Source of the DNA: Actinomyces israelii DSM 43320
GTDB lineage: Bacteria > Actinomycetota > Actinomycetes > Actinomycetales > Actinomycetaceae
NCBI RefSeq assembly: GCF_000711965.1
Contig: NZ_JONS01000005.1
Span: 62,001 to 126,000 of the forward strand
Direction of reading: 5' to 3'
Length of the DNA: 64,000 bases
The translations under genes were made by a program, and so were the position numbers. The notes beneath the pieces were generated by a model. The model was not told the origin of the DNA. It made no database searches and worked only from the letters and a program-made list of their open reading frames with translations. Shown here in pieces: positions 1 through 64,000 of the stretch. How positions within the stretch are numbered: position 1 is the stretch's first letter; each line of letters opens with the position of its first letter.

Positions 1-21
1 CGGCATGCACCCGGCGCCGCC

Positions 22-438
22 TCAGGCGTGCCAGGGGTCGAGCAGGGCGACGCCGGTGGAGGCGAAGTCGTTCACGTTGCGGGTCACGAGAGTCATGCCG
101 TGGACGAGGGCGGTCGCGGCGATGTACATGTCGCGCTCGGGACGGGGGTAGGGCACCTGGAGGGCGGCCGCCTGACGCGCGACGTCGGCGTCGAGCAGCA
201 GGAGCCGGTCGCCGAAGGCCTGCAGGAACTGGTCGTCGATCCAGCGGCGGAGCCGCCTGCCGCCCGCGTCGTCACGGCGTGCGAGCCTGCGCACGCCGAC
301 CTCCAGCTCGTAGAGGGTGACCATGCTGACGTAGAGGCTGGTCGCGTTCTGCGTCGAGACCCACTGCACGACCTCGGGCGAGACTCTCCCCTCGGGCTTG
401 CGCAGTTCGCTAATGACGTTGGTGTCGAGGAGGAACAT
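22..438 (-). CDS. vapC: VapC-like PIN-domain ribonuclease toxin
   Basis: 138 aa PIN-domain protein of the FitB/VapC type, expected to be the endoribonuclease toxin of a type II toxin-antitoxin pair. The four acidic PIN residues are visible: D5 in LLDTN, E44 in TLYEL, D103 in RPERDMYIAATA and D124 in RNVNDF, so the active site looks complete. Its ATG overlaps the TGA of the upstream antitoxin gene by one base (TGATG), the usual toxin-antitoxin coupling. Length is normal for the family. RNA target cannot be told from sequence. The family call is secure; activity is inferred. Confidence 0.93.
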   Translation of the reverse strand: MFLLDTNVISELRKPEGRVSPEVVQWVSTQNATSLYVSMVTLYELEVGVRRLARRDDAGGRRLRRWIDDQFLQAFGDRLLLLDADVARQAAALQVPYPRPERDMYIAATALVHGMTLVTRNVNDFASTGVALLDPWHA

Positions 439-725
439 CAGAGCTCCGGAATCTTGGCGCCGAAGAAGCCGGGCCTGAAGTCGGCGTTGACATAGCTGAC
501 GTAGTCTTCCTCACTCATGCTGAGCTGCTTGACGAGCTCCTCGCCGCTCGGCTCCTCGTCCGGCTGCCCGGTGAGTCGCCGGTAGTCGTCGATCTCGAGC
601 AGCACGTACGCGGGACGCCCGCGGTCGGTGACGATGACCGGGCCGTCGGCTGCCGCGCGCTTGGCGGCGCTCACGTCCCGGTTGAACTCACGTGCGGTGA
701 ACGTTGCTGTTGCCTCCGCTGTCAT
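438..725 (-). CDS. vapB: Phd/YefM-type antitoxin of the VapC-like toxin
   Basis: 95 aa protein with the Phd/YefM fold signature: an N-terminal FTAREFNRDVSAAKRAA helix region, then PVIVTDRGRPAYVLLEIDDY, followed by an acidic C-terminal tail expected to wrap around and inhibit the PIN toxin. A GGAGG ribosome binding site lies 8 nt before the ATG. It is the first gene of a two-gene operon and, by family precedent, should bind its own promoter. The pair is the only intact toxin-antitoxin module in the window. Confidence 0.92.
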   Translation of the reverse strand: MTAEATATFTAREFNRDVSAAKRAAADGPVIVTDRGRPAYVLLEIDDYRRLTGQPDEEPSGEELVKQLSMSEEDYVSYVNADFRPGFFGAKIPEL

Positions 726-1145
726 TCAGGCCACCTCCGGAGTAGGTACGTGTAACGACGTAAGGATGTACCTCCCGAAGGGCCGCGTCAACCTCCCGCG
801 TGATCGGCCGCTCGGCCGCCTCGGCGCCGCGCCCGGAGACGGGCGCCATTCCGCCATTCCACGGGCCTCTCGGGCGGTCGTCGGCCGGCACCGGATCGGC
901 ATGAGAGGCGGCGTGGACGGGCCCGACGGCGGCGTCCGCGCCGGCGGCCTTGCGGCACCGGTCGACGGCGGGCTGCGGCCGGCCCCGGGACTGCGAGCAC
1001 CGCCCAGTCGGCCCCCGTCCCCTCTGCGGAGTCAGCGCGTCGACGGCGGCGCGGGTCGCCGAGTATCGCGCGGCAGCAGCTGTTGCGGATCGAAGCCGTG
1101 CTCCTCTCTGGCACCCGAGACCCTCTCAGGGCCAAGCCACCGCCC
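726..1145. other. Gene-free stretch with a duplicated fragment
   Basis: No convincing gene. On the minus strand about 1074-1118 reads EEHGFDPQQLLP, the same short segment found inside the two small membrane proteins at 1548-1898 and 2150-2545. It is a third, broken copy of that gene family, without flanking similarity. Confidence 0.5.
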
Positions 1146-1538
1146 TCAACGCCGCACCCGGACGGTATGTCCCCCACCTCGTCGAGCGCCATCGGCCCGC
1201 ACCTCCGCGACAGGGCCCAGCAGTCTGGCGGCAGCTTCGCCGAGAGCCGCGCAGCTCCGCATGAGAGCATCAGCACGGTTGCGATCCTGCTCGACCTCAG
1301 CCCGTCCCGAGGACCCGACGATATCGATGATCCGCACGGCGGCGTCGCGCATCTCACGAACGTAGAGGTACTCAGGCCGCCTCACAGAGCGTCTTCGCTC
1401 TACCACGGCCCGGTCGCGGATCACGGGGTGGAGCGAGCACCGCGAAACCAGGTCGACCGGCCTGTGGAAGACCTCTTCCAGAGACTCGGCAAGATCGCTG
1501 ACGGGCCACCCCGCCGCCGTCTGCCAACGGGTCGTCAA
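1146..1538 (-). pseudogene. HEPN/MNT toxin-antitoxin remnant (fused fragments)
   Basis: Open frame of 130 codons (TTG at the upstream edge) that joins two family fragments. Residues about 12-50 (DLAESLEEVFHRPVDLV...LHPVIRDRAV) look like the C-terminal half of a minimal nucleotidyltransferase antitoxin; residues about 55-110 (YLYVREMRDAAVRIIDIVG...ALGEAAARL) look like the N-terminal half of a HEPN (DUF86) toxin. The nucleotidyltransferase GSxARGxA motif and the HEPN RxxxxH motif are both absent, so neither product can work. The upstream end abuts the stop of the membrane-protein gene at 1548. Assignment rests on pattern recognition. Confidence 0.5.
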
Positions 1539-1547
1539 CCAGCCCGC

Positions 1548-1898
1548 TCAGAGCGCTGCGCCCTCGGGTCCGGCGATCGGCCCTCCCCTCTCGGGCGGAG
1601 CGTTGACGGCTCCGGGCCGTGGATCCTGGCGGCGCCGCCGCGCCCGGCGCCAGGCAACAATAATGACGAGCGCGTCGAGGGCCAGGAGGCTGAGCAGCGA
1701 AGCCTGCGCGGCAAACCAGAACAACATATCGTGAGGCAGCAGCTGCTGCGGATCGAAGCCGTGCTCCTCAGCCCGGTTGACGGTAATCATGTCCGCCGCC
1801 TGCCACAGCCCGTAGAAGCAGATGACGCTCACATTGAGCACCACCAGGACGGCAGCAACCGCCCTGCGCAGTGCGATGTCATGCTGTTGTTCCCTCAC
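1548..1898 (-). CDS. Small two-helix membrane protein, copy 2
   Basis: About 116 aa if started at GTG 1898, which overlaps a TAG (TAGTG); the open frame extends to 1946 but the added residues copy the tail of the upstream DUF2599-like gene. Two hydrophobic helices (AVAAVLVVLNVSVICFYGLW and FAAQASLLSLLALDALVIIV) flank a conserved extracytoplasmic-looking loop with NRAEEHGFDPQQLLP, then an Arg-rich and Pro-rich tail. It is a paralogue of 2150-2545 in the same orientation, so the pair arose by tandem duplication. No family name recognised. Lying behind a secreted protein gene, it could be an immunity or partner protein, which is conjecture. Confidence 0.7.
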   Translation of the reverse strand: MREQQHDIALRRAVAAVLVVLNVSVICFYGLWQAADMITVNRAEEHGFDPQQLLPHDMLFWFAAQASLLSLLALDALVIIVAWRRARRRRQDPRPGAVNAPPERGGPIAGPEGAAL

Positions 1899-2149
1899 TA
1901 GTTGCACCCACCCTGGGTGTACCCACAGGTCAGAGGTGCGCAGCACCTCTCAGACGGCGAGACAGTGGTATTGACAACTACCGATATTGGACCTGATTCT
2001 CGGATATTCATCGGAATTCCTCCCATAGCCGAGTGAACGAAAAGCGTTGATACGGGACAAGACTCACCGCCCCAGAGGCCTGCCGCCGCCGATCAACGGC
2101 GGCTGCCATGGCCGGCCCCGCCGCCGACAATGCAGAACCGATGCGGTTC

Positions 2150-2545
2150 TCACTGCGTTGATGGCGGCGCGGGCGGCTGACTCGACTGCTCAGACTGCTG
2201 TGCCGGCGCCGCCGCCTGCGACCAACCCGCCCGGACCATCTGCTCGGGCGGGGTAACGACTCCGGGCCGTAGATCCTGGCGGCGCCGCCGCACCCGGCGC
2301 CAGACGATAACAATGACGAGCGCATCGAAGGCCAGGAGGCTGAGCATCGATGCCTGCGCGGCGAAATAGAACGGCACGAAGTTCGGCAGCAGCTGCTGCG
2401 GATCGAAGCCGTGCTCCTCAGCGCGATTCCCAGTGATCGTATTCGCACTGGCCCACAGCCCGTAGAAGCAGATGACGCTCATATTGAGCGCCAGCAGAGC
2501 AATGCCGGCCAGCATGCGAAGCACAGCGTCACGCCATCCAGACAT
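2150..2545 (-). CDS. Small two-helix membrane protein, copy 1
   Basis: About 131 aa from ATG 2545, which overlaps the TGA of the upstream DUF2599-like gene (TGATG), so the two are translationally coupled; a GTG at 2554 is an alternative start. Helix 1 is about residues 10-30 (ALLALNMSVICFYGLW), followed by NRAEEHGFDPQQLLPNF, helix 2 (FAAQASMLSLLAFDALVIVIVW) and a basic RRVRRRRQ stop-transfer. The C-terminal tail is rich in Ala, Gln, Ser and Pro. Strongly similar to copy 2. Function unknown; tight coupling to a secreted protein gene suggests a physical partner. Confidence 0.78.
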   Translation of the reverse strand: MSGWRDAVLRMLAGIALLALNMSVICFYGLWASANTITGNRAEEHGFDPQQLLPNFVPFYFAAQASMLSLLAFDALVIVIVWRRVRRRRQDLRPGVVTPPEQMVRAGWSQAAAPAQQSEQSSQPPAPPSTQ

Positions 2546-3548
2546 CAGTTGCACCCGCTATCGAGAAATCCGAAGTATCCTTTGTCAGGAAGCCCGGTAT
2601 CAAGATTCCAACTCGACTTATAAAATTGCGCCGCCCTCACCCAGTCCCAGTGGCAGTAGAACTGATTGCGCATGGAACTGGTATCAGGATCAGGATGGCC
2701 CTCTCGTTCCGTCTTGTCGAGAGTCTCCTGCCAGCCGAACTCCCTATACATGAGTGTCATACCAGGCCCGGTCGATATCGCGCCTCCGGCAACTCGCCCC
2801 CACCAGGTCGGGTAGACCATGAGGGTGGGGCTCCACTCCCACAGGTCATCCGCCCACTCGGTGTGATCAATGAGGGTTCCCCACCACGGGTCCGCCACGA
2901 CGGGAAGGCCGTGGTCTTATCGAACGCGATGTGCTGAGTCAGAGTGTTGCCATCCACGCTGTAGGTAGTCTCCACGGGATTGCCGTTGGCGTCCTTGGCC
3001 CAAGGGGGCGCCGCGCCTCCTTCCCAGCTCCCATCCGCGCTGAGCAGGGAGACCATGCCGTTGTCCTCCAGCTGGAGGTGAGAGCCCTCACTGCCGGTGA
3101 CTGTGTAAGTGTAGTCGCTGGGCCCCTGTGCAGAGGTGATTGTTGTAGCGATCTGCAGCGAGCCATCACTCTTGGGAAGCGCCGTGGTGGTGCTGTCATT
3201 GTTGTTGTCGTAGGTGATGCCGCCAAGATCGGAGGGCTGCGCTTCGCCCGCCGCATCCGCGTAGGGCAGGCCGATCGCAGTTCCGGGGGCGGTCGGGTCC
3301 TTGCCGTCCAGCACGATTCCCGATGAGGGCTGCTGCGGAAGAGTGGTTGTTGTGGTGTCCGCCTGCGCGGTGAAACCGTCCTGGTCCTGCCCTGCGGTGA
3401 GGTTCTCCTGCGTGAGGGTTCCTCCCGCAGCGACCAGCGCGTCATCCGAATCCTTCGCCTGAGCGGCACCGGCCGGCGCGACAACTGCGGACAACGAGAA
3501 GATGGTAGCGATGGCTACCAGGATCGGGCCTGTTCTTCGGGTCTTCAT
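2545..3548 (-). pseudogene. Secreted DUF2599-like protein, broken by a 1-nt frameshift
   Basis: Residues 1-31 are a classical signal peptide ending AGAAQA; a Thr/Asp-rich linker and a beta-rich region follow, ending at TQHIAFDKTTAFP. From there the reading frame drifts, but the next frame continues as VADPWWGTLIDHTEW... and ends with SMRNQFYCHWDWVRA...WNLDTG...LDSGCN, the DUF2599-type C-terminus with paired Cys. Adding one base near 2900-2901 restores FPVVADPWWG. As given, the product is out of frame for its last third. A sequencing error or a real mutation would look the same. It heads a small operon with the membrane-protein gene at 2150. Role of DUF2599 proteins is unknown. Confidence 0.75.
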
Positions 3549-4041
3549 CAGGTGCTCCTTCCGTTACCGAGTGCACGTGATGGGGTCTGAATCGCTCCAA
3601 TTGGTCGTGGCCTGGATCATGAGCGTCACCTTGATGCTTCCTGGATGAATCTCCTCCTTCGATTGATGCCTATCACGTTATCGCAGAGTGATATCAGACA
3701 CAAGGGGCATTCGCCCCTGCACCGCCCCGTACGGTCACGATCACAGCAGCGGCCGCACTGAGCATCACCACGAGCAGGCGCAGCGGGGGCAGCCAGTCGA
3801 CGTCGAGCCCCATCAGGCCACGAGGCGGCAGACAGGCGCCGGCACCCAGGCGCCGCACCTCGACCGGGCGCACGCTGATCCAAGCGGGAGCATGGGAGTG
3901 GTGGCCCGCGGCGAGGTCTGGCGGACCGACTTCGGTGAGCCGATCGGCTCAGAACCCGACTGTCTGCGCCCCGACCTACGACTGCGCCCAGGAACAAGTA
4001 CACTCAGCCAGCTGAGGACACGGCTGTCCAGGCGCCGCGTA
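3549..4041. other. Intergenic decay region with MazF-like fragment
   Basis: Nothing intact. Just upstream of the secreted-protein gene, 3671-3694 holds a TATCAC...GTGATA inverted repeat that could be an operator. The right half contains a MazF-like gene start, listed separately. Confidence 0.4.
3892..3978 (+). pseudogene. MazF/PemK-like toxin, 5' remnant
   Basis: Reading from ATG 3892, about 28 codons give VVARGEVWRTDFGEPIGSEP then DCLRPDL. This closely resembles the N-terminus of MazF/PemK endoribonucleases (RGEVWWADLGEPxGSEPGxRRPxLV). Similarity stops abruptly after RP and no MazF core follows in any frame, so it is a truncated relic. No antitoxin gene can be seen upstream. Confidence 0.5.
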
Positions 4042-4461
4042 TCACACCGCCGGAACGGTCCCGCCGTCCCAGCCCGGCCCCGCTCCGAGCAGGAACTCCC
4101 ACTCGCGCACGATCACTCCCCCGGAGAACTCGAAGACGTCCAGGGAGCGGCGCCCCTCGGAGTCGACGAGCAGGGTGGCGACCACCCGGCCGTCCGCGGA
4201 CTCAATGAGCTGGTGCACGCGGAAGCGCGCGTCGGACCCGGCATAGGACGCCCTCATGGCGCGCACGTAGTCCTCGCGCCCGGTGATCGTGCGCCCGCCG
4301 ACCGTCCACTCCACGTCCGGGTGGAGGAGGCCCGCGTAGGCCTCCCAGTCCCTGCGGTTCTCGGCCTCGAAGAACGCCTCCAGCGCCTGGCGCGGCCGCA
4401 CAGGGGCAGGGCTGCGGCTCTCCCGGCTGGGGCCCGCCCCGACGGCCCCGGCGCCGCTCAC
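4042..4461 (-). CDS. NTF2-like (SnoaL/DUF4440-type) protein
   Basis: 139 aa from GTG 4461, whose GTGA overlaps the purL stop, so it is translated by coupling to purL. The core shows the SnoaL/NTF2-like cone-fold pattern: [31 protein letters not shown], then GREDYVRAM and a C-terminal strand series ending [13 protein letters not shown]. Proteins of this fold bind small hydrophobic ligands or act as isomerases or hydratases; no catalytic set can be assigned here. The first 20 residues are a variable Ala/Gly/Ser-rich leader. The association with purL is positional only. Confidence 0.8.
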
Positions 4462-6878
4462 CCGAACAGCCCGGGCAGGGTCGCGCCCACCCGCTCGCCC
4501 AGCTCGGCCAGGTCCAGGACGAGCGGCCGGCCGCCCCCGCCGTCGGAGAGCACGTCCCCGCCGGAGACGACCAGCATGTCGCCGCCGGTGGTGCCCAGCC
4601 GCGCCCAGGCGACGTCCTCGGCCTCGGCCGCGGCGGCCACGGCGGCCACCGCCCACTCGGGCACGGCCACGACGGCCCGCGCCCCGGACTCGGACAGCAG
4701 GGCCGTGAAGTCGTCGACGCCGTCGCGCCCCTGAAGCTGGACCAGGTCGATGCTGGCGCCCACCCCGTGTCGCAGGACGGCGTCCACGAGAGTCTGGACG
4801 AGCCCGCCGGCGGAGCAGTCGTGGGCGGCGCGCACGAGCCGCTCGCCGCCCGGCCCGTCGGCCTCGCTCAGGGCGAGCAGCACCCGGCCCAGCGCCATCT
4901 CGGCCTGAAGGTCCACGCGCGGCGGCAGGCCGCCGAGGTGGCCGTGGACCGCGCGCGCCCAGGCCGAGCCGTCCAGCTCGTCGCGGGTGGCCCCCAGGGC
5001 GATGACCGCCAGGCCCTCCTCGAACCAGCCCGACGGGTTGGCGCGGCGCACGTCGTCCATGACGCCGAGGACCCCGACCACAGGCGTGGGGTTGATGGAG
5101 GAGTCGGGCCGCCCCTTGGCCGCCCCGTGGGAGTTGTACAGGGAGACGTTGCCGCCGGTGACGGGCACGCCCATGGCCTTGCAGGCGTCGGCCAGGCCGG
5201 TGATGATCTCGACGAGCTGCCACATGGCGTCGGGGTCCTCCGGGGAGCCGACGTTGAGGCAGTCGGTCACCGCCAGGGGGCGGGCGCCGACGGTGCACAC
5301 GTTGCGGTAGGACTCGGCCAGCGCCTGGGCGGCCCCGGTGGCGGGGTCGAGCTTGGTGAAGCGGCCGTTGGCGTCGGTGGAGACGGCCACCCCGCGGCAG
5401 GTCTCCTCGTCCACGCGGACGACGCCGGCGTCGTCGGGCTGGGCCAGGGCGGTGCCCCCGCGCACGAAGCGGTCGTACTGGCTGGTGACCCAGGCGGCGG
5501 GCGCCTGGTTGGGGTCGGCGACGACGGCGAGGACCTGCTCGGCCAGGTCGGCCGCGGTGGCGGGCCGCTTCAGGCGCGCCGAGGAGTCGGCGTTGAGAGC
5601 GTCCTGCCAGGCTGGGCGGGCGTAAGGGCGCTCGTAGGCGGGGCCCTCGTGGGCCACGGTGCGCGGGTCCACGTCCACGATCCGCTCCCCGAAGTGGTCG
5701 ATGGTCAGCCTTCCTGAGGCGTTGACCTCCCCGATGACGGCGGCCTCGACGTCCCACTTGTCGATCACCGCCATGAAGTCGTCCAGCCTGTCGGGGGCGA
5801 CGACGGCCATCATGCGCTCCTGGGACTCGCTCATGAGGATCTCCCCGGCACTCAGGCTGGGGTCGCGCAGGAGGACCTTCTCCAGGTCCACGTGCATGCC
5901 GCCGTCGCCGTTGGAGGCCAGCTCGCTCGTGGCGCAGGAGATGCCGGCGGCCCCCAGGTCCTGGATGCCCAGGACGAGGCCAGCGGCGAAGAGCTCCAGG
6001 CAGCACTCGATGAGGACCTTCTCCATGAAGGGGTCGCCCACCTGGACGGATGGCCGCTTGGCCGGCACGCCGTCCTCGAAGGACTCGGATGCCAGGATGG
6101 AGGCGCCGCCGATGCCGTCCCCGCCGGTGCGCGCCCCGAAGAGCACCACCTTGTTGCCGGCGCCGGAGGCGCTGGCCAGGTGGATGTCGCCGTGGCGCAG
6201 CACGCCCACGCACAGGGCGTTGACCAGGGGGTTGTCCTGGTAGGAGGGGTCGAACTCGGTCTCGCCGCCGATGTTCGGCAGGCCCAGGCAGTTGCCGTAG
6301 CCGCCCACGCCGGCCACGACGCCGTGGACGACGCGGGCGGTGTCGGGGTGATCGGGGGCGCCGAAGCGCAGCTGGTCCATGACGGCCACGGGCCGCGCCC
6401 CCATGGAGATAATGTCGCGCACGATCCCGCCCACCCCGGTGGCGGCCCCCTGGTAGGGCTCGACATAGCTGGGGTGGTTGTGGGACTCGACCTTGTAGGT
6501 GACGGCCCAGCCGTCCCCGATGTCGACGACGCCGGCGTTCTGCCCCATGCCGACCAGCAGGTGGGCGCGCATCTCGGGCGTGGTCTTGGCGCCGAGCTGC
6601 CTCAGGTGGATCTTGGAGGACTTGTAGGAGCAGTGCTCGGACCACATGACCGAGTACATGGCGAGCTCGGCGGCCGTGGGACGACGCCCCAGCAGGCCCT
6701 TGATGGAGGCGTACTCCTCGTCCTTGAGGCCGAGCTCGCGGTGGGGCATCTCCCGCTCGGGCGTGGCGGTCGCGTCGGCGACGGTGTCCGGGTGCTCGAC
6801 GGGCCGGGGCCCGACGGCGCTGCCGGCGCCGCAGGCGGGGCGCGCGGGATTCGTGGACGCGGTGGGCTCGACGGCCAT
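4458..6878 (-). CDS. purL: Phosphoribosylformylglycinamidine synthase subunit PurL
   Basis: 806 aa from ATG 6878, preceded by AGGAG 6 nt upstream; an upstream frame extension to 6920 lacks a ribosome binding site. PurL is the synthetase subunit that converts FGAR to FGAM with ATP and ammonia, and in this small-type form needs PurQ and PurS, both encoded at 10.2-11.1 kb. The signature [16 protein letters not shown] is near residue 75, followed by paired AIRS-type N- and C-domains. The first 45 residues are a low-complexity leader. The NTF2-like gene is coupled downstream. Confidence 0.97.
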
Positions 6879-7199
6879 GGATGCTCCTGAACGAGGGCGG
6901 AGTGGGACCATGCGCGACAATACCCGGGTTGCCGGTACGAGTCCGCACCGCCGGCCCGACGCGCGCTGCGCCCCGCGGGCACGGCGGGCGGCGGGCCTCG
7001 GTGGGGTCCGCGGACCTGCTGGTGCGCTGCGCCCCGCGGGCGCGGCGGGCGGACCACGCAGCCCGCCGCGCGCAGACGACGACGGCGCTCGCCCCGCGGG
7101 GAGAGTCCGCAGGGCGAGCGCCGCCCGTTGCCGAGTGCCGCGCCCGGGCGCCGGTTCCGCAAGGCTCAGCGCGCCAGGGCGGGGAGGGCCGACAGCGAT
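6879..7199. other. Gene-free GC-rich stretch with a short direct repeat
   Basis: No gene seen. A roughly 28-bp GC-rich segment (GCGCTGCGCCCCGCGGGC...) is present twice, at about 6962-6990 and 7024-7052. The region separates purL from the TM2-domain gene downstream. Confidence 0.5.
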
Positions 7200-7661
7200 T
7201 TACTGGAGCGAGCCGTCCTTGGAGACGAGGATCATAATGAACTCCACGAACGCCCAGATGCTGTTCCCGATAAGGATCAGGTAGCCAAGAACGCCAGCGG
7301 TGCCGACACCGGCGCTGGCAGAGTCGGGCACGTTGCCATGGGCGTCCACGCTGCCGACGAGCGTAGCAATGGCAATGATGAACAGGATGATACCGAGCGC
7401 CACAAGCCCGAGGTGGCCGAAGCCGCGGCCCTTCTGCCCGCGGTAGAAGTTGTGAATGCCGAGTCCGCCGAGGAAGAAGGCCAGCAGCGCGGCGGTCGTC
7501 TTGGACTTGGGGGCGACGCCGGTGCCGTATCCGGGCTGGCCGTAGCCGGCGGGGTACCCGGGCTGGGCCGCAGGGTATGCGGGCTGCTGGCCGGCGGGGT
7601 ACCCGGGCTGCTGACCGGCGTCGGGGTATTCGGGCTGACCGTAAGGGGATGGGGTGCTCAT
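7200..7661 (-). CDS. TM2-domain membrane protein with a PGY/Q-rich N-terminus
   Basis: 153 aa. Residues 1-50 are low complexity, built of GQPGYPAG-like repeats. Residues 55-85 (KSKTTAALLAFFLGGLGIHNFYRGQKGRG) are the TM2 domain signature, with the HNFYRG turn between two helices; a further helix pair follows (VALGIILFIIAIATLVG and VLGYLILIGNSIWAFVEFIMIL). GGAGG lies 5 nt before the ATG. TM2 proteins are small membrane proteins without a settled role. A second one is encoded at 60493-61077, and the same PGY/Q-rich composition is found in the tails of the LppM-like proteins at 23-27 kb. Confidence 0.9.
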   Translation of the reverse strand: MSTPSPYGQPEYPDAGQQPGYPAGQQPAYPAAQPGYPAGYGQPGYGTGVAPKSKTTAALLAFFLGGLGIHNFYRGQKGRGFGHLGLVALGIILFIIAIATLVGSVDAHGNVPDSASAGVGTAGVLGYLILIGNSIWAFVEFIMILVSKDGSLQ

Positions 7662-7848
7662 AGGTCCTCCAGTGATTGCGGGCCTCGGAACAGGCCCTGA
7701 CTCATCGCCGCATCATGACTCGTCGGCGGCCGCAACGCAAACGGGCACAACTGCCCATCGCCGCGAAGGAGCTCGAGCGTACTCTGCCGTACGACACACC
7801 ACGCCCGAAAGTGCCTCGCATCACACGCATGTGGTGCAGGATCGGCTC

Positions 7849-9279
7849 ATGAGAAGTATCGACGTCGCTCCCCTTCCCATCCTGGAGCTCGAAAGCCACT
7901 TGGACGAGGTCGCCGACCACCGCCTGAAGGGCGGTATCGCCGCCGCCCGCACCCTGCTCGAAGGACGCACCGTGTGGACCGTGACCCCGTCGGCCGCGGC
8001 GGGCTCCGGCCCCGCGGAGACCGTCGCCCCCTTGGTGGGCTACGCCCGCGGCCTCGGCGTCGAGGCGCGCTGGCTGGTACTCGATGCGCCCGCGGACTTC
8101 GCGCGTGTGGCGTCGCGCCTCCATGCGGGCATCCACGGCGACCGGGGCGACGGCGGCAAGCTCGGCGAGAAGCAGCGCGACCTGTATGAGCACGTTCTGT
8201 CGTCGAACGCCGAGAACGTCGTCGACGACGTCCGCGAGGGCGACGTCGTCATCCTCCACGACCCGCCCACCGCCGGCCTGGCGCGCGCCTTCAGGCGGGC
8301 CGGCGCCGCCGTCATCTGGCGCTGCCACCTGGGCGGGGGCCGAGCCGGGGAGGCGGCCGAGCGCGCCTGGGCCTTCCTCGACCGGTACCTGGAGGACGTC
8401 GATCTCGTCGTCGTCTCCCGGGAGGAGTACCGTCCGCCCTTCATCGAGCCGGAGCGCTGCGCCGTCGTCAAGCCGTCGATCAACCCCGACTCCCCCAAGA
8501 ACCGCGTCCTCGACCTGGACGAGTCCTGGTCGGTGGCCCGCCTGGCGGGGATCTTCAACGGCGAGCCGCCCTTCGAGGCGGTCCCCTTCGTGCATGAGGA
8601 CGGCCGCCCCGACGCCATCCGGCAGATGCCCTCCCTGGCGGGCGCGGGGCTGCCGGTGCCGACGGGGGTGCGCACGATCGTGCAGGTCGGCCGCTGGGAC
8701 CGTCTCAAGGGCGCTAAGGAGCTCATCGGGGCCTTCGCCTCGAGCCTCGGGGCCCTTCCCGAGGACGCGCACCTGCTCATCGTCGGCCCGGACCCGGACC
8801 CGGATCGCGACGTGACCTCCGCCGCTGTCCTCGGCGAGGCGCTCGACCGGTGGGACCTCCTGCCGGAGTCCGTGGCGCGGCGGGTGCACATCGCGGCTGT
8901 GCCCATGCACGACCGGGAGGTCAACGCGACGGTGGTCAATGCCGTCCAGCGCGTCGCCGACGTCGTCACCCAGCGCTCGCTCGTGGAGGCCTTCGGGCTG
9001 CCCGTGGCGGAGGCCATGTGGAAGAAGGCGGCCGTGGTAGCCTCCGCGGTCGGTGGCATCCAGGACCAGATCGCCGACGGCGTTGACGGCGTCCTGGTCG
9101 ATCCGGACGACGCCGGCGCGTGGGCCGAGGCCGCCGCCGACCTGCTGCGCTTCCCGGAACGGGCTCGGGAGATGGGGCTGGCGGCGCACGAGTCCGTCCG
9201 ACGCGAGTTCCTTCCCGACCGGCACCTGTGCGAGATCGCAGGGGCCATCGACCGGGCGCTGGAGCTCCACAAGGACTAG
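7849..9279 (+). CDS. GT4 glycosyltransferase, TreT (trehalose synthase)-like
   Basis: 476 aa. I chose ATG 7849 because the N-terminus then matches the TreT pattern (LESHLDEVADHRLKGGIAAARTLL) and a CAGGAT hexamer sits 6 nt before it. Two Rossmann halves of the GT-B fold are visible: residues 135-165 hold LHDPPTAGL and VIWRCHLG, typical of TreT-like enzymes, and residues 375-405 hold SLVEAFGLPVAEAMW, the GT4 EX7E nucleotide-sugar motif, followed by VGGIQDQI. TreT makes trehalose from NDP-glucose and glucose; related enzymes use other acceptors, so the substrate stays open. It stands alone, convergent with purQ. Confidence 0.85.
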   Translation: MRSIDVAPLPILELESHLDEVADHRLKGGIAAARTLLEGRTVWTVTPSAAAGSGPAETVAPLVGYARGLGVEARWLVLDAPADFARVASRLHAGIHGDRGDGGKLGEKQRDLYEHVLSSNAENVVDDVREGDVVILHDPPTAGLARAFRRAGAAVIWRCHLGGGRAGEAAERAWAFLDRYLEDVDLVVVSREEYRPPFIEPERCAVVKPSINPDSPKNRVLDLDESWSVARLAGIFNGEPPFEAVPFVHEDGRPDAIRQMPSLAGAGLPVPTGVRTIVQVGRWDRLKGAKELIGAFASSLGALPEDAHLLIVGPDPDPDRDVTSAAVLGEALDRWDLLPESVARRVHIAAVPMHDREVNATVVNAVQRVADVVTQRSLVEAFGLPVAEAMWKKAAVVASAVGGIQDQIADGVDGVLVDPDDAGAWAEAAADLLRFPERAREMGLAAHESVRREFLPDRHLCEIAGAIDRALELHKD

Positions 9280-9336
9280 GGCCCGGGTCCCGGGAGCCCG
9301 GACGCCCTGCTCCGCCGCCCCATTCGCTGCCCCCTT

Positions 9337-9374
9337 CGCCGAGATCGGTCCAGTTCCGCACCGAGATCGGTTCA
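9337..9374 (+). repeat. GATCGG 22-bp repeat, two units
   Basis: Two tandem units of the dispersed 22-bp repeat (core GAGATCGGT, then TTCCG), preceded by the usual CCCCTTCGCC. Lies 60 bp past the glycosyltransferase stop. Confidence 0.85.
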
Positions 9375-9636
9375 CTGAGTCTGGCGCGCGCTCCGAGACC
9401 CGGCGCGGGCGGACGCAGCATCTGTAACCTCGGGACGCCCGCCCGGAGCACGCCGAGGCGTGAACGTGCCTTTGCCGCAGTCGACGTTGGGCGCAATCAG
9501 CGCGACGGACCAGTCCGGACAGGTGTGCGACGTGCGAGGCGGCCCGCACAGGCGCGCAGCAGCGCCTCCGCGCCCCGGAATCAACCAGCGTGCAGACGAC
9601 GACGCCGGACGGTCCGGCCCGGGCCGCAACCGCCTG

Positions 9637-10012
9637 TTATCCACAGGTCGAGTCCACAGGCATGTGCACGAGGTGGTCGAACGTCGTCGTGACGCGGCTA
9701 ACGCTGTGGGTACCCGACGGCCAAGTCCGCCAGTCGAGACGAACGGCATCCGGAGCGGATGACGCCGCGCCCGACATGTCCAATAGACCGTCGGCACCCC
9801 CGTGGTCAAATCGTTGCCAGCACGCGGCAATCCACCCTCCGGCCGGACAGGCGCCGGAGACGGGACCCGCTCCACGACGCGCCAAAACCGTTACACGATC
9901 GTTACCTTCGACGTCTCACGACAGGCTTCCGCGCCTCCGCCGTTCGCCGACGGCAGAGCCGTCCCTGCCGCCGTCATCCACAGCTGTCCACACCCTCGGC
10001 GAGTTTTCCACA
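9637..10012 (+). promoter_or_regulatory. DnaA-box-like cluster
   Basis: One perfect DnaA box TTATCCACA (9637-9645) and three one-mismatch nonamers, TCATCCACA (9973-9981), CTGTCCACA (9984-9992) and TTTTCCACA (10004-10012); weaker sites at 9650-9658 and, inverted, 9705-9713. All four good boxes share one orientation. No dnaA, dnaN or AT-rich unwinding tract is nearby, so this is not presented as oriC; it could be a DnaA-titration or regulatory site. Confidence 0.5.
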
Positions 10013-10173
10013 GGCACGGCCGGTATGTGAGCGCCGCCCGGCCCAGTGGGCGCTGCTCCCCCGGGCGGCGCTGTCCGCCCAGTCGACGCCGCTCACCCGG
10101 CACCCGCCGCATCCTGACGGAGCCAGGGGCCCGGCCAGCGGGCCCCCGACCGCCCGGGCGGCGCCCCAGCCCC

Positions 10174-10872
10174 TCAGGCGCCCACCAGCGAGCTGATGGC
10201 GGACTGGAAGAGCCGCAGGCCGTCCACGCCGGTGCGCGGGCCCGCCGCGGTGTCGGGGCCGAAGCCAGGCTCGACGGCGTGCTCGGGGTGGGGCATGAGG
10301 CCGACCACGTTGCCGCGCTCATTGCGCACGCCGGCAATATCGCGCGCCGACCCGTTGGGGTTCACACCGACGTACCGGAAGACGACACGCCCCTCGCCCT
10401 CGAGCCGGGCGAGCTCGTCGGGAGCGGCGATGAAGCTGCCCTCCCCGTTCTTGAGCGGGACGGTAATCTCCTCGCCGTCGGCGAACAGGCATGTCCACGC
10501 CGTCGTCGTGGACTCGATGCGCAGCCGCTGCTCGCGGCAGATGAACTTCTGGTGGTCGTTGCGGATAAGCGCGCCAGGCAGCAGGTGCGCCTCGGTGAGG
10601 ATCTGGAAGCCGTTGCAGACGCCCAGGACGGGCATGCCCCCGCTCGCGGCGACGACCACCTCGTCCATGACGGGGGCGAAGCGGGCGATGGCGCCGCAGC
10701 GTAGGTAGTCGCCGTAGGAGAACCCGCCGGGGACGACAACGGCGGCCACGCCCTTGATGTCGGCGTCCTTGTGCCACAGTGCCACGGGCTCGGCGCCGGC
10801 CAGGCGCACGGCGCGGGCGGCATCGACGTCGTCGAGGGTGCCGGGGAAGGTGATGACGCCGATACGAGTCAC
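10174..10872 (-). CDS. purQ: FGAM synthase glutaminase subunit PurQ
   Basis: 232 aa class I glutamine amidotransferase that supplies ammonia to PurL. The nucleophile Cys is in [11 protein letters not shown] (about residue 87) and the His/Glu pair in [35 protein letters not shown] opens the fold. The GTG start overlaps the purS stop by 4 nt (GTGA), so purS-purQ form a translationally coupled unit. Length is normal. It is separated from purL by about 3.3 kb, whereas in many Gram-positives these three genes are contiguous. Confidence 0.97.
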
Positions 10873-11126
10873 TGGGCCTCCTCGTCGGCGGCGACGGAGA
10901 CGACGTCCTCGATGATCGGGTTGGACAGCAGCGTCGAGGCGGCCTCGCGGGCCGCGGCCAGATGCTCCTCGGTGACCGGGCCGTCCACGGTCAGCTCGAA
11001 GCGGCGGCCCTGGCGCACGCCGGTGAACTGGTCGAATCCGAGGCGCGGAAGGCTCCCTACGACCGCCTTGCCCTGGGGGTCAAGAATCTCCGGCTTGGGC
11101 ATGACCTCGACGACGATGCGTCCCAT
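10869..11126 (-). CDS. purS: FGAM synthase small subunit PurS
   Basis: 85 aa. ATG 11126 is chosen because AGGAGG lies just upstream and because [19 protein letters not shown] is the canonical PurS start; a longer frame to 11252 is not needed. The motif DPQGKAV...[17 protein letters not shown] is typical. PurS bridges PurL and PurQ in the FGAM synthase complex. It is the first gene of the purS-purQ pair. Confidence 0.96.
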
Positions 11127-11315
11127 CGGTCCTCCTGGGTACGGGGTGGAGAGTGCAGGTTGGAGAGCGTCGGAAGGAAGAGTACCCGACGCTCCGGCGG
11201 GACGGTCGCGCCACCCCGCCCGCCGAGACCGAATGGCCGCGCGCCGGCGCACGGGCTCCGGCCAGGTGGCGGCCCGATCCGTGCGGCCAGCCGAACCGGG
11301 GATGTCGCCGGGTCC

Positions 11316-12227
11316 TCACACCGCCAGCGGCGCGCCGGTGAGGCGCTCGTAGGCCTCCAGGTAGCGCGCCCGAGTGCGCTCGACGACGACGTCGGGCAGG
11401 GCGGGCGGCTCCCGGTCACCGCAGCGGTCCCATCCGGAGGCGGGCGAGGCGAGCCAGTCGCGCACGTACTGCTTGTCGAAGGAGGGGGTGACGCTGCCGG
11501 GGACCCACTGGTCAGCGGGCCAGAAGCGCGAGGAGTCGGGGGTGAGGACCTCGTCGCCGAGCACGAGCCCGCCGTCCGGGCCGGCGCCGAGCTCGAACTT
11601 GGTGTCGGCCAGGATGATGCCGCGCTCGCGGGCGATGTCGGCGGCGCGCGCGTACAGGGCGAGGGTGGTCGCGCGCAGGGCCGTCGCGTTCTCAAGGCCG
11701 ACCATGTCCGCGACCCGCTCGAAGGTGATGTTCTCGTCGTGGTCGCCGAGCCCGGCCTTCTCGGCGGGGGTGAAGACCGGCTCGGGCAGGCGCGAGGCCT
11801 CCGTGAGGCCCTCCGGCAGGGGGACGCCGCACACGGACCGGGCCCTGCGGTACTCGGCCAGGCCCGAGCCGGTGAGGTAGCCGCGCGCCACGCACTCGAC
11901 GGGGTACATGTCCAGGCGGCGGCACACCATGGCCCGACCGGCGACGACGTCGGGCGCCTCGAGGCTGAGCAGGTGATTGGGGACGACGTCGGCGAGCTGC
12001 TCGAACCACCAGGCGCTCAGGGCGGTCAGCACCCTGCCCTTGTCCGGCACAGGCGTGGTCAGGACATGGTCGTAGGCGCTGATGCGGTCGGAGGCGACGA
12101 CGAGCAGGACGTCCTGCCCGGCCCACGTGGAGCCGGCGGCGGGGGTGTAGACGTCGCGGACCTTGCCGCTGGAGCGGTGAGTCCAGCCGGGCAGGGCGGG
12201 AGCGGCGGGCGGAGTAGGGGCGCTCAT
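11316..12227 (-). CDS. purC: SAICAR synthase PurC
   Basis: 303 aa phosphoribosylaminoimidazole-succinocarboxamide synthase, converting CAIR, aspartate and ATP to SAICAR. Recognised by GKVRDVY near the N-terminus, [28 protein letters not shown] and [11 protein letters not shown], all standard PurC motifs. Length agrees with the long actinobacterial form. ATG 12227 has a CAGGAT hexamer 6 nt upstream and no clear ribosome binding site, which fits a leaderless message. It ends about 190 bp before purS. Confidence 0.97.
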
Positions 12228-12296
12228 GGGCCCATCCTGCCACCGGGGCCGCCGGCGGCCCGCCTCAGCGCTGCGGTCCAGTGCGGGCCGGTGGTG

Positions 12297-12368
12297 CTTA
12301 CTACGCTCCTTTGTCCCTTACTGTACGGGGAAAAGGAGCGTAGTAAGGAACAAAGGAGCGTAGTAAGC
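12297..12368. repeat. CTTACTACGCTCCTTT palindromic element, copy 1
   Basis: About 70 bp. The arm CTTACTACGCTCCTTT (12298-12313) faces two successive reverse complements of itself, so either can pair with it. Nearly identical to 54645-54716. It lies at the end of the small frame 12301-12594 and upstream of purC, and may act as a terminator, although it has no T-tract. Confidence 0.85.
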
Positions 12369-12594
12369 GTCGGGGTCGCTCGTCGTCGAAAAAGCTGGGG
12401 CCGTAGTGCGTCGCCTCCAGCCTCTCCACCGACTCGGTTCTCAAGGTGACATTGGCAACGAAGTCCGGATCCCTGTTGTCCTCTTCCACCAGGCACTGGA
12501 CCGCGCTCACGGTCATGGGCCCGTCCCCGGCGTCCCGTACTGTCTGGACCAGATTGCGCCCGCCCCAGGCTCCGATCCCCAGGCTCATCACCAC
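12301..12594 (-). pseudogene. Small membrane-protein gene, probably frameshifted
   Basis: A 97-codon frame whose stop and last 20 or so codons lie inside the palindromic element, so the true C-terminus is lost or replaced. Its body (MTVSAVQCLVEE...) matches the layout of the two neighbours upstream: a helix, then a V-x-x-QC/HC segment and a short extracytoplasmic domain. A second frame from ATG 12716 (MRTIVVDLIRVAIGLVGVV) supplies a plausible N-terminus, but the two are out of phase by one base near 12600. I read this as a decayed third member of the family at 12830 and 13560. Confidence 0.45.
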
Positions 12595-12829
12595 CAGAAG
12601 AAGGCCCTTTGTGCGTGAGACGATGGGAGCGGCCCCATCACCTCGGAGACCGAGCCTCCCACGACTCCCACCAAGCCGATCGCGACCCTTATCAGGTCAA
12701 CGACAATCGTTCTCATGACCCCGATTACGCCGGTTCCAACGCCCTCGCCTGCGTCTTCTGCTTCTCGTCATGCGGGCGTCCGGCGCACGACACTGCCATC
12801 CACTTGTCCACGATACCGCGCGGCCCGGC

Positions 12830-13498
12830 TCAGGCGGGCACGATCCCGGCGATGATGTCCGTCTGCCTCCACAGGCGGACCTCCACGGGACCGCCCCCGC
12901 GGCACGCCCGCCGGACGCCCGGGTCCACCGGCCCGTCGCCCAGGTGCACGTAGTCGGCCCGCCCGTCCGCATCCACCAGCGCAAGGCGGTCATCGGGTAC
13001 CGACACGCCGTCCGGCTCCCGGCCCCAGTCCCACGGCCCGTAGCAGTGTTCCACGTGAAACGTCTCAGGGCCCTCCAGAAGATCCCCGCCGATCCTGCCC
13101 ACGGTGAGAGCAGCGATCGGCACGCCGACCACGAGAAGAACAGCACCCAGGCCGGTGGACACGACCTGGGCCGCCCTGACCCGCAGGGCGCAGCCCTCCC
13201 GACAGCGCTCCACACGATCGGCCCGCTCCTTGCCGAGACCCGCACCGATGGCATCGAGCTCGCCGGAGCGCGTACGGGACAAACGGCGCTCCAGGGCCTC
13301 CACGCCCACGAGGAGGGTCACGGAGAACAGGAGCAGGCCCGCCGGGAGCAGCGCCGGCCGCAGCATGCCGAAGGGCCTGGTGCCCGGCAGGGCCCTGGGG
13401 ACGAGGAGGCAGATCAGGCAGCCCGCGAAGGTCACGCCCGCCACGACCGCCGGCGGCACGGGCCGGTCGCCGGCCCTGAACAGGCGGGGCGTTCTCAC
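12830..13498 (-). CDS. Three-helix membrane protein of unknown function
   Basis: 222 aa from GTG 13498 (CAGGAT 6 nt upstream). Hydrophobic segments lie at about residues 16-36, 50-70 and 110-135. A soluble C-terminal domain of about 85 residues then begins ETFHVEHCYG and contains VPDDRLALVDADGRADYVHLGDG. The same plan (three helices, then a V-x-x-xC segment) is seen in the 13560-14162 product, so these are paralogues in tandem. No known family recognised. Probably cotranscribed with purD and its neighbour. Confidence 0.72.
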   Translation of the reverse strand: MRTPRLFRAGDRPVPPAVVAGVTFAGCLICLLVPRALPGTRPFGMLRPALLPAGLLLFSVTLLVGVEALERRLSRTRSGELDAIGAGLGKERADRVERCREGCALRVRAAQVVSTGLGAVLLVVGVPIAALTVGRIGGDLLEGPETFHVEHCYGPWDWGREPDGVSVPDDRLALVDADGRADYVHLGDGPVDPGVRRACRGGGPVEVRLWRQTDIIAGIVPA

Positions 13499-13559
13499 AC
13501 GCTCATCCTGCCATTCGGTCGCGTTCCGTGCCCCCGCCCGACGGCGCGGCAGGCTCGGC

Positions 13560-14162
13560 TCAGCCCTCGCGGATCTCCAGGACGGGGCCCTTGGGCGGGT
13601 GCCAGCGCATGGTGAAGGGCTCGCGCGCGGCGCACAGCCGCCGGAGCCGGTCGTCCACGTCGCTGCCGATGCTCCCGGAGACGTCGACGTCCAGCCGCTC
13701 CCCCGTCCCGGTGACCAGCTGCGCCTTCTGGCCGCTGCGCGGCCCGCGGCTGGACAGGCCCAGGCACTGGGCGACGTCGACCTCCTGCGGCCCGGCGACC
13801 AGGGACCGGACGGTGAGGCCCAGGATCATGACGGCGCTGGCGCCGAAGACCACGGCGATGACCGCGACGACGGCCGTCGCCGCCCGCACCCCACGACGTC
13901 GGAGCGCGGGGTTCGCGGCCCGACGGCGCCACCCGAGCCGGAGCGCCCCGCTGAACAGGGCGCACCAGAAGACGCACACCAGGACGAAGGCGGCCCGCTG
14001 CACCCACCACCAGCCCCCGTTGACCGGGGCGACGACGGCGGTGACGAGGATCGCGAGAACCGCGAGCGGCCCGCCGATCACGCAGGCCCACTGTCGCGGG
14101 GTCGGACGCGGCCGGTCGGCGCCGGGCCTTCCCAGCCGCCCCCCGGGGCCCGACCGGGTCAC
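13560..14162 (-). CDS. Three-helix membrane protein of unknown function, paralogue
   Basis: 200 aa from GTG 14162, which begins only a few bases after the purD stop, implying cotranscription. Residues 1-25 are Arg/Pro-rich and cytoplasmic-looking; helices at about 26-46, 55-76 and 95-116 follow, then EVDVAQCLGLSS and a short domain ending PPKGPVLEIREG. Paralogue of 12830-13498. Function unknown; linkage to purD is positional. Confidence 0.72.
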   Translation of the reverse strand: MTRSGPGGRLGRPGADRPRPTPRQWACVIGGPLAVLAILVTAVVAPVNGGWWWVQRAAFVLVCVFWCALFSGALRLGWRRRAANPALRRRGVRAATAVVAVIAVVFGASAVMILGLTVRSLVAGPQEVDVAQCLGLSSRGPRSGQKAQLVTGTGERLDVDVSGSIGSDVDDRLRRLCAAREPFTMRWHPPKGPVLEIREG

Positions 14163-14165
14163 GGC

Positions 14166-15428
14166 TCAGCGTCCGGCGGCGATGTCGGTGCGGTACTGGC
14201 CGCCGTCGAGGTGAATGCGCGACAGGCCCTCGTAGGCGAGCTCCCGGGCGGCGGCGACCGTGTCCCCCACCGCCACCACGGACAGCACCCGCCCGCCGGA
14301 GGCGATCAGCCGGCCGTCGTCGTCGAGCCCGGTGCCGGCGTGCAGGACATGGACGCCGGGGAGGGCCTCGGCCTCCTCAATACCGGTCACGAGGCCACCG
14401 GCGACCGGGGCGCCGGGGTAGCCGGGGGCGGCCAGGACCACATCGACCGCGGCCTGGTCGGACCAGGTCGGCGCGGGCGCCTCGGCGAGGCGGCCGGTCG
14501 CGGCGCTGTGGAGCAGCTCGGGCAGGGAGGAGGTCAGGCGGGCCAGGACCGCCTGGGTCTCGGGGTCGCCGAAGCGCACATTGAACTCGACCACGCGCAG
14601 ACCGTCGCCGGTCAGCGCCAGCCCGCAGTAGAGCAGGCCGATGAAGGCGGTGCCGCGCCGGGCCATCTCGTCGACGACGGGCTGGGCGATCTCGCGTACC
14701 ACCCGCTCGGACAGGTCCTCGGGGGCCCAGGTCAGCGGCGAGTACGCGCCCATGCCGCCGGTGTTGGGGCCGGCGTCGCCGTCGGCCAGGCGCTTGAAGT
14801 CCTGGGCGGGCGCCAGCGGGCGGACGGTGGCGCCGTCGCACACGCAGAACACGGAGGCCTCCGGGCCGTCGAGGTAGTCCTCGACGAGGACGGTGCCGTG
14901 CTCCTCGGGCCTCTTGGCCAGGCAGGCCAGGCCGTGGTCCATGGCGGCGGCGCGGTCGGAGGTGACGACGACGCCCTTGCCGGCGGCCAGGCCGTCCTCC
15001 TTGACCACGTGCGGCGCGCCGAAGCGGTCCAGCGCGGCGGTGAGCTCGGCCTCGGTGGTGCACACGGCGGCCTCGGCGGTGGGCACGCCCGCGGCGGCCA
15101 TGACCTCCTTGGCGAAGGCCTTGGAGCCCTCCAGGCGGGCCGCCCCGACGCCGGGGCCGAACACGGGGATGCCGGCGTCGCGCACGGCGTCGGCGACCCC
15201 CGCCACGAGCGGGGCCTCCGGACCCACGACGACGAGGTCGGCGCTCATCTGGGTGGCGAGCTCGACGACCTCCGTCGGGCTGGCGGGGTCGATGGCGAGG
15301 TTGGTGGCCACCGCGGCGGTCCCCGGATTGCCCGGGGCGACGACGAGCTCACTGGTGGCCGGGTCTGAGGCGAGGCAACGGGCCAGGGCGTGCTCTCGCG
15401 CGCCGGAGCCAAGAAACAGGATCTTCAC
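14166..15428 (-). CDS. purD: Phosphoribosylamine-glycine ligase PurD
   Basis: 420 aa GAR synthetase, joining phosphoribosylamine and glycine with ATP. MKILFLGSGAREHALA opens the N-domain; ATP-grasp features include KEDGLAAGKGVVV and GGMGAYSP, with VVEFNVRFGDPETQ near the metal site. The GTG start has TAACCT exactly 6 nt upstream; the GGAGG in between is too close to be a normal ribosome binding site, so the message is probably leaderless. First gene of an apparent operon with the two membrane proteins downstream. Confidence 0.97.
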   Translation of the reverse strand: MKILFLGSGAREHALARCLASDPATSELVVAPGNPGTAAVATNLAIDPASPTEVVELATQMSADLVVVGPEAPLVAGVADAVRDAGIPVFGPGVGAARLEGSKAFAKEVMAAAGVPTAEAAVCTTEAELTAALDRFGAPHVVKEDGLAAGKGVVVTSDRAAAMDHGLACLAKRPEEHGTVLVEDYLDGPEASVFCVCDGATVRPLAPAQDFKRLADGDAGPNTGGMGAYSPLTWAPEDLSERVVREIAQPVVDEMARRGTAFIGLLYCGLALTGDGLRVVEFNVRFGDPETQAVLARLTSSLPELLHSAATGRLAEAPAPTWSDQAAVDVVLAAPGYPGAPVAGGLVTGIEEAEALPGVHVLHAGTGLDDDGRLIASGGRVLSVVAVGDTVAAARELAYEGLSRIHLDGGQYRTDIAAGR

Positions 15429-15592
15429 GCCTCCAGGTTAGCGGCCGGGCCGCCCACGGTCGCGTCCTTCGACCGGTATCACAGCAGCATCACAGAATGT
15501 TCGTGTTCAATCGGTCGTTCCCTGCCCTGCCCCCCGCGGCCTCGCCTTCCTCTCGCATCTCCCGCGCATCCGCCTTCCTCGCAGCCGACTTT

Positions 15593-15630
15593 CGTCGAAA
15601 TCGGTCGAGTTCCGCGCCGAGATCGGTTCG
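15593..15630 (+). repeat. GATCGG 22-bp repeat, two units
   Basis: GAAATCGGT...TTCCGCGCC followed by GAGATCGGTTCG. It lies 85 bp left of the 118-bp inverted-repeat element. Confidence 0.8.
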
Positions 15631-15715
15631 CTCCGGCCCGAGAGCATCAGAAGCGACTGCCCTTGCCACCACACGCCCTAACACCCGCATCCGCTGGCAA
15701 ATCACTCCCGTCCTT

Positions 15716-15833
15716 GTCCGTCAGAATGACATTGGAATCGGACGACGTCGTGCCCCGCTGTACAATCCGCAGAATTCCAACGCTCGCCCCACCGCCGCGC
15801 CCGCCCGGTGCGGCCAATGTCATTCTGACGGAC
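15716..15833. repeat. 118-bp inverted-repeat element, arm GTCCGTCAG type, copy 1
   Basis: Perfect 20-bp arms (GTCCGTCAGAATGACATTGG, 15716-15735, and its complement 15814-15833) enclose exactly 78 bp. Similarity to copy 2 (16878-16995) continues a short way outside both arms. The loop read on the minus strand carries AATTCTGCGGATT. Confidence 0.9.
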
Positions 15834-15885
15834 ATCCAGGACGGCAGAGCGAACCGGCCCCACGCCGTCGTGCCCCATACCGATC

Positions 15886-16746
15886 TCATGCCGGCCGGGG
15901 CCCGCCCGTCTCCGGGCGAGCCGCAACGATCCTGCGGACCTCCGTGACGATCTTGCCCGAACGCACGTCGTTCGAGGTAAAGCGGACGACGGCATAGCCC
16001 CGTCGGACGAGCTCGCGGTCCCGTCGCCGATCTTGGTCGAAGGTCCACGGATCAGAATGGAAGGTGAACCCATCCAGCTCGACAACCAGCCAGCCGTCCA
16101 CCACCAGATCGACCTCTCCGACTCCAGCGATGACGACACCGTCGGCCACATCCAGACCAGCTGCCCGCAGCTGGATGCGAGCCAGTGTCTCCAGCGGGCT
16201 GCGGGCCCGACCACTGGCCCGCCCCAGCCGAAGGCGACCCCGAGCCCGTCGCGGCCCTCGCAGATGCGCAAGCACCTGTGCCCTCGTCGTACCGCGGTGC
16301 AAGGCGGCGTCTGCGACCACGAGCGAGGTCCGCTCATCGCCGCAGCACAGCAGGTCGGCCACACAGTGCTCCACAGAAACGACCGGGAAAGCGGTCGGCG
16401 GAAGAATAGAACGCCCCCGAACCTCATGAACACGCTCGCCACCAACCGAAGGAATCTTACTGCCCTGGGGAGCCAGCACGTGAATCTCCCGCGGAGCGCC
16501 GAGCAGCGGCAGGCCGTAGTAGGCAGCGGCGTGCTCACAGGTGATGAGACCGCGGTGGATGCGGGCCACCAGCACACGTCGGTCGGCATTGGGGACGGCG
16601 ACAACGCCGTGGGGGTGGAGCCGGAGGCGGCCCGATTCAACGAGCCGCTCAAGGTACCTGCGCTCATTTCGAGTCAGGTGCAGATCAGCCCGGCGCACGG
16701 CGCCCCGGGCCGCGCCGACACGGGAGAGCAAGACGTCGTCGTCCAT
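15886..16746 (-). CDS. DUF559 (Vsr-like nuclease fold) protein with AbiEi-like N-terminus
   Basis: 286 aa. The C-terminal third is a DUF559 domain of the restriction-endonuclease-like fold: GEVDLVVDGWLVVELDGFTFHS, with D and E-x-D positioned as catalytic residues, then RDRELVRRGYAVVRFTSNDV. The N-terminal part (ERRYLERLVESGRLRLHPHGVVAVP, then LITCEHAAAYYGLPLL) resembles the winged-helix of AbiEi-type antitoxins. Such solitary fusions are common in actinobacteria and their role is unsettled. The gene is flanked on both sides by copies of the 118-bp element in direct orientation, and a perfect DnaA box lies at 16798-16806 just upstream. Confidence 0.85.
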   Translation of the reverse strand: MDDDVLLSRVGAARGAVRRADLHLTRNERRYLERLVESGRLRLHPHGVVAVPNADRRVLVARIHRGLITCEHAAAYYGLPLLGAPREIHVLAPQGSKIPSVGGERVHEVRGRSILPPTAFPVVSVEHCVADLLCCGDERTSLVVADAALHRGTTRAQVLAHLRGPRRARGRLRLGRASGRARSPLETLARIQLRAAGLDVADGVVIAGVGEVDLVVDGWLVVELDGFTFHSDPWTFDQDRRRDRELVRRGYAVVRFTSNDVRSGKIVTEVRRIVAARPETGGPRPA

Positions 16747-16877
16747 GGAACGATTGTCGGCCGCGTGCGGGAAGCGGCGCCAGGGAGGAGCGCGCCTGTG
16801 GATAACTCTCCGCAGCCCTTGGCGCTCCCATACGGATGGATTCTGGCGACCTCAGCGGGTCATGTGCTCCCGTCCGT

Positions 16878-16995
16878 GTCCGTCAGAATGACATTGGAGC
16901 CGGAAGGAGCAGCTCCCCGCCACACGATCCGCAGGATTCCAACGCTCGCCCCGCCGCCGCGTCCGCCCGGTGCGGCCAATGTCATCGTGACGGAC
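16878..16995. repeat. 118-bp inverted-repeat element, arm GTCCGTCAG type, copy 2
   Basis: Arms 16878-16897 and 16976-16995 match except for two adjacent bases; loop again 78 bp. The right half of the loop is almost identical to copy 1 (ATCCGCAGGATTCCAACGCT). Same orientation as copy 1, so the two form direct repeats around the DUF559 gene. Confidence 0.9.
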
Positions 16996-17047
16996 ATCCA
17001 GGACGGCGGCGCGGGCAGGGGAAGGCCAGGGGGTCGGCAAAGTTGGT

Positions 17048-17724
17048 TTAGGTGGGTGGTTGGGTGAGCAGTCTGATGGCTTGTCCGGGGTGTCTTGCCG
17101 GGGATCTGGTGGTGGCGATGGGCTGGCGGGGCCGTGGGTCAGGCGAATGAGGCTGGTGGCGGCGCTCCTCAGGGTGGCCATGACTTGTGGGCCGCCTGCG
17201 GTGCGCGGCTGGTGGCGGTCCTCGTCGAGGGTGGCGTCTTGGATCCGGCGGAGGCGGTTCTCTGTTCCCCGGTGCCCCTGGACCCAGGTCAGCCACCGCC
17301 CGGGGGTGGGCCTGGTCAGCAGGTAGGGAGCAGGTCAGGTAGACCACCTCGACAGTGGTCTTCCTGGCGCTGCCCGAGCCGTTGCCGCCCTTGCTCCTTG
17401 GGTCCTTGATCGTCCTGGTGCGCCCGACCTGGAGGACCTGGGCGGCTGCGGGGAAGTCGGTCCAGGCCGCGGTGGCGGCCTGGGTGCGCATGGCGTCGGC
17501 GGTGATCACGGCCCCGTCCAGGCCAGGGGCTCGACCGGCTCGGGCAGGGCGGGGATCTCGTTGGACCTGTCCGCCACCTTGCGCTGGGTCAGGACCGTTC
17601 CGGTGGCGTGGTCCAGGGCCGCCAGCAGGTGCGGGGCGGCCTGGTCGCCGCTACGGGCGCCGCGCACGGTCCTGCCGTCCACCGCGATGAGCCTGCGTCC
17701 CTGGACTGCCAGGGGCAGCCTCAA
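17048..17724 (-). pseudogene. ISAs1-type transposase, truncated and frameshifted
   Basis: Fragments of one DDE transposase lie in three frames: RLIAVDGRTVRGARSGDQ...PHLLAALDHATGTVL...NEIPALPEP (17506-17724), then ITADAMRTQ...TTVEVVYLTCSLP, then PQVMATLRSAATSLIRLTHG, and finally PIATTRSPARHPGQAIRLL ending at 17048. These follow the ISAs1 family order. The N-terminal portion is missing and at least two frameshifts are present, so it is dead. No terminal inverted repeats were identified. It separates the DUF559 gene from the M16-like gene. Confidence 0.8.
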
Positions 17725-17960
17725 CGCCCTCCACCGTCACCAAGAACCACGCCGCACCCGCGCAAGCACACCGAAACCCCCACACCCCCAGAAACTCCGC
17801 CGACCCCCTGCGGGGAAGGCCCGGGCCGGACGCACGACGGCGCCTGGGTGCCCGAGCTGCCCGGGGGCTCCTCGAGCCCGATGGGTCCGACGCCGCCCCC
17901 GACGGTTTCCGCCCGGTCGCTCCCCGCAGGCACGGGGAGATCGTAGGGAATCGGCTAGGC

Positions 17961-20024
17961 TCAGGGAATCTCCCAGGCGATCCTGTCTCCAGCGGAGTTG
18001 GTGAACTCGAGGAAAGCGTCATCCGATAGCTCTCCCGTTACAAATGCAACTTTTCTCTTTACGCATTGACCCTCCTTAAGGACATTCACCCACTCCTCGT
18101 CATCATCAGCATCGCTGACCAACTGACTCGGCGTGACGCTATGATCACTGCCGTCCCAATGAAGTAAGACTCTATCTACATACATTTCACGCTGAGAGGA
18201 AGCAGAGGCATTGGACGCCCTCGTATCCCTTCCTCCACACATTTCCAACACATACGCATGCCTTCTTGGATTCACATCGGAATCGCGGAGGCCATAGGTC
18301 TCCGCGCGCGCAACCGTCCCGTTGCTGAGCGTCACCGACTGCCCCAACGGAACAGTGGTATCCACGACATCCGCCATGCGCAGCCAGTAGGAGAATACGT
18401 AGCCGCCGACCAGCAGCAGGGGGGCCACGCAGACCACGCGTCGCACGGCGCGCCGCCTGCGCCCCTGCTCAAGCCTCCGCTTCCTCGCCTCCATATAATG
18501 CCGGTATCCGGTATCGAAATCGCACGACAGTACGGGTACACCGGCGAGCGCCGCGTCAAGACGGCGCTGCAGGCTCCGACCACGCTTGAAGAACCTGGGA
18601 TTGACGGTCGCCTGACGCCCCGAACGATCGACCACCCGGTATCCACCACAGGAATCGCGCAGCACGCATTCAAGATGATCCAGATCCACAACCCGTGGCG
18701 CATAATAGCTCGCGACGTCCCGCGCCACCCATGTCGCCAAGCGCCCTCCCCTGATCGCCACTCGGTGCGGAAGACAATCCCATTGAAGATGGTTGCTGCT
18801 CGGCGCCTCCATACTGCGCCACCCCGGGGCCACCAGTCCCGGTCGACGGGGAGCCTTAAGATCCTCCACCAGACACGGGTAGCCCTCCTCGGGTGTCCTC
18901 CGCGGATCATCGATGAGGTGGATCGTGTCCAGGAGCTGCAGGTAGGCGTACCGGACCTCATCCACGCCGACGTCCATCCGATCCTCGACGCCGTGCAAGC
19001 GAATCATCGCACGATGCTTCTCGGACATCGACGGTCTGGCCCTCTCGATGGCGCGCCGAACCTGATCATCGCTGACCACTCGGGGCAGCTGGGAGATGCG
19101 GTGATGAATCTCAGGCAGCCACTCGCCCTCGATGCGCGTCGGGGAGCTGACGCGGAACAGGATCACGCGGCCCAACAGAAGCTGCACGAACTGCAGCCCC
19201 TCGTCGCCCACCAGCCCCCGGGGAAGAGCGGAGAGAGTCCTGTCCAGCAGTCCTGCCAGAAGATAGAGGGCGCTGTCACCCGCAACGGAGTTCGCAGTAA
19301 CCGCAGTCATGAGCTCATGCGCGCGCTCAGCGCTGAGTACGGTGCCGCACCGCTGATTCGGGTCATCAGCAATGCTTCGGATGATCTCGACCGACGTCTC
19401 AGGCCCGCCCGGGGATGTCCCGACCGCCGCAACGCCAGCAGGCGGGCTGCTGAAGGCGCAGCCGACGAGCAGCACATCGTCAGCGATCAGCACGTGCGCG
19501 CAGGAGCCCGTTGTCGGATCGAGCCGGGCGAGAAGACTGCGTGCCTTGACCTGCACCTCATCCTGCTTGACACCCGGCTGATGCAGCGTCCAGCTGTTGG
19601 CGCCGAAGCGCAGCACCAGGTCCTCAGTCTGATAGTGGTGGGCGACGTCCTCGTCGCCCACCTCATCGGGCAGCTCGGGCCTGGAGAAGAACTCCTCCAG
19701 CCGTTTCATAGCACCCGCCACAACGTCAAGATCGCCACCGATCACGATGTCGAGGTTCGATGGAGCAGCGCTCACCTGCACATCGGGGAATCCCACATGA
19801 CCGGGACCGGTCTCCACCGGCCGCACCAGCTCCGCCCGCATCGCCGCGGCAAGGTACCGGAGCACACCCATGTCCTCAACGGCCTCATCGAGCTCGCCGT
19901 AGGCAATACTGATACCAGCCGTGTGGGATCCCCGGGGCTCGATGAGGAGCCAGTCATGGCCCCGGTACGTGCGCCACTCGACACTGGGCGGTCGAGCCTC
20001 CCGGGGCTCGTCCTCAGTGTTCAT
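17961..20024 (-). CDS. Membrane protein with an M16 (insulinase)-like domain lacking the zinc motif
   Basis: 687 aa. Residues about 25-210 resemble an M16 peptidase N-lobe: GISIAYGELDEAVEDMGVLRYLAAAM occupies the place of the M16 G-x-R-x-E...HFLEHM segment, and VSAAPSNLDIVIGGDLDVVAGAMKRLEEFFSRPEL the following strand-helix. The HxxEH zinc site is absent, so a catalytic role is unlikely. A long charged middle region follows, then one transmembrane helix (about 536-556) and a C-terminal extracytoplasmic domain (VPLGQSVTLSNGTVARAETYG, two Cys) reminiscent of DUF4352. It stands alone, and its AT content looks locally higher than that of its neighbours. Domain names are tentative. Confidence 0.6.
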   Translation of the reverse strand: MNTEDEPREARPPSVEWRTYRGHDWLLIEPRGSHTAGISIAYGELDEAVEDMGVLRYLAAAMRAELVRPVETGPGHVGFPDVQVSAAPSNLDIVIGGDLDVVAGAMKRLEEFFSRPELPDEVGDEDVAHHYQTEDLVLRFGANSWTLHQPGVKQDEVQVKARSLLARLDPTTGSCAHVLIADDVLLVGCAFSSPPAGVAAVGTSPGGPETSVEIIRSIADDPNQRCGTVLSAERAHELMTAVTANSVAGDSALYLLAGLLDRTLSALPRGLVGDEGLQFVQLLLGRVILFRVSSPTRIEGEWLPEIHHRISQLPRVVSDDQVRRAIERARPSMSEKHRAMIRLHGVEDRMDVGVDEVRYAYLQLLDTIHLIDDPRRTPEEGYPCLVEDLKAPRRPGLVAPGWRSMEAPSSNHLQWDCLPHRVAIRGGRLATWVARDVASYYAPRVVDLDHLECVLRDSCGGYRVVDRSGRQATVNPRFFKRGRSLQRRLDAALAGVPVLSCDFDTGYRHYMEARKRRLEQGRRRRAVRRVVCVAPLLLVGGYVFSYWLRMADVVDTTVPLGQSVTLSNGTVARAETYGLRDSDVNPRRHAYVLEMCGGRDTRASNASASSQREMYVDRVLLHWDGSDHSVTPSQLVSDADDDEEWVNVLKEGQCVKRKVAFVTGELSDDAFLEFTNSAGDRIAWEIP

Positions 20025-20175
20025 CTCCGATCAGCCTCGATCTTTCTCCCGGCCCGCACCCCGCGTGAAATCGACCCGGACGGCGTCTGCCGCGATCAGG
20101 TCGACGTCATCACCATCCGGTCGGTCCGCCTCGCTCATGATCGTCGACATCGCGGAGCCGACCGACGGCGCACAA

Positions 20176-20217
20176 CGGCGCCCGGCCGCCTCCGCGATGG
20201 GAGGCGGCCGGGCACCG
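20176..20217 (-). terminator. Stem-loop terminator after pckG
   Basis: 18-bp arms (20176-20193 and 20200-20217, one mismatch that is a G-U pair in RNA) around a 6-nt loop, about 50 bp past the pckG stop. Very GC-rich, with no long T-tract. Confidence 0.75.
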
Positions 20218-20267
20218 TCGGCCTCGGACTCAGCCGCCGGGCCGGCCCGGACTAGCAGCCGGCCGAC

Positions 20268-22121
<1,854 letters not shown>

Positions 22122-22289
22122 GTGGGTCCCTTCCTGGGTGTCTTGAAACACTGGCTGACACTCCCAATCCTCTCCCAACCGCCGACTTCGGTCACGCCCC
22201 CTTAGGTCCCAGCAGCGCCCCAATCGTCACACACGCCACACGCGTCCCGTGTTTCCGGACACATCTGCGCCCCGTGTAGCGTCGAAGGC

Positions 22290-23102
22290 GTGAAGAACCG
22301 ACGTCGTACTGCCCCGATCCTCATGGCGGCCGTGGCCGCGGCGCTCAGCCTGTCCGCCTGCACGGCCCACATGGACATGACCATCAGCCCCTCCGACACC
22401 TACGACGCCACCCTCGTCCTGCGCGACACGACCGGCAGCGTGCTGACCGCCGACACCGACTGCCAGGACTACGCCGACCCCTCCGTCGTGGGCACCTCCG
22501 ACGGCGCCGACGTCACTGCGACCCCGATCGGCTCGGCCGACGACAGCGAGGGCGTGGGCTGCGAGGTGAAGGCGACCGGCGTCAGGATTCCCGACGCCGA
22601 TGAGGCCGCCGGCTCCGGAACGGTCCCGCTCGTCATGCGCGACGGCGACCGCTATATCGTCACCGTCTCCCCGATCGCCACCGGCCTCGACGGCGCTCCC
22701 GCCACGTCCGACGCCGGCGCCGCCTCCACTGCTGAGCCGCTCGCCGCCGCCGTCGACGCCCGCCTGTCGGTCACCTTCCCGGGCGCCGTCGTCGACGCCG
22801 GCGGCGGCAGCGTGTCGGGACGCACGGTCACCTGGGAGGGCTCCGACAGCCTCACCAGCGGCGTGAGCGCCTCTGGCTATGCGACACCGGACGAGGGGCT
22901 GGGCGTGCTGGAGCGCTTCGGGGCGTGGATCGCTGCCGGCACCGCGGCCGCGGGGCTCGCCGCGGTCGCGGTGGTCGCGGTGGTCGCGGTGGTCGCGGTG
23001 CGCCGACGCCGGTCGGCGGCCGGGTGGGCAGAGCGCGGCTCGGCCGAGGATCGGCGTCCCGGGTCGAAGAAGCGGGGTCCTCGCAAGGGCTCCCAGCGCT
23101 GA
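22290..23102 (+). CDS. LppM-like lipoprotein, paralogue 1
   Basis: 270 aa from GTG 22290. The signal peptide ends in a lipobox (LSACTAHMDM), so it should be lipid-anchored. The body has the family pattern: MTISPSDTYDATLVL, then two Cys, LSVTFPGAVVDAGG and VSGRTVTWEG. A C-terminal helix (AAVAVVAVVAVVAV) is followed by an Arg/Lys-rich tail. Four tandem 9-bp units (22965-23000) encode part of that helix. TAGCGT lies 7 nt before the start, with no ribosome binding site, so the message is probably leaderless. LppM of Mycobacterium is a surface lipoprotein; function here unknown. Confidence 0.82.
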   Translation: MKNRRRTAPILMAAVAAALSLSACTAHMDMTISPSDTYDATLVLRDTTGSVLTADTDCQDYADPSVVGTSDGADVTATPIGSADDSEGVGCEVKATGVRIPDADEAAGSGTVPLVMRDGDRYIVTVSPIATGLDGAPATSDAGAASTAEPLAAAVDARLSVTFPGAVVDAGGGSVSGRTVTWEGSDSLTSGVSASGYATPDEGLGVLERFGAWIAAGTAAAGLAAVAVVAVVAVVAVRRRRSAAGWAERGSAEDRRPGSKKRGPRKGSQR

Positions 23103-23140
23103 CTCGCTAGGCCGGGTCGCCAAGCCGGGCCCTCCCCTTC

Positions 23141-23200
23141 GCCGAGATCGGTTCACTTCCGCGCCGAGATCGGTCCGGTTCCGGCTCGAGATCGGTCCTG
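23141..23200 (+). repeat. GATCGG 22-bp repeat, three units
   Basis: Three tandem units, the clearest example: GAGATCGGT starts at 22-bp spacing, separated by TTCCGCGCC and TTCCGGCTC. Located between LppM-like genes 1 and 2. Confidence 0.9.
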
Positions 23201-23294
23201 AGGCGGCCGTGGTCGGCCGCCCTGGATCGGCATCCGCTTCCGTCCTGGCCCGAACGGGCTTCCAAAAGCTCGACGCATCCGTAGACTACTGAGC

Positions 23295-24332
23295 ATGCGC
23301 GCCATGGCTTCCGCAGCCCTTCGTCGGCTCGGCCTCACCCTCATTATTCCAGCCCTACTCGCCCTGAGCGCATGCGGCATCAATTACGATGTCACCATCC
23401 ACTCCAATGACACGGTCGACCTGACAGCGGTTTTCTGGGGCCTCGACAAAGAAATAATGGAGTCCGCCTGCTCAGCAAAAGGGACGGCCAACAGCGCCCC
23501 ACCCTCCAGCAAGCTGAAGCCCACCTACACCCTCACCGAGTACAAAGGACATCCGGCCTGCCAGGTAGACGCAGAGGCGGTTCCCCTATCAGAATTCTCC
23601 AGCCCTCATGAGAACCCGTCCATCACGCACAGCGACGGAAAGTTCGAGATAACGGTGCCGTCCACCGATTTCAATAACAGGTACGAGGGCCTGGACTCCC
23701 GGTACACAGTAACTTTTCCCGGCAGGGTCATCGAGGCGTCGGGAAACGCAAAGACAAGTGGAAGCACGGTGACCTGGGACAACTACCTGAACGCGAACGA
23801 AGACTTGCACGCGGTCGGGAGAGACTCCCCCGATCCGCCCTGGGCATGGATTGGCGTCGGAGCCATCGCGGTCATGATTGTCGGAGGCGGAGCTGCGCTC
23901 ACCGTCATCATGGTCACCCGCAGGAAACACTCAGCGAATGGCGCCCCGCCCGGCCCCTACAACCAACCCGGCACACCCTATCAACTCTACCAACCGGGAA
24001 TTCCTCAGCCCGCTTACGAGCAGTCCGGGCATGCTCAGCCCGGCTACGGCCAACCAAGCTATAGGCAGTCCGGGTACAGCCAACCCGATCACGCTCAGCC
24101 TGGTTCCGAGTACGCCCAGCAGGGACCCACACAGCCAGGGTGCGGCCAGGCGGACTACGGACGCCCGGGCTACGTCCAGCCGGGGCACAGCCAGCCGGGC
24201 TACGGCCAGCCCTGGTACAGCCAGCCCGATTACAGCCGGCCCAGCCAGGAATCCCCTGGCCCCACCCAGTCCTGGCCGCCGAGCGACGACCACTCCGACC
24301 AGCAGTCGTACAATCCCTATCAACGGTACTGA
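23295..24332 (+). CDS. LppM-like lipoprotein, paralogue 2, with PGY/Q-rich tail
   Basis: 345 aa from ATG 23295. Lipobox LSACGINYDV predicts lipid attachment. The extracytoplasmic domain contains YDVTIHSNDTVDLTAVFW, a Cys pair, YTVTFPGRVIEASG and SGSTVTWDN, matching the other paralogues. A helix at about residues 185-208 (AWIGVGAIAVMIVGGGAALTVIM) ends in RRKHS, after which about 130 residues are Tyr/Pro/Gly/Gln-rich (QPGYGQPSY-type repeats). TAGACT lies 7 nt before the ATG. Having both a lipid anchor and a membrane helix is unusual. Confidence 0.85.
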   Translation: MRAMASAALRRLGLTLIIPALLALSACGINYDVTIHSNDTVDLTAVFWGLDKEIMESACSAKGTANSAPPSSKLKPTYTLTEYKGHPACQVDAEAVPLSEFSSPHENPSITHSDGKFEITVPSTDFNNRYEGLDSRYTVTFPGRVIEASGNAKTSGSTVTWDNYLNANEDLHAVGRDSPDPPWAWIGVGAIAVMIVGGGAALTVIMVTRRKHSANGAPPGPYNQPGTPYQLYQPGIPQPAYEQSGHAQPGYGQPSYRQSGYSQPDHAQPGSEYAQQGPTQPGCGQADYGRPGYVQPGHSQPGYGQPWYSQPDYSRPSQESPGPTQSWPPSDDHSDQQSYNPYQRY

Positions 24333-24753
24333 TGCCCATATCATCTGCGCACCCCCGAAACCGGGCCGCTTCTCCCCTCTCAATGGTGATTCTCAATGAC
24401 GATGCACCGCAAGCCGGTAGCACCGCGCGCCTCCAGCAGCCGCTTCCATGGACCCGGGACTCACGCACATATACGTCCTCCACGCTCTTCGTCGGATCAG
24501 CGCGACTTCGGCCGTCCCCGCGCTTGTCCGATGTCTACGACCAGTCTCTGCCCGCACCCAACCGCCAGTCAGGCCGCTGGCCCGATTCCTCCGCAGCCCC
24601 GGCCGCCGGTATCGAGCCCGGCCCCGCGCACCCCCTTGCCCGACCTCCGCGCCCGGAGGCCGGGCGTCTCTGTGGAGCATCAGGCCGGCCGCTCAAAATC
24701 CCGACCCGCGGCACGGGTGCATTAATTCTCCCTCATACCGTAGACTCACCGTC
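24333..24753. other. Intergenic region between LppM-like genes 2 and 3
   Basis: About 420 bp with no gene I can support. Short proline-rich open frames are composition artefacts. The right end carries the TAGACT hexamer of gene 3 (24741-24746). Confidence 0.5.
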
Positions 24754-25578
24754 ATGAGCAGTCTTGTCCGCACTCGCCTACATCTACATCGTTTCACAGC
24801 GGCGATGGGCGTCCTCGCCTTCATCCTCATCGGCACTGCCAGCGCCCCACCCGCCGCCGCTGCCCCCAGTCCGAGCGATGTGAAGATGACGGCCGCATAC
24901 CAGATTGAAATCCATGAGAACGAGACGGTCGACGTGACCGTCACGATGGAGGTCGAGGGAAGCTCCCCCAGCTCTTACTGCACAAAAGACCTGACGGACT
25001 CGATGAAATTCGAGGATCAGCCCGACGTCACCGTCGACGTGGAGACCAAAGACAATCAGTGCATCATGACCTTTACCGGCATAAAGATCGCCAATATGAA
25101 CGATGACGCCAGTATGAGCATCGAGCATAAGGACAATAAGTACTTTTTCTCGGCATCTGACTTTTTCGAGATAAAAGACATCGACTCGACCATGTCGGTC
25201 ACCTTCCCCGGAAAAGTGACCAAGGCTGACGACAATGCGAAGGTCAGCGGAAACACCGCCACCTGGCCTGATCTCGACTCTCTCAAATCGATCAGCGCCG
25301 AAGGCAGGGACTCTAAGTCTTCAGGGCTGCTCTGGGACTCTTCGGACTCTTCCTGGACATGGATCATAGTCGGAGCTCTTGTCGTCATCGTCATCGGAGG
25401 CGGTATCGCGGCCGTCGTCGTGCTGTCCAACCGCAAGAAGAAGCGGCTCGGTGCGCCAGTCGACATCTACAGCCAGCCCCAGGTGCCCGGCCAGCCCGGC
25501 CAGCTCCAGGTGCCCGGCCAGCCCCAGGTGCCCGGCCAGCCCGGCCAGCAGTCGTACCACCCCAATCAACAGTACTGA
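24754..25578 (+). CDS. LppM-like membrane protein, paralogue 3
   Basis: 274 aa from ATG 24754. An N-terminal signal peptide ends PPAAAA without a lipobox Cys, unlike paralogues 1 and 2. The domain has AYQIEIHENETVDVTVTME, SSYCTKDLTDSM, a second Cys (DNQCIMTF), [14 protein letters not shown] and SGNTATWPDLDSL. A helix (WIIVGALVVIVIGGGIAAVVVL) and NRKKKR stop-transfer put a Pro/Gln/Gly-rich tail (VPGQPGQ repeats) in the cytoplasm, so this is a type I membrane protein. TAGACT lies 7 nt before the start. Confidence 0.85.
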   Translation: MSSLVRTRLHLHRFTAAMGVLAFILIGTASAPPAAAAPSPSDVKMTAAYQIEIHENETVDVTVTMEVEGSSPSSYCTKDLTDSMKFEDQPDVTVDVETKDNQCIMTFTGIKIANMNDDASMSIEHKDNKYFFSASDFFEIKDIDSTMSVTFPGKVTKADDNAKVSGNTATWPDLDSLKSISAEGRDSKSSGLLWDSSDSSWTWIIVGALVVIVIGGGIAAVVVLSNRKKKRLGAPVDIYSQPQVPGQPGQLQVPGQPQVPGQPGQQSYHPNQQY

Positions 25579-25715
25579 ACCTGCATTCTCTCAGCCTCGA
25601 TAGGTCCGAGACCGGAACCGCACTTCCTCCCAGATGACAGGACAAACAGGAAAACGATCCCACCGCGTCGCCGGGATGGCGCATCTCGACCCTCCCGTCC
25701 AGTAGGCTCTCCTGC

Positions 25716-26561
25716 ATGCGCGCCCCTCTCCGCACCAGGCTGCACCGACTCAGCGCAGCGACGGCCGCCCTTGCTCTCAGCATCATTGGCGTCACCAGCA
25801 CACCTCCTGCCGCCACCGCCGCCCCCGAATCCAGGAGCGTCACGAGTTCCTTCGAGTTCGACATCCACGAGCAGGACACCTTCGACATGACGTTCACTAT
25901 GAGGAATGCCGACACTCCCCCCAGTCTCTACTGCGATAAGGACCTGATAACCGTCGACGACTCGACCGCCGACGTCACCACGAGGGTCCAGGGGGATCAG
26001 TGCGTCCTGTCCATATTCGACACAAATATCGACGGCTCGAAGAATGGCGAAGGACTGAACATCAGGCACGAGGGCAGCACATACGTATTTGAAGCCTCCG
26101 ACCTCTCCGGCATGAAGGGCATCGGCGCGACCATCAAGGTCGCCTTCCCCGGCAAAGTCATAAGCAGCGACGAGCACGCCCAAGCGGACGGGAACAAGGT
26201 CACCTGGTCCGACATCGACACTCTCAGCTCGCTCAGGGCAGAGGGTGAGGACTCAGCAGGAAATCCAGCCCCAGACAAAGACAAGAGCAACGGGGGCTCC
26301 ATCGGAGACAGAAGCTCCCAGCGCCTGTTCTGGGCATGGATCATCGCGGGCGGCGTCGCTGCTCTCGTCACCGGCGGTGTCATTGCGCTCATCGTTCTCA
26401 ACCGCAGGAGAACACACTCCGACGCCACCGCACCGGTGAGCGCCCGCGACCTGTCTCGAACACCCGCCCAGCCGGGCTACACCCAGAGCGGCTATGGCTA
26501 CACCCAGCCCGGGCCGGGTCAGCCGGGCCAGCAACCGTACAATCCCAGCACCCGACACTGA
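25716..26561 (+). CDS. LppM-like membrane protein, paralogue 4
   Basis: 281 aa from ATG 25716 with TAGGCT 7 nt upstream. Signal peptide ending PPAATAA, no lipobox. Conserved segments: FEFDIHEQDTFDMTFTM, SLYCDKDL, DQCVLSIF, IKVAFPGKVISSDE and DGNKVTWSDIDTL. One C-terminal helix (FWAWIIAGGVAALVTGGVIALIVL), basic NRRRTHS, then a short tail with PGYTQSGYGYTQPGPGQPG. Closest in plan to paralogue 3; the two probably arose from a recent duplication. Confidence 0.85.
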   Translation: MRAPLRTRLHRLSAATAALALSIIGVTSTPPAATAAPESRSVTSSFEFDIHEQDTFDMTFTMRNADTPPSLYCDKDLITVDDSTADVTTRVQGDQCVLSIFDTNIDGSKNGEGLNIRHEGSTYVFEASDLSGMKGIGATIKVAFPGKVISSDEHAQADGNKVTWSDIDTLSSLRAEGEDSAGNPAPDKDKSNGGSIGDRSSQRLFWAWIIAGGVAALVTGGVIALIVLNRRRTHSDATAPVSARDLSRTPAQPGYTQSGYGYTQPGPGQPGQQPYNPSTRH

Positions 26562-26708
26562 TTCGTGGTCTGCATCACGTTCGTTCAGCCTCGGCACCGG
26601 CAACCGGGCGAACGACGGTGGCGAAGTCGCCGCGGGAACGCCGAGTCGCGCGCCTACGGCGCCACATACCGCACACGTCCAGCCGTCACTTCCGTAGACT
26701 ATGGGACC

Positions 26709-27677
26709 ATGCACTTCCCCCACGTTCTTCGCCGGCTCGCCGCAGCCGTGGTCGTTCCAGCCCTCGCCCTCATCGGCGTCATCGGCATCTCGCCCACCGC
26801 TGCCGCCTCCTCGGACTCGCTCACTGTCTCGATCGAGATCATCAAAGAGAACAACATCAAAGTGAAGATCGCATTCTCGAGCAGCTCTATCAGTCGCTCA
26901 TCATGCGAAGATGCCAGTTCCTTAGACAGCCTCGACTCTGACGTCAAGGAAAAGCTCAAGACGGACTACGACTCCAAGAGCGACACATGCACGGTCACCG
27001 CCAATAACATATCCATGTCGCAGTACAACAGGCACTTCCCTGGAGAGATCGACCACGAGGGCAAGGAGTTCACCTACACGAGCAGCGACTCAGCCTTCTC
27101 GTATTACGATAGCGCAGAGGTATCGGTGACCTTCCCGGGCAAGGTCTCATCTGTCTCCGGCGACGGCAAGAAGTCCGGGAACACCGCCACGTGGAAGCAG
27201 GCCGACAAGGAGAAGAAAGACCTCAAAGCCACTGGGGCCGACCACAGCACGCCCTACCTCGCCATTGCCCTTGTCGTTCTGGTGCTCCTCGCAACTGCCG
27301 GCGGGATCTCCTACTACGTCCTCGTCGTGCAGAAGAAGAAGCAGGCGGTCTACCCCGGCGCCCCCATGGCGAACCCCGGCATGGCCCCGGGCTACAACCC
27401 TCAGGCCGGCCAGCCCGGCTACCCTCAGCCCGGCCAGCCGGACTACACCCAGGGCGGCTACGCCCAGCCGGGCTACACTCCTCAGCCCGGCCAGCCCGGC
27501 TATCCCCAGCCCGGCCAGCCGGACTACACCCAGGGCGGCTACGCCCAGCCCGGCCAGCCCGGCTACGCCCAGCCCGGCCAGCCCGGCTACGCTCCTCAGC
27601 CCGGCCAGCCCGGCTATCCCCAGCCCGGTCAGCCGGGCCAGGGCCAGCAGCCCTACTACCCCAACGGTCAGTACTGA
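26709..27677 (+). CDS. LppM-like membrane protein, paralogue 5, with long QPGY repeat tail
   Basis: 322 aa from ATG 26709 (TAGACT 8 nt upstream). Signal peptide ends PTAAAS. Conserved [14 protein letters not shown] and SGNTATWKQ place it in the family, although the first half is more diverged and Ser-rich. A helix ([25 protein letters not shown]) and QKKKQ precede a tail of about 105 residues made of [21 protein letters not shown] repeats, with a 66-nt unit present twice in the DNA (about 27418-27560). Such a tail is likely disordered and could change length by slippage. Confidence 0.85.
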
Positions 27678-27734
27678 GCCCCCGAGCCAGACGATTGGCT
27701 CTGGGCGGCGGGGTCCTCGGCGGACGCCGGGCTC

Positions 27735-27778
27735 TGCGAACCGATCTCGGTGCGGAACTCGATCGATCTCGGCGGGCG
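27735..27778 (-). repeat. GATCGG 22-bp repeat, two units
   Basis: Two units in minus orientation between LppM-like genes 5 and 6; the first unit reads GAGATCGAT, a one-base variant. Confidence 0.8.
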
Positions 27779-27904
27779 AAGGGGGCCGCGCGAGGGCGGA
27801 GGGCTGCGGGGTGGGGCGGGCTGGGCGCTCGACTCCCCGGGGCGCTGGAAGGCCGACTCCTCAGGTCCGAGCGCCGCGTACGGGGACCGGCATAAACTGC
27901 GGGC

Positions 27905-28654
27905 ATGAGATCCCATGCCAGATCGACCCGCACCGCTCTTACACTGATCGTACTATGCGCGCTCGCTCTGGTCGGCATCGCGCCCACCTCCGCAGCCGAC
28001 ATGCTCAATCCGCAGCTGAAGGCGAACTACGAGTTCACGATCCGTGGTGAGGACGAGGTGGACCTCACCCTGATTATGACCGCTTCCGGCCTGCCGGGCG
28101 AGGCATTCTCCCAGTTCTGCAGGAAGGAGAACTTCCCCACCATCGAGGGTCCGAACCCGGCCACCGTCGAGCAGATAGAGCAGGACGGAGAGCCTGCATG
28201 CAAGATATCAACCACGAACATCCCGCCCGAGGGCACCTCCAGCATCTCCTGGTCAATATCCCACGAGAACGGCAAATTCATCTTCTCGGCGACGACGAAG
28301 GCCGATCTCGATGACGCCACCATGACCGTGAACTTCCCCGGCAAGGCCGTGAAAGCCAGCGAGGGCGGTAAGACCGACGGAAACAGTGCGACCTGGACCG
28401 GACTCAGCACCGGCACATCGGTGACGGCCACGGGCAAGGACTCCCCGAGCCAACCCTGGATATGGGTCGCCGTCGGCGCCATTGCCGTTCTCGTCATCGG
28501 AGGCGGCATTGCGCTCGTCGTCGTGCTGCGCGTCCGCAGGAATAAGCGGGCCAACCTCGCACGGCTGGCCCCGCCGCCCGGCCAGCAGCCGGCCCCGCTC
28601 AACCAGCAGCTGGCCCCGCCGCCCGGCCAGCAGCCGGGATCCTTCACCGGTTAG
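27905..28654 (+). CDS. LppM-like membrane protein, paralogue 6
   Basis: 249 aa from ATG 27905 with TAAACT 6 nt upstream. Signal peptide ends TSAADM. Family segments: YEFTIRGEDEVDLTLIMTAS, FCRKENFP, a second Cys, MTVNFPGKAVKASE and DGNSATWTGL. The helix WIWVAVGAIAVLVIGGGIALVVVL is followed by RVRRNKRAN and a short PPPGQQPA-rich tail lacking Tyr. It ends the array and is convergent with purA. Confidence 0.85.
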   Translation: MRSHARSTRTALTLIVLCALALVGIAPTSAADMLNPQLKANYEFTIRGEDEVDLTLIMTASGLPGEAFSQFCRKENFPTIEGPNPATVEQIEQDGEPACKISTTNIPPEGTSSISWSISHENGKFIFSATTKADLDDATMTVNFPGKAVKASEGGKTDGNSATWTGLSTGTSVTATGKDSPSQPWIWVAVGAIAVLVIGGGIALVVVLRVRRNKRANLARLAPPPGQQPAPLNQQLAPPPGQQPGSFTG

Positions 28655-28828
28655 AGCCGAGCGCGCGGCTGCTGGACCACCAGCGGCCCCGGCCCGCCGG
28701 CCCTATGCTGCGGCGGCCCGTCACCCGGAAGGCGGCGGGTCGCCGCATCATTCCCCGTCCGGGCCCTGCTCAGCTCGCGTCGGCCCCGGCGGTTCCAGCC
28801 ACCGGCAGCCCCCGGCGTCGGGAACGGA

Positions 28829-30115
28829 TCAGCCGAGCAGCGCGTGACGTGTAATGGTGGCCTCGCGCCCCGGCCCCACGCCGACAGCGGCCACCCGCGT
28901 GCGGGCGAGCTCCTCGACGCGCAGCACATAGTCCCGGGCGGCGCGCGGCAGGTCGGCGAAGGCGCGCACCCCGGTGATGTCCTCGCTCCAGCCGGGCATC
29001 TCCTCGTAGACCGGCACCGCGTGGTGGAAGCCGGTCTGGGTCAGCGGCATCTCGTCGGTGCGCTCGCCGTCGACGTCGTAGGCCACGCACACCGGAATGG
29101 TCTCGTGCCCGGTCAGCACGTCCAGCTTGGTCATCACCAGGTCGGTGAGCCCGTTGACACGCGCCGCGTAGCGGGTGACGACGGCGTCGTGCCAGCCGCA
29201 GCGGCGCGGCCGCCCGGTGGTCACCCCGTACTCCCCGCCCTCGGTGCGCAGGCGCTCGCCCATGTCGTCGTGCAGCTCGGTGGGGAATGGACCCTCCCCC
29301 ACACGGGTGGTGTAGGCCTTGACGACGCCGACGACGGAGTCGATGCGGGTCGGCCCCACGCCCGTGCCGGTGCAGGCGCCGCCGGCAGTGGGGCTGGAGG
29401 AGGTGACGAAAGGGTAGGTGCCGTGGTCGATGTCGAGCATGGTGGCCTGACCCGCCTCGAACAGGACGGTCCTGCCGGCGTCGAGGGCCTCATTGAGAAC
29501 CAGGGAGCAGTCCACGACCATGGGGCGCACACGGTCGGCGTAGGTCAGGAGATCGTCGGCGACCTCGTCGGGGTCGATGGCCGGGCGGTTGAAGACCTTG
29601 AGGAACAGGCCGTTCTTCTGGTCCAGCGCGGAGCGGACCTTCTGGCGCAGGATCGACTCGTCGAAAAGGTCCTGGACGCGCAAACCCACGCGGTTCATCT
29701 TGTCCGCATAGGTCGGTCCGATGCCCCGCCCCGTGGTGCCCAGGTGACGAGCGCCGAGGAAGCGCTCGGTGGTGCGGTCCAGCACCCGGTTGTATGAGGG
29801 GATGAGGTGGGCCGAGGCGGAGACGCGCAGGGCCGAGGCGTCCTTGCCGCGCGCCTCGATCTCGGCGATCTCGTTGAAGAGCACCTCGAGGTCCACCACG
29901 ACGCCGTTGCCGATCATGGGCGTGACGCCAGGCGTGAGCACGCCCGCAGGCAGAAGGTGCAGGGCGAAGGCCTCGCCGTCGACGACGACGGTGTGGCCGG
30001 CGTTGTTGCCGCCGTTGAACTTGACGACGTAGTCGACGTCCTGGCCGAGCTGGTCGGTCGCCTTGCCCTTTCCCTCGTCCCCCCACTGAGTCCCGACGAC
30101 GACAACAGCTGGCAT
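28829..30115 (-). CDS. purA: Adenylosuccinate synthetase
   Basis: 428 aa, catalysing the GTP-dependent joining of IMP and aspartate, first step from IMP to [19 protein letters not shown] is the N-terminal P-loop with catalytic Asp, [12 protein letters not shown] the IMP/His region, and [19 protein letters not shown] a further signature. GGGGAG lies 6 nt before ATG 30115. Normal length. It is near fbaA and a spoU-type gene, a grouping also known in mycobacteria. Confidence 0.98.
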
Positions 30116-30306
30116 GGGCTTCTCCCCTGTTCGTGACGGTGGCGCACAAGCGTCTGCGCCGATCGCCAGCCTACCTGAGTGGCAGCGTCGGCAGGCCGCG
30201 GTCGGGGCCGTTGGGAGGGCCGCGGTTGAGGTTTCACACGGGGGGAGGAAGCCTTCGTGAGACGCTCCGGGCGGGCGGCGGGTCCCAACGTCAACGGAGG
30301 TTCGTC

Positions 30307-30373
30307 ACGTGAACGTACCTTTCCATCCTTCTGGGGGTAGACCTCAGAAGGACGGGAGAAAGGCACGTTCACG
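30307..30373. repeat. Long imperfect palindrome, arm ACGTGAACGT type
   Basis: Arms of about 25-28 bp (ACGTGAACGTACCTTTC... and its complement ending ACGTTCACGT) with a small bulge and a loop of about 14 bp. It lies roughly 190 bp upstream of purA. A half-site (GTGAACGTGCCTTT) is present alone at 9460-9473. Confidence 0.75.
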
Positions 30374-30466
30374 TCCCGACGCACTCCGGCCTGCTCCGCG
30401 CGGGCGCCCGAGCACTGCACCCGATCGCAGTCCCGGCACCCGCCCCGGCCGACTGAGGCGGGCACC

Positions 30467-30508
30467 CCGAACCGATCTCGACGCGGAACTCGACCGATCT
30501 CGACGGGC
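30467..30508 (-). repeat. GATCGG 22-bp repeat, two units
   Basis: Two minus-oriented units: CCGATCTCGACGCGGAA followed by CCGATCTCGACGG on the plus strand. Confidence 0.85.
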
Positions 30509-30541
30509 GCCCGCCGGCTCGCCGCCACCCCTCCGCAGACT

Positions 30542-30751
30542 TCAACCGCCCGGCAGAGCCGCCGGCCACGGCCGCCGCTCGGTCCACACCAGCCGGTGCA
30601 GCTCGATGCCGCTCGCGCTCAGCACCGTCCGGCGTCGGAACAAGTTGATCGCCCGCAGCGCCGCGGGAATCGCTAGGGTGATCACGACCACCCAGAATGC
30701 GCCCCGGCTGTCCCGGCGCGCCGTGCTGTCCCATGCCTCGCCTCCGATCAT
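30542..30751 (-). CDS. Small single-helix membrane protein (PH-like strand pair)
   Basis: About 69 aa from ATG 30751. One hydrophobic helix (GAFWVVVITLAIPAALRAI) is followed by FRRRTVLSASGIELHRLVWTERRPWPAAL, which resembles the first strands of a bacterial PH domain of the kind found in small actinobacterial membrane proteins, but the rest of such a domain is missing. The upstream palindrome 30756-30825 runs almost to the start codon and leaves no room for a clear ribosome binding site. It may be a truncated relic. Confidence 0.4.
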   Translation of the reverse strand: MIGGEAWDSTARRDSRGAFWVVVITLAIPAALRAINLFRRRTVLSASGIELHRLVWTERRPWPAALPGG

Positions 30752-30755
30752 GCCT

Positions 30756-30825
30756 GTCGAGATAGACATTTTCGGACGAGATAGACGGCGACACCGCCTA
30801 TCTCGTCCGAAAATGTCTATCTCGA
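30756..30825. repeat. GTCGAGATAGACATTTTCGG palindrome, copy 1
   Basis: Arms of about 32-34 bp, complementary but for a 2-nt bulge, with a very short loop; it sits 23 bp past the fbaA stop and could serve as its terminator. A diverged relative is at 53107-53174. Confidence 0.85.
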
Positions 30826-30847
30826 CGCGGGCAGCGCCCGGCCGGTC

Positions 30848-31900
30848 TCAGCGCTTGGCGGAGCCGACGGAGCCGAGACGCTCGCAGGCCTCGACCACGC
30901 GGGCGGCCATGCCGTTCTCAGCGGCCTTGCCCCACGAGCGGGGGTCGTAGACCTTCTTGTTGCCGACCTCGCCGTCGATCTTGAGGACGCCGTCGTAGTT
31001 CTTGAACATGTGGTCGGCGACCGGACGCGTGAAGGCGTACTGGGTGTCGGTGTCCACGTTCATCTTGATGACGCCGTTGCGCACGGCCGTGGCGATCTCC
31101 TCGGCTGTGGAGCCGGAGCCGCCGTGCATGACCAGGTCGAAGGGGGAGCCCTTGTCCCCGACCTTGGTCTTCAGGCGGTCGCCGAGGCGCCTCGCGACGT
31201 CGTCCTGGATCTCGCCGAGGAGCTCGGGGCGGAGCTTGACGTGGCCGGGCTTGTAGGCGCCGTGCACGTTGCCGAAGGTCAGCGCCGTGGTGTAACGGCC
31301 GTTCTCGCCCAGACCGAGGGCCTCGACGGCGGCCCACGCGTCGTCGGCCGTGGTGTAGAGGCTGGCGTTCTCCTCGCCCTTGATGCCATCCTCCTCGCCG
31401 CCGACGGCGCCGATCTCGATCTCCAGGATGGTGTTGGCCTTCTTGCTCATGGCGAGCAGCTCGACGGCGATCTTGATGTTGTCCTCGAGGCTCTCGGCGG
31501 AGCCGTCCCACATGTGAGACTGGAAGGCGGTCGGCTCGCCGCGCTTGGCCTGCTCGATCTCGATCTCGAGGAGGGGCCTGAGCCAGACGTCGACCAGCTT
31601 GCGCGGGCAGTGGTCGGTGTGGAGGGCGACGACGCCCACCGGGTAGAGGTCGGCAACCGCGTTGGCGTAGGCGGACAGGGCGAGGGAGCCCTTGACGCGG
31701 TCGGCGCGCGAGGAGCCGGACCAGTACGCGGCGCCGCCGTTGGAGACCTGGATGATGCCGTCGGACTCGGCGTCGGCGAAGCCCTTGAGAGCGGCGGAGA
31801 GAGTCTGCGACGAGGTGACGTTGATCGCGGGGATGGCGTACTTGCCGGCCTTCGCGCGGTCAATCATGTCGGCGTACGACTCCGGGGTTGCAATAGCCAC
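30848..31900 (-). CDS. fbaA: Class II fructose-bisphosphate aldolase
   Basis: 350 aa glycolytic/gluconeogenic aldolase. The start is GTG 31900, with AGGAGG upstream and the N-terminus MAIATPESYADMIDRAKAG typical of actinobacterial class IIa enzymes; the frame extension to 32167 is spurious. Zinc ligands and active site are visible in ALHTDHCP, EIGAVGGEEDGI, FGNVHGAYKPG, VMHGGSGS and MNVDTDTQYAFTRP. Monocistronic; divergent from hsp20, so the two share a 250-bp regulatory region. Confidence 0.98.
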   Translation of the reverse strand: MAIATPESYADMIDRAKAGKYAIPAINVTSSQTLSAALKGFADAESDGIIQVSNGGAAYWSGSSRADRVKGSLALSAYANAVADLYPVGVVALHTDHCPRKLVDVWLRPLLEIEIEQAKRGEPTAFQSHMWDGSAESLEDNIKIAVELLAMSKKANTILEIEIGAVGGEEDGIKGEENASLYTTADDAWAAVEALGLGENGRYTTALTFGNVHGAYKPGHVKLRPELLGEIQDDVARRLGDRLKTKVGDKGSPFDLVMHGGSGSTAEEIATAVRNGVIKMNVDTDTQYAFTRPVADHMFKNYDGVLKIDGEVGNKKVYDPRSWGKAAENGMAARVVEACERLGSVGSAKR

Positions 31901-32036
31901 TGTGTGCCTCCTGATAGTCAGTGAATGGGCAGTGGTGTGCCACTGATTCTTCCACGGATCAGGGCGGCCGTGTAGCGGATCATGGTCCCGGATCGGCCGC
32001 GCGCGGCCGATCGCGCTCCTCCCTGAGCGATACTGC

Positions 32037-32063
32037 TTAGCACTCTCGCATCGAGAGTGCCAG
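32037..32063. promoter_or_regulatory. CIRCE operator (HrcA site) upstream of hsp20
   Basis: TTAGCACTC, nine bases, GAGTGCCAG: all nine bases of the left arm and six of nine on the right match the CIRCE consensus TTAGCACTC-N9-GAGTGCTAA, with the exact spacing. This predicts HrcA repression and heat induction of the hsp20 gene. Confidence 0.88.
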
Positions 32064-32105
32064 AATGGAGCCACCCGGAGGGAACGCGGGAAGCGCCCTT
32101 CCGGA

Positions 32106-32130
32106 GCTGTGCCGGACAGTCCGGCACAGC
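32106..32130 (+). promoter_or_regulatory. Perfect hairpin in the hsp20 leader
   Basis: 12-bp perfect arms (GCTGTGCCGGAC / GTCCGGCACAGC) around a single central base, 21 bp before the chosen start. It may be an RNA hairpin in the 5' leader or a second operator. Confidence 0.6.
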
Positions 32131-32151
32131 GACCGCATGGAGATGGTTGAC

Positions 32152-32595
32152 ATGGCGACAGCAGCATCGTTTGATCCGTTCCGCGACCTGGACCGCCTGC
32201 TGACGGGCGGCATGGTCCGCACCCCCGCGTCCGTGGGAATGCCCCTCGACCTGTACAGGAAGGGCGAGTCCTTCGTCGCCCGCATCGACCTGCCGGGGGT
32301 TGACCCCTCGACGATCGATGTCGACGTCGAGGACCGCACCCTCACCGTCCGCGCCGAGCGTCCGGCCCAGGACGCCGAGGGCATCCAGTGGCTCGCCCAC
32401 GAGCGCCCGTCCGGGACCTTCGCCCGGCAGCTCACCCTGGGCTACGGGCTCGCGCTGGACCAGATCTCGGCCCGGTACACCGACGGCGTTCTCACGCTGA
32501 CGATCCCGGTTGCCGAGGAGGCCAAGCCTCGCAAGATCGAGGTCACGCACGCCTCGTCCTCGCACCCCGTGATCGAGGGCGCCGACGAGTCCTGA
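32152..32595 (+). CDS. hsp20: Hsp20 family small heat shock protein
   Basis: 147 aa from ATG 32152, chosen because GGAG lies 9 nt upstream; in-frame ATGs at 32137 and 32143 are alternatives. The alpha-crystallin domain spans residues about 35-130: DLYRKGESFVARIDLPGVDPSTIDVDVEDRTLTVRAER, then GTFARQLTLG, and DGVLTLTIPVAEEAKPRKIEV with the family's terminal I-x-I-like strand. It is a holdase chaperone. CIRCE upstream and a strong terminator downstream make it a single-gene heat-shock unit. Confidence 0.95.
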   Translation: MATAASFDPFRDLDRLLTGGMVRTPASVGMPLDLYRKGESFVARIDLPGVDPSTIDVDVEDRTLTVRAERPAQDAEGIQWLAHERPSGTFARQLTLGYGLALDQISARYTDGVLTLTIPVAEEAKPRKIEVTHASSSHPVIEGADES

Positions 32596-32640
32596 CGCCG
32601 GCCGGCGCCTCTGGCGCCCAGCATTGCTCGGCGCCCGCCC

Positions 32641-32680
32641 CGCGCGGGCCGGGCCCCACCCGAGGGGCCCGGCCCGCGCG
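32641..32680 (+). terminator. Stem-loop terminator after hsp20
   Basis: Perfect 17-bp GC-rich arms (32641-32657, 32664-32680) with a 6-nt loop, 45 bp past the stop codon. A smaller perfect 9-bp hairpin at 32711-32730 follows and may serve the convergent spoU gene. Confidence 0.8.
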
Positions 32681-32785
32681 ACCGCGTTCCGAGCGGCGCG
32701 GCAGCACCCTGGACCTGCGGTCGCAGGTCCGTCCTTCGGCCACGGGCCCCGCGGCGGTCAAGGTAGACCGCGGGAGTCTCAGGCC

Positions 32786-33544
32786 TCAGTCCGGGGCGGG
32801 GCCGGCGTGCTGGAGGATCCAGGCGTGCATGGCGACGGCGGCGGCCGCGGCCACGTTGATGGAGCGCGTCGAGCCGTACTGGCCAATGCGCAGCAGGCGG
32901 GAGCACCGCGCCAGCAGCTCGGGGCTGATTCCCTCGCCCTCGGAGCCGAAGATCATGAGGCAGCGCTGGGGCAGGGCCTCGCCCTCCAGCCGCCGCGAGC
33001 CGGGGCCGTTGTCGACGGCGACCGCCTCATAGTCCGCCTCGGTGGCCCAGGCGAGCAGCTCGGCGGGCTCGGGATGGTGGCGCACGTCGAGGTAGCGGTT
33101 GGTGACCATGGCGCCGCGCCTGTTCCACCGACGCCGGCCCACGATGTGGACGCCGGCGACGTTGAAGGCGTTGGCGGTGCGCACGATCGAGCCGATGTTG
33201 AGGTCCTGGCTCACGTTCTCGACGGCCACGTGCAGCAGGTGCGCGCGGGCGGCGAGGTCGGCGCGGATCGCCTCGACGCTCCAGTAGCGATAGCGGTCGA
33301 CGACGTTGCGCCGGTCGCCCGAGGCGAGCAGCTCGCGGTCGTAGCGCGGATCGGCCGGCCAGGCCGCACGCCCGCCCGGCCAGGGCCCCACCCCGACCTC
33401 GCGGCGGTCGGCCGGGGCGTCTTCGTCCAGCGGAGCGGGCCGAGGCCGACGGCTGGCCCGCCACTCGCCCTCAGGCGGGTCGGACGTCTCCACCGGCTCG
33501 CTGTCGGCAGACCCCTGAGCAGCTGGGCGCATGTCGTGATCCAT
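32786..33544 (-). CDS. SpoU/TrmH family RNA 2'-O-methyltransferase
   Basis: 252 aa. SPOUT-family motifs are clear: ENVSQDLNIGSIVRTANAFN (motif 1), LMIFGSEGEGIS (motif 2) and LRIGQYGSTRSINVAAAAAVAMH (motif 3), forming the knotted SAM-binding site. Residues 1-75 are a variable, Asp/Pro-rich extension with a possible recognition helix. The substrate (tRNA or rRNA) cannot be assigned. A spoU gene near pyrE and fba is also seen in mycobacteria, supporting vertical inheritance. Confidence 0.92.
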   Translation of the reverse strand: MDHDMRPAAQGSADSEPVETSDPPEGEWRASRRPRPAPLDEDAPADRREVGVGPWPGGRAAWPADPRYDRELLASGDRRNVVDRYRYWSVEAIRADLAARAHLLHVAVENVSQDLNIGSIVRTANAFNVAGVHIVGRRRWNRRGAMVTNRYLDVRHHPEPAELLAWATEADYEAVAVDNGPGSRRLEGEALPQRCLMIFGSEGEGISPELLARCSRLLRIGQYGSTRSINVAAAAAVAMHAWILQHAGPAPD

Positions 33545-33695
33545 GGCGGCATTGTCCCGCCCCGCCCGCCCCTCTCGCCGAGATCAGTTGTGAGCCAATC
33601 GTCGATCCGCTCGGGCGGGACGGCCGCCGGGCGATGGCGACCTGACGGCTGTGTTCTCAGCGTTCCATCTGCGCTCGGAGCGGGGTCGAGGCGCA

Positions 33696-33907
33696 GTTGC
33701 ACATGGGAGGAAGCGACTTCAGAGACAGGACGCTAATTTTCGTTGAGATTCTGCGCTTTTTTCGACGTCGTCAAAGCTCGTTGACACGCTCCCACGTGCG
33801 CGTAGGGGGTCTGCGCACATGGGAGCGGTGCTTCGCTCACCACCGATACTTCGTTTCCGCATGATTCCGCGCTTCCAGCTGGAGCGGGTAGCAATCGAAT
33901 GTGCAAC
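33696..33907. repeat. Double inverted-repeat element, arm GCACATGGGAG type, copy 1
   Basis: Arms in order: GTTGCACATGGGAG (33696), CTCCCACGTGC (33789), GCACATGGGAG (33815) and ATGTGCAAC (to 33907). The first and last arms pair perfectly over 9 bp, the middle two form a hairpin with one mismatch. Loops are 79 and 78 bp. Related to 56746-56959. Confidence 0.9.
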
Positions 33908-34013
33908 TCCCGCCCGCATGTACGAGCCGAGGCCGACTCGGCGAGGCCTCGCGACGCTCCAGGCCATCGACCTGCAGGAAGTTCCTGCGGGGTCCGGCCT
34001 CTATGCCGTGAGC

Positions 34014-34330
34014 TCACGCGAAGGATGCCCGGCGGTAGAGCAGCGCGATGTTCTTAAGCGTCGCCCGATCGGGCTCCGCATCACAGGCGTACGTGCCCGC
34101 GTCAGGATCGAAGGCATGTTGTGCAGCGGCTCTCACCTCATAAGGGTCCTGCCCCCGGTCACCAGCCGGCGCGTCGACACGTGCAACTCGTCACCGAGGG
34201 CTGCCGGCTCCACCGCAGCGAGGCTGCGGGCACCGCGGAGTGACTTGGAGAAGGCTGAGGCGGAATGCCCGCAGCCTGAACCACGTCTTCCCGCGTGCGG
34301 CTTCCACGTCGAACTCACCGTCGCTGGCGC
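34014..34330 (-). pseudogene. Unidentified decayed gene
   Basis: Three protein-like fragments follow one another in different minus-strand frames: GEFDVEAARGKTWFRLRAF, then LAAVEPAALGDELHVSTRRL, then DPYEVRAAAQHAFDPDAG...ATLKNIALLYRRASFA ending in TGA at 34014. Their order and amino-acid character suggest one gene broken by two frameshifts, with the N-terminus lost. I do not recognise the family. Confidence 0.35.
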
Positions 34331-34466
34331 CCTCGCGGAGCGAGGGACCGCCAGCGCGGCCTCCACGTATCGGGCCCGCCAGACGAGGGCCGGCCTGGGG
34401 TCGGCCAGTCGGACCCGCCTGGCCGGCGTCGTCGGCCCAACCCCAACGCCCCAGCCCCAACCGCCC

Positions 34467-35288
34467 CTACTTCACGGCCCCGGAGGTGATGCCCGAGATG
34501 ATCTGCCGCTGGAAGACGGTGAAGAGCACGACCAGCGGGGCGCTCATGAGGAGGATGTAGGTGAAGATGAGATGCCAGTTGTTCAGGTGCACCCCTGCGC
34601 TCGCCACCGCGAAGAGGTTGAGCGGCAGGGTGTCCATGTGCCCGCCCACCACGAAGAAGGCGTAGAAGACGTCGTTCCACACGTACAGGCTGATGAGAAT
34701 GGTCGCCGTGGCCAGCACCGGGCGCAGCAGCGGCAGGATAATGGTGAGGAAGACCCGCAGCGGCCCCGCGCCGTCGATGCGCGCCGCCTCCTCCAGCGAG
34801 ACCGGGACCGTGCGCACGAAGCCCGTCACGAAGAAGATGACGGTGGACAGATACATCCCCACGTAGGCACAGATCATGCCCACGGCGGTCCCCGCCAGGC
34901 CCAGCTGGCGCAGCAGGAGCACCAGGGTCACCACGGCCGGCGGCAGGATGATCCCGCAGATGCCGACGGCGTAGACCACGGCCGCCGCCCTCCCCGAGCG
35001 GCGCGCCAGCACCCAGGCGGCCATGGAACCCAGGACGAGCACGAGGGCTACGGAGGGGACCAGGAGCAGCAGGCTGCCGATGAAGGCGGCTCCGACGCGG
35101 GCACGGGAGACCACCTCGGCCGTATTGGCCCCCAGCTGCCAGTGCGAGGGCAGGGACAAATCCGGGCTGAGGGCCTCGGCCTGCGACTTGCCGGCGGTGA
35201 CCAGGACCGTCCACAGCGGCACTCCCACCAGGACGGCTGCCAGCAGCACCGCGACGACCGGCTGGATTCCACGCTTGAGGCGGTTCAT
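34467..35288 (-). CDS. Sugar ABC transporter permease, MalG type
   Basis: 273 aa inner-membrane permease of a CUT1 carbohydrate importer. Six hydrophobic segments are evident, and the EAA loop reads EEAARIDGAGPLRVFLTIILPLLRP, which docks the ATPase. LYVWNDVFYAFFVV is typical of MalG-like subunits. Its ATG overlaps the stop of the MalF-type gene by 4 nt. No ATP-binding subunit is encoded in the window, so a shared MsiK-like ATPase elsewhere is likely, as in many actinobacteria. Confidence 0.95.
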   Translation of the reverse strand: MNRLKRGIQPVVAVLLAAVLVGVPLWTVLVTAGKSQAEALSPDLSLPSHWQLGANTAEVVSRARVGAAFIGSLLLLVPSVALVLVLGSMAAWVLARRSGRAAAVVYAVGICGIILPPAVVTLVLLLRQLGLAGTAVGMICAYVGMYLSTVIFFVTGFVRTVPVSLEEAARIDGAGPLRVFLTIILPLLRPVLATATILISLYVWNDVFYAFFVVGGHMDTLPLNLFAVASAGVHLNNWHLIFTYILLMSAPLVVLFTVFQRQIISGITSGAVK

Positions 35289-36193
35289 GCCATGTTCCTC
35301 TCTCGACGCCGGAGCATCCCGATGACGGGGAAGGCCAGCAGGACCACGGCCAGGAAGAGCACGAGGCTCATGGTCGTGGCCTGGGCGTACAGGCCCTGGC
35401 CGAAGGTGCGGAAGATGTACAGGTTGAGCAGCTCGGTGGAGCCCCCGGGCCCGCCCCCGGTGGTGGCCTGGACGATGTCGAAGGAGTTCATCGAGCCCAG
35501 GAGGGCCGTGGCCACATTGAAGGTGACGGCCGGGGCGATCAGCGGGATCCGGATCCGGGTGAGGGTCTGCCAGCGCGAGGCCCCGTCGATGCGGGCGGCC
35601 TCCAGGACCTGGTGGTCAATGGTCTTGAGTCCCGCCAGGTAGACGAGCATGGACATGCCCATCCACTTCCAGGCGTGGATGATGATGACGACCAGCAGGG
35701 TCCAGCGCGTGGAGCCCAGCCAGGCGATGCTCACCGGCCCGCCCGTCAGCAGACCCAGGAGCTGGTTCACTCCGCCGTCGGGCTTGAGGAGGGCCTGGAA
35801 GACGTAGCCGACCGCCAGGGCCGACATAATGACCGGGATGAAGAAGACCACCCGGACGACCTTGTTGACGGCCGTGTCCCGCTCCAGGAGGAGGGCGAGC
35901 CCCAGCCCGAAGAGGTTCTGGACGACCGCCACCCCGCCGGCGTACAGGAGGGTGATCACCAGGGACCGGCGCAGGTCGCCGGAGGAGGCCAGCTGGGCGA
36001 AGTTGCTCCACCCCGTGGGCTGGATCGAGGACTTGAAGCTGGACCAGTCCGTGAAGGCGTAGACGAAGTTGTACAGCGTGGGGGTCAGGAAGAACACCGC
36101 GAGCACGGCGAACGCCGGGACGACGAAGGCCCAGGGGTGGGCGGCGCCCGAACCGCGGACGCCGCGCCGCGACCCGCCTCGTGCGGCCGCCAT
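35285..36193 (-). CDS. Sugar ABC transporter permease, MalF type
   Basis: 302 aa. After a short Gly/Arg-rich N-terminus come six membrane segments; the EAA motif is LEAARIDGASRWQTLTRIRIPLIAP. The region FDIVQATTGGGPGGSTELLNLYIFRTF is characteristic of CUT1 MalF/LacF-type subunits. It starts 2 nt after the binding-protein stop and overlaps the MalG-type gene, so the operon is tight: alpha-galactosidase, binding protein, MalF, MalG. Context suggests import of alpha-galactosides such as melibiose or raffinose. Confidence 0.95.
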   Translation of the reverse strand: MAAARGGSRRGVRGSGAAHPWAFVVPAFAVLAVFFLTPTLYNFVYAFTDWSSFKSSIQPTGWSNFAQLASSGDLRRSLVITLLYAGGVAVVQNLFGLGLALLLERDTAVNKVVRVVFFIPVIMSALAVGYVFQALLKPDGGVNQLLGLLTGGPVSIAWLGSTRWTLLVVIIIHAWKWMGMSMLVYLAGLKTIDHQVLEAARIDGASRWQTLTRIRIPLIAPAVTFNVATALLGSMNSFDIVQATTGGGPGGSTELLNLYIFRTFGQGLYAQATTMSLVLFLAVVLLAFPVIGMLRRRERNMA

Positions 36194-36195
36194 GC

Positions 36196-37545
36196 TCAGA
36201 AGCCCTTCGCGCCGATGGCCTTGGCGAGCTGGACGAACTGCGCCTGCGTCTCCTGCCCCACCTGGGCGGGCGTCTTGGTCCCGGCGATCATGTCGCCCAG
36301 GTTCTTGGCCAGGTCCGGGTTGGCAATGGCCAGGGACTGCATGGAGCCCACGGAGGAGGCCAGGGTCTTGTTGGACTCCACCAGGGCCGCGGGAGCCGTG
36401 GCGGGGGTGTCAACCCCCGAGATGATCGAGACCGTGTTCTGCTCCTTGATGAAGTCGGCGTAGCCCTCGGAGAGCCAGTAGGTCAGGAGCTGGCGGGCGG
36501 CGGTCTCGCGCGAGGAGTCGCCGGTGGCGAAGACGACGACGGCGTTGGTCTGGTCGGGGATGGACGTCGCCAGGGCACCCTTCTTGGAGATCGGGAAGAA
36601 GCCGATGGTGGAGTCCAGGGTGCTCGCGTCCGCCTGGGCGGCCATATTGGCCAGGAGGCTGGTGACCTGGATGGCCATGGCGGCCTTGCCGTCCAGGAGG
36701 GCTTTGGCCTGCTGGTCGAAGGTGGCGGTCTTGATGTCCTCGTTGAACAGGCCCTCGCCGATCATGGAGCTGTAGGCGTCAATGGCGCCCTGGATGTCCG
36801 TGCCCGTGAAGGCGTCCTCGTTGGCGTTGACCCTGTCCCACAGGCCGTCCTTGGCGGCGTCGGCCAGCTGGACCTGGACGGCCCACTGGGAGGCCCACCA
36901 CTCGCCTCCCATCTCGTAGAAGGGGGTGACGCCCTTGCCCTTGAGGGAGCGCGCCGCGGTGAGGAGCTCCTCGAAGCTCTTGGGGATCGTGACGCCGTTG
37001 GCCTCGAAGACCTTCTTGTTGTACCACACTCCCATGACGGAGGGGGCGGAGATGAAGGCGGCGTAGCGGGTGCCCTCCAGCGTGCCGCCGGCGTCCAGGA
37101 CGCTGGCGTCGGTGGCGGCCTCCCAGGGGGCGCCGTCCAGGGGCAGGAGACGCTCCTTGGCGCCCAGGCTCAGCAGCTGGGAGGCGGTGGGCTGCCACAT
37201 GGCCAGGTCCGGGAGGTCACCGGTGGCGACCTTGGTCTGGACGCCCTGCTCGTAGGGGTCGGGGATGGTGACGATCGAGACCCTCGCGTCGGTGGCCTCC
37301 TCGAAGGCCTTGACCACGGTGGCGGGGATCTTGGCGGAGGACTGGGCCGCCCAGAAGGTCAGCTCGACGCCGTCGAGCCCGTCCGTGGCCGCCGGCCAGG
37401 AGGCCGGGGCGCCCTGGCCCGCGGCGCCGCTGCCAGGGTCGGAGCAGGCGGCGAGCGCGATGGCGCCGACGAGCGAGGCGGCCATGGCCAGGGAGGCGCG
37501 CCGGGTCACGGGCGCGGTCAGCGGGTTGAGGGGGCTGCGGTTCAT
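36196..37545 (-). CDS. Sugar ABC transporter substrate-binding lipoprotein
   Basis: About 449 aa from ATG 37545 (GGAG upstream); an ATG at 37560 that overlaps the preceding stop is possible. The N-terminus has an Arg pair (TRRASLAM), a hydrophobic core and the lipobox ALAACSD, so the protein is a lipid-anchored extracytoplasmic binding protein. VELTFWAAQSSAKIPATVVKAFEEATDARV and YNKKVFEANGVTIPKSFEELLTAA are typical of family 1 solute-binding proteins. Ligand inferred to be an alpha-galactoside from its neighbours. Confidence 0.94.
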   Translation of the reverse strand: MNRSPLNPLTAPVTRRASLAMAASLVGAIALAACSDPGSGAAGQGAPASWPAATDGLDGVELTFWAAQSSAKIPATVVKAFEEATDARVSIVTIPDPYEQGVQTKVATGDLPDLAMWQPTASQLLSLGAKERLLPLDGAPWEAATDASVLDAGGTLEGTRYAAFISAPSVMGVWYNKKVFEANGVTIPKSFEELLTAARSLKGKGVTPFYEMGGEWWASQWAVQVQLADAAKDGLWDRVNANEDAFTGTDIQGAIDAYSSMIGEGLFNEDIKTATFDQQAKALLDGKAAMAIQVTSLLANMAAQADASTLDSTIGFFPISKKGALATSIPDQTNAVVVFATGDSSRETAARQLLTYWLSEGYADFIKEQNTVSIISGVDTPATAPAALVESNKTLASSVGSMQSLAIANPDLAKNLGDMIAGTKTPAQVGQETQAQFVQLAKAIGAKGF

Positions 37546-37556
37546 GGGTTCTCCGT

Positions 37557-39683
37557 TCATGCGGCGTCATTGACGCAGTGGTGGGACCGGACCAGGTAGG
37601 CCCGGGCGAGGGGTGTGGCCGCGCCGGTCAGGCGCAGCCCGTGCGGACCGGGCTCGGCGCGCAGGCCGGGCTCGGGGACGAGGTCACGGGGCGGGTAGAT
37701 CTGCTCGACGCCGCAGTCCGCCAGCGCGGGCAGGAGGATCTCGGGCGCACCGGAGCCCAGGCCGGGCCGGTGCCACACCAGGAGGATCCCCTCGCGGGAG
37801 TGCGGGGAGGCGGCGCGGGCGGCCACCACCCAGGGGTCGTTCCAGCCGGCGACGTCGGCGGGCCACCAGGGCGCGTCCCGGCACAGGTGTGTGCGCAGGG
37901 CCTTGGCCAGGTCGGCGGCGGCGCGCACCAGGGCGATCTGGTGGTCGCTCATCCGGTCCAGGTGCCCCGAGAGGTAGACGGAGCCGGCCAGGGAGGTGAC
38001 CAGGGTGTAGACGATCTCCTCGTCGCTCATCCCCGGCTGCGGGTACCCCCAGCTGGCGGCCTGCTCGGGCAGGACCGTCAGGGGGGCGTTGGCGGCGATG
38101 GGCGGGTAGCGCAGGGGGTCCTGGAGGTCTGAGGTGGACTGGAGGCGGGCGGCGGCCAGAAGCGCGTAGTCGGTGGTCATGCCGCCGGAGGCGCAGTTCT
38201 CAACCACCAGGCCCGGGTGGCGCCGCCCCAGGGCGGCGAGCCACCCGGCCCACGCCCGGGAGTGCTCCAGGAGGGCGTCGCCGGCCGAGTCGGCACCGGC
38301 GTCGGGCCCGGCGCCCGCGGAGTAGTTGTCGTCCACCTTGAGGTAGCCGATGCCGTAGCCGACCATCCGGTCCACGACGGCGTCGAGGTGCTCGCGCGCG
38401 GCCGGGTGACGCATGTCCAGGCGCAGGCGGCCCTGCTCGATGAGGAGGCTGCCGCCGCGGCGCATGAAGGCTTCAGCGGGAAGGCTGCGGGCCAAGGGGC
38501 TGCGCGCCCCGACGGCGAGGGGCTCGATCCACAGCCCGGGGGACATCCCCTCCGCGCGGATGAGGTCCAGAGTGGCTCCAAGCCCCTCGGGGAAGCGGCG
38601 AGCGGAGGGCTCCCAGGCGCCGACGGCGTCCCACCAGGCCCCGTCCTCCTCGTCGGAGTGCCAGCCGTCGTCGATGCAGTAGACCTCGGCGCCGGCGCGG
38701 GCGGCCGCGGGCACGAGGGTGGCCAGGCGCTCCGCCGTCGGGTCGGCCATGAGGGTGTTCATGTAGTCGTTGAAGACGACGGGGGCCGGGTCGGTGGTGG
38801 GCGCCGTGCGCTCACGCAGGGCCCGGCGGTAGGCCGTGAGCTCGACGGCGGCCCCCTGCCAGCCGCCGTCGGACAGGACGAGGGCCGCGGTGGGGGTGGC
38901 CGCCTCCTGGCCGGGGTGCAGGACGCGCATCCAGCCGTGCTGAAGGTCGGTGGGGCCGCAGACCACCAGGCCCAGGACGCCGCCGCGGCGGGAGACCTCC
39001 ACCGTCCAGGCGCCGTTGTGCTCCACCTGCCAGGCGAGGGCCTGGCCGCCGGCCGGGTCGGTGAGGATGCCGACGGGCTCCCAGCGGCTGGAGGACCACC
39101 CGGACTCCGCGCTCAGGCGCAGGGTGTCGCGGGGGGACTGGCCGTGGACGGCGGTCCCGACGTCGACCAGCTCCTCCCCCAGGCGCTGGTGGCGCCAGCG
39201 CTGCTCGGCCATCCAGGCCGAGGGCGCGGTCATGAGGTCGAGGTCGTCCAGGGGCGCGCCGGGCAGGACGGTGGCGGACAGGATGCTGAGGGCGGTCAGG
39301 TGCAGGGGCGCGGCGCCGTCGTTGCGCACTCGCGTGCGCACCCGCAGGGAGGCGGGGGTGGGGCGTCACAGGTCGGTCAGGGCGACCAGGCCGGTGGTCT
39401 CGTCGCGCTGGGTGAGCAGGTGGTGCGGCCAGGGCCCCTCCTTCTCCTCCAGGGTGACAGGCCGCAGGGCGGCCCCCTGCGCGGTGCGGGTCAGGCGGTG
39501 ATCCACGAAGGCCCGTCCGGTCTCCACAGTCAGGCACTCCACCAGGGGGAGGGCCGGGACGTGGGCCGGGCTGCCGCCGACCGCGAGCGCCGCGGGCCGG
39601 CCGGGCTGGATGCGCAGGCGCGCCATGCCCAGGTCGCGGACGGGCACCGCTGCCGGTGCAGTCAGTGCGGTCATCGCAGTCAT
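37557..39683 (-). pseudogene. GH36 alpha-galactosidase interrupted by an in-frame TGA
   Basis: From ATG 39683 (GGAGG 5 nt upstream) the frame reads 105 codons to ...GLVALTDL, meets TGA at 39366-39368, and then continues in the same frame (RPTPASLRVRTRVRND...) for about 600 more codons. Together the parts make a 708-codon gene of normal GH36 length. The catalytic nucleophile is in GYLKVDDNYSAG and the acid/base in STSDLQDP; CIDDGWHSDEEDGAW is also a family marker. An Arg-to-stop change (CGA to TGA) would explain it. The C-terminal part could still be made from an internal start but would lack part of the N-terminal beta domain. Confidence 0.85.
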
Positions 39684-39769
39684 CAGAACCTCCAGACGAG
39701 GCGGCCCGCATCGGCCCCCTCTCAGACTGCGCCCACCGTAGGAAGGGTCGCATTCGCCTGTCCACGAGC

Positions 39770-39789
39770 TGTGAAACATCCGTTTCACA
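39770..39789. promoter_or_regulatory. Palindromic operator between the galactosidase and GH16 genes
   Basis: TGTGAAACATCCGTTTCACA has perfect 8-bp arms around 4 bp. It lies in the divergent promoter region of the alpha-galactosidase operon and the GH16 gene. Size and symmetry suit a LacI-family repressor; one is encoded at 41998-42978. Confidence 0.75.
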
Positions 39790-39874
39790 AGATTCTGCGG
39801 GGATCTTCCCGCTGTCTCCGTCGAGGTCTACCGTGCGTTGAGGACCCTCCGAGTCGTGCGAAGGAGCATGAACG

Positions 39875-41137
39875 ATGACCCCGATGACCCCGGTGACCCC
39901 GGTGACCTCGATGACACTGAGCCGACGTCGCGCCGTCCTGTCCGCGGCGGTCCTGACCGGGCTCCCCCTTCTGGGCCCGCCCGCCCCGGCCCGCGCAGAG
40001 GGAACGGACATCAACCTGAAGGAGTGGACGCTCATCGACTCCCTCAGCGACGGCTTCGACGCCCCTCTGGACTCCGCCCGCTGGCACCGCGGCCTGTGGT
40101 ACCCGACCTCTGGGGTCGGGGCCTTCCGCGACGAGAACGCGGAGGTCTCCGACGGCGTCCTGCGCCTGTGGGCCAGGGCCGAGGGATCCGGGGGCGGGGG
40201 CGGCGCCAGCCACACCTTCGGGGCTGTGGAATCCGTCTTCGACACCCCCGGCGTGTGCAGCTACGTGGAGGTCCGCGCCAGGGCCCTGCCCTCAGCCGCC
40301 CGCGTGCTCTCCGCCGTCTGGCTCCAGTCCTCCACCCTCAGCGGCGAGAACGCCCTGGCCGCCGACCCGAACCCGGAGATCGACGTCCAGGAGACCTTCG
40401 ACTTCCACGCCATGACCTCGGCCACGCACATCTGGCCGGGCGGCAACGACGCCGGCCACCGATCCTTCGGCGGGCACACCTACCCGACGGCCGATGACGT
40501 CTCCTCGGACTACCACTTCTACGGCGTCGAGCGCCGGGAGGGCGAGGTGCTCATCTACTGGGACCGTCATCTCGCCTGGCGCCTGCCCGCCCCCGACCCT
40601 TCCCTGTGGCGCATGTCCCGGCACGTGGTCCTCAGCCTGGAGGGGCACCTGGGCAGGGTCCAGGACTCCGCCCTGCCGGCCTCCTTCGACATCGACTACG
40701 TCCGCACCTACTACCGGACCCCCGCCCGGGTGCAGCCGGACGGAGACGTCCGCGTCCTCGACCCCGAGGGCCGGGCGCTGACCCTGGGCTCTGCGGGCGT
40801 CGTGCTCAGCGCCTCCACCGGTGAGGACACTCGCTGGCGCCTGCGCCGCCAGGACGATCTCACCTATGTGCTCGCTTCGCCGTCGGGGGCCGTGCTGGGC
40901 GCCGAGTCCGCCACCGGCTATGCGGGCGGGGGCCTGGTGGCCTCCCCCGGGGCGGGTACCGGGACGGACACCGCGGGCAGCCGGTACCGGTGGCACGTCC
41001 TGCCGGTGGAGGACGGAGTGAGGATCCGCTCCAAGCTCAGCGGCCTTGCCCTGTCCTCCGGAGGCGGACAGCTGGTCACCGGGGAGGAGGAGCAGGCGAC
41101 GACGTGGCGGATCGAGTCCCCCGCCTCCACCCAGTAG
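39875..41137 (+). CDS. Secreted GH16-like glycoside hydrolase with C-terminal trefoil-like domain
   Basis: 420 aa from ATG 39875 (AAGGAG 8 nt upstream). A twin-arginine signal (LSRRRAVLSAAVLTGLPLL) ends PARAEG, predicting Tat export. Residues about 45-285 are a GH16 jelly roll: GFDAPLDSARWHRG, the active-site EIDVQET near residue 168 (nucleophile, Asp, acid/base), and DYHFYGVERREGEVLIYWD. The last 130 residues (WRLRRQDDLTYVLASPSG, YRWHVLPVEDGVRIRSK) look like a ricin-type trefoil. Substrate unknown; GH16 enzymes cut beta-glucans, agars or related galactans. Divergent from the galactoside operon and possibly coregulated. Confidence 0.85.
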   Translation: MTPMTPVTPVTSMTLSRRRAVLSAAVLTGLPLLGPPAPARAEGTDINLKEWTLIDSLSDGFDAPLDSARWHRGLWYPTSGVGAFRDENAEVSDGVLRLWARAEGSGGGGGASHTFGAVESVFDTPGVCSYVEVRARALPSAARVLSAVWLQSSTLSGENALAADPNPEIDVQETFDFHAMTSATHIWPGGNDAGHRSFGGHTYPTADDVSSDYHFYGVERREGEVLIYWDRHLAWRLPAPDPSLWRMSRHVVLSLEGHLGRVQDSALPASFDIDYVRTYYRTPARVQPDGDVRVLDPEGRALTLGSAGVVLSASTGEDTRWRLRRQDDLTYVLASPSGAVLGAESATGYAGGGLVASPGAGTGTDTAGSRYRWHVLPVEDGVRIRSKLSGLALSSGGGQLVTGEEEQATTWRIESPASTQ

Positions 41138-41158
41138 GGACCCCGCCGCCCCCTCTCA

Positions 41159-41194
41159 TCGAGATCGGTTCAGTTCCGGCTCGAGATCGGTTCA
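41159..41194 (+). repeat. GATCGG 22-bp repeat, two units
   Basis: GAGATCGGTTCAGTTCCGGC then TCGAGATCGGTTCAG, 22 bp past the GH16 stop. Confidence 0.88.
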
Positions 41195-41365
41195 GAGCAC
41201 CAGACGCCTCATGAGCCCCTTTGGCCACAGCAACCTCGTCGCGGGCCGCCTCAACACATCGCGGCCGAGAAGCACCCTACGCCCTCTTCACCCCCGGCAC
41301 TCCGCGAGTGCCGCACAAAATACCGGAATACTGCGGCGGTGCACGGCCGGGTCTCGGGACCGGGT

Positions 41366-41483
41366 GTCCGCCAGAATGACATTGGACCCCTCGGACGCCC
41401 TTCCCCTCGAAGACATCCCTGCAATGACGCGGTTCCCCACCGGCGCCTCAGCAGCCCGAGCAGCCAATGTCATTCTGACGGAC
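41366..41483. repeat. 118-bp inverted-repeat element, arm GTCCGTCAG type, copy 3
   Basis: Arms 41366-41385 and 41464-41483 (one mismatch) enclose exactly 78 bp whose sequence differs strongly from copies 1 and 2, although the length is identical. Confidence 0.9.
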
Positions 41484-41624
41484 AGCTGCGCACTCCGACA
41501 GGCCCAACACATCATCATCCGGCCGACCCGGCCCATCCTCTGGACCGCGAGAAGAACCATGACGCCCGAGCCCCCCAGCGGCCAACCCGCATCCCCGCCC
41601 CGCACCACTGCCAGAGCGACAACG

Positions 41625-41661
41625 AACCGATCTCGAGCCGGAACCGAACCGATCTCGACGT
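41625..41661 (-). repeat. GATCGG 22-bp repeat, two units
   Basis: Minus-oriented pair. With 41159-41194 it brackets the 118-bp element in inverted orientation. Confidence 0.85.
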
Positions 41662-41997
41662 GGGAAATCACGACCGGCTCTCACCCCAGGTCCAGCCAGC
41701 TGAGTCCCAGCAGACAGCGACGCTCGGCCTCGCCCGCCGAGCTCCGCCAAGCCGACGACGCACTAGGTCACCGGGCCTGACAAGACCCACAGGCGCACCG
41801 GCCGCAACCGGCCGGGCGGTTACAACCCGCGCCGAGCAAAGCGGCCTCCCGTCCCGCTACTCATGCGGGCCTCACAGCAGCATGACTCGAACTCGTGACC
41901 TCCAGCAGACGGGGACGGCCGCCCCCTCGCGTAGCCTGGTGGGGCGCCCGTTCCGCCTCGGGCGCCCCACCGGGGAACGACGTCGGAGAGGTGGCGC

Positions 41998-42978
41998 ATG
42001 AACGAGACCAGGCGCCCGTGGTTCCCGCCCCGGCTCGCCGACGTCGCCGCCCGCGCCGCGACATCCAAGGCGACCGCATCACGCGCCCTGAGCAGAGACC
42101 AGCCGGCGGCCTCCCCCACCACCAAGCGGGTGCGACGGGCCGCCCGCGACCTGGGATATCGCCCCGCCACCGACCGCGCCCACCTCCTGGTCCTCTCCAC
42201 GGACATCAGCCGCACCGGCTACTGGGCGACCGTGTCGGGGGTGCTAGCCGCCTCCGACGAGTTCGGCGTGGACCTGTCCGTCCACGGCCTGAGCGGCGGC
42301 CCGCAGCGGCGGCGCGAGATCCTCTCCCGCGCCCTGGACGGACGCGTGGACGGCGTCGTCCTCCTGGAGTTCGACTCCCTGAGCGTGGCGACCCTGGAAG
42401 ACCTGCCCGTGGACCTGCCGGTGGCGATCGCCGGAGGCCGCCCGGACCCCGAACAAGAGGAGCCGCCCCGGGCCTGGACGGACGACTACGCCGGCGCCAT
42501 GACCGCGACCCGGCACCTGTGCGACCTGGGCCACGAGCAGCTGGCCTATGTGGGCGTACCGAGTGCTGGCCACCCGGATCCGCGCCTGGCCGGCTGGCGC
42601 GAGGTCCTGGCCCAACGCCACCTGCGCGGCGGCGAGCCCCTGGCCCTCGGCTGGTCGGTGGAGACGGGGCTGCGAGCCGCCGCGACCGTGCGGGCCTCAG
42701 GGGCGACGGCGGTCCTGTGCGGCAACGACGACCTGGCGATCGGGCTGGTCGCGGGGCTCGCGCGCGAAGGCGCCCGGGTGCCGCAGGACGTCTCCGTGGT
42801 GGGCGTGGATGATCACCCCCACGCTCCCGGCATGATCCCGGCCCTGACGACCGTGCGCCTGGACTTCGCGGCCGTGGGCGAGGCCGCGGCCCGCCTGGCC
42901 CTGGGGGTGGAGGCGGGGCCCGTCGTCGAGGTCCCCACGCAGCTGGTGGTCCGCGACTCCACGGCGCCGCCTCCGTGA
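41998..42978 (+). CDS. LacI family transcriptional regulator
   Basis: 326 aa. The N-terminal helix-turn-helix reads PRLADVAARAATSKATASRALS, then the hinge RVRRAARDLGYRPATDRAH. A periplasmic-binding-protein-like effector domain follows: LLVLSTDISRTGYWATVSGVLAASDEFG, DGVVLLEFDSL, HLCDLGHEQLAYVG and GNDDLAIGLVAGLAREGARVPQDVSVVGVDD. GAGAGG lies upstream of the ATG. Probably controls the nearby galactoside and GH16 genes through the 39770 palindrome; the effector is inferred to be a sugar. Confidence 0.95.
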   Translation: MNETRRPWFPPRLADVAARAATSKATASRALSRDQPAASPTTKRVRRAARDLGYRPATDRAHLLVLSTDISRTGYWATVSGVLAASDEFGVDLSVHGLSGGPQRRREILSRALDGRVDGVVLLEFDSLSVATLEDLPVDLPVAIAGGRPDPEQEEPPRAWTDDYAGAMTATRHLCDLGHEQLAYVGVPSAGHPDPRLAGWREVLAQRHLRGGEPLALGWSVETGLRAAATVRASGATAVLCGNDDLAIGLVAGLAREGARVPQDVSVVGVDDHPHAPGMIPALTTVRLDFAAVGEAAARLALGVEAGPVVEVPTQLVVRDSTAPPP

Positions 42979-43037
42979 GTCCGACGACGCCGGGGGTCCA
43001 AGCGAGACGATGAACGGAGGCCGCTTGGTGCACACGT

Positions 43038-43097
43038 GAACCGATCTCGAGCCGGAACTCGACCGATCTCGGTGCGGGATACTACCGATCTCGGCGA
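43038..43097 (-). repeat. GATCGG 22-bp repeat, three units
   Basis: Three minus-oriented units between the convergent ends of the LacI gene and pyrE, where transcripts of both genes would end. Confidence 0.88.
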
Positions 43098-43122
43098 AAA
43101 GACGGCAGGCGGGTCGGGCGGG

Positions 43123-43692
43123 TCAGCCCAGACCGAGGTCGGCCAGGCCGAGCGCGGCGTAATAGGGCAGGCCCTGGGCCTCAATGCGCTCGCGCGCGCC
43201 AGTGTCGCGGTCCACGACGACGGCCACGGCCAGCACGTTCGCGCCGGCCTCGCGCAGCGCGTCGACGGCCTCCAGCGGGGAGCCGCCGGTGGTGGAGGTG
43301 TCCTCCAGGACCACCACCCTGCGACCGGTGACCTCGGGCCCCTCGATGCGGCGCCTCATGCCGTGGTCCTTGGCGGCCTTGCGCACGACGAATGCGTCCA
43401 GGTCCAGTCCGCGCGAGGCGGCGGCGTGAAGCATGGCGGTGGCCACAGGGTCGGCCCCCATGGTCAGGCCCCCGACGGCGTCGACGTCGTCCGTGCTCAG
43501 ACCCGCCTCCTCCAGCATGTCGAGCATGACGTGGCCGATGAGGGGCGCGGCATCGTGGTGCAGGGTCGCCCGGCGCATATCGACGTAGAAGTCGGACTCG
43601 GCACCGGAGGCGAGGGTGACCCGGCCGCGCACGACGGCGAGGCTGGTGACGAGCTGGGCTAGACGGGCGCGCTGGGAGTCATTCGTTGTCAC
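43123..43692 (-). CDS. pyrE: Orotate phosphoribosyltransferase
   Basis: 189 aa, transferring phosphoribose from PRPP to orotate in pyrimidine synthesis. The PRPP loop is VVVLEDTSTTGGSPLEAV; SGAESDFYVDMRRATLH and FVVRKAAKDHGMRRRIEG are PyrE hallmarks. The start is GTG 43692 (MTTNDSQRARL), with TAGCCT 6 nt upstream and no ribosome binding site, hence probably leaderless. The preceding 19-bp motif is shared with three other genes in this window. Confidence 0.96.
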   Translation of the reverse strand: MTTNDSQRARLAQLVTSLAVVRGRVTLASGAESDFYVDMRRATLHHDAAPLIGHVMLDMLEEAGLSTDDVDAVGGLTMGADPVATAMLHAAASRGLDLDAFVVRKAAKDHGMRRRIEGPEVTGRRVVVLEDTSTTGGSPLEAVDALREAGANVLAVAVVVDRDTGARERIEAQGLPYYAALGLADLGLG

Positions 43693-43698
43693 CCCACC

Positions 43699-43717
43699 AG
43701 GCTAGATGATTGATTCC
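43699..43717 (-). promoter_or_regulatory. 19-bp promoter motif of pyrE
   Basis: Reads GGAATCAATCATCTAGCCT on the minus strand; its last six bases form the -10 hexamer 6 nt before the GTG start. Nearly identical motifs precede the genes at 53042, 56513 and 63027. Confidence 0.8.
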
Positions 43718-43791
43718 GGCGGGGCGCAGGACGAGTCGGGCGTCTGAGTGCTCGCCTCTGCGCCCCCCCGGCAGACCCCGGCGCCCCCTTT

Positions 43792-43829
43792 CGTCAAGAT
43801 CGGTCGTACTACGCGCCGAGATCGGTTCG
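43792..43829 (+). repeat. GATCGG 22-bp repeat, two units
   Basis: TCAAGATCGGTCGTACTACGC then GAGATCGGTTCGAGG, 39 bp left of the 136-bp inverted-repeat element. Confidence 0.82.
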
Positions 43830-43868
43830 AGGCGCCCGCCCGGGCGACATCGGACGTCAACGTCCTGA

Positions 43869-44004
43869 GGGAAAAGGTGGCTCCTACGCACTTTTAACGC
43901 CGAACCCCGCCCCGCCTGTGCTGCAGAACCGCGGAATCACACCGATCCACACCGCGCCCGAGACCGCCGACCACCTTAAAAGTGCGTAGGAGCCACCTTT
44001 TCCC
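43869..44004. repeat. 136-bp inverted-repeat element with 29-bp perfect arms
   Basis: Left arm 43869-43897 starts GGGAAAAGGTGGCTCCTACG; right arm 43976-44004 is its exact complement. The loop is exactly 78 bp, as in the GTCCGTCAG elements, and read on the minus strand carries GATTCCGCGGTTCT. The arms are unrelated in sequence to those of the other loci. Confidence 0.92.
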
Positions 44005-44149
44005 ACCGCGACGTCCAAGGCGCGACCTGGCGGGCGAGGGCACGACCCCGTGCAGGACCCGGCCGGGCGAGTGGAGTCTGCCGGCCTGTCGGGGCTCTGG
44101 GGTCTTCGAGGAGACCGCTCTTGACGGAGAAGTGCGCAACGGGTGTCCC

Positions 44150-44208
44150 GGACCGATCTCGACGCGGAACCCGACCGATCTCGGTGCGAGGCTGAACCGA
44201 TCTCGGCA
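44150..44208 (-). repeat. GATCGG 22-bp repeat, three units
   Basis: Three minus-oriented units, ending 52 bp before the stop of the thioredoxin-like gene. With 43792-43829 it brackets the 136-bp element in inverted orientation. Confidence 0.88.
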
Positions 44209-44259
44209 AAAGGAAAGGGGACGGGCAGAGGACGGGGGACGGGCGGCTCGCCGATGGAC

Positions 44260-45096
44260 TCAGCCGGCCTTGACCGCCTCGATCGACTGATCCATCTGAT
44301 CGGGGCCGAGCGGCCCGACGTGCACCTGCTGGACCACACCGTCGGCGTCAACGAAGAAGTGCGAGGGCACGCCCATAATCCCGTAGGACGCGGAGACGGT
44401 CTGGTCCTGGTCGGCGACCTGGGTGAAGTCGTTGCCGACGCGCTCGGAGTAGGAGCGGACCGCCGGAAGGCTCTCCCCGACGTAGACCACGACGACCTGG
44501 ATGTCATCGCCGTGGGCGGCAGCAGCGGCCTGCACATCGGGCATCTCGGTGCGGCAGCCCGTGCACCAGGTGGCCATAAACACGAGCCACACCGGCTTGC
44601 CCCGCATCTGCGCCAGCGACACCCGGTGGCCCTCGATGTCGGCGCCCTCGAAGGCCGGGGCCGCGTCCCCCGCCACCGGTGCCTTCTGCACGCCTTCGAC
44701 CTCCACCTGGGTGACGACGGCCGTCTCGGCCTGGGGGTCCTCGGCGGTGCTCGGCTTGACCACCCACCAAGCCGCAATGGCGATGGCGAAGGACGTCACC
44801 AGGACGACGGCGATCTGGCCGAAGCCGGAGCGGCGCAGGCGGGCCCGCCAAGCCGGCTCGTCGGCGGACGAGCGCTTCTCGTCCGACTCGTCCGACTCGT
44901 CGGACTCGGCGGAGCCGACGTCGGACTCGGCCAGCTCATCCGGCTCGGCCGGCTCGGCCAGCTCATCGGGCCTGACGTCAGACTCGGCCAGCTCATCCGG
45001 CTCGGCCGGCTCATCGGGCCCGTCGGCCCGTTCGTCAGACTCTGCGAGCTCGCCCGGCTCGTCGTCGTGCTCGGGCGGATCGGAACGATCAGGCAT
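44260..45096 (-). CDS. ResA/TlpA-like membrane-anchored thiol-disulfide oxidoreductase
   Basis: 278 aa. Residues 1-90 are cytoplasmic and strongly acidic, made of DELAESD/EPAEPDE repeats. One helix (IAVVLVTSFAIAIAAWWVV) anchors it. The outer thioredoxin domain has FMATWCTGCRTEMPDVQ with the CxxC active site, and GIMGVPSHFFVDADG with the cis-Pro. It probably keeps apocytochrome CxxCH cysteines reduced for heme attachment. Last gene of the operon, overlapping ccsA by 8 nt. The acidic N-terminus is not typical of ResA. Confidence 0.93.
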   Translation of the reverse strand: MPDRSDPPEHDDEPGELAESDERADGPDEPAEPDELAESDVRPDELAEPAEPDELAESDVGSAESDESDESDEKRSSADEPAWRARLRRSGFGQIAVVLVTSFAIAIAAWWVVKPSTAEDPQAETAVVTQVEVEGVQKAPVAGDAAPAFEGADIEGHRVSLAQMRGKPVWLVFMATWCTGCRTEMPDVQAAAAAHGDDIQVVVVYVGESLPAVRSYSERVGNDFTQVADQDQTVSASYGIMGVPSHFFVDADGVVQQVHVGPLGPDQMDQSIEAVKAG

Positions 45097-46021
45097 AGGA
45101 GTGCAGACCTCCGAAGAACAGGTTGCCCAGATAGGTGAAGATGACGGCGCAGAAGCCGAGGATGAGCAGCCACGCCGACTTCGATCCCCGCCAGCCGCGG
45201 GTCACCCGCGCGTGCAGGTATGCGCCGTAGATCAGCCAGGTGATCAGGGCCGCGGTCTCTTTCGGGTCCCAGCCCCAGTAGCGGCCCCACGCGACATTGG
45301 CCCAGATCGACCCCAGGATAAGCATGAGGGTCAGCATGGGGAAGGTAACCACCGTGGCCCTGTAGCCGAGGTCGTCGAGCACCTCCTCCCTGGGCCAGCC
45401 CTTCCACTTCACGTAGGGCGCGAGCAGGTACATGACCGCGGCCGCGAAGGAGACCACGGCCGCACCGTAGCCGATGGAGGCGGTGAGCACGTGCAGGGTG
45501 AGCAGCGGGGAGTTCTGCAGCGCCGGCATGAGCGGGCTCGGCCTGTAGGACAGGGTGGAGGCGTAGATGAGCATCGCCAGAATCACCGGCAGCACAATGA
45601 CCGACATGGTGCGCACCCGGTAGCGCCACTCGAAGTACACCTGGGCGAGGATCATGCCCCAGGCGAAGGAGATTGCGAACTCGTAGTGGTTCGAGAAGGG
45701 CATGTGGCCGGTCGCGATCGTGCGGGTGATCAGCGACCCGGTCAGCAGCACCAGGCCCAGCTGCGTGGACTTGGCGGCCCACCAGGTGACGGTGAACCGC
45801 TTGATCGGGGCGTGACGGATCCCCCCGGTCACCGCCACGGTCCGGTCGCCGTCGCCGGTGTTGATGACCACCGTGCCGGCAGGCTCGGAGGCGGCGGTCG
45901 GGGCCGCCCTCGCCGCCCTCGCCGACATCCGGACCGCGAAGAAGGCGCCCAGGTAGGCGATGGTGGACAGGGCTACGAGTGTTGTGGTGATGAGCAGGAG
46001 GGCCTGGGAGTACTCAATCAT
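45089..46021 (-). CDS. ccsA: Cytochrome c biogenesis protein CcsA (ResC)
   Basis: 310 aa from ATG 46021, which overlaps the resB stop by 8 nt. Multiple membrane helices surround the heme-handling WWD motif, here WGRYWGWDPKETAALITWLIYGAYLHAR; conserved His residues occur in FSNHYEFAISFAWG and LLTLHVLTASIGYG. CcsA and ResB together form the System II cytochrome c synthase, exporting heme and joining it to CxxCH. It serves the nine heme sites of NrfH and NrfA encoded upstream. Confidence 0.95.
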   Translation of the reverse strand: MIEYSQALLLITTTLVALSTIAYLGAFFAVRMSARAARAAPTAASEPAGTVVINTGDGDRTVAVTGGIRHAPIKRFTVTWWAAKSTQLGLVLLTGSLITRTIATGHMPFSNHYEFAISFAWGMILAQVYFEWRYRVRTMSVIVLPVILAMLIYASTLSYRPSPLMPALQNSPLLTLHVLTASIGYGAAVVSFAAAVMYLLAPYVKWKGWPREEVLDDLGYRATVVTFPMLTLMLILGSIWANVAWGRYWGWDPKETAALITWLIYGAYLHARVTRGWRGSKSAWLLILGFCAVIFTYLGNLFFGGLHSYA

Positions 46022-47573
46022 CGGTGGTCGTCCTCTCGTGGGTGCGGACTGTGCCGCTCGTGCCGCTTGTGCCGGTCGCGTCGGTCGCGTCGGTCGCGTC
46101 GGTCGCGTCGGTAGTCTCGCCCGCGTCACTCATCTCTTTGCTGACGCGCACAGTCATGTCCGTGAAGAACCTGGTGAACCCGGAGTCCTGCCGGTCCGGC
46201 GAGGCCATCTGGACGAGAGCCCCGTCATCGGTCTCGGTCACTCGCACCCACAGCCGCCGGTGCCGGGCGAGCATCGTCATGCAGGTGCCGACGAACAGCA
46301 GGAGGAACCCGAACCACACGAGCCCGGTCCCCGGGTCCTTCTTGACGATCATTCCGGTGAACTGCTGCTCCCGCTCGAAGGTGAAGGTGTAGTCCCCCAG
46401 GGGCGTCGGGGTACCCGTGTCGAGCGTGGTCCTGTCAACGGGGTTGCTCGTGTCGCCCTCGTAGATCTCGATCCCCACCTGGCCGGGCTCGATGCCGGTG
46501 GCGGTCTGGCCGGAGGCCGATCCGACGACGACGAGGGTGTTGCCGTCGGGCAGGGTGGTGCGCCCGTAGATGAGCTTCTTGTCCTTGGTGGTCCGTTCCA
46601 GGGCGACGCCGTCGTGGAAGACCTCCGCCCCGGAGGAGTCGGTGATCCTCAGGACGGCGGCCACGCCGAAGTAGGCCTGGTGGAACATGACGCCGTCGTA
46701 GGACAGGGGGGAGTTGATCCGCACCTGGCGGCCGGCCACCTGGCGGTCACCGTCGTAGAGCACCAGATCGGAGACGTAGTCCTTGGGGGAGCCGTCGTCG
46801 TAGTAGGTGTCCTGGAACCCCTTGGCCTCGGCCACCAGGGTGGTGCCGTGGCCGACGTCCTTGGGGTAGCCGACGGTCAGGGTGAACTGCTGGTCGCGGA
46901 AACCGGTGAAGGAGGAGACGACGAAGCCGGCCATAATGATCACGAAGGCGGTGTGGGCGAAGATGGTGCCGAAGGGCCCCCAGGAGCAGCGGTCGATGTA
47001 GGCGCTGCGGCCGGGGCCGCTGCCGTCGATGATCACCCGCATGCGGTGCCCGCGGGCGTCGGCGCAGACGGTCTCGAAGGCCTTCTCGGCGCTGACCGGG
47101 GCGGTGAAGCGGGAGCGCAGCCGGGCGCGGTCGAAGAACCGGGCGGTCACCCTGACGCGCGGGTGGCGGGCGGCCCTCCAGATGATCGGCAGCCGGTGCA
47201 CGGTGCACGCGATGATCGAGGCGGCGAGCAGCCCCATCACCATCAGGAACGGGATCGAGGTGAACATGGTGAAGACGCCGGCCCTGTGCAGGACGCCGGT
47301 CCAGCCGCCGTAGACCTGCCGGGCCTGCTCCAGCCACCGGGTGGTGGCCTCCGGGTCGCTTCTGACCTCGGCCGGCATCTGCGCGAAGAGCACGCCCAGG
47401 AGCGAGAGCAGTCCCGCCAGCAGGAGGAGGACCAGGCCGACGACCTTCTTGTAGAAGAAGGCGTAGATCTGCCCCAGGACCTGCCCCGGGGAGAGGGCGG
47501 CCGGGTCGTCCAGGCCGTCCACCGGAGCGGAGCTGTTCGTCCGGCTCTCCTTCGGGGTGATGTCCTCGCTCAT
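46014..47573 (-). CDS. resB: Cytochrome c biogenesis protein ResB
   Basis: About 519 aa from ATG 47573 (GAGG upstream); the frame extension to 47597 is unneeded. Helices flank a large extracytoplasmic domain, as in System II ResB/Ccs1: FAQMPAEVRSDPEATTRWLEQARQVYGGWTG, FAHTAFVIIMAGFVVSSFTGFRDQQFTLTVG, and a final helix GLVWFGFLLLFVGTCMTML. The C-terminus is a low-complexity TDATDATDAT tail encoded by simple repeats (about 46070-46115). Partner of CcsA. Confidence 0.95.
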   Translation of the reverse strand: MSEDITPKESRTNSSAPVDGLDDPAALSPGQVLGQIYAFFYKKVVGLVLLLLAGLLSLLGVLFAQMPAEVRSDPEATTRWLEQARQVYGGWTGVLHRAGVFTMFTSIPFLMVMGLLAASIIACTVHRLPIIWRAARHPRVRVTARFFDRARLRSRFTAPVSAEKAFETVCADARGHRMRVIIDGSGPGRSAYIDRCSWGPFGTIFAHTAFVIIMAGFVVSSFTGFRDQQFTLTVGYPKDVGHGTTLVAEAKGFQDTYYDDGSPKDYVSDLVLYDGDRQVAGRQVRINSPLSYDGVMFHQAYFGVAAVLRITDSSGAEVFHDGVALERTTKDKKLIYGRTTLPDGNTLVVVGSASGQTATGIEPGQVGIEIYEGDTSNPVDRTTLDTGTPTPLGDYTFTFEREQQFTGMIVKKDPGTGLVWFGFLLLFVGTCMTMLARHRRLWVRVTETDDGALVQMASPDRQDSGFTRFFTDMTVRVSKEMSDAGETTDATDATDATDATGTSGTSGTVRTHERTTTDD

Positions 47574-47586
47574 CCGCTGCCTCTCC

Positions 47587-48276
47587 TCAGATCCCAAGCT
47601 CCGGGACCAGACCGGCCAGCTTGGCGAACAGGTTGGTGATCATGAGAAAGCCGACGGCCACCAGCAGGCTCCCGCTCGCCAGCGAGACGCCCACGTGGTG
47701 GCGCCGGAACCAGTCGAAGCGCCTGGTGACCTGCGCGGACCCGAGGGCGACGGCGACGATCGGCGCGCCCAGGCCCAGGCAGTAGGCGCTCATGAGGGAG
47801 ACGCCCGACCAGGCCGTGGCGCTCATGGTCGCCAGGGCGAGGATGCCGCTGAGGATCGGCCCGATGCACGGGGTCCAGCCCGCGCCGAAGACGACGCCCA
47901 TGAGGCCGGCGCGCAGCGGCGAGGCGCTCCCCCGCGGCATGGAGGCCCGCACCATGCCGTTGAGCGGGCCGATGCTCAGGACCCCCGCCACGTGCAGGCC
48001 CATGAACACCAGGACGGCCCCGCCGGCGATGCGGGCGTAGACCGCGTAGGGGCCGAGCGACCGCCCGACCAGGCCCAGCGACGCCCACAGCGCGATGAAG
48101 ACCGCGGAGAACCCCGCGACGAAGCACAGCGCATTGCCCAGGGCCGCGCGCCCGCTCACCCGCCCGGCGCCCGTCCCCACGAGCTGGCCGACGAAGGCCG
48201 GGACGATGGGCAGGAAGCAGGGGGAGGCGAAGGAGACAAGTCCCGCGAGCAGGGCCACCGGAAGCGTGATCTCCAT
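47587..48276 (-). CDS. ccdA: CcdA-type thiol-disulfide transporter
   Basis: 229 aa from ATG 48276, with GGAGG upstream. Six helices; the redox Cys are in FASPCFLPIVPAFVGQL and AGWTPCIGPILSGIL, each beside the family prolines. CcdA passes electrons from cytoplasmic thioredoxin across the membrane to ResA-like proteins, here the 44260 product in the same operon. Starts 4 nt after the TPR gene ends. Confidence 0.95.
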   Translation of the reverse strand: MEITLPVALLAGLVSFASPCFLPIVPAFVGQLVGTGAGRVSGRAALGNALCFVAGFSAVFIALWASLGLVGRSLGPYAVYARIAGGAVLVFMGLHVAGVLSIGPLNGMVRASMPRGSASPLRAGLMGVVFGAGWTPCIGPILSGILALATMSATAWSGVSLMSAYCLGLGAPIVAVALGSAQVTRRFDWFRRHHVGVSLASGSLLVAVGFLMITNLFAKLAGLVPELGI

Positions 48277-48280
48277 GCGG

Positions 48281-49273
48281 CTACCCTCCGGCCGACGGCG
48301 TCGCAGGTGCTGGCGTCGCCGTGGGGGAGGCGGTGGCAATGCGGCTCAGGTGGGTGCGCACGCCCGCCGCCAGCTCCGAGTCGGGGGAGATCTCGAGCAC
48401 CTTGTTCCAGCACTCGACCGCGCGCCCGGTGTCCGGCGGCGTCTTGGCCATGTAGAGGAACCCCAGGTTGTACCAGGGCTCGGCGACACCGGGATCCACT
48501 TCGGCCGCGCGCCGCCAGTGCTTCTCCGCGGCGTCGTACTGGTTCGACCCGTACTCCGCGCTGCCGATCGCCAGGAGCGCGTCCAGGTTATTGGGGTCGA
48601 TGTCGAGGACCTGCTGCAGCCAGGTGATGGAGTCCTGGTACAGGTCCGCCTTGAGGTACATGACGCCCAGCTCCTGGCGGGCCGTGATGTTCGTGGAGTC
48701 CGCCTCGGCCTCGGCCTTGAGCGAGGCCTCCTTGTCGGTGTCGACCGGCTCGGCCTGGTCCATCGCGGCCACGGCGGAGGGGTCCGCGCTGGCGCCGACC
48801 GCCGGATGGTTGGACGGCATGGTCATGGCCGACCCGTCCTGGCCCGCCTGCCCGATCAGCCCCATCTGCCGGACAATGATGACGACGGCGGCAGCCAGGA
48901 GCATGACCAGCACCAGGTTCACCCGGGAGACCCCGGTCCGCTGCTCCAGCTTCGACGCCGGGCGCGGGCGGTTCTTCGCAGTCCGGGGCGCCCGCGGGGC
49001 CGGCTCCTCGTCGTCCTCCCCCAGGATGTCCTCGACATCGGCTGCCCGCTCGTCGTCGGCGCCCTTCTGCCCGCCGTCGCCACTCTTGCCGCCGGGGCGC
49101 TTCGGCTTCCGCCCGGCCCCGGGGCCTGCGGGCCCCGCCTTCTCGGCCCCGTCGCTCTCGGCGCCCTCGAGCTGGGCCAGCTGCTCGCCGGCCCAGCCCT
49201 TGAGGTGCTCCGGAGCGGTGGCGAGGAAGGATGCCAGCTCCTCCCGGTCCACTCCGCCGCCTTCAGGCGTCAT
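48281..49273 (-). CDS. Membrane-anchored TPR protein (NrfG/CcmI-like assembly factor)
   Basis: 330 aa. The N-terminal 110 residues are charged and cytoplasmic; one helix (LVLVMLLAAAVVIIVRQMG) follows. Residues about 195-310 hold three TPR-type repeats: ARQELGVMYLKADLYQDSI, DALLAIGSAEYGSNQYDAA and EPWYNLGFLYMAKTPP. Position between nrfA and ccdA suggests a chaperone for apocytochrome during heme attachment, analogous to NrfG or CcmI, though sequence alone shows only the TPR fold. Confidence 0.85.
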   Translation of the reverse strand: MTPEGGGVDREELASFLATAPEHLKGWAGEQLAQLEGAESDGAEKAGPAGPGAGRKPKRPGGKSGDGGQKGADDERAADVEDILGEDDEEPAPRAPRTAKNRPRPASKLEQRTGVSRVNLVLVMLLAAAVVIIVRQMGLIGQAGQDGSAMTMPSNHPAVGASADPSAVAAMDQAEPVDTDKEASLKAEAEADSTNITARQELGVMYLKADLYQDSITWLQQVLDIDPNNLDALLAIGSAEYGSNQYDAAEKHWRRAAEVDPGVAEPWYNLGFLYMAKTPPDTGRAVECWNKVLEISPDSELAAGVRTHLSRIATASPTATPAPATPSAGG

Positions 49274-49319
49274 CGCCTCGCACCACTCCCCCGCATGTCT
49301 GCGATCCCATCAGCCGCAA

Positions 49320-50873
49320 TCACTTCTTCCCGGTCGGCAGGTGCTGCTCCGGGACCGCCGGGGCGACGCCGTTGTCGACCTCGACCCCGCGCAGCGCCAG
49401 CTGGCCGGAGCGCGCCCAGTCGGTCGCCTGGTTGAGGATGGAGATCGAGTACGCCGGAGCGTGGAAGCCGCGCCCGTTCTCGGAGAAGGAGTAGTCGACG
49501 ACGAACTGCGCCTTGCGCTGGTAGTCGCGCGCCGTCGCCAGCTGCGCCTCGGTGGCCGAGCCGTTGCCGGCGGCCGTGGTGATATCGGTGATCAGGGCGT
49601 CGAGGGCCGTGAAGCTCACGTTCAGCGAGCTCTGCCAGCGGGTCTGGATGCCCTCGACGCGCTCGCGCATCTCGGAGGCGCTCGAGTGGTGGCAGGTCAG
49701 GCAGGAGGAGTTGATCGTGTCCTCGTTCGCCATGGGGCTCATGATCTGGTGGTTCGAGACCTTCGACGCCCCCTCGCGGTTGTACGCCATGTGGCAGTCG
49801 GCGCAGGTGACGCCGTTGGCCGCGTGAATGCCCTGCGACCAGGTCTCGAAGTCGGGGTGCTGCGCCTTGAGAATCGAGGCGCCGCTCTCCTCGTGGGTGA
49901 AGTCGGTCCAGCCGACCTCGTCGTAGTAGTCCATCGCGTCGTAGACGGTCAGGCCCTTCTTCCACGGGAATGTCAGGGTCTTGCCCTCGCCGGCGAAGTA
50001 GTACTCGACGTGGCACTGCGCGCACACGTAGGTGCGCATCTCCTCATTGGTGGCGTCGCGGTTGACGTCGTAGTCGGTGATGCCCTCCGCGGCCTTGGCC
50101 TGCTTAATGCCCTCCATGAATGCCGGACGGGTGATCGTCAGCTCCATGGTCTTGGGATCGTGGCAGTCGATGCAGGCGATGGACGAGGAGGCGTGCTCGA
50201 CCGCCTCGCCGTAGGACATCGCGTTCATGGCGTCGAACCCGGCCTTGCGGTCCCCGTTGCCGAGCTCGTCATAGACCTCGGGCATTGAGGCGTGGCAGTT
50301 CAGGCAGGTTCCGGGCTGCTTGAAGGGGGGCTTGGTCCGCTTGGTGTTCTTCTGGTCCTCCAGCGCCCACTCGTGCCCGCGGGGCTCGGTGTAGTCGACG
50401 GAGAACGCGTAGCCGCGCCACATCCGCTTGGCCCGAGTCTCCATGTCGATGCGGGAGAGCGTGTGGTACTCGCGAGGGTCCTCGGCGGTGGGGGTGACCT
50501 TGACGAAATCGCCGTCGGTGTCCTCGATGGTCTTCTTGTACTGCTCGTACTGGATGGGGAAGTTCTCGCCCCACACGGCCGGGTCGTAGGTCGTGTCGGT
50601 CAGCTGAACCACCTGGGCGAAGGGCCACTTCGCCTCCTGCTTGTGCTCGACGATCGTGGTCAGCAGCCAGGTCAGAGCCGCCGAGCCGACGGCGACGACG
50701 ACAAGGACGGCGATCGGCACCCACCGCCTGCGCGGACCGGTCCAGGAGGTGCGCCTCCTGCGCTTCCCGCGGCGATCGGCGCGCGTATCGGCGTCGTCGT
50801 CGAAGTCCTCGACGTCGGCGGGCTTCTCCGCGTCGGTGACGGGCACCTCGGCGTCGTCGTTCTCGGTACTCAT
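49320..50873 (-). CDS. nrfA: Pentaheme nitrite reductase NrfA (ammonia-forming)
   Basis: 517 aa. After an Arg-rich cytoplasmic N-terminus comes one helix (WVPIAVLVVVAVGSAALTWLL). Five CxxCH heme motifs lie at about residues 190 (CLNCH), 232 (CIDCH), 282 (CAQCH), 355 (CADCH) and 389 (CLTCH). The order fits NrfA; the first motif, which binds the catalytic heme, is CxxCH instead of the enterobacterial CxxCK. It reduces nitrite to ammonia with six electrons from NrfH. Membrane anchoring of NrfA itself is less usual than a cleaved signal. Confidence 0.95.
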   Translation of the reverse strand: MSTENDDAEVPVTDAEKPADVEDFDDDADTRADRRGKRRRRTSWTGPRRRWVPIAVLVVVAVGSAALTWLLTTIVEHKQEAKWPFAQVVQLTDTTYDPAVWGENFPIQYEQYKKTIEDTDGDFVKVTPTAEDPREYHTLSRIDMETRAKRMWRGYAFSVDYTEPRGHEWALEDQKNTKRTKPPFKQPGTCLNCHASMPEVYDELGNGDRKAGFDAMNAMSYGEAVEHASSSIACIDCHDPKTMELTITRPAFMEGIKQAKAAEGITDYDVNRDATNEEMRTYVCAQCHVEYYFAGEGKTLTFPWKKGLTVYDAMDYYDEVGWTDFTHEESGASILKAQHPDFETWSQGIHAANGVTCADCHMAYNREGASKVSNHQIMSPMANEDTINSSCLTCHHSSASEMRERVEGIQTRWQSSLNVSFTALDALITDITTAAGNGSATEAQLATARDYQRKAQFVVDYSFSENGRGFHAPAYSISILNQATDWARSGQLALRGVEVDNGVAPAVPEQHLPTGKK

Positions 50874-50879
50874 GTCGCA

Positions 50880-51428
50880 TCACCTCTTGTGCCCGACGCC
50901 GTCGTGGCAGTGGATGCACGACACCGTCTCACCCTTGTGGGTCGAACTGTTAGTAGCCTGCTCCACGTAGTCGGAGTGACAGTAGAGGCAGGCGGCCTCG
51001 GTGATCTCGCGATTGTGCTCGCGGATCTGAATATTCTCCGGATAGTTCTGGAACGTGAACTTCAACGAGTGCCAGAAGCCGTTGTCCGCCTTGTTGATGT
51101 ACTTGTGGACGATGCTGTCGTGCGGGGCGTGGCAGGAGTTGCAGGTGGCGACGTCGTGGTGGCTGCCCTTCTGCCACCCCTCGTACTCCTCGCGCATGGC
51201 GTGGCAGTTCGCGCAGGTGGCGGGGTCGTCGCCGAGGTAGCCGGTGACGCCCGAGTACTGCAGCGTGAACAGGCCCACACCCAGGACAGCGCCGAGCAGC
51301 GCCGCCAGAGCGATCCCCGACCACCCGGCGAAGGCGCGCGTGAAGCCGCGCCACAGCGACTTGATGAGACGTCTCACACGGCCCTCCCCTGCACCTGGTC
51401 GTGTCCCGGTCTCGCTGCGCGTCGTCAT
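50880..51428 (-). CDS. nrfH: Tetraheme quinol dehydrogenase NrfH
   Basis: 182 aa from ATG 51428; the frame could extend to 51464. An N-terminal helix (GIALAALLGAVLGVGLFTL) anchors a NapC/NirT-type cytochrome with four CxxCH motifs near residues 70 (CANCH), 95 (CNSCH), 145 (CLYCH) and 169 (CIHCH). It oxidises menaquinol and passes electrons to NrfA. It is the first gene of the seven-gene operon running to 44260, which contains everything needed to make and mature the enzyme. Confidence 0.95.
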   Translation of the reverse strand: MTTRSETGTRPGAGEGRVRRLIKSLWRGFTRAFAGWSGIALAALLGAVLGVGLFTLQYSGVTGYLGDDPATCANCHAMREEYEGWQKGSHHDVATCNSCHAPHDSIVHKYINKADNGFWHSLKFTFQNYPENIQIREHNREITEAACLYCHSDYVEQATNSSTHKGETVSCIHCHDGVGHKR

Positions 51429-51516
51429 CGACCCTGCGCTCGCCGGACAGAACAAGGATAGCACACAACGTCATCAAAGTTGAGGTTCAGCACACGCGGC
51501 CCCGCCCCCGCCCCGC

Positions 51517-51551
51517 CGAGATCGGTCGAGCTCCGGCTTGAGACCGGTCCG
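51517..51551 (+). repeat. GATCGG 22-bp repeat, two units
   Basis: GCCGAGATCGGTCGAGCTCCG then a variant second unit GAGACCGGTCC, upstream of nrfH. Confidence 0.75.
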
Positions 51552-51571
51552 AACGCACAGACACGCGCAGA

Positions 51572-51616
51572 GGCGGCCCGGACCGAGAGCATACAGCGCT
51601 CGCGGTCCGGGCCGCC
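51572..51616 (-). terminator. Stem-loop after tpx
   Basis: 14-bp perfect arms (GGCGGCCCGGACCG and complement) around a 17-nt loop, 46 bp past the tpx stop. Likely separates tpx from the nrf operon. Confidence 0.7.
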
Positions 51617-51661
51617 CCCGGGCCGTCGTCCCCGCAGGCCCGGACCGACCCGCGGGATGCG

Positions 51662-52159
51662 TCAGGACAGGGCGGCGACGGCCGCCTCGTAGTCGGGCTC
51701 CTCGCCGATCTCAGAAACCTGCTGGGTGTAGAGCACCGTCCCGTCGGCGTCGAGCACGACGACCGCGCGCGAGAGCAGGCCGGCCAGCGGGCTGTCGGTC
51801 AGGGTGACGCCGTAGTCCTCGCCGAAGGCGGAGCGGAAGGCCGAGGCCGTGACGACGTCGTCGAGCCCCTCGGCGCCGCAGAAGCGCGCCTGCGCGAAGG
51901 GCAGGTCCTTCGAGACGCAGACCACGACGGTGTTGGCCAGACCGGAGGCGCGCCTGTTGAACTCGCGCACGCTCGTGGCGCACACGCCGGTGTCCACCGA
52001 CGGGAAGATGTTGAGCACGACGCGGCGGCCGGACAGGGACTCGGAGTCGATCGGGCCGAGGTCGGCGCCGACCAGCTCGAAGGCCGGGGCGTGCGAGCCG
52101 ACGGCGGGCAGCTCGCCGACGGAGTGAACGGGAGAACCGTGGAGCGTCATAGAAGCCAT
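51662..52159 (-). CDS. tpx: Thiol peroxidase Tpx
   Basis: 165 aa from ATG 52159 (MASMTLHG), with a possible start at 52150. A 2-Cys peroxiredoxin: the peroxidatic Cys is in [17 protein letters not shown] and the resolving Cys in QARFCGAEG, as in Tpx enzymes. It reduces hydroperoxides with thioredoxin. The longer frame to 52207 lacks support. Monocistronic by position, between a stem-loop and the SDR gene. Confidence 0.96.
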
Positions 52160-52211
52160 GCATTCATCATGGCAGTTAATAGGTGGACGCTCCAGTGAGA
52201 TGCACAACCTT

Positions 52212-53042
52212 TCACTGAGGCCCGCCCGAGCTCCCGCGCCCGGCCACGCGCCGCACGAGCCAGCGCGGGGCGAGCCGCAGGGCGGCGTTGACCGTCCGGT
52301 AGCGCGCGCTCGGCGTGCAGATGACCTGGCCCCGGCGCACGGCGTCCAGGGCGGCGCGCGCCACGTCCTCGGCCCGCAGCCAGACGACGCCCGGCCACGC
52401 CGTCTCGTCCATGCCGGCCCGCCGGTGGAACTCGGTGCGGGTCATGCCCGGGTTGACCACCGTCGCCGTCACCCCGGTGCCGCGTAGCTCGGAGGCGAGC
52501 CCCTCAGTGAAGGTCCGCACCCAGGCCTTGTGGGCGGCGTAGGTCCCCATGGCCGTCAGCGCCGTCACGCTGGAGATGTTGAGGACGGCGCCGTGGCCGC
52601 GCGTCACCATCCCGGGCAGCACCGCGTGCGTGAGCTCCATGACCGCATCCACCATGACCGCCAGGGCGCGCCGCTCCTGAGCCAGCTCGCCGCCCACGAA
52701 GGGCTGGCCGACTGCGAAGCCCGCGTTGTTGACGAGCAGGTCGATCGGACGGGCGGCGACGTCGTCAGCCCCGCGGGGGCGCTCGGTCGACGCGGCCGCA
52801 CGCGCCACGGTGGGCTCCAGCCGCAGGCGACCGGCGACGGCCGCCCGGCCCGCAGGTGTTGACAGGTCCGCGGGCAGCACCTCGACGCCGACGCCGGCGA
52901 CCTGGCAGAGCTGCTCGGCGACGGCCGTCAGACTCTCCCGGCTGCGCGCGACCAGGACCAGGTCATGGTGCGCCTCGGCCAGCTGCCACGCCAGCTCGAG
53001 GCCGATGCCGGCGGTGGCGCCGGTGATCAGTGCGGTTCCCAT
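52212..53042 (-). CDS. Short-chain dehydrogenase/reductase
   Basis: 276 aa. The cofactor motif TGATAGIG at residues 7-14, NNAGFAVG, and the catalytic set Ser (LNISSVTAL) and YxxxK (YAAHK) define a classical SDR; the [11 protein letters not shown] segment with Arg suggests NADP preference. Substrate unknown. ATG 53042 is preceded at 6 nt by TAGGCT and by the 19-bp promoter motif shared with pyrE, the 56513 reductase and the Nudix gene. A CCTCCT in the spacer is not a ribosome binding site in this orientation. Confidence 0.92.
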
Positions 53043-53048
53043 AGGAGG

Positions 53049-53067
53049 AGCCTAGATGATCGGCTCC
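53049..53067 (-). promoter_or_regulatory. 19-bp promoter motif of the SDR gene
   Basis: GGAGCCGATCATCTAGGCT on the minus strand, ending 6 nt before the start codon. Confidence 0.75.
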
Positions 53068-53106
53068 CCGCGAGCGGCCTGTGCGCGTCCGCGTCGCCCG
53101 GCCAGT

Positions 53107-53174
53107 CCGAGATCGACGCTCTCGGACGAGATCGGCGGCGACGCCGTCTCTCGTGCGAAAATGTCCGTCCCGAC
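53107..53174. repeat. Diverged copy of the GAGATAGACATTTTCGG palindrome
   Basis: Similar order of segments to 30756-30825 (CTCGGACGAGATCGGCGGCG... and TCGTGCGAAAATGTCCGTC) with several substitutions; it lies just upstream of the macro-domain gene and partly overlaps its probable promoter. Confidence 0.65.
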
Positions 53175-53198
53175 GCAGAACGCAGGAGGAGCCCGCCC

Positions 53199-53670
53199 AT
53201 GATCCAGCACGCCCGGGGCGACATCCTGGCGGCCGACGTCGAGGCGCTGGTCAACGCCGTCAACACCGTCGGCGTCATGGGCAAGGGGCTGGCCCTCGCA
53301 GTTCAAGCGGGCCTACCCGGACATGTTCGACAGCTACCGCGACGCGGCCCGGCGCGGGGAGCTGAGCCCAGGGCGCATGCACGTGTGGCCCACGCGGGCC
53401 GACGGCAACCCGAGGTACATCATCAACTTCCCGACCAAACGGCACTGGCGGTCGGCCTCCCGGCTCGCGGACATCGAGACGGGCCTGGCGAGCCTCGTCG
53501 AGACGGTCGTGGGGCTCGGAGTCTCCTCCCTGGCGATCCCGCCGCTGGGCTGCGGGCACGGCGGGCTCGACTGGGGACGGGTGCGCCCCCTCATCGAGGA
53601 GGCCCTCGCCGCGCTGCCCGGGGTCACGGCCGTGCTCTACCTCCCGGCCGACGACGCCCCGCACGGCTAG
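53199..53670 (+). pseudogene. Macro-domain (DarG-like ADP-ribose hydrolase) gene with a 1-nt frameshift
   Basis: ATG 53199 has AGGAGG upstream. The first 33 codons give MIQHARGDILAADVEALVNA and VNTVGVMGKGLAL, the macro-domain ADP-ribose loop. One extra G near 53298 shifts the frame; deleting it restores ALQFKRAYPDMFDSYRDAAR and continues through YIINFPTKRHWR and SLAIPPLGCGHGGLDW to the stop. The restored 156-residue protein would be a complete DarG-type macro domain. No DarT toxin is next to it. A sequencing error would look the same. Confidence 0.82.
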
Positions 53671-53767
53671 AAGCACGACGACGATCGCGCCGCGGACGCC
53701 CGCACGGCTGAGCCCGCCTCCCCGCCGTCCTCACTACCCTGCCCGCCTCCCCCGCTACCCTGGGGCC

Positions 53768-54640
53768 ATGCGCCTGGCCACCTGGAACGTCAACTCCGTC
53801 CGCACCCGCGTCGACCGCGTCATCGCCTTCCTGGAGCGCGAGGACATCGACGTGCTGGCCATGCAGGAGATCAAGTGCAGGCCCGACCAGTTCCCCCGCG
53901 CCCCCTTCGAGGCCGCGGGCTATGAGCTGGCCGTGCACGGCCTGGACCAGTGGAACGGGGTGGCGATCGCCTCGCGGGTGGGGCTGACCGACGTCGTCAC
54001 CGAGTTCCCCGGGCAGCCGGGATGGGCCAGGAAGGAGGGCGCGGCCGCCGCCGTCGAGGCCCGGGCGCTCGGGGCGACCGTGGGCGCGCGAGACGCTTCG
54101 GACGACGGGAGGGCAGGCACGACTGAGACGAGCGGACCAGGGGCGCCGTCGTCGGGCGCGGTGCGGCTGTGGAGCCTGTACGTGCCCAACGGGCGGGAGC
54201 TCGCCCACCCGCACTACCGCTACAAGCTGGCCTGGCTGGCGGCGCTGCGCGAGGACGTCGGGCGGTGGCTGGCGGAGGAGCCCGGGCAGGCGCTCGCGCT
54301 GGTCGGCGACTGGAACGTGGCGCCGCGCGACGAGGACGTGTGGGACATGAGCGTCTTCGAGGACGCCACCCACGTCTCGGAGCCCGAGCGGGCGGCCTTC
54401 CGGGCGTTCGAGGAGGCGGGGCTGGCCGAGGTGACCCGCGGGCGCGTCACCAACTACACCTACTGGGACTACCAGAAGCTGCGCTTCCCGCGCAACGAGG
54501 GCATGCGCATCGACTTCATCTACGGCTCGGCGGCGCTGGCGTCACGGGTGACCGGCGCGGCCATCGACCGCGACGAGCGCAAGGGCAAGGGCGCCTCCGA
54601 CCACGTGCCCGTCATTATCGACATCGCCGACGCCGCCTGA
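53768..54640 (+). CDS. xth: Exodeoxyribonuclease III
   Basis: 290 aa AP endonuclease/3' exonuclease of base-excision repair. MRLATWNVNSVRTR and LAMQEIKC hold the metal-binding Asn and Glu; LVGDWNVAPRDEDVWD and GMRIDFIYGS plus ASDHVPV are the remaining EEP-family motifs. An insert of about 35 residues (residues 95-135, Ala/Gly/Ser-rich) is not usual. TACCCT lies 6 nt before the ATG, with no ribosome binding site: probably leaderless. Confidence 0.96.
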   Translation: MRLATWNVNSVRTRVDRVIAFLEREDIDVLAMQEIKCRPDQFPRAPFEAAGYELAVHGLDQWNGVAIASRVGLTDVVTEFPGQPGWARKEGAAAAVEARALGATVGARDASDDGRAGTTETSGPGAPSSGAVRLWSLYVPNGRELAHPHYRYKLAWLAALREDVGRWLAEEPGQALALVGDWNVAPRDEDVWDMSVFEDATHVSEPERAAFRAFEEAGLAEVTRGRVTNYTYWDYQKLRFPRNEGMRIDFIYGSAALASRVTGAAIDRDERKGKGASDHVPVIIDIADAA

Positions 54641-54644
54641 CGCG

Positions 54645-54716
54645 CTTACTACGCTCCTTTGTCCCTTACTGTACGAGGAAAAGGAGCGTAGTAAGGAACA
54701 AAGGAGCGTAGTAAGC
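54645..54716. repeat. CTTACTACGCTCCTTT palindromic element, copy 2
   Basis: Differs from copy 1 (12297-12368) by one base in the loop. It sits between the convergent ends of xth and the serine hydrolase gene, a position suited to a bidirectional terminator. Confidence 0.88.
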
Positions 54717-54727
54717 GCGGCGGACGG

Positions 54728-55669
54728 TCAGAGGGCGAGGATCTGGTCGCTCAGCTCGGGCCACTGGGTCACGTGCACCCGCCTGAAGGGCTGCGCCCCC
54801 AGGAAGACCGCCTGGCGCCGCGCCACCGGGTCCACCCAGACGAAGGAGCCCGACTGGCCGAAGTGCCCGAAGGTCGCCGGGCTGTTGGCCGTCCCCGTCC
54901 AGTGCGGGCGCTTGCGGCCGCGCACCTCCACGCCCAGCCCGAAGTCGTTGGGCGCCTGCCGGCCGTAGCCCGGCAGCACGCCGTCGAGCCCCGGGAAGGC
55001 CACCGATGTCGCCTTCGCGGCCAGGTCCGCGCCGACCAGCCTCGGCGCGGCGAGCTCGCGGGCGAAGACCGCCAGGTCGCGAGCGCTGCCCTCACCCGAG
55101 TGCGCGGGCGACCCGGGCACGAGCACGCTGGACATGCCCAGGGGCTCCAGCACCGTCGTCTCGACCCATCTCTCCAGGGGCGTCGCCGTGGCCTCCTCGA
55201 GCCGCTCGCCGAGGATCTCGATGCCCCGGTTGGAGTAGATGCGCCGCGTTCCGGGGGCGGCCAGGACGGCGTCGGAGTCGAAGGCGATGCCGCTGGCGTG
55301 GGCCAGCAGGTGGCGCACCGTGGCACCAGGCAGGGCCGCCCCGGCCGGCCCGTGCGCCGTGCCCGCCCCAGCCCGCCCGTGCGCCGTGCCCGCCCCAGCC
55401 CGCCCGTGCGCCGTGCCCGCCCCAGCCGGAGCCTCCAGGTCGAGCAGGCCGCGCTCGACGGCGACCAGCGCGCTCCACGCCACGATCGGCTTGGTCACCG
55501 AGGCGAAAGGGAAGATCTCGTCGACGTCCCCCACCTCGATGAGCGTGCGCGCGCGTCCGTCGGTGTCCAGCTCCGAGGCGACCACGGCCACAGGGAAGCC
55601 GAACCCGGCGAGCGCGGACACGGCGCGCGGTGCGGCCGAGCGGTCGGGCGAGGAGGCGGACCGCGTCAT
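54728..55669 (-). CDS. Beta-lactamase-fold serine hydrolase (class C/PBP4*-like)
   Basis: 313 aa. FPFASVTKPIVAWSAL contains the SxxK nucleophile and RRIYSNRGIEILG the YxN triad residue; HFGQSGSFVWVDP fills the place of the third motif. No signal peptide, so it is cytoplasmic. Three perfect in-frame 27-bp repeats (55349-55429) encode GAGTAHGRA-type units just after the SxxK helix, probably a surface loop. Substrate unknown: esterase, amidase or peptidase are possible. Stops 11 bp before the palindromic element. Confidence 0.88.
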   Translation of the reverse strand: MTRSASSPDRSAAPRAVSALAGFGFPVAVVASELDTDGRARTLIEVGDVDEIFPFASVTKPIVAWSALVAVERGLLDLEAPAGAGTAHGRAGAGTAHGRAGAGTAHGPAGAALPGATVRHLLAHASGIAFDSDAVLAAPGTRRIYSNRGIEILGERLEEATATPLERWVETTVLEPLGMSSVLVPGSPAHSGEGSARDLAVFARELAAPRLVGADLAAKATSVAFPGLDGVLPGYGRQAPNDFGLGVEVRGRKRPHWTGTANSPATFGHFGQSGSFVWVDPVARRQAVFLGAQPFRRVHVTQWPELSDQILAL

Positions 55670-55676
55670 GGCGCGC

Positions 55677-56513
55677 TCAGCTCAGGCACAGGAGCTGCTC
55701 GTGGAGGACCTCCAGGACGGGCGCGCGAGAGGCCGCCCCCTGCCCGAGCGCGCGGGCCATCTGAGCGGAGAAGGAGTCCACGCGCCGAGAGGTGTCGCGC
55801 AGGTCGTAGTACTGCTCGACCTCGGCGTCGTAGGCGGTCAGCGCGTCCGGGTGGTCGTCGAGCTCGGGGTAGGCGTCGGTCCCGACGACGATCTCGCGCG
55901 GCAGACGGGGCTTGTACTGGGGGTCCTGGGCGGGGTGCCCAACGAGCAGGCCCAGGACCGGGTAGGTGCGCGTGGGCAGGCGGAGGGCCTTGATGACGCG
56001 GCGGACGTCGCCGATGATCGAGCCGAGGTAGGTGGTGCCCAGCCCGAGTGACTCGGCGGCGACGACAACGTTCTGCGCGGCGATGACGGCGTCCTCGACG
56101 CCCTGGAGGAAGAGGTTGGTGCGCTCCAGGGGCTCCAGGGAGGCGCCGGCGCGCTCGCGCAGGGCGGCGTTGCGGTGCAGGTCGACGACGAAGACGAACA
56201 GCTCCCCGCGGTCCCCGCCCACGTAGGGCTGGCCGGAGGCGAGATGGAGCTGCTCGCGCACGGCCGGGTCGAGGACGCGGATGATCGTGACCTGCTGCTG
56301 GAAGGAGGAGGTGGCGCTGTGCCGGGCGACGTCGAGGAGGGTGGTGAGCGTGTCCTCGTCGATGCCCTCGTCGGTGTAGGCGCGGATGGTGCGGTGGGCC
56401 ATCTGGGCGGCGATGGTCGAGTTGGTGACGGGGGTCGTGGCGGGCGTGCGCAGGGCTGCGGGCGCAGGGGGGTCGGTGGGCGCTGTGGGCGCTGTGGGCG
56501 TGGTGTCGGTCAT
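55677..56513 (-). CDS. Nitroreductase-family NADPH flavin oxidoreductase (NfsA/FRP-like)
   Basis: 278 aa from ATG 56513; the long frame upstream is a composition artefact. After an Ala/Pro/Thr-rich leader, the domain begins HRTIRAYTDEGIDEDTLTTLLDVARHSATSS; later QGVEDAVIAAQNVVVAAESLGLGTTYLGSI and LPTRTYPVLGLLVGHP are typical of the NfsA/FRP group, which binds FMN and uses NADPH. It stops 7 bp before the serine hydrolase gene starts, so the two are probably cotranscribed. TAGGCT 7 nt before the start and the 19-bp motif indicate a leaderless promoter. Confidence 0.92.
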   Translation of the reverse strand: MTDTTPTAPTAPTDPPAPAALRTPATTPVTNSTIAAQMAHRTIRAYTDEGIDEDTLTTLLDVARHSATSSFQQQVTIIRVLDPAVREQLHLASGQPYVGGDRGELFVFVVDLHRNAALRERAGASLEPLERTNLFLQGVEDAVIAAQNVVVAAESLGLGTTYLGSIIGDVRRVIKALRLPTRTYPVLGLLVGHPAQDPQYKPRLPREIVVGTDAYPELDDHPDALTAYDAEVEQYYDLRDTSRRVDSFSAQMARALGQGAASRAPVLEVLHEQLLCLS

Positions 56514-56520
56514 GACTCGG

Positions 56521-56539
56521 AGCCTAGATGATTGATTCC
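56521..56539 (-). promoter_or_regulatory. 19-bp promoter motif of the flavin reductase
   Basis: GGAATCAATCATCTAGGCT on the minus strand; differs from the pyrE copy at one position. Confidence 0.8.
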
Positions 56540-56600
56540 GCGGGCGGACCGGAGACGGGCCAGGTGGGCGGGCCGAATCCTGCGTCTCTCGCCCCTCCCT

Positions 56601-56641
56601 TCGCCGAGATCGTTCGTACTCCGCATCAAGATCGATTCGAG
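56601..56641 (+). repeat. GATCGG 22-bp repeat, two diverged units
   Basis: GCCGAGATCGTTCGTACTCCGC then AAGATCGATTCGAGGCG; each unit has one change in the core. 104 bp left of the double inverted-repeat element. Confidence 0.75.
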
Positions 56642-56745
56642 GCGTCGGCCGGGCACCTGCTGGACGGCCGTCCCGACGCAGTCTTAACCGGCTCCCCGAG
56701 AACTCGGAGGCCAGCCTCAGCAGACAGGCGGTCACACGAGCGCAA

Positions 56746-56959
56746 GCTGCACATGGGAGAGCAGGGCCGTCGCAGGGATAGCGCAGGTTTCCGTTGAGAT
56801 TCAGCGGTTTCTCAAGATGCGTCAAGATCGGTTGACGCGCTCCCATGTGCGCAGAGGGGGGTCTGCGCACATGGGAGAGGTATCTCGGTGCTCGTCGAGA
56901 TCTCATTTCCGCATGATTCCGCGGTTTCGCTCGGCGCGCACCGCAAACGAATGTGCAGC
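56746..56959. repeat. Double inverted-repeat element, arm GCACATGGGAG type, copy 2
   Basis: Arms: GCTGCACATGGGAG (56746), CTCCCATGTGCGCAGA (56840-56855), TCTGCGCACATGGGAG (56862-56877), ATGTGCAGC (56951-56959). The middle pair is a perfect 16-bp stem with a 6-bp loop; outer ends pair over 9 bp, with a T-to-C / A-to-G change relative to copy 1 that keeps the pairing. Loops are 80 and 78 bp. Confidence 0.9.
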
Positions 56960-57218
56960 ACCCCCCGACCCGGCGCCCACGGGTGGGGTCGAGCGTCCTA
57001 AAAGTGCGGCAGGAATCGCGCTGCCCCACCCGGACGCACCGGGCCCGGCGGGCCGCACCAGGCCCGCAGGCGGCGAACCCCGGCGGGCGGCGGACGAGTG
57101 CGGCAAGTGCGGCGAGCAGGACGTGCCCGACGGCGGGCAGGCGCGGCGGGCGGACGGGCCAGCTGCCCGCCGTTCAGGTTCCGCATTGGTGTGGGCGGGC
57201 GCCTATACGATGCCGCCG

Positions 57219-58004
57219 ATGCCCTTCTACCACCGCCCCGGCCGCGCACTGCGCCCGCTGCCCGCCCTGTCCCCCGCACCCGCCGCAACGCCGGCCGCTG
57301 CCGCGCCCGCCGCGAGCGCCGCCGACGTGGGCTACGCGGTCATCGACCTGGAGACCACCGGGCTGTCGCCGGCGAGGGACTCCATTATCGAGATCGGCCT
57401 GGTGCTCCTGGGCCCCGACGGCTCCACGCAGCGCAGCTGGACCACCCTGGTGGACCCCGGCGCGAGCGTGGACGTGGGCCCCACCTACATCCACGGGCTC
57501 GTCGCCGAGGACCTCATCGGCGCCCCGGCGCTGGCGGAGGTCGCCGACCTGCTCGTGCGCGACCTGGCCGGCCGCGCCGTCGTCGCCCACAACGCCCGTT
57601 TCGATGTCGGCTTCCTCACCCAGGCCTTGGGCGCTCTCGACCGCCTGGGCCGCGGAGCCCGCATCCCGCGGGTGTGCACCATGGAGCTCGCCCGCAGCTA
57701 CATCACCACCCCGTCGCGGCGCCTGGTGATGTGCTGCGAGTCGGCGGGCGTGCGGATCGGCAGCCACCACTGCGCGCTGGACGACGCCCGCGCCTGCGCC
57801 GGGCTGCTGCGCCACTACATGTCCGTGGGCCGCGAGCGAGGGGACGACGTCGTCGCCTGGTCCCGGTCCCTGGAGTCGGCGGCGGCCTTCAGCGCCTGGA
57901 CGTGGGACGAGGCCGCCGCCCGGGCGCAGGAGGACCGACTGGTGCCTCGCGCCGACGACGGCGTGCTGCGCCTGCCGCGCGAGCTCCGTCGGCCCGCCGG
58001 GTGA
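57219..58004 (+). CDS. DnaQ-like 3'-5' exonuclease
   Basis: 261 aa from ATG 57219, chosen because TACGAT lies 7 nt upstream; the frame extension to 56817 is spurious. The DEDDh exonuclease domain spans residues about 40-215: AVIDLETTGLSPARDSIIEIG (Exo I), VVAHNARFDVGFL (Exo II) and SHHCALDDARACAGLL (Exo III, with the His). It has no polymerase contacts visible and may be a proofreading-like or RNase T/DinG-like nuclease. Residues 1-38 are Ala/Pro-rich. Confidence 0.92.
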   Translation: MPFYHRPGRALRPLPALSPAPAATPAAAAPAASAADVGYAVIDLETTGLSPARDSIIEIGLVLLGPDGSTQRSWTTLVDPGASVDVGPTYIHGLVAEDLIGAPALAEVADLLVRDLAGRAVVAHNARFDVGFLTQALGALDRLGRGARIPRVCTMELARSYITTPSRRLVMCCESAGVRIGSHHCALDDARACAGLLRHYMSVGRERGDDVVAWSRSLESAAAFSAWTWDEAAARAQEDRLVPRADDGVLRLPRELRRPAG

Positions 58005-58055
58005 CGGGCCGGGCCGGCTCGCGACGGGCGGACCCGACCGGGGCGCGACCGGCGC

Positions 58056-59759
58056 TCACTCCAGGGCGACGAGGAACCCGTCGTCGTCGACCGCGACCCC
58101 GTGGGCGGCCCCGGCGATCACCTGGGCGATCCTCTCGATGAGCTCGCGCGCGGCGCCGCGGGTGCGCCGGCCCACCCGGGAGATCGTCTCGCTGCGCGCG
58201 TCGGCGGGGTCGCGCGGCACCCAGACGACGCCGTAGGAGACCACGCCCCCGGAGGCCCACGACTCGCCGCGCACCGCCAGGGGCATCTCGTCGGTGCCCA
58301 GGACCCGCACCTCGATCATGCCCCGGCTGGGGAGCTCGGGGTCGACGTCGGCGACGACGGCGTAACCGTCGCGCATCTCCTCGATGGGCTCGCCCGTGGC
58401 CATGGCGCGGTCCTCGATCTCCCCCATCTCGCGCCGCTGCCGCTCCGCCCGGCGCCACGCCTCGTCCAGGGCGTCCTCGCCGATGGAGGCCACGAGCCGC
58501 TCCAGGGCCTCCTGTCCGACGGCCTCCAGGCCGCCGGGACCGAAGATGTTCATGGTGTCCATGCGCAGGCGGGCGCCGGGTGCGACATTGCCGATGAGCG
58601 TGGCAGAGGCGTCCGGCGCGATCCACACGGGCGCGTACACGGTCAGGGAGATGGAGGTCTCCGGGTCAGGGGTGATGAGCACGGGCCGCGGTTTGCCTCC
58701 GCGGACCTCGGGGTCGCCCGCCAGGCGCAGCGCCCCCGCGAGGCGGCGGGCCATCGCCCGCATCCGGGTCAGGGCGATGAGCTCGGTGCCGGTGGGCTGG
58801 GCCAGTGGGAAGGCGTCGGAGAGCGCGTCGATGCCGGTCAGCGCGGCCGGCAGCGGACCGGAGCGCGTCGGCTTGCACTCCAGCAGCATGACCTGCGCCG
58901 CCCAGGGCGGCAGGTCGAGCAGGCCGCGCAGCTCGTCGTCCAGGTTCCAGGGCCCCTGGAGCTCGGCGCCGGGAAGCAGCTGGAGACGCGAGGCGCCGAC
59001 CCATCCCGAGTGCAGGTCCTGGGACATGGCGAGGGCCTCGACCTCGTTGGCGGTGATGTCCTTGGTCATGACCAGCAGGTGGCGGGTGTCCACTCGCCCT
59101 ATGGGCAGGGTGCCGACGGCGGAGAAGGTCGCGGTCTCGGTGGGCAGGGACAGAGCGAGGTCGCCTGCGCCGATGGTCATCGTGGGCGCGTCCACCTGGC
59201 TGTTCATGGTGGGCGGGGCTGCGTGGCTGCTAGCCTGACGGACGGAGCCGCTGGCTCTGCGGCCGGAACCGCCCGCACCGCGAGTCGAGCCGACGCCCTC
59301 CCGGGCCGAGCCGGCCCTGCGGCGGGCCGGGTCGCCCGCCCGCTCGACCGCGCTGACCCGCCGGGGCGAACCGGCAGCCCCGGCCGCGGCGCCGGGAGAA
59401 GCGGCAGCCCCACCGCCCTCACGCGCAAAGCCGCCGATCCCCGGCGCAGAGCCCCCGGCCCGACGACCCGTGGCGCCGGCCTGCGGAGCAGACCCGCTCA
59501 CCCGACGGGCCGCACCACCGGCGTCGTAGACAGAGCCACCAGAGCCACCAGAACCCCCGGCCTCCCGAGCAGGGGGGCCTGCCCAGCGGGGCGTGCCCGC
59601 CCAGGTGCCGGCGCCTCCGGCCTCCTGGTCGGAGGCGCTCGCCCGACGGGCCGCGCCGTCGGAGTCCCGGCCGGTCCCGGCGGCCCGATGCGACGCGGCG
59701 GACCGGCGGGTCGGGGCACCGGCCCGGTGGTTCGTGCCGCCAGCTCGGTGACTCGTCAT
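58056..59759 (-). CDS. Unknown protein, translationally coupled to dcd
   Basis: 567 aa from ATG 59759, whose ATGA overlaps the dcd stop. Residues 1-180 are low complexity (Arg, Gly, Ala, Ser; [18 protein letters not shown] stretches) and likely disordered. Residues about 185-567 form an ordered region: [60 protein letters not shown] and [25 protein letters not shown]. No motif I recognise. If the disordered part is untranslated, [15 protein letters not shown] near 59206 would be an alternative start. Convergent with the exonuclease gene. Confidence 0.65.
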
Positions 59760-60415
59760 GCCTGCTCCTCGGTTCCGGCGGGGGCTGCGTCGTGCGGAGG
59801 GGCGCCCTCCGCGGTCGATGCGTCTGGATGCTCGATATGCTCGATGCGAATCCGGTGGAAGGACTTGTGGCCGCGCGACGCCGTCGGACCGCGCTGCCCC
59901 TGGTAACGCGAGCCGTGCGCCCCCGAGCCGTAGGGGGCCTGCGCGGGGCTGGACAGCCGGAAGAAGCACAGCTGGCCGACTTTCATGCCCGGCCACAGCT
60001 TGATGGGCATGGTGGCCGTGTTGCTCAGCTCGAGCGTGACATGCCCGGTGAAGCCAGGGTCGATGAATCCTGCAGTGGAGTGCGTGAGCAGGCCGAGGCG
60101 CCCCAGGCTCGACTTGCCCTCCAGGCGGGCGGCGACGTCGTCGGGCAGGGTGACGCGCTCGTAGGTGGAGCCGAGCACGAACTCGCCGGGGTGGAGGACG
60201 AAGGGGTCGTCTGGGCCGACGTCGATGAGGTGGGTGAGCCCGTCCTGCTCGACAGCCGGGTCGATCACCGGGTAGCGGTGGTTGTCGAACAGGCGGAACC
60301 AGCGATCCAGTCGCACGTCGATCGAGGCGGGCTGGACCATCTCGGGATCGTAGGGGTCGAGGACGACACGGCCGACGTCGAGCTCGGCGCGGATGTCGCG
60401 GTCGGAGAGCAGCAC
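59756..60415 (-). CDS. dcd: dCTP deaminase
   Basis: 219 aa from GTG 60415 ([12 protein letters not shown]). Converts dCTP to dUTP, or to dUMP if bifunctional as in some actinobacteria. [23 protein letters not shown] carries the conserved Ser/Arg and the catalytic Glu region, followed by [25 protein letters not shown]. About 25 extra C-terminal residues exceed the usual length. CACAAT lies 7 nt before the start. dcd near a tRNA-Gly gene is an arrangement I recall from other actinobacteria. Confidence 0.96.
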
Positions 60416-60492
60416 GGGGCTGATTGTGCCAGAGGCCAGCGGCCCGAGGGCGCGGGCCCGCGCGAGTCCGGCGCACGCGCGCGGGCCTGACC

Positions 60493-61077
60493 TCAGCTGG
60501 ACAGGGGCACGCCGCGGGCGTCCACACCCCAGGGCTGAGAGCCGGGCTGTGCGCTCAGGATGAGGATGCCCTCGACAAGGGCCCAGATCTGGATGCCCAG
60601 GACGATGAAGATCCCGATGACGATAATGGAGAGGACAAAGCCGACGATGGTCCCCACCAGCTGGCCGATGGCCTTGTTGGTGTAGCCCAGGTAGAAGTTG
60701 TGGACGCCGAGCGTGCCCAGGAAGATGCCGAGCAGGCCTGCGGCGACCTTGGACTTCTGGTCGTAGTAGCCGACGCCGGCCTGCGGGTAGGGCATCTGCC
60801 CGGGGGCGGCGCCGGGGTAGTAGCCCTGCTGGGCCCCGGGGTCCTGCGCGTAGGCGGCCCCGCCGGGCTGCTGGAACCCGGGCTGCTGGAACCCGGGCTG
60901 GGCGCCCGACGGCGCGGAGGCGTAGGGGCTCGCAGCCGAGTAGGGGGCGCCCGACGGCGCGGAGGCGTAAGGGCTCGCAGCCGAGTAGGGGGCGCCCGAC
61001 TGGTTGACGTCGGCGCCGGAGGCGGAGCCGATGGGCATCGTCGGCGGGTACTCAGAGGGGTCGTACGCGTTACTCAT
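60493..61077 (-). CDS. TM2-domain membrane protein, second copy
   Basis: 194 aa from ATG 61077 (GAGAGG upstream). Residues 1-105 are Pro/Gly/Ala/Tyr/Gln-rich; a 45-bp DNA unit (about 60912-61001) is present twice and encodes [15 protein letters not shown] repeats. Residues about 108-135 ([30 protein letters not shown]) are the TM2 motif, followed by helices [21 protein letters not shown] and [11 protein letters not shown]. Same layout as 7200-7661 but not closely similar outside TM2. Confidence 0.9.
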
Positions 61078-61282
61078 CAAGAGCCTCTCACGATGTGGGT
61101 GGGGAAGGGCCGCCCGAGTGCGACGGCTCGTGGCACAGGCTAGCGGCTTCTCCGGTCAGACTTCCACGATGGGAAGACGGTAAGAAGTAATACGCCGCCG
61201 ACGCCGCCCCGGCCCCCGGGGCACGTTTTCCGGTCCGAGCCCATGTGGGGTATGCTGCTCCAGCACCTTCCAGCAGGTGAGC

Positions 61283-61353
61283 GCGGGTGTAGTTCAATGG
61301 TAGAACTTCAGCTTCCCAAGCTGACAGCGCGGGTTCGATTCCCGTCACCCGCT
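61283..61353 (+). tRNA. tRNA-Gly (anticodon CCC)
   Basis: 71 nt. Acceptor stem GCGGGTG pairs with CACCCGC; D-arm GTAGTTCAATGGTAGAAC; anticodon stem TCAGC/GCTGA with loop TTCCCAA, giving CCC; T-arm GCGGGTTCGATTCCCGT. Discriminator T; the 3' CCA is not encoded. Confidence 0.96.
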
Positions 61354-61358
61354 CCGGC

Positions 61359-61390
61359 AGGGCCCGGGACCGCGATGGTTCCGGGCCCTC
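61359..61390 (+). terminator. Stem-loop after tRNA-Gly
   Basis: AGGGCCCGGGACC pairs with GGTTCCGGGCCCT (one mismatch) around a short loop, directly after the tRNA. Confidence 0.8.
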
Positions 61391-61439
61391 TTGCTGCAGG
61401 GCGCAGTGACCAGCCGCGGCCGCTCGCCGCAGCGCGGGG

Positions 61440-61832
61440 TCAGCACCTGCGCCCGGCCACCACGAGCAGCAGGCCGCCGGTAATGGCGGCGTTGCTCAGG
61501 GTCCCCGAAACGGCTGTGCGCCGCTTGGCCTTGTCCGCGATCTTCCAGAAGGGGTGCCCGACGACCGTCGTCGGGATGAGCATGCTCACAAGTACGGCAG
61601 CGGACAGGCGCGGTGCTACGCCCAGGGCGAGGGCGCCGCCGGCGAGCACCATGCCCGCGCCGTTGAGCCTGACCAGGTCCTCCCCCGCCACCTCGGTGAC
61701 GACGCCGTACTCCTCCTTCGCGGCTTCGACCTTGGGGGCGAGCAGGCGGGCGCCCTTGAACTGGCTGATACCGCCATTGATGAAGACGCCGGCCAGGAGG
61801 CCTCGGGCGAGAAAGGTGACAGGACCGGTCAT
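61440..61832 (-). CDS. DoxX-like membrane protein
   Basis: 130 aa from ATG 61832 (AGGAG upstream). Four hydrophobic segments; FLARGLLAGVFINGGISQFKG at the start and FWKIADKAKRRTAVSGTLSNAAITGGLLLVV at the end follow the DoxX/DoxD pattern. Such proteins sit in redox or membrane-quality roles; in mycobacteria one acts in a membrane oxidoreductase complex. No partner is encoded next to it. Confidence 0.88.
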   Translation of the reverse strand: MTGPVTFLARGLLAGVFINGGISQFKGARLLAPKVEAAKEEYGVVTEVAGEDLVRLNGAGMVLAGGALALGVAPRLSAAVLVSMLIPTTVVGHPFWKIADKAKRRTAVSGTLSNAAITGGLLLVVAGRRC

Positions 61833-62083
61833 GGTGCTCCTCGGGTGAGTAGTCAGGGTGTCTTTGCACCAGCGTATCGGTCGAAGCCGCCCGGCACTGT
61901 GACGCCCGGCATCCCCGCGTCCTCGGCCTCGGCCCTGACCGCGGGCGCGCTTCAGGTCGTTGACCACCCGCATGCACGCCTGTGCGGGCATTCTCGGCCT
62001 TCTCGACCGTCCTCGTCCCGGCCGCTTAGGCGCTGGGCCCCGGCCGCCGTCGTCTGCCGGGACTGCGGCGCCCGGCCCGGCGC

Positions 62084-62797
62084 TCAGGTCAGGGCGCCCC
62101 ATATGCTCCACGCCACGACGCCGGTCGCGGCGGCGTCGACGAGGAACCAGGTGACCAGCCACAGGCCGGCCGGCACACCGGTGAGCGCCGCGAGCGTGCG
62201 ATGGTCCTGCGCACCGTCCCGGGAGGCGGCGACGTCGCGCAGGGAGTCCCAGGCTCCCACGAGCAGCGCCAGGCCCACCCCGGCGACAAGACCGGCGCGC
62301 AGCGGGGCGCCGGCCGTGCTGTCGCTCCACCACCACAGGCCGAATGTGAGCGCCCCCACAAGGGCGACGAGGACCACCGTGCGCACCGAGCGGGACATGA
62401 CGAGCAGCACCATGAGGGCCACCAGGGTCAGGATCAGGACGAGGCCGCCCCACCCCGCCAGCGCGGCGAGAGCGACCAGGGCGCCGAGCACCGCGGGCGC
62501 GGGATAGCCCGACCAGGTGGTGAAGACCCGTCCGGGGCCGCGCTCCTTGCCCGCGGTCACGGCGTGCCCGGCGAGGTTCTTCTCGACGACGAAGCCCTGG
62601 AACTTCCGCCCCACGAGCATGCCGGCCCCGGCGTGGCCGGCCTCGTGCACGATGGTGACCAGGGTGCGCCCCCAGCGCCGCGCCGTCGGGAAGGCCAGGA
62701 CCGCCGCCAGGACCGCCAGGGCGATCCACAGGGCGAGCTGGTCGGAGGCGATGCGGGACAGGGGGTCGGACCACCAGGAGCTCCAGTCAGTGTTCAC
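62084..62797 (-). CDS. M50B-like membrane metallopeptidase
   Basis: 237 aa from GTG 62797 (CACACT 7 nt upstream). [20 protein letters not shown] contains the HExxH zinc motif typical of M50B-like (FtsH-independent, site-2-protease-fold) proteins of actinobacteria. Six or so hydrophobic segments follow, with a conserved Gly/Pro loop [17 protein letters not shown]. Substrate unknown. Divergent from the Nudix gene, with repeats between the two promoters. Confidence 0.88.
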
Positions 62798-62822
62798 GTC
62801 CGGAAGTGTGCCACACTCCCCC

Positions 62823-62861
62823 TCGCCGAGATCGGTCCGGTTCCGCGCCGAGATCGGTCCG
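62823..62861 (+). repeat. GATCGG 22-bp repeat, two units
   Basis: GCCGAGATCGGTCCGGTTCC then GCCGAGATCGGTCCGAGGCG, continuing into CGCCCGCCGGGCA as at 43829. Confidence 0.88.
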
Positions 62862-62882
62862 AGGCGCCCGCCGGGCACCAGT

Positions 62883-62974
62883 CCCCCCTCCCCGCACAGC
62901 GAGGCTCTCACAGAAAAGCACAAATATCCTCAGGGACGCGCGCCGCCCCCCTCCCCGCACAGCGAGGCTCTCAC
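62883..62974 (+). repeat. Pair of identical 29-bp direct repeats, 34-bp spacer
   Basis: 62883-62911 and 62946-62974 are identical (CCCCCCTCCCCGCACAGCGA then GGCTCTCAC). Each contains CCTC...GAGG, able to form a small hairpin. Period 63 bp. Size recalls a two-repeat CRISPR unit but there are no cas genes in the window. Confidence 0.75.
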
Positions 62975-63000
62975 GCTCGGACCGGGCCCCGCGCCCCACT

Positions 63001-63019
63001 GGAGTCAGTCATCTAAAGT
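63001..63019 (+). promoter_or_regulatory. 19-bp promoter motif of the Nudix gene
   Basis: GGAGTCAGTCATCTAAAGT; the last six bases lie 7 nt before ATG 63027. Confidence 0.75.
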
Positions 63020-63026
63020 CCCGGGC

Positions 63027-63563
<537 letters not shown>

Positions 63564-63605
63564 CGGTTCTCGCGATTCCGTCACCTCGTAGGTTAGGGTG
63601 GCCAT

Positions 63606-64000
63606 ATGCCGAAGATCATGGGAAGCTCGCTCGCCGAGCACCGCGAACGAACCCGTACCGCCCTGTTCGACGCTCTGTCGGAGCTGATGGCCAAGCGCTC
63701 CTTCGACAAGATCACCCTGTCCGACGTCGCCTCGCACGCCGGCGTCGGGCGCACCGCGGTCTATAACCACTTCGCGGACAAGGAGGACCTCCTCCTGGCA
63801 TTCATGGAGCACGAGACGGCCCGCTACGCCGAGGAGCTCTCCGCCGCGCTGGCGGGGGTCGAGGACCCCATTGACCGGCTGCGCGTCTACGTGCGCCAGC
63901 AGGCCCTGATCAAACGGCACTTCCACTTCCCCTCCTCCGGGCCGCTGGCGAACTCGGTCTCCCGCGGCACGGCGGGCCGGCTGCGCGCCCACGCCGGGCT
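63606..64000 (+). CDS. TetR family transcriptional regulator (cut by window end)
   Basis: 131 codons to the window edge from ATG 63606; TAGGGT lies 6 nt upstream. The HTH reads KITLSDVASHAGVGRTAVYNHFADKEDLLLAF, the standard TetR recognition helix with YNHF. The ligand-binding half is only partly present (HFHFPSSGPLANSVSRG). The C-terminus is outside the window, so length and targets cannot be judged. Confidence 0.93.
   Translation, partial: MPKIMGSSLAEHRERTRTALFDALSELMAKRSFDKITLSDVASHAGVGRTAVYNHFADKEDLLLAFMEHETARYAEELSAALAGVEDPIDRLRVYVRQQALIKRHFHFPSSGPLANSVSRGTAGRLRAHAG

Follow-up and report, generated by a model that had tools for sequence, protein, structure and literature searches.

Inverted-repeat units of fixed plan and variable ends adjoin nuclease genes in Actinomyces israelii, suggesting a little-known system that spreads or uses the repeats

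Among the closest described systems are the REPINs, which in the available part of their source (PMC3116915) are inverted doublets whose ends are conserved and whose loop, of set length, is less so, present in many intergenic copies; they form families within a genome, and the enzyme genes, each single-copy, have copies of the repeat close by. The accessible text of a second source (PMC3733652) reports CGTC repeats that lack a dedicated transposase, RAYT-like genes with unrelated long terminal inverted repeats (TIRs) on either side, called TIRtrons, and some families of short bacterial palindromic repeats for which no enzyme is known; that text mentions neither Actinomyces nor Actinobacteria by name. 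In Actinomyces israelii DSM 43320 we find inverted-repeat units of ~120 bases that combine a fixed plan with changing ends. Several kinds of unit adjoin a nuclease gene of their own, suggestive of a little-known system by which the repeats are spread or used. A sequence-only reading of the same DNA had known of no described family with this plan, and we found none that matched in searches of the literature, with most subscription journals outside their reach; among the matches listed there was likewise nothing relevant on a DUF559/Vsr-like nuclease paired with palindromic repeats, or on Actinomyces repeats.

The stretch of 64,000 nucleotides that was analysed, referred to here as the window, carries four single elements, two double elements and one nuclease gene:

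15715-15834, plus strand: group-1 unit of 120 bp, TG...CA, loop of 78 bp, with arms TGTCCGTCAGAATGACATTGG; 3' of the nuclease gene; core at 15765-15784, score 20.3
15886-16746, minus strand: AbiEi-DUF559 protein of 286 amino acids, proposed cognate enzyme of group 1, encoded between two units
16877-16996, plus strand: group-1 unit of 120 bp, 5' of the nuclease gene; core at 16927-16946, score 21.6
33698-33905, plus strand: group-3 (type B) double; cores at 33739-33758 and 33855-33874, central hairpin CTCCCACGTGCGC/GCGCACATGGGAG
41365-41484, minus strand: group-1 unit with a loop of 78 bp and its core on the minus strand
43878-43995, minus strand: group-2 unit of 118 bp, TGG...CCA; core at 43927-43946, score 29.9; complementary flanks extend it to 43869-44004
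56748-56957, plus strand: group-3 (type B) double; cores at 56790-56809 and 56907-56926

A single unit consists of an arm, 29-30 bp, a centred core of 20 bp, a further 29-30 bp and the complementary arm, for a total of ~118-122 bp. The consensus of the core is ATCCGCGTGATTCCGCGGTT, and when units are oriented by it the spacer between arm and core measures 29 bp on each side, or 30 in group 3. Single elements have a natural unit bounded by TG and CA, 120 bp long for group 1 and 118 bp for group 2, and the same ends are found in type A. Each unit is an inverted doublet of conserved sequences with a set loop length. The 78-bp loop that the sequence-only reading had placed at all four single elements is there, at 15736-15813, 16898-16975, 41386-41463 and 43898-43975, the arms at 16878 and 16976 being mismatched at 2 of 20 positions. 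The 78-80 bp that it gave for each half of the doubles also holds: the GGGAG/CTCCC arms of the first halves stand 79 and 80 bp apart, and in the second halves, by reading, the complementary stretch is GCACAT/ATGTGC only, with 78 bp between. A core common to most loops was borne out as well, its pattern occurring six times in the window against 0.41 expected (the group-1 arm also occurs six times, against 0.00). Two details had to be revised. The copy at 41366, said to keep the core weakly, keeps it with a score of 20.0 on the minus strand, and the element described as spanning 43869-44004 retains its loop of 78 bp while its span proves to include an extension of the arms beyond the natural unit.

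The preference for 78 bp over a broad spread of loop lengths withstood a scan of 445 kb of the A. israelii genome for inverted repeats (14-bp arms, at most 2 mismatches, loops of 40-140, with arm trimming shifting a loop by a few bases), because all 14 core-bearing centres among the 892 detected had loops of 72-80, whereas those of the remaining 878 were spread roughly evenly over 40-140. Over the same 445 kb, a core matrix trained on 61 units of the genome, many of them outside this sample, scored at least 16 at 24 places, against none when the sequence was reversed. Of these 24 places, two lie outside recognisable units (C2:89766, within a called gene, and C2:191286) and another, C5:17995, is a unit with one decayed arm. 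Among 109 distinct cores drawn from 90 loci, 64 have arms pairing at 10 or more of 12 positions, compared with 4 of 109 at random positions, where the arms were scattered. In 55 of the 64 armed cores, 28-31 bp separate the end of the left arm from the core, and the other 45 cores lack symmetric arms by this test.

Genome-wide, group 1 comprises 18 units, with a loop of 78 in 16, 79 in one and 80 in one. Its arms are conserved (median identity 92%) and its loops variable (median 52%), and lone group-1 arms number only two, both of them decayed units. We considered a 78-bp element inserted into pre-existing palindromes, and rejected the idea because the arms are the conserved part of group 1 and the loops the variable part. 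Group 2 has at least 20 units, counted at the loci of the best 30 of 85 matches, and all 20 share the loop length of the window unit (80 when one arm base is trimmed per side, the same length as the window's). Six more units carry a variant group-2 outer arm; four are of the same length, one is a base shorter and one eight bases longer. The exact central hairpin of group 3 occurs at 14 places.

The plan holds across the genus Actinomyces, with arm types that differ between families and species. The core is present in 44 of 49 Actinomyces genomes and absent from the other five at up to 3 mismatches, the search yielding 533 matches against 5 for a reversed control. Variants of the TGTCCAAATCNGNNNCAAAGG arm occur in genomes G003, G001 and G010, the TGTCCACATCTGCCGCAAAGG arm in G028, the TGTCCAGATCCCTGACAAAGG and GCACATCTTCA arms in G035, and a GGCGCTCTGGGAGGATCGTTC-type arm in G022. 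The exact group-1 pattern is restricted to its own genome (1 of 59), yet a species-private family was rejected, the core search finding relatives genus-wide. In a wider contig collection, which may lack A. israelii and its near kin, the exact group-2 pattern gave 10 loci that were set aside uninspected. We take these to be five from Pasteurellaceae, three from Bacteroidota and two others, the Pasteurellaceae matches presumably being uptake-signal coincidences.

Other repeats share the window with these units. Direct repeats with a 22-bp period, GAGATCGGTTC-N-GTTCCGCGCC, of 1-3 units each, lie at about fifteen places between 9341 and 63038; several adjoin inverted-repeat units, and they are present in G061 and G028 too. 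A long hairpin, GTCGAGATAGACATTTTCGGACGAGATAGACGG, at 30756-30826 is matched by a hairpin at the syntenic position of G061 (C1:1010192), and another palindromic family, GCTTACTACGCTCCTTTGTCCCTTACT, found at 12296-12368 and 54641-54719, has relatives in the G061 sample.

The protein encoded at 15886-16746 joins an AbiEi-like winged-helix part (residues ~1-178) to a DUF559/MTES_1575 part (~179-279) of the Vsr-like or homing-type nucleases. PADLOC calls the N-terminal part AbiEi, and both the winged helix and the antitoxin domain of that fold were found in it. The nuclease part matches PF04480 above the Pfam cut-off and PF18741 below its cut-off. A structure model of the protein (pLDDT 89.6) matches the folds of PDB entries 1cw0, 1vsr and 3r3p, such that fold and profile both indicate a PD-(D/E)xK Vsr-like nuclease; the other rows of the fold search (VIA-align; generic winged helices, Holliday junction resolvases, mitoribosome proteins and MenT1) were taken as common arrangements. 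In an alignment of homologues E211 and D213 are invariant and E223, D225, H230 and D239 nearly invariant, and as judged from this conservation the six residues would fit a putative nuclease active site. Sequence searches with the window nuclease gave no match in the PDB or in NCBIfam. Its homologues occur in A. naeslundii, A. ruminicola, A. lilanjuaniae, A. viscosus and A. howellii.

A whole-genome profile search identified two AbiEi-DUF559 genes in A. israelii. The one in the window lies between group-1 units that share the same orientation and whose loops are 79% identical, ranking 6 of 120 pairs (median 52%). The second (contig C38), which falls below the Pfam cut-off, is preceded, ~210 bp before its presumed start, by a group-2 unit, and the locus shows no unit downstream of it. 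For group 3 no nuclease was found in A. israelii, the genome yielding only two DUF559 matches.

The same association is seen in relatives. The complete record NZ_CP116225.1 of A. oris WVU627 (415,503 bp), found by tblastn with the window protein, contains two AbiEi-DUF559 genes according to a profile of the first five proteins: RS11770, bracketed by units at 99762-99881 and 100904-101023, and RS12235, bracketed by units at 220309-220430 and 221660-221781 with arms that differ from those of RS11770. The units at RS12235 retain arms and the 78-bp loop, without the core. By a rule of arm and length the record holds ten units, four of them the bracketing ones; the two bracketing pairs are 93% and 97% identical, and all other pairs 62-79%. 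In A. oris a mirror control returned 179 hits, presumably from simple sequence, and is uninformative. In G061, a 200-kb stretch chosen for synteny contains one gene, with a unit bearing its own arms overlapping the 3' end and lying downstream only, and a 200-kb sample of G028 has core matches, with no AbiEi-DUF559 gene found in it. All four genes that were not picked by their unit neighbourhood (C38, RS11770, RS12235 and the G061 gene; the window gene is excluded) have a unit overlapping them or within ~215 bp, and two of the four have units on both sides, the profile that detected the A. oris and G061 genes having been derived solely from genes flanked by units.

Unit pairs also lead to genes. 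Six of eight fetched pairs spaced 1.0-1.5 kb apart enclose such a gene (G010, G001, G026, G011, G065 and G060), and the pairs at G003:C11 and G006:C1 enclose none. The gene at G003:C23 is overlapped at its 3' end by one unit and has a second ~1 kb upstream, with none within 450 bp upstream. At two loci chosen for their core, the G021 gene has type-B doubles on both sides and the G005 gene a type-B double at its 3' end. A lenient flank test, which detects single units and not type-B doubles, was positive in 14 of 18 against a background of 24% (36 of 150 windows), and because of this background we relied on the stricter unit matches.

The A. oris record holds further repeats. At 127772 and 216897 (L321 and L323) lies a separate inverted-repeat family, CCGGGGACATCCTGCGCG, spanning ~102 bp. 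Two GTTTCACGTGAAAC sites within 114 bp of sequence, at 282900-283013, resemble parS. The record is labelled a plasmid and carries groEL, dnaK and cysS.

Comparison of units with their nucleases showed, at the level of sequence, that arms are more alike where the N-terminal halves of the nucleases are. For seven nucleases arm similarity correlated with identity in the N-terminal half at a Spearman coefficient of 0.62 (48 of 5040 permutations were as high) and with the nuclease (C-terminal) half at 0.18, in an analysis where the arm strings were hand-picked (the outer arm for type B) and the statistics ignore ancestry. In several nuclease genes the 3' unit overlaps the coding sequence, its arm encoding the tail of the protein. 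A VSKSxTK-like peptide encoded by the type-A arm forms the C-terminal end of 37 of 121 homologues, many of them near-identical, and is found elsewhere in the protein in none of the 121. Two homologues, P0115 and P0116, combine a type-A-like N-terminal part with an RS12235-like nuclease part, as if the halves had recombined. The sequence-only reading, supported in part by these results, had lacked both the cognate nuclease genes and the relation between arms and N-terminal halves.

That reading had also proposed examining orthologous regions for sites without a unit, and the comparison revealed units present or absent at orthologous sites. Many genome-wide BLAST matches to one G003 locus share two edges, 246/247 and 366/367, which delimit a unit of ~120 bp running from TGTCC to GGACA. 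Across 12 aligned genomes, a count that leaves out G060 (unresolved) and G017 (unaligned), the orthologous site carries the same unit in six (G003, G006, G007, G010, G065 and G026), a different unit of another subfamily in G001 (L292, G001:C70:204270-204389), no unit in four (G011, G027, G069 and G066) and unrelated sequence in G023. The missing stretch is near unit size only in G011 (query 243-389) and is larger in G027, G069 and G066. In the window, the group-2 unit at 43869 is absent at its junction in G061, G028 and G029, and the double at 56746 is absent at its junction in G061 and G028; in each case the missing stretch exceeds the unit. We infer that the units behave as discrete mobile units, and an absence could also reflect deletion.

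Signs of target duplication were sought in two sets of copies. Among 18 group-1 copies the fraction of 4-bp matches was 0.35 versus 0.32 in shuffled sequence, with other lengths equal or lower, and 24 type-A copies gave no exact direct repeats of 2-9 bp. A type-B copy is common to A. israelii and G061 (L070/L101) at an orthologous position, with a stretch near its centre changed on both arms; its presence in a second species shows that some units have long been resident. Nearly 10 kb of the window (~33433-43118), including two of the elements, has no listed syntenic match in G061 or G028, where its flanks lie 273 and 451 bp apart.

We consider it probable that cognate AbiEi-Vsr nucleases act in trans to spread and maintain the units, which would be non-autonomous palindromic elements of ~120 bp; the plan is like that of REPINs and RAYTs, with an unrelated enzyme. 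Both inverted arms would be bound by the AbiEi-like half. A conserved part of the enzyme, or else a DNA-bending protein of the host, would recognise the centred core, and this core together with the 29-bp spacers would allow the two ends of the 80-bp loop to meet. The Vsr/homing-type domain would then nick or cut at or near the unit ends, and the unit would be copied into a new place by break repair, from which the lack of target duplications would follow. Arms would drift together with the nuclease, the core and spacing staying fixed, and families that had lost their nuclease would persist as orphans, as is perhaps the case for group 3 in A. israelii. More tentatively, we raise the possibility of a new class of mobile DNA in Actinomyces, in which AbiEi-Vsr fusions may act as trans-acting, homing-like mobilisers of ~120-bp palindromic satellites, with a core that fixes geometry, an arm specificity read by the winged helix that diversifies, and several independent pairs per genome.

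The nuclease might instead be a resident regulator or genome-maintenance enzyme, with the units as its operators and dispersed sites (for autoregulation, self-DNA marking, DNA uptake or repair) spread by ordinary recombination. AbiEi antitoxins are DNA-binding autoregulators, and the AbiEi antitoxin fold of the N-terminal part, the unit 5' of both genes of A. israelii, the location of the dispersed units of the A. israelii sample and of A. oris between called or annotated genes, and the conservation of one type-B copy at an orthologous site would all suit such a role. We nevertheless think it unlikely, as units also lie 3' of genes, even overlapping them, and far away in tens of copies; they are present in some genomes and absent in others at orthologous sites, with sharp edges, and five of the 49 genomes have no core match.

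We give a lower probability still to ordinary MITEs that depend on a conventional DDE transposase encoded elsewhere, for which the nuclease genes would be incidental cargo or insertion targets. TIR-like arms with TG...CA ends on discrete, mostly intergenic, multicopy units are what such elements would look like; the absence of target duplications is not. Among the type-A arms of three genomes 98 of 104 are paired ~100 bp apart, and no longer element with these arms was found; of the six lone arms, two are at contig ends and one has a partner with more mismatches. A parent element with the same ends was found neither in A. israelii (group 1) nor in three relatives (type A) at up to 2 mismatches, and the two lone group-1 arms of A. 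israelii, as decayed units, offer none. A search of the genome for rve-type transposases gave few (4 matches, 1 over the cut-off). An IS21/IS3-like parent, hinted at by the TG...CA ends, was rejected on the same evidence of rve matches, arms and target duplications. Ordinary MITEs would, moreover, leave unexplained why several unrelated arm families sit at AbiEi-DUF559 genes.

The fixed core and geometry with changing arms had been read as pointing either to a mobile element or to selection for a DNA or RNA structure; the first part, discrete units resembling mobile elements, stands, and selection for an RNA structure found no support. Transcribed structured RNAs or terminators selected for base pairing are a very improbable main explanation: every family has arms that are complementary to each other, at least one orthologous pair (L070/L101) shows both arms altered in concert, and four group-2 variants fold further in consensus (n=4), whereas the consensus fold of groups 1 and 3 amounts to the arms only and that of group 2 adds little to them, with little folding inside the loop, the arm mismatches on the core strand show no clear strand-specific wobble excess because G-T mismatches number 50 and A-C 38, no covarying fold backed by an Rfam match was found, the Rfam scan of the window having matched nothing at the units and only a tRNA elsewhere, and six dispersed A. 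oris units lie in mixed gaps (3 convergent, 2 tandem and 1 divergent, in an incomplete gene table).

Spread of the units by cognate AbiEi-Vsr nucleases would tie palindromic repeats to a concrete candidate enzyme, accessible to genetic tests, from a different superfamily, with several repeat-enzyme pairs in one genus. DUF559, a family named as of unknown function, gains a candidate role, and the arms apparently change in step with one half of the enzyme. The spread of orphan palindromic repeats thereby becomes open to experiment.

Compared with known systems, the Actinomyces units are most readily set beside REPINs and RAYTs, with which, as far as the available part of that source describes them, they share the inverted doublet, the loop of set length, the many intergenic copies and the occurrence of several families in one genome. 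They differ in the associated protein, an AbiEi part joined to a Vsr-like nuclease; in their arms, which are ~20 bp long and differ between families; and in the 20-bp core that holds the exact centre across unrelated arms. RAYTs and REPINs proper were rejected: the defining Y1/HUH transposase domain (Y1_Tnp, PF01797) gave no match in the A. israelii genome at an E-value of 0.01, with 6 of 14 control genomes positive. The genes with units beside them encode AbiEi-DUF559 nucleases where the REPIN plan has a RAYT. By reading, the GTAG tag is missing from group-1 and type-A arms, and the group-2 arm reads GTAG internally. CGTC-tagged REPs and TIRtrons, as presented in the accessible text of PMC3733652, are likewise families of short palindromes, and their enzymes are, unlike the one described here, tyrosine (HUH) transposases. 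With MITEs the units have in common that they are short, bounded by terminal inverted repeats, non-coding, multicopy and mostly intergenic; they are distinguished by the lack of target duplication and by a core and geometry common to unrelated terminal repeats. The AbiEi antitoxin of type IV toxin-antitoxin systems is the counterpart of the N-terminal half, from which the Actinomyces protein differs by its fusion to a nuclease. From Vsr, DUF559 proteins and the homing endonuclease I-Bth0305I, it differs by its fusion to AbiEi and by its location between repeat units.
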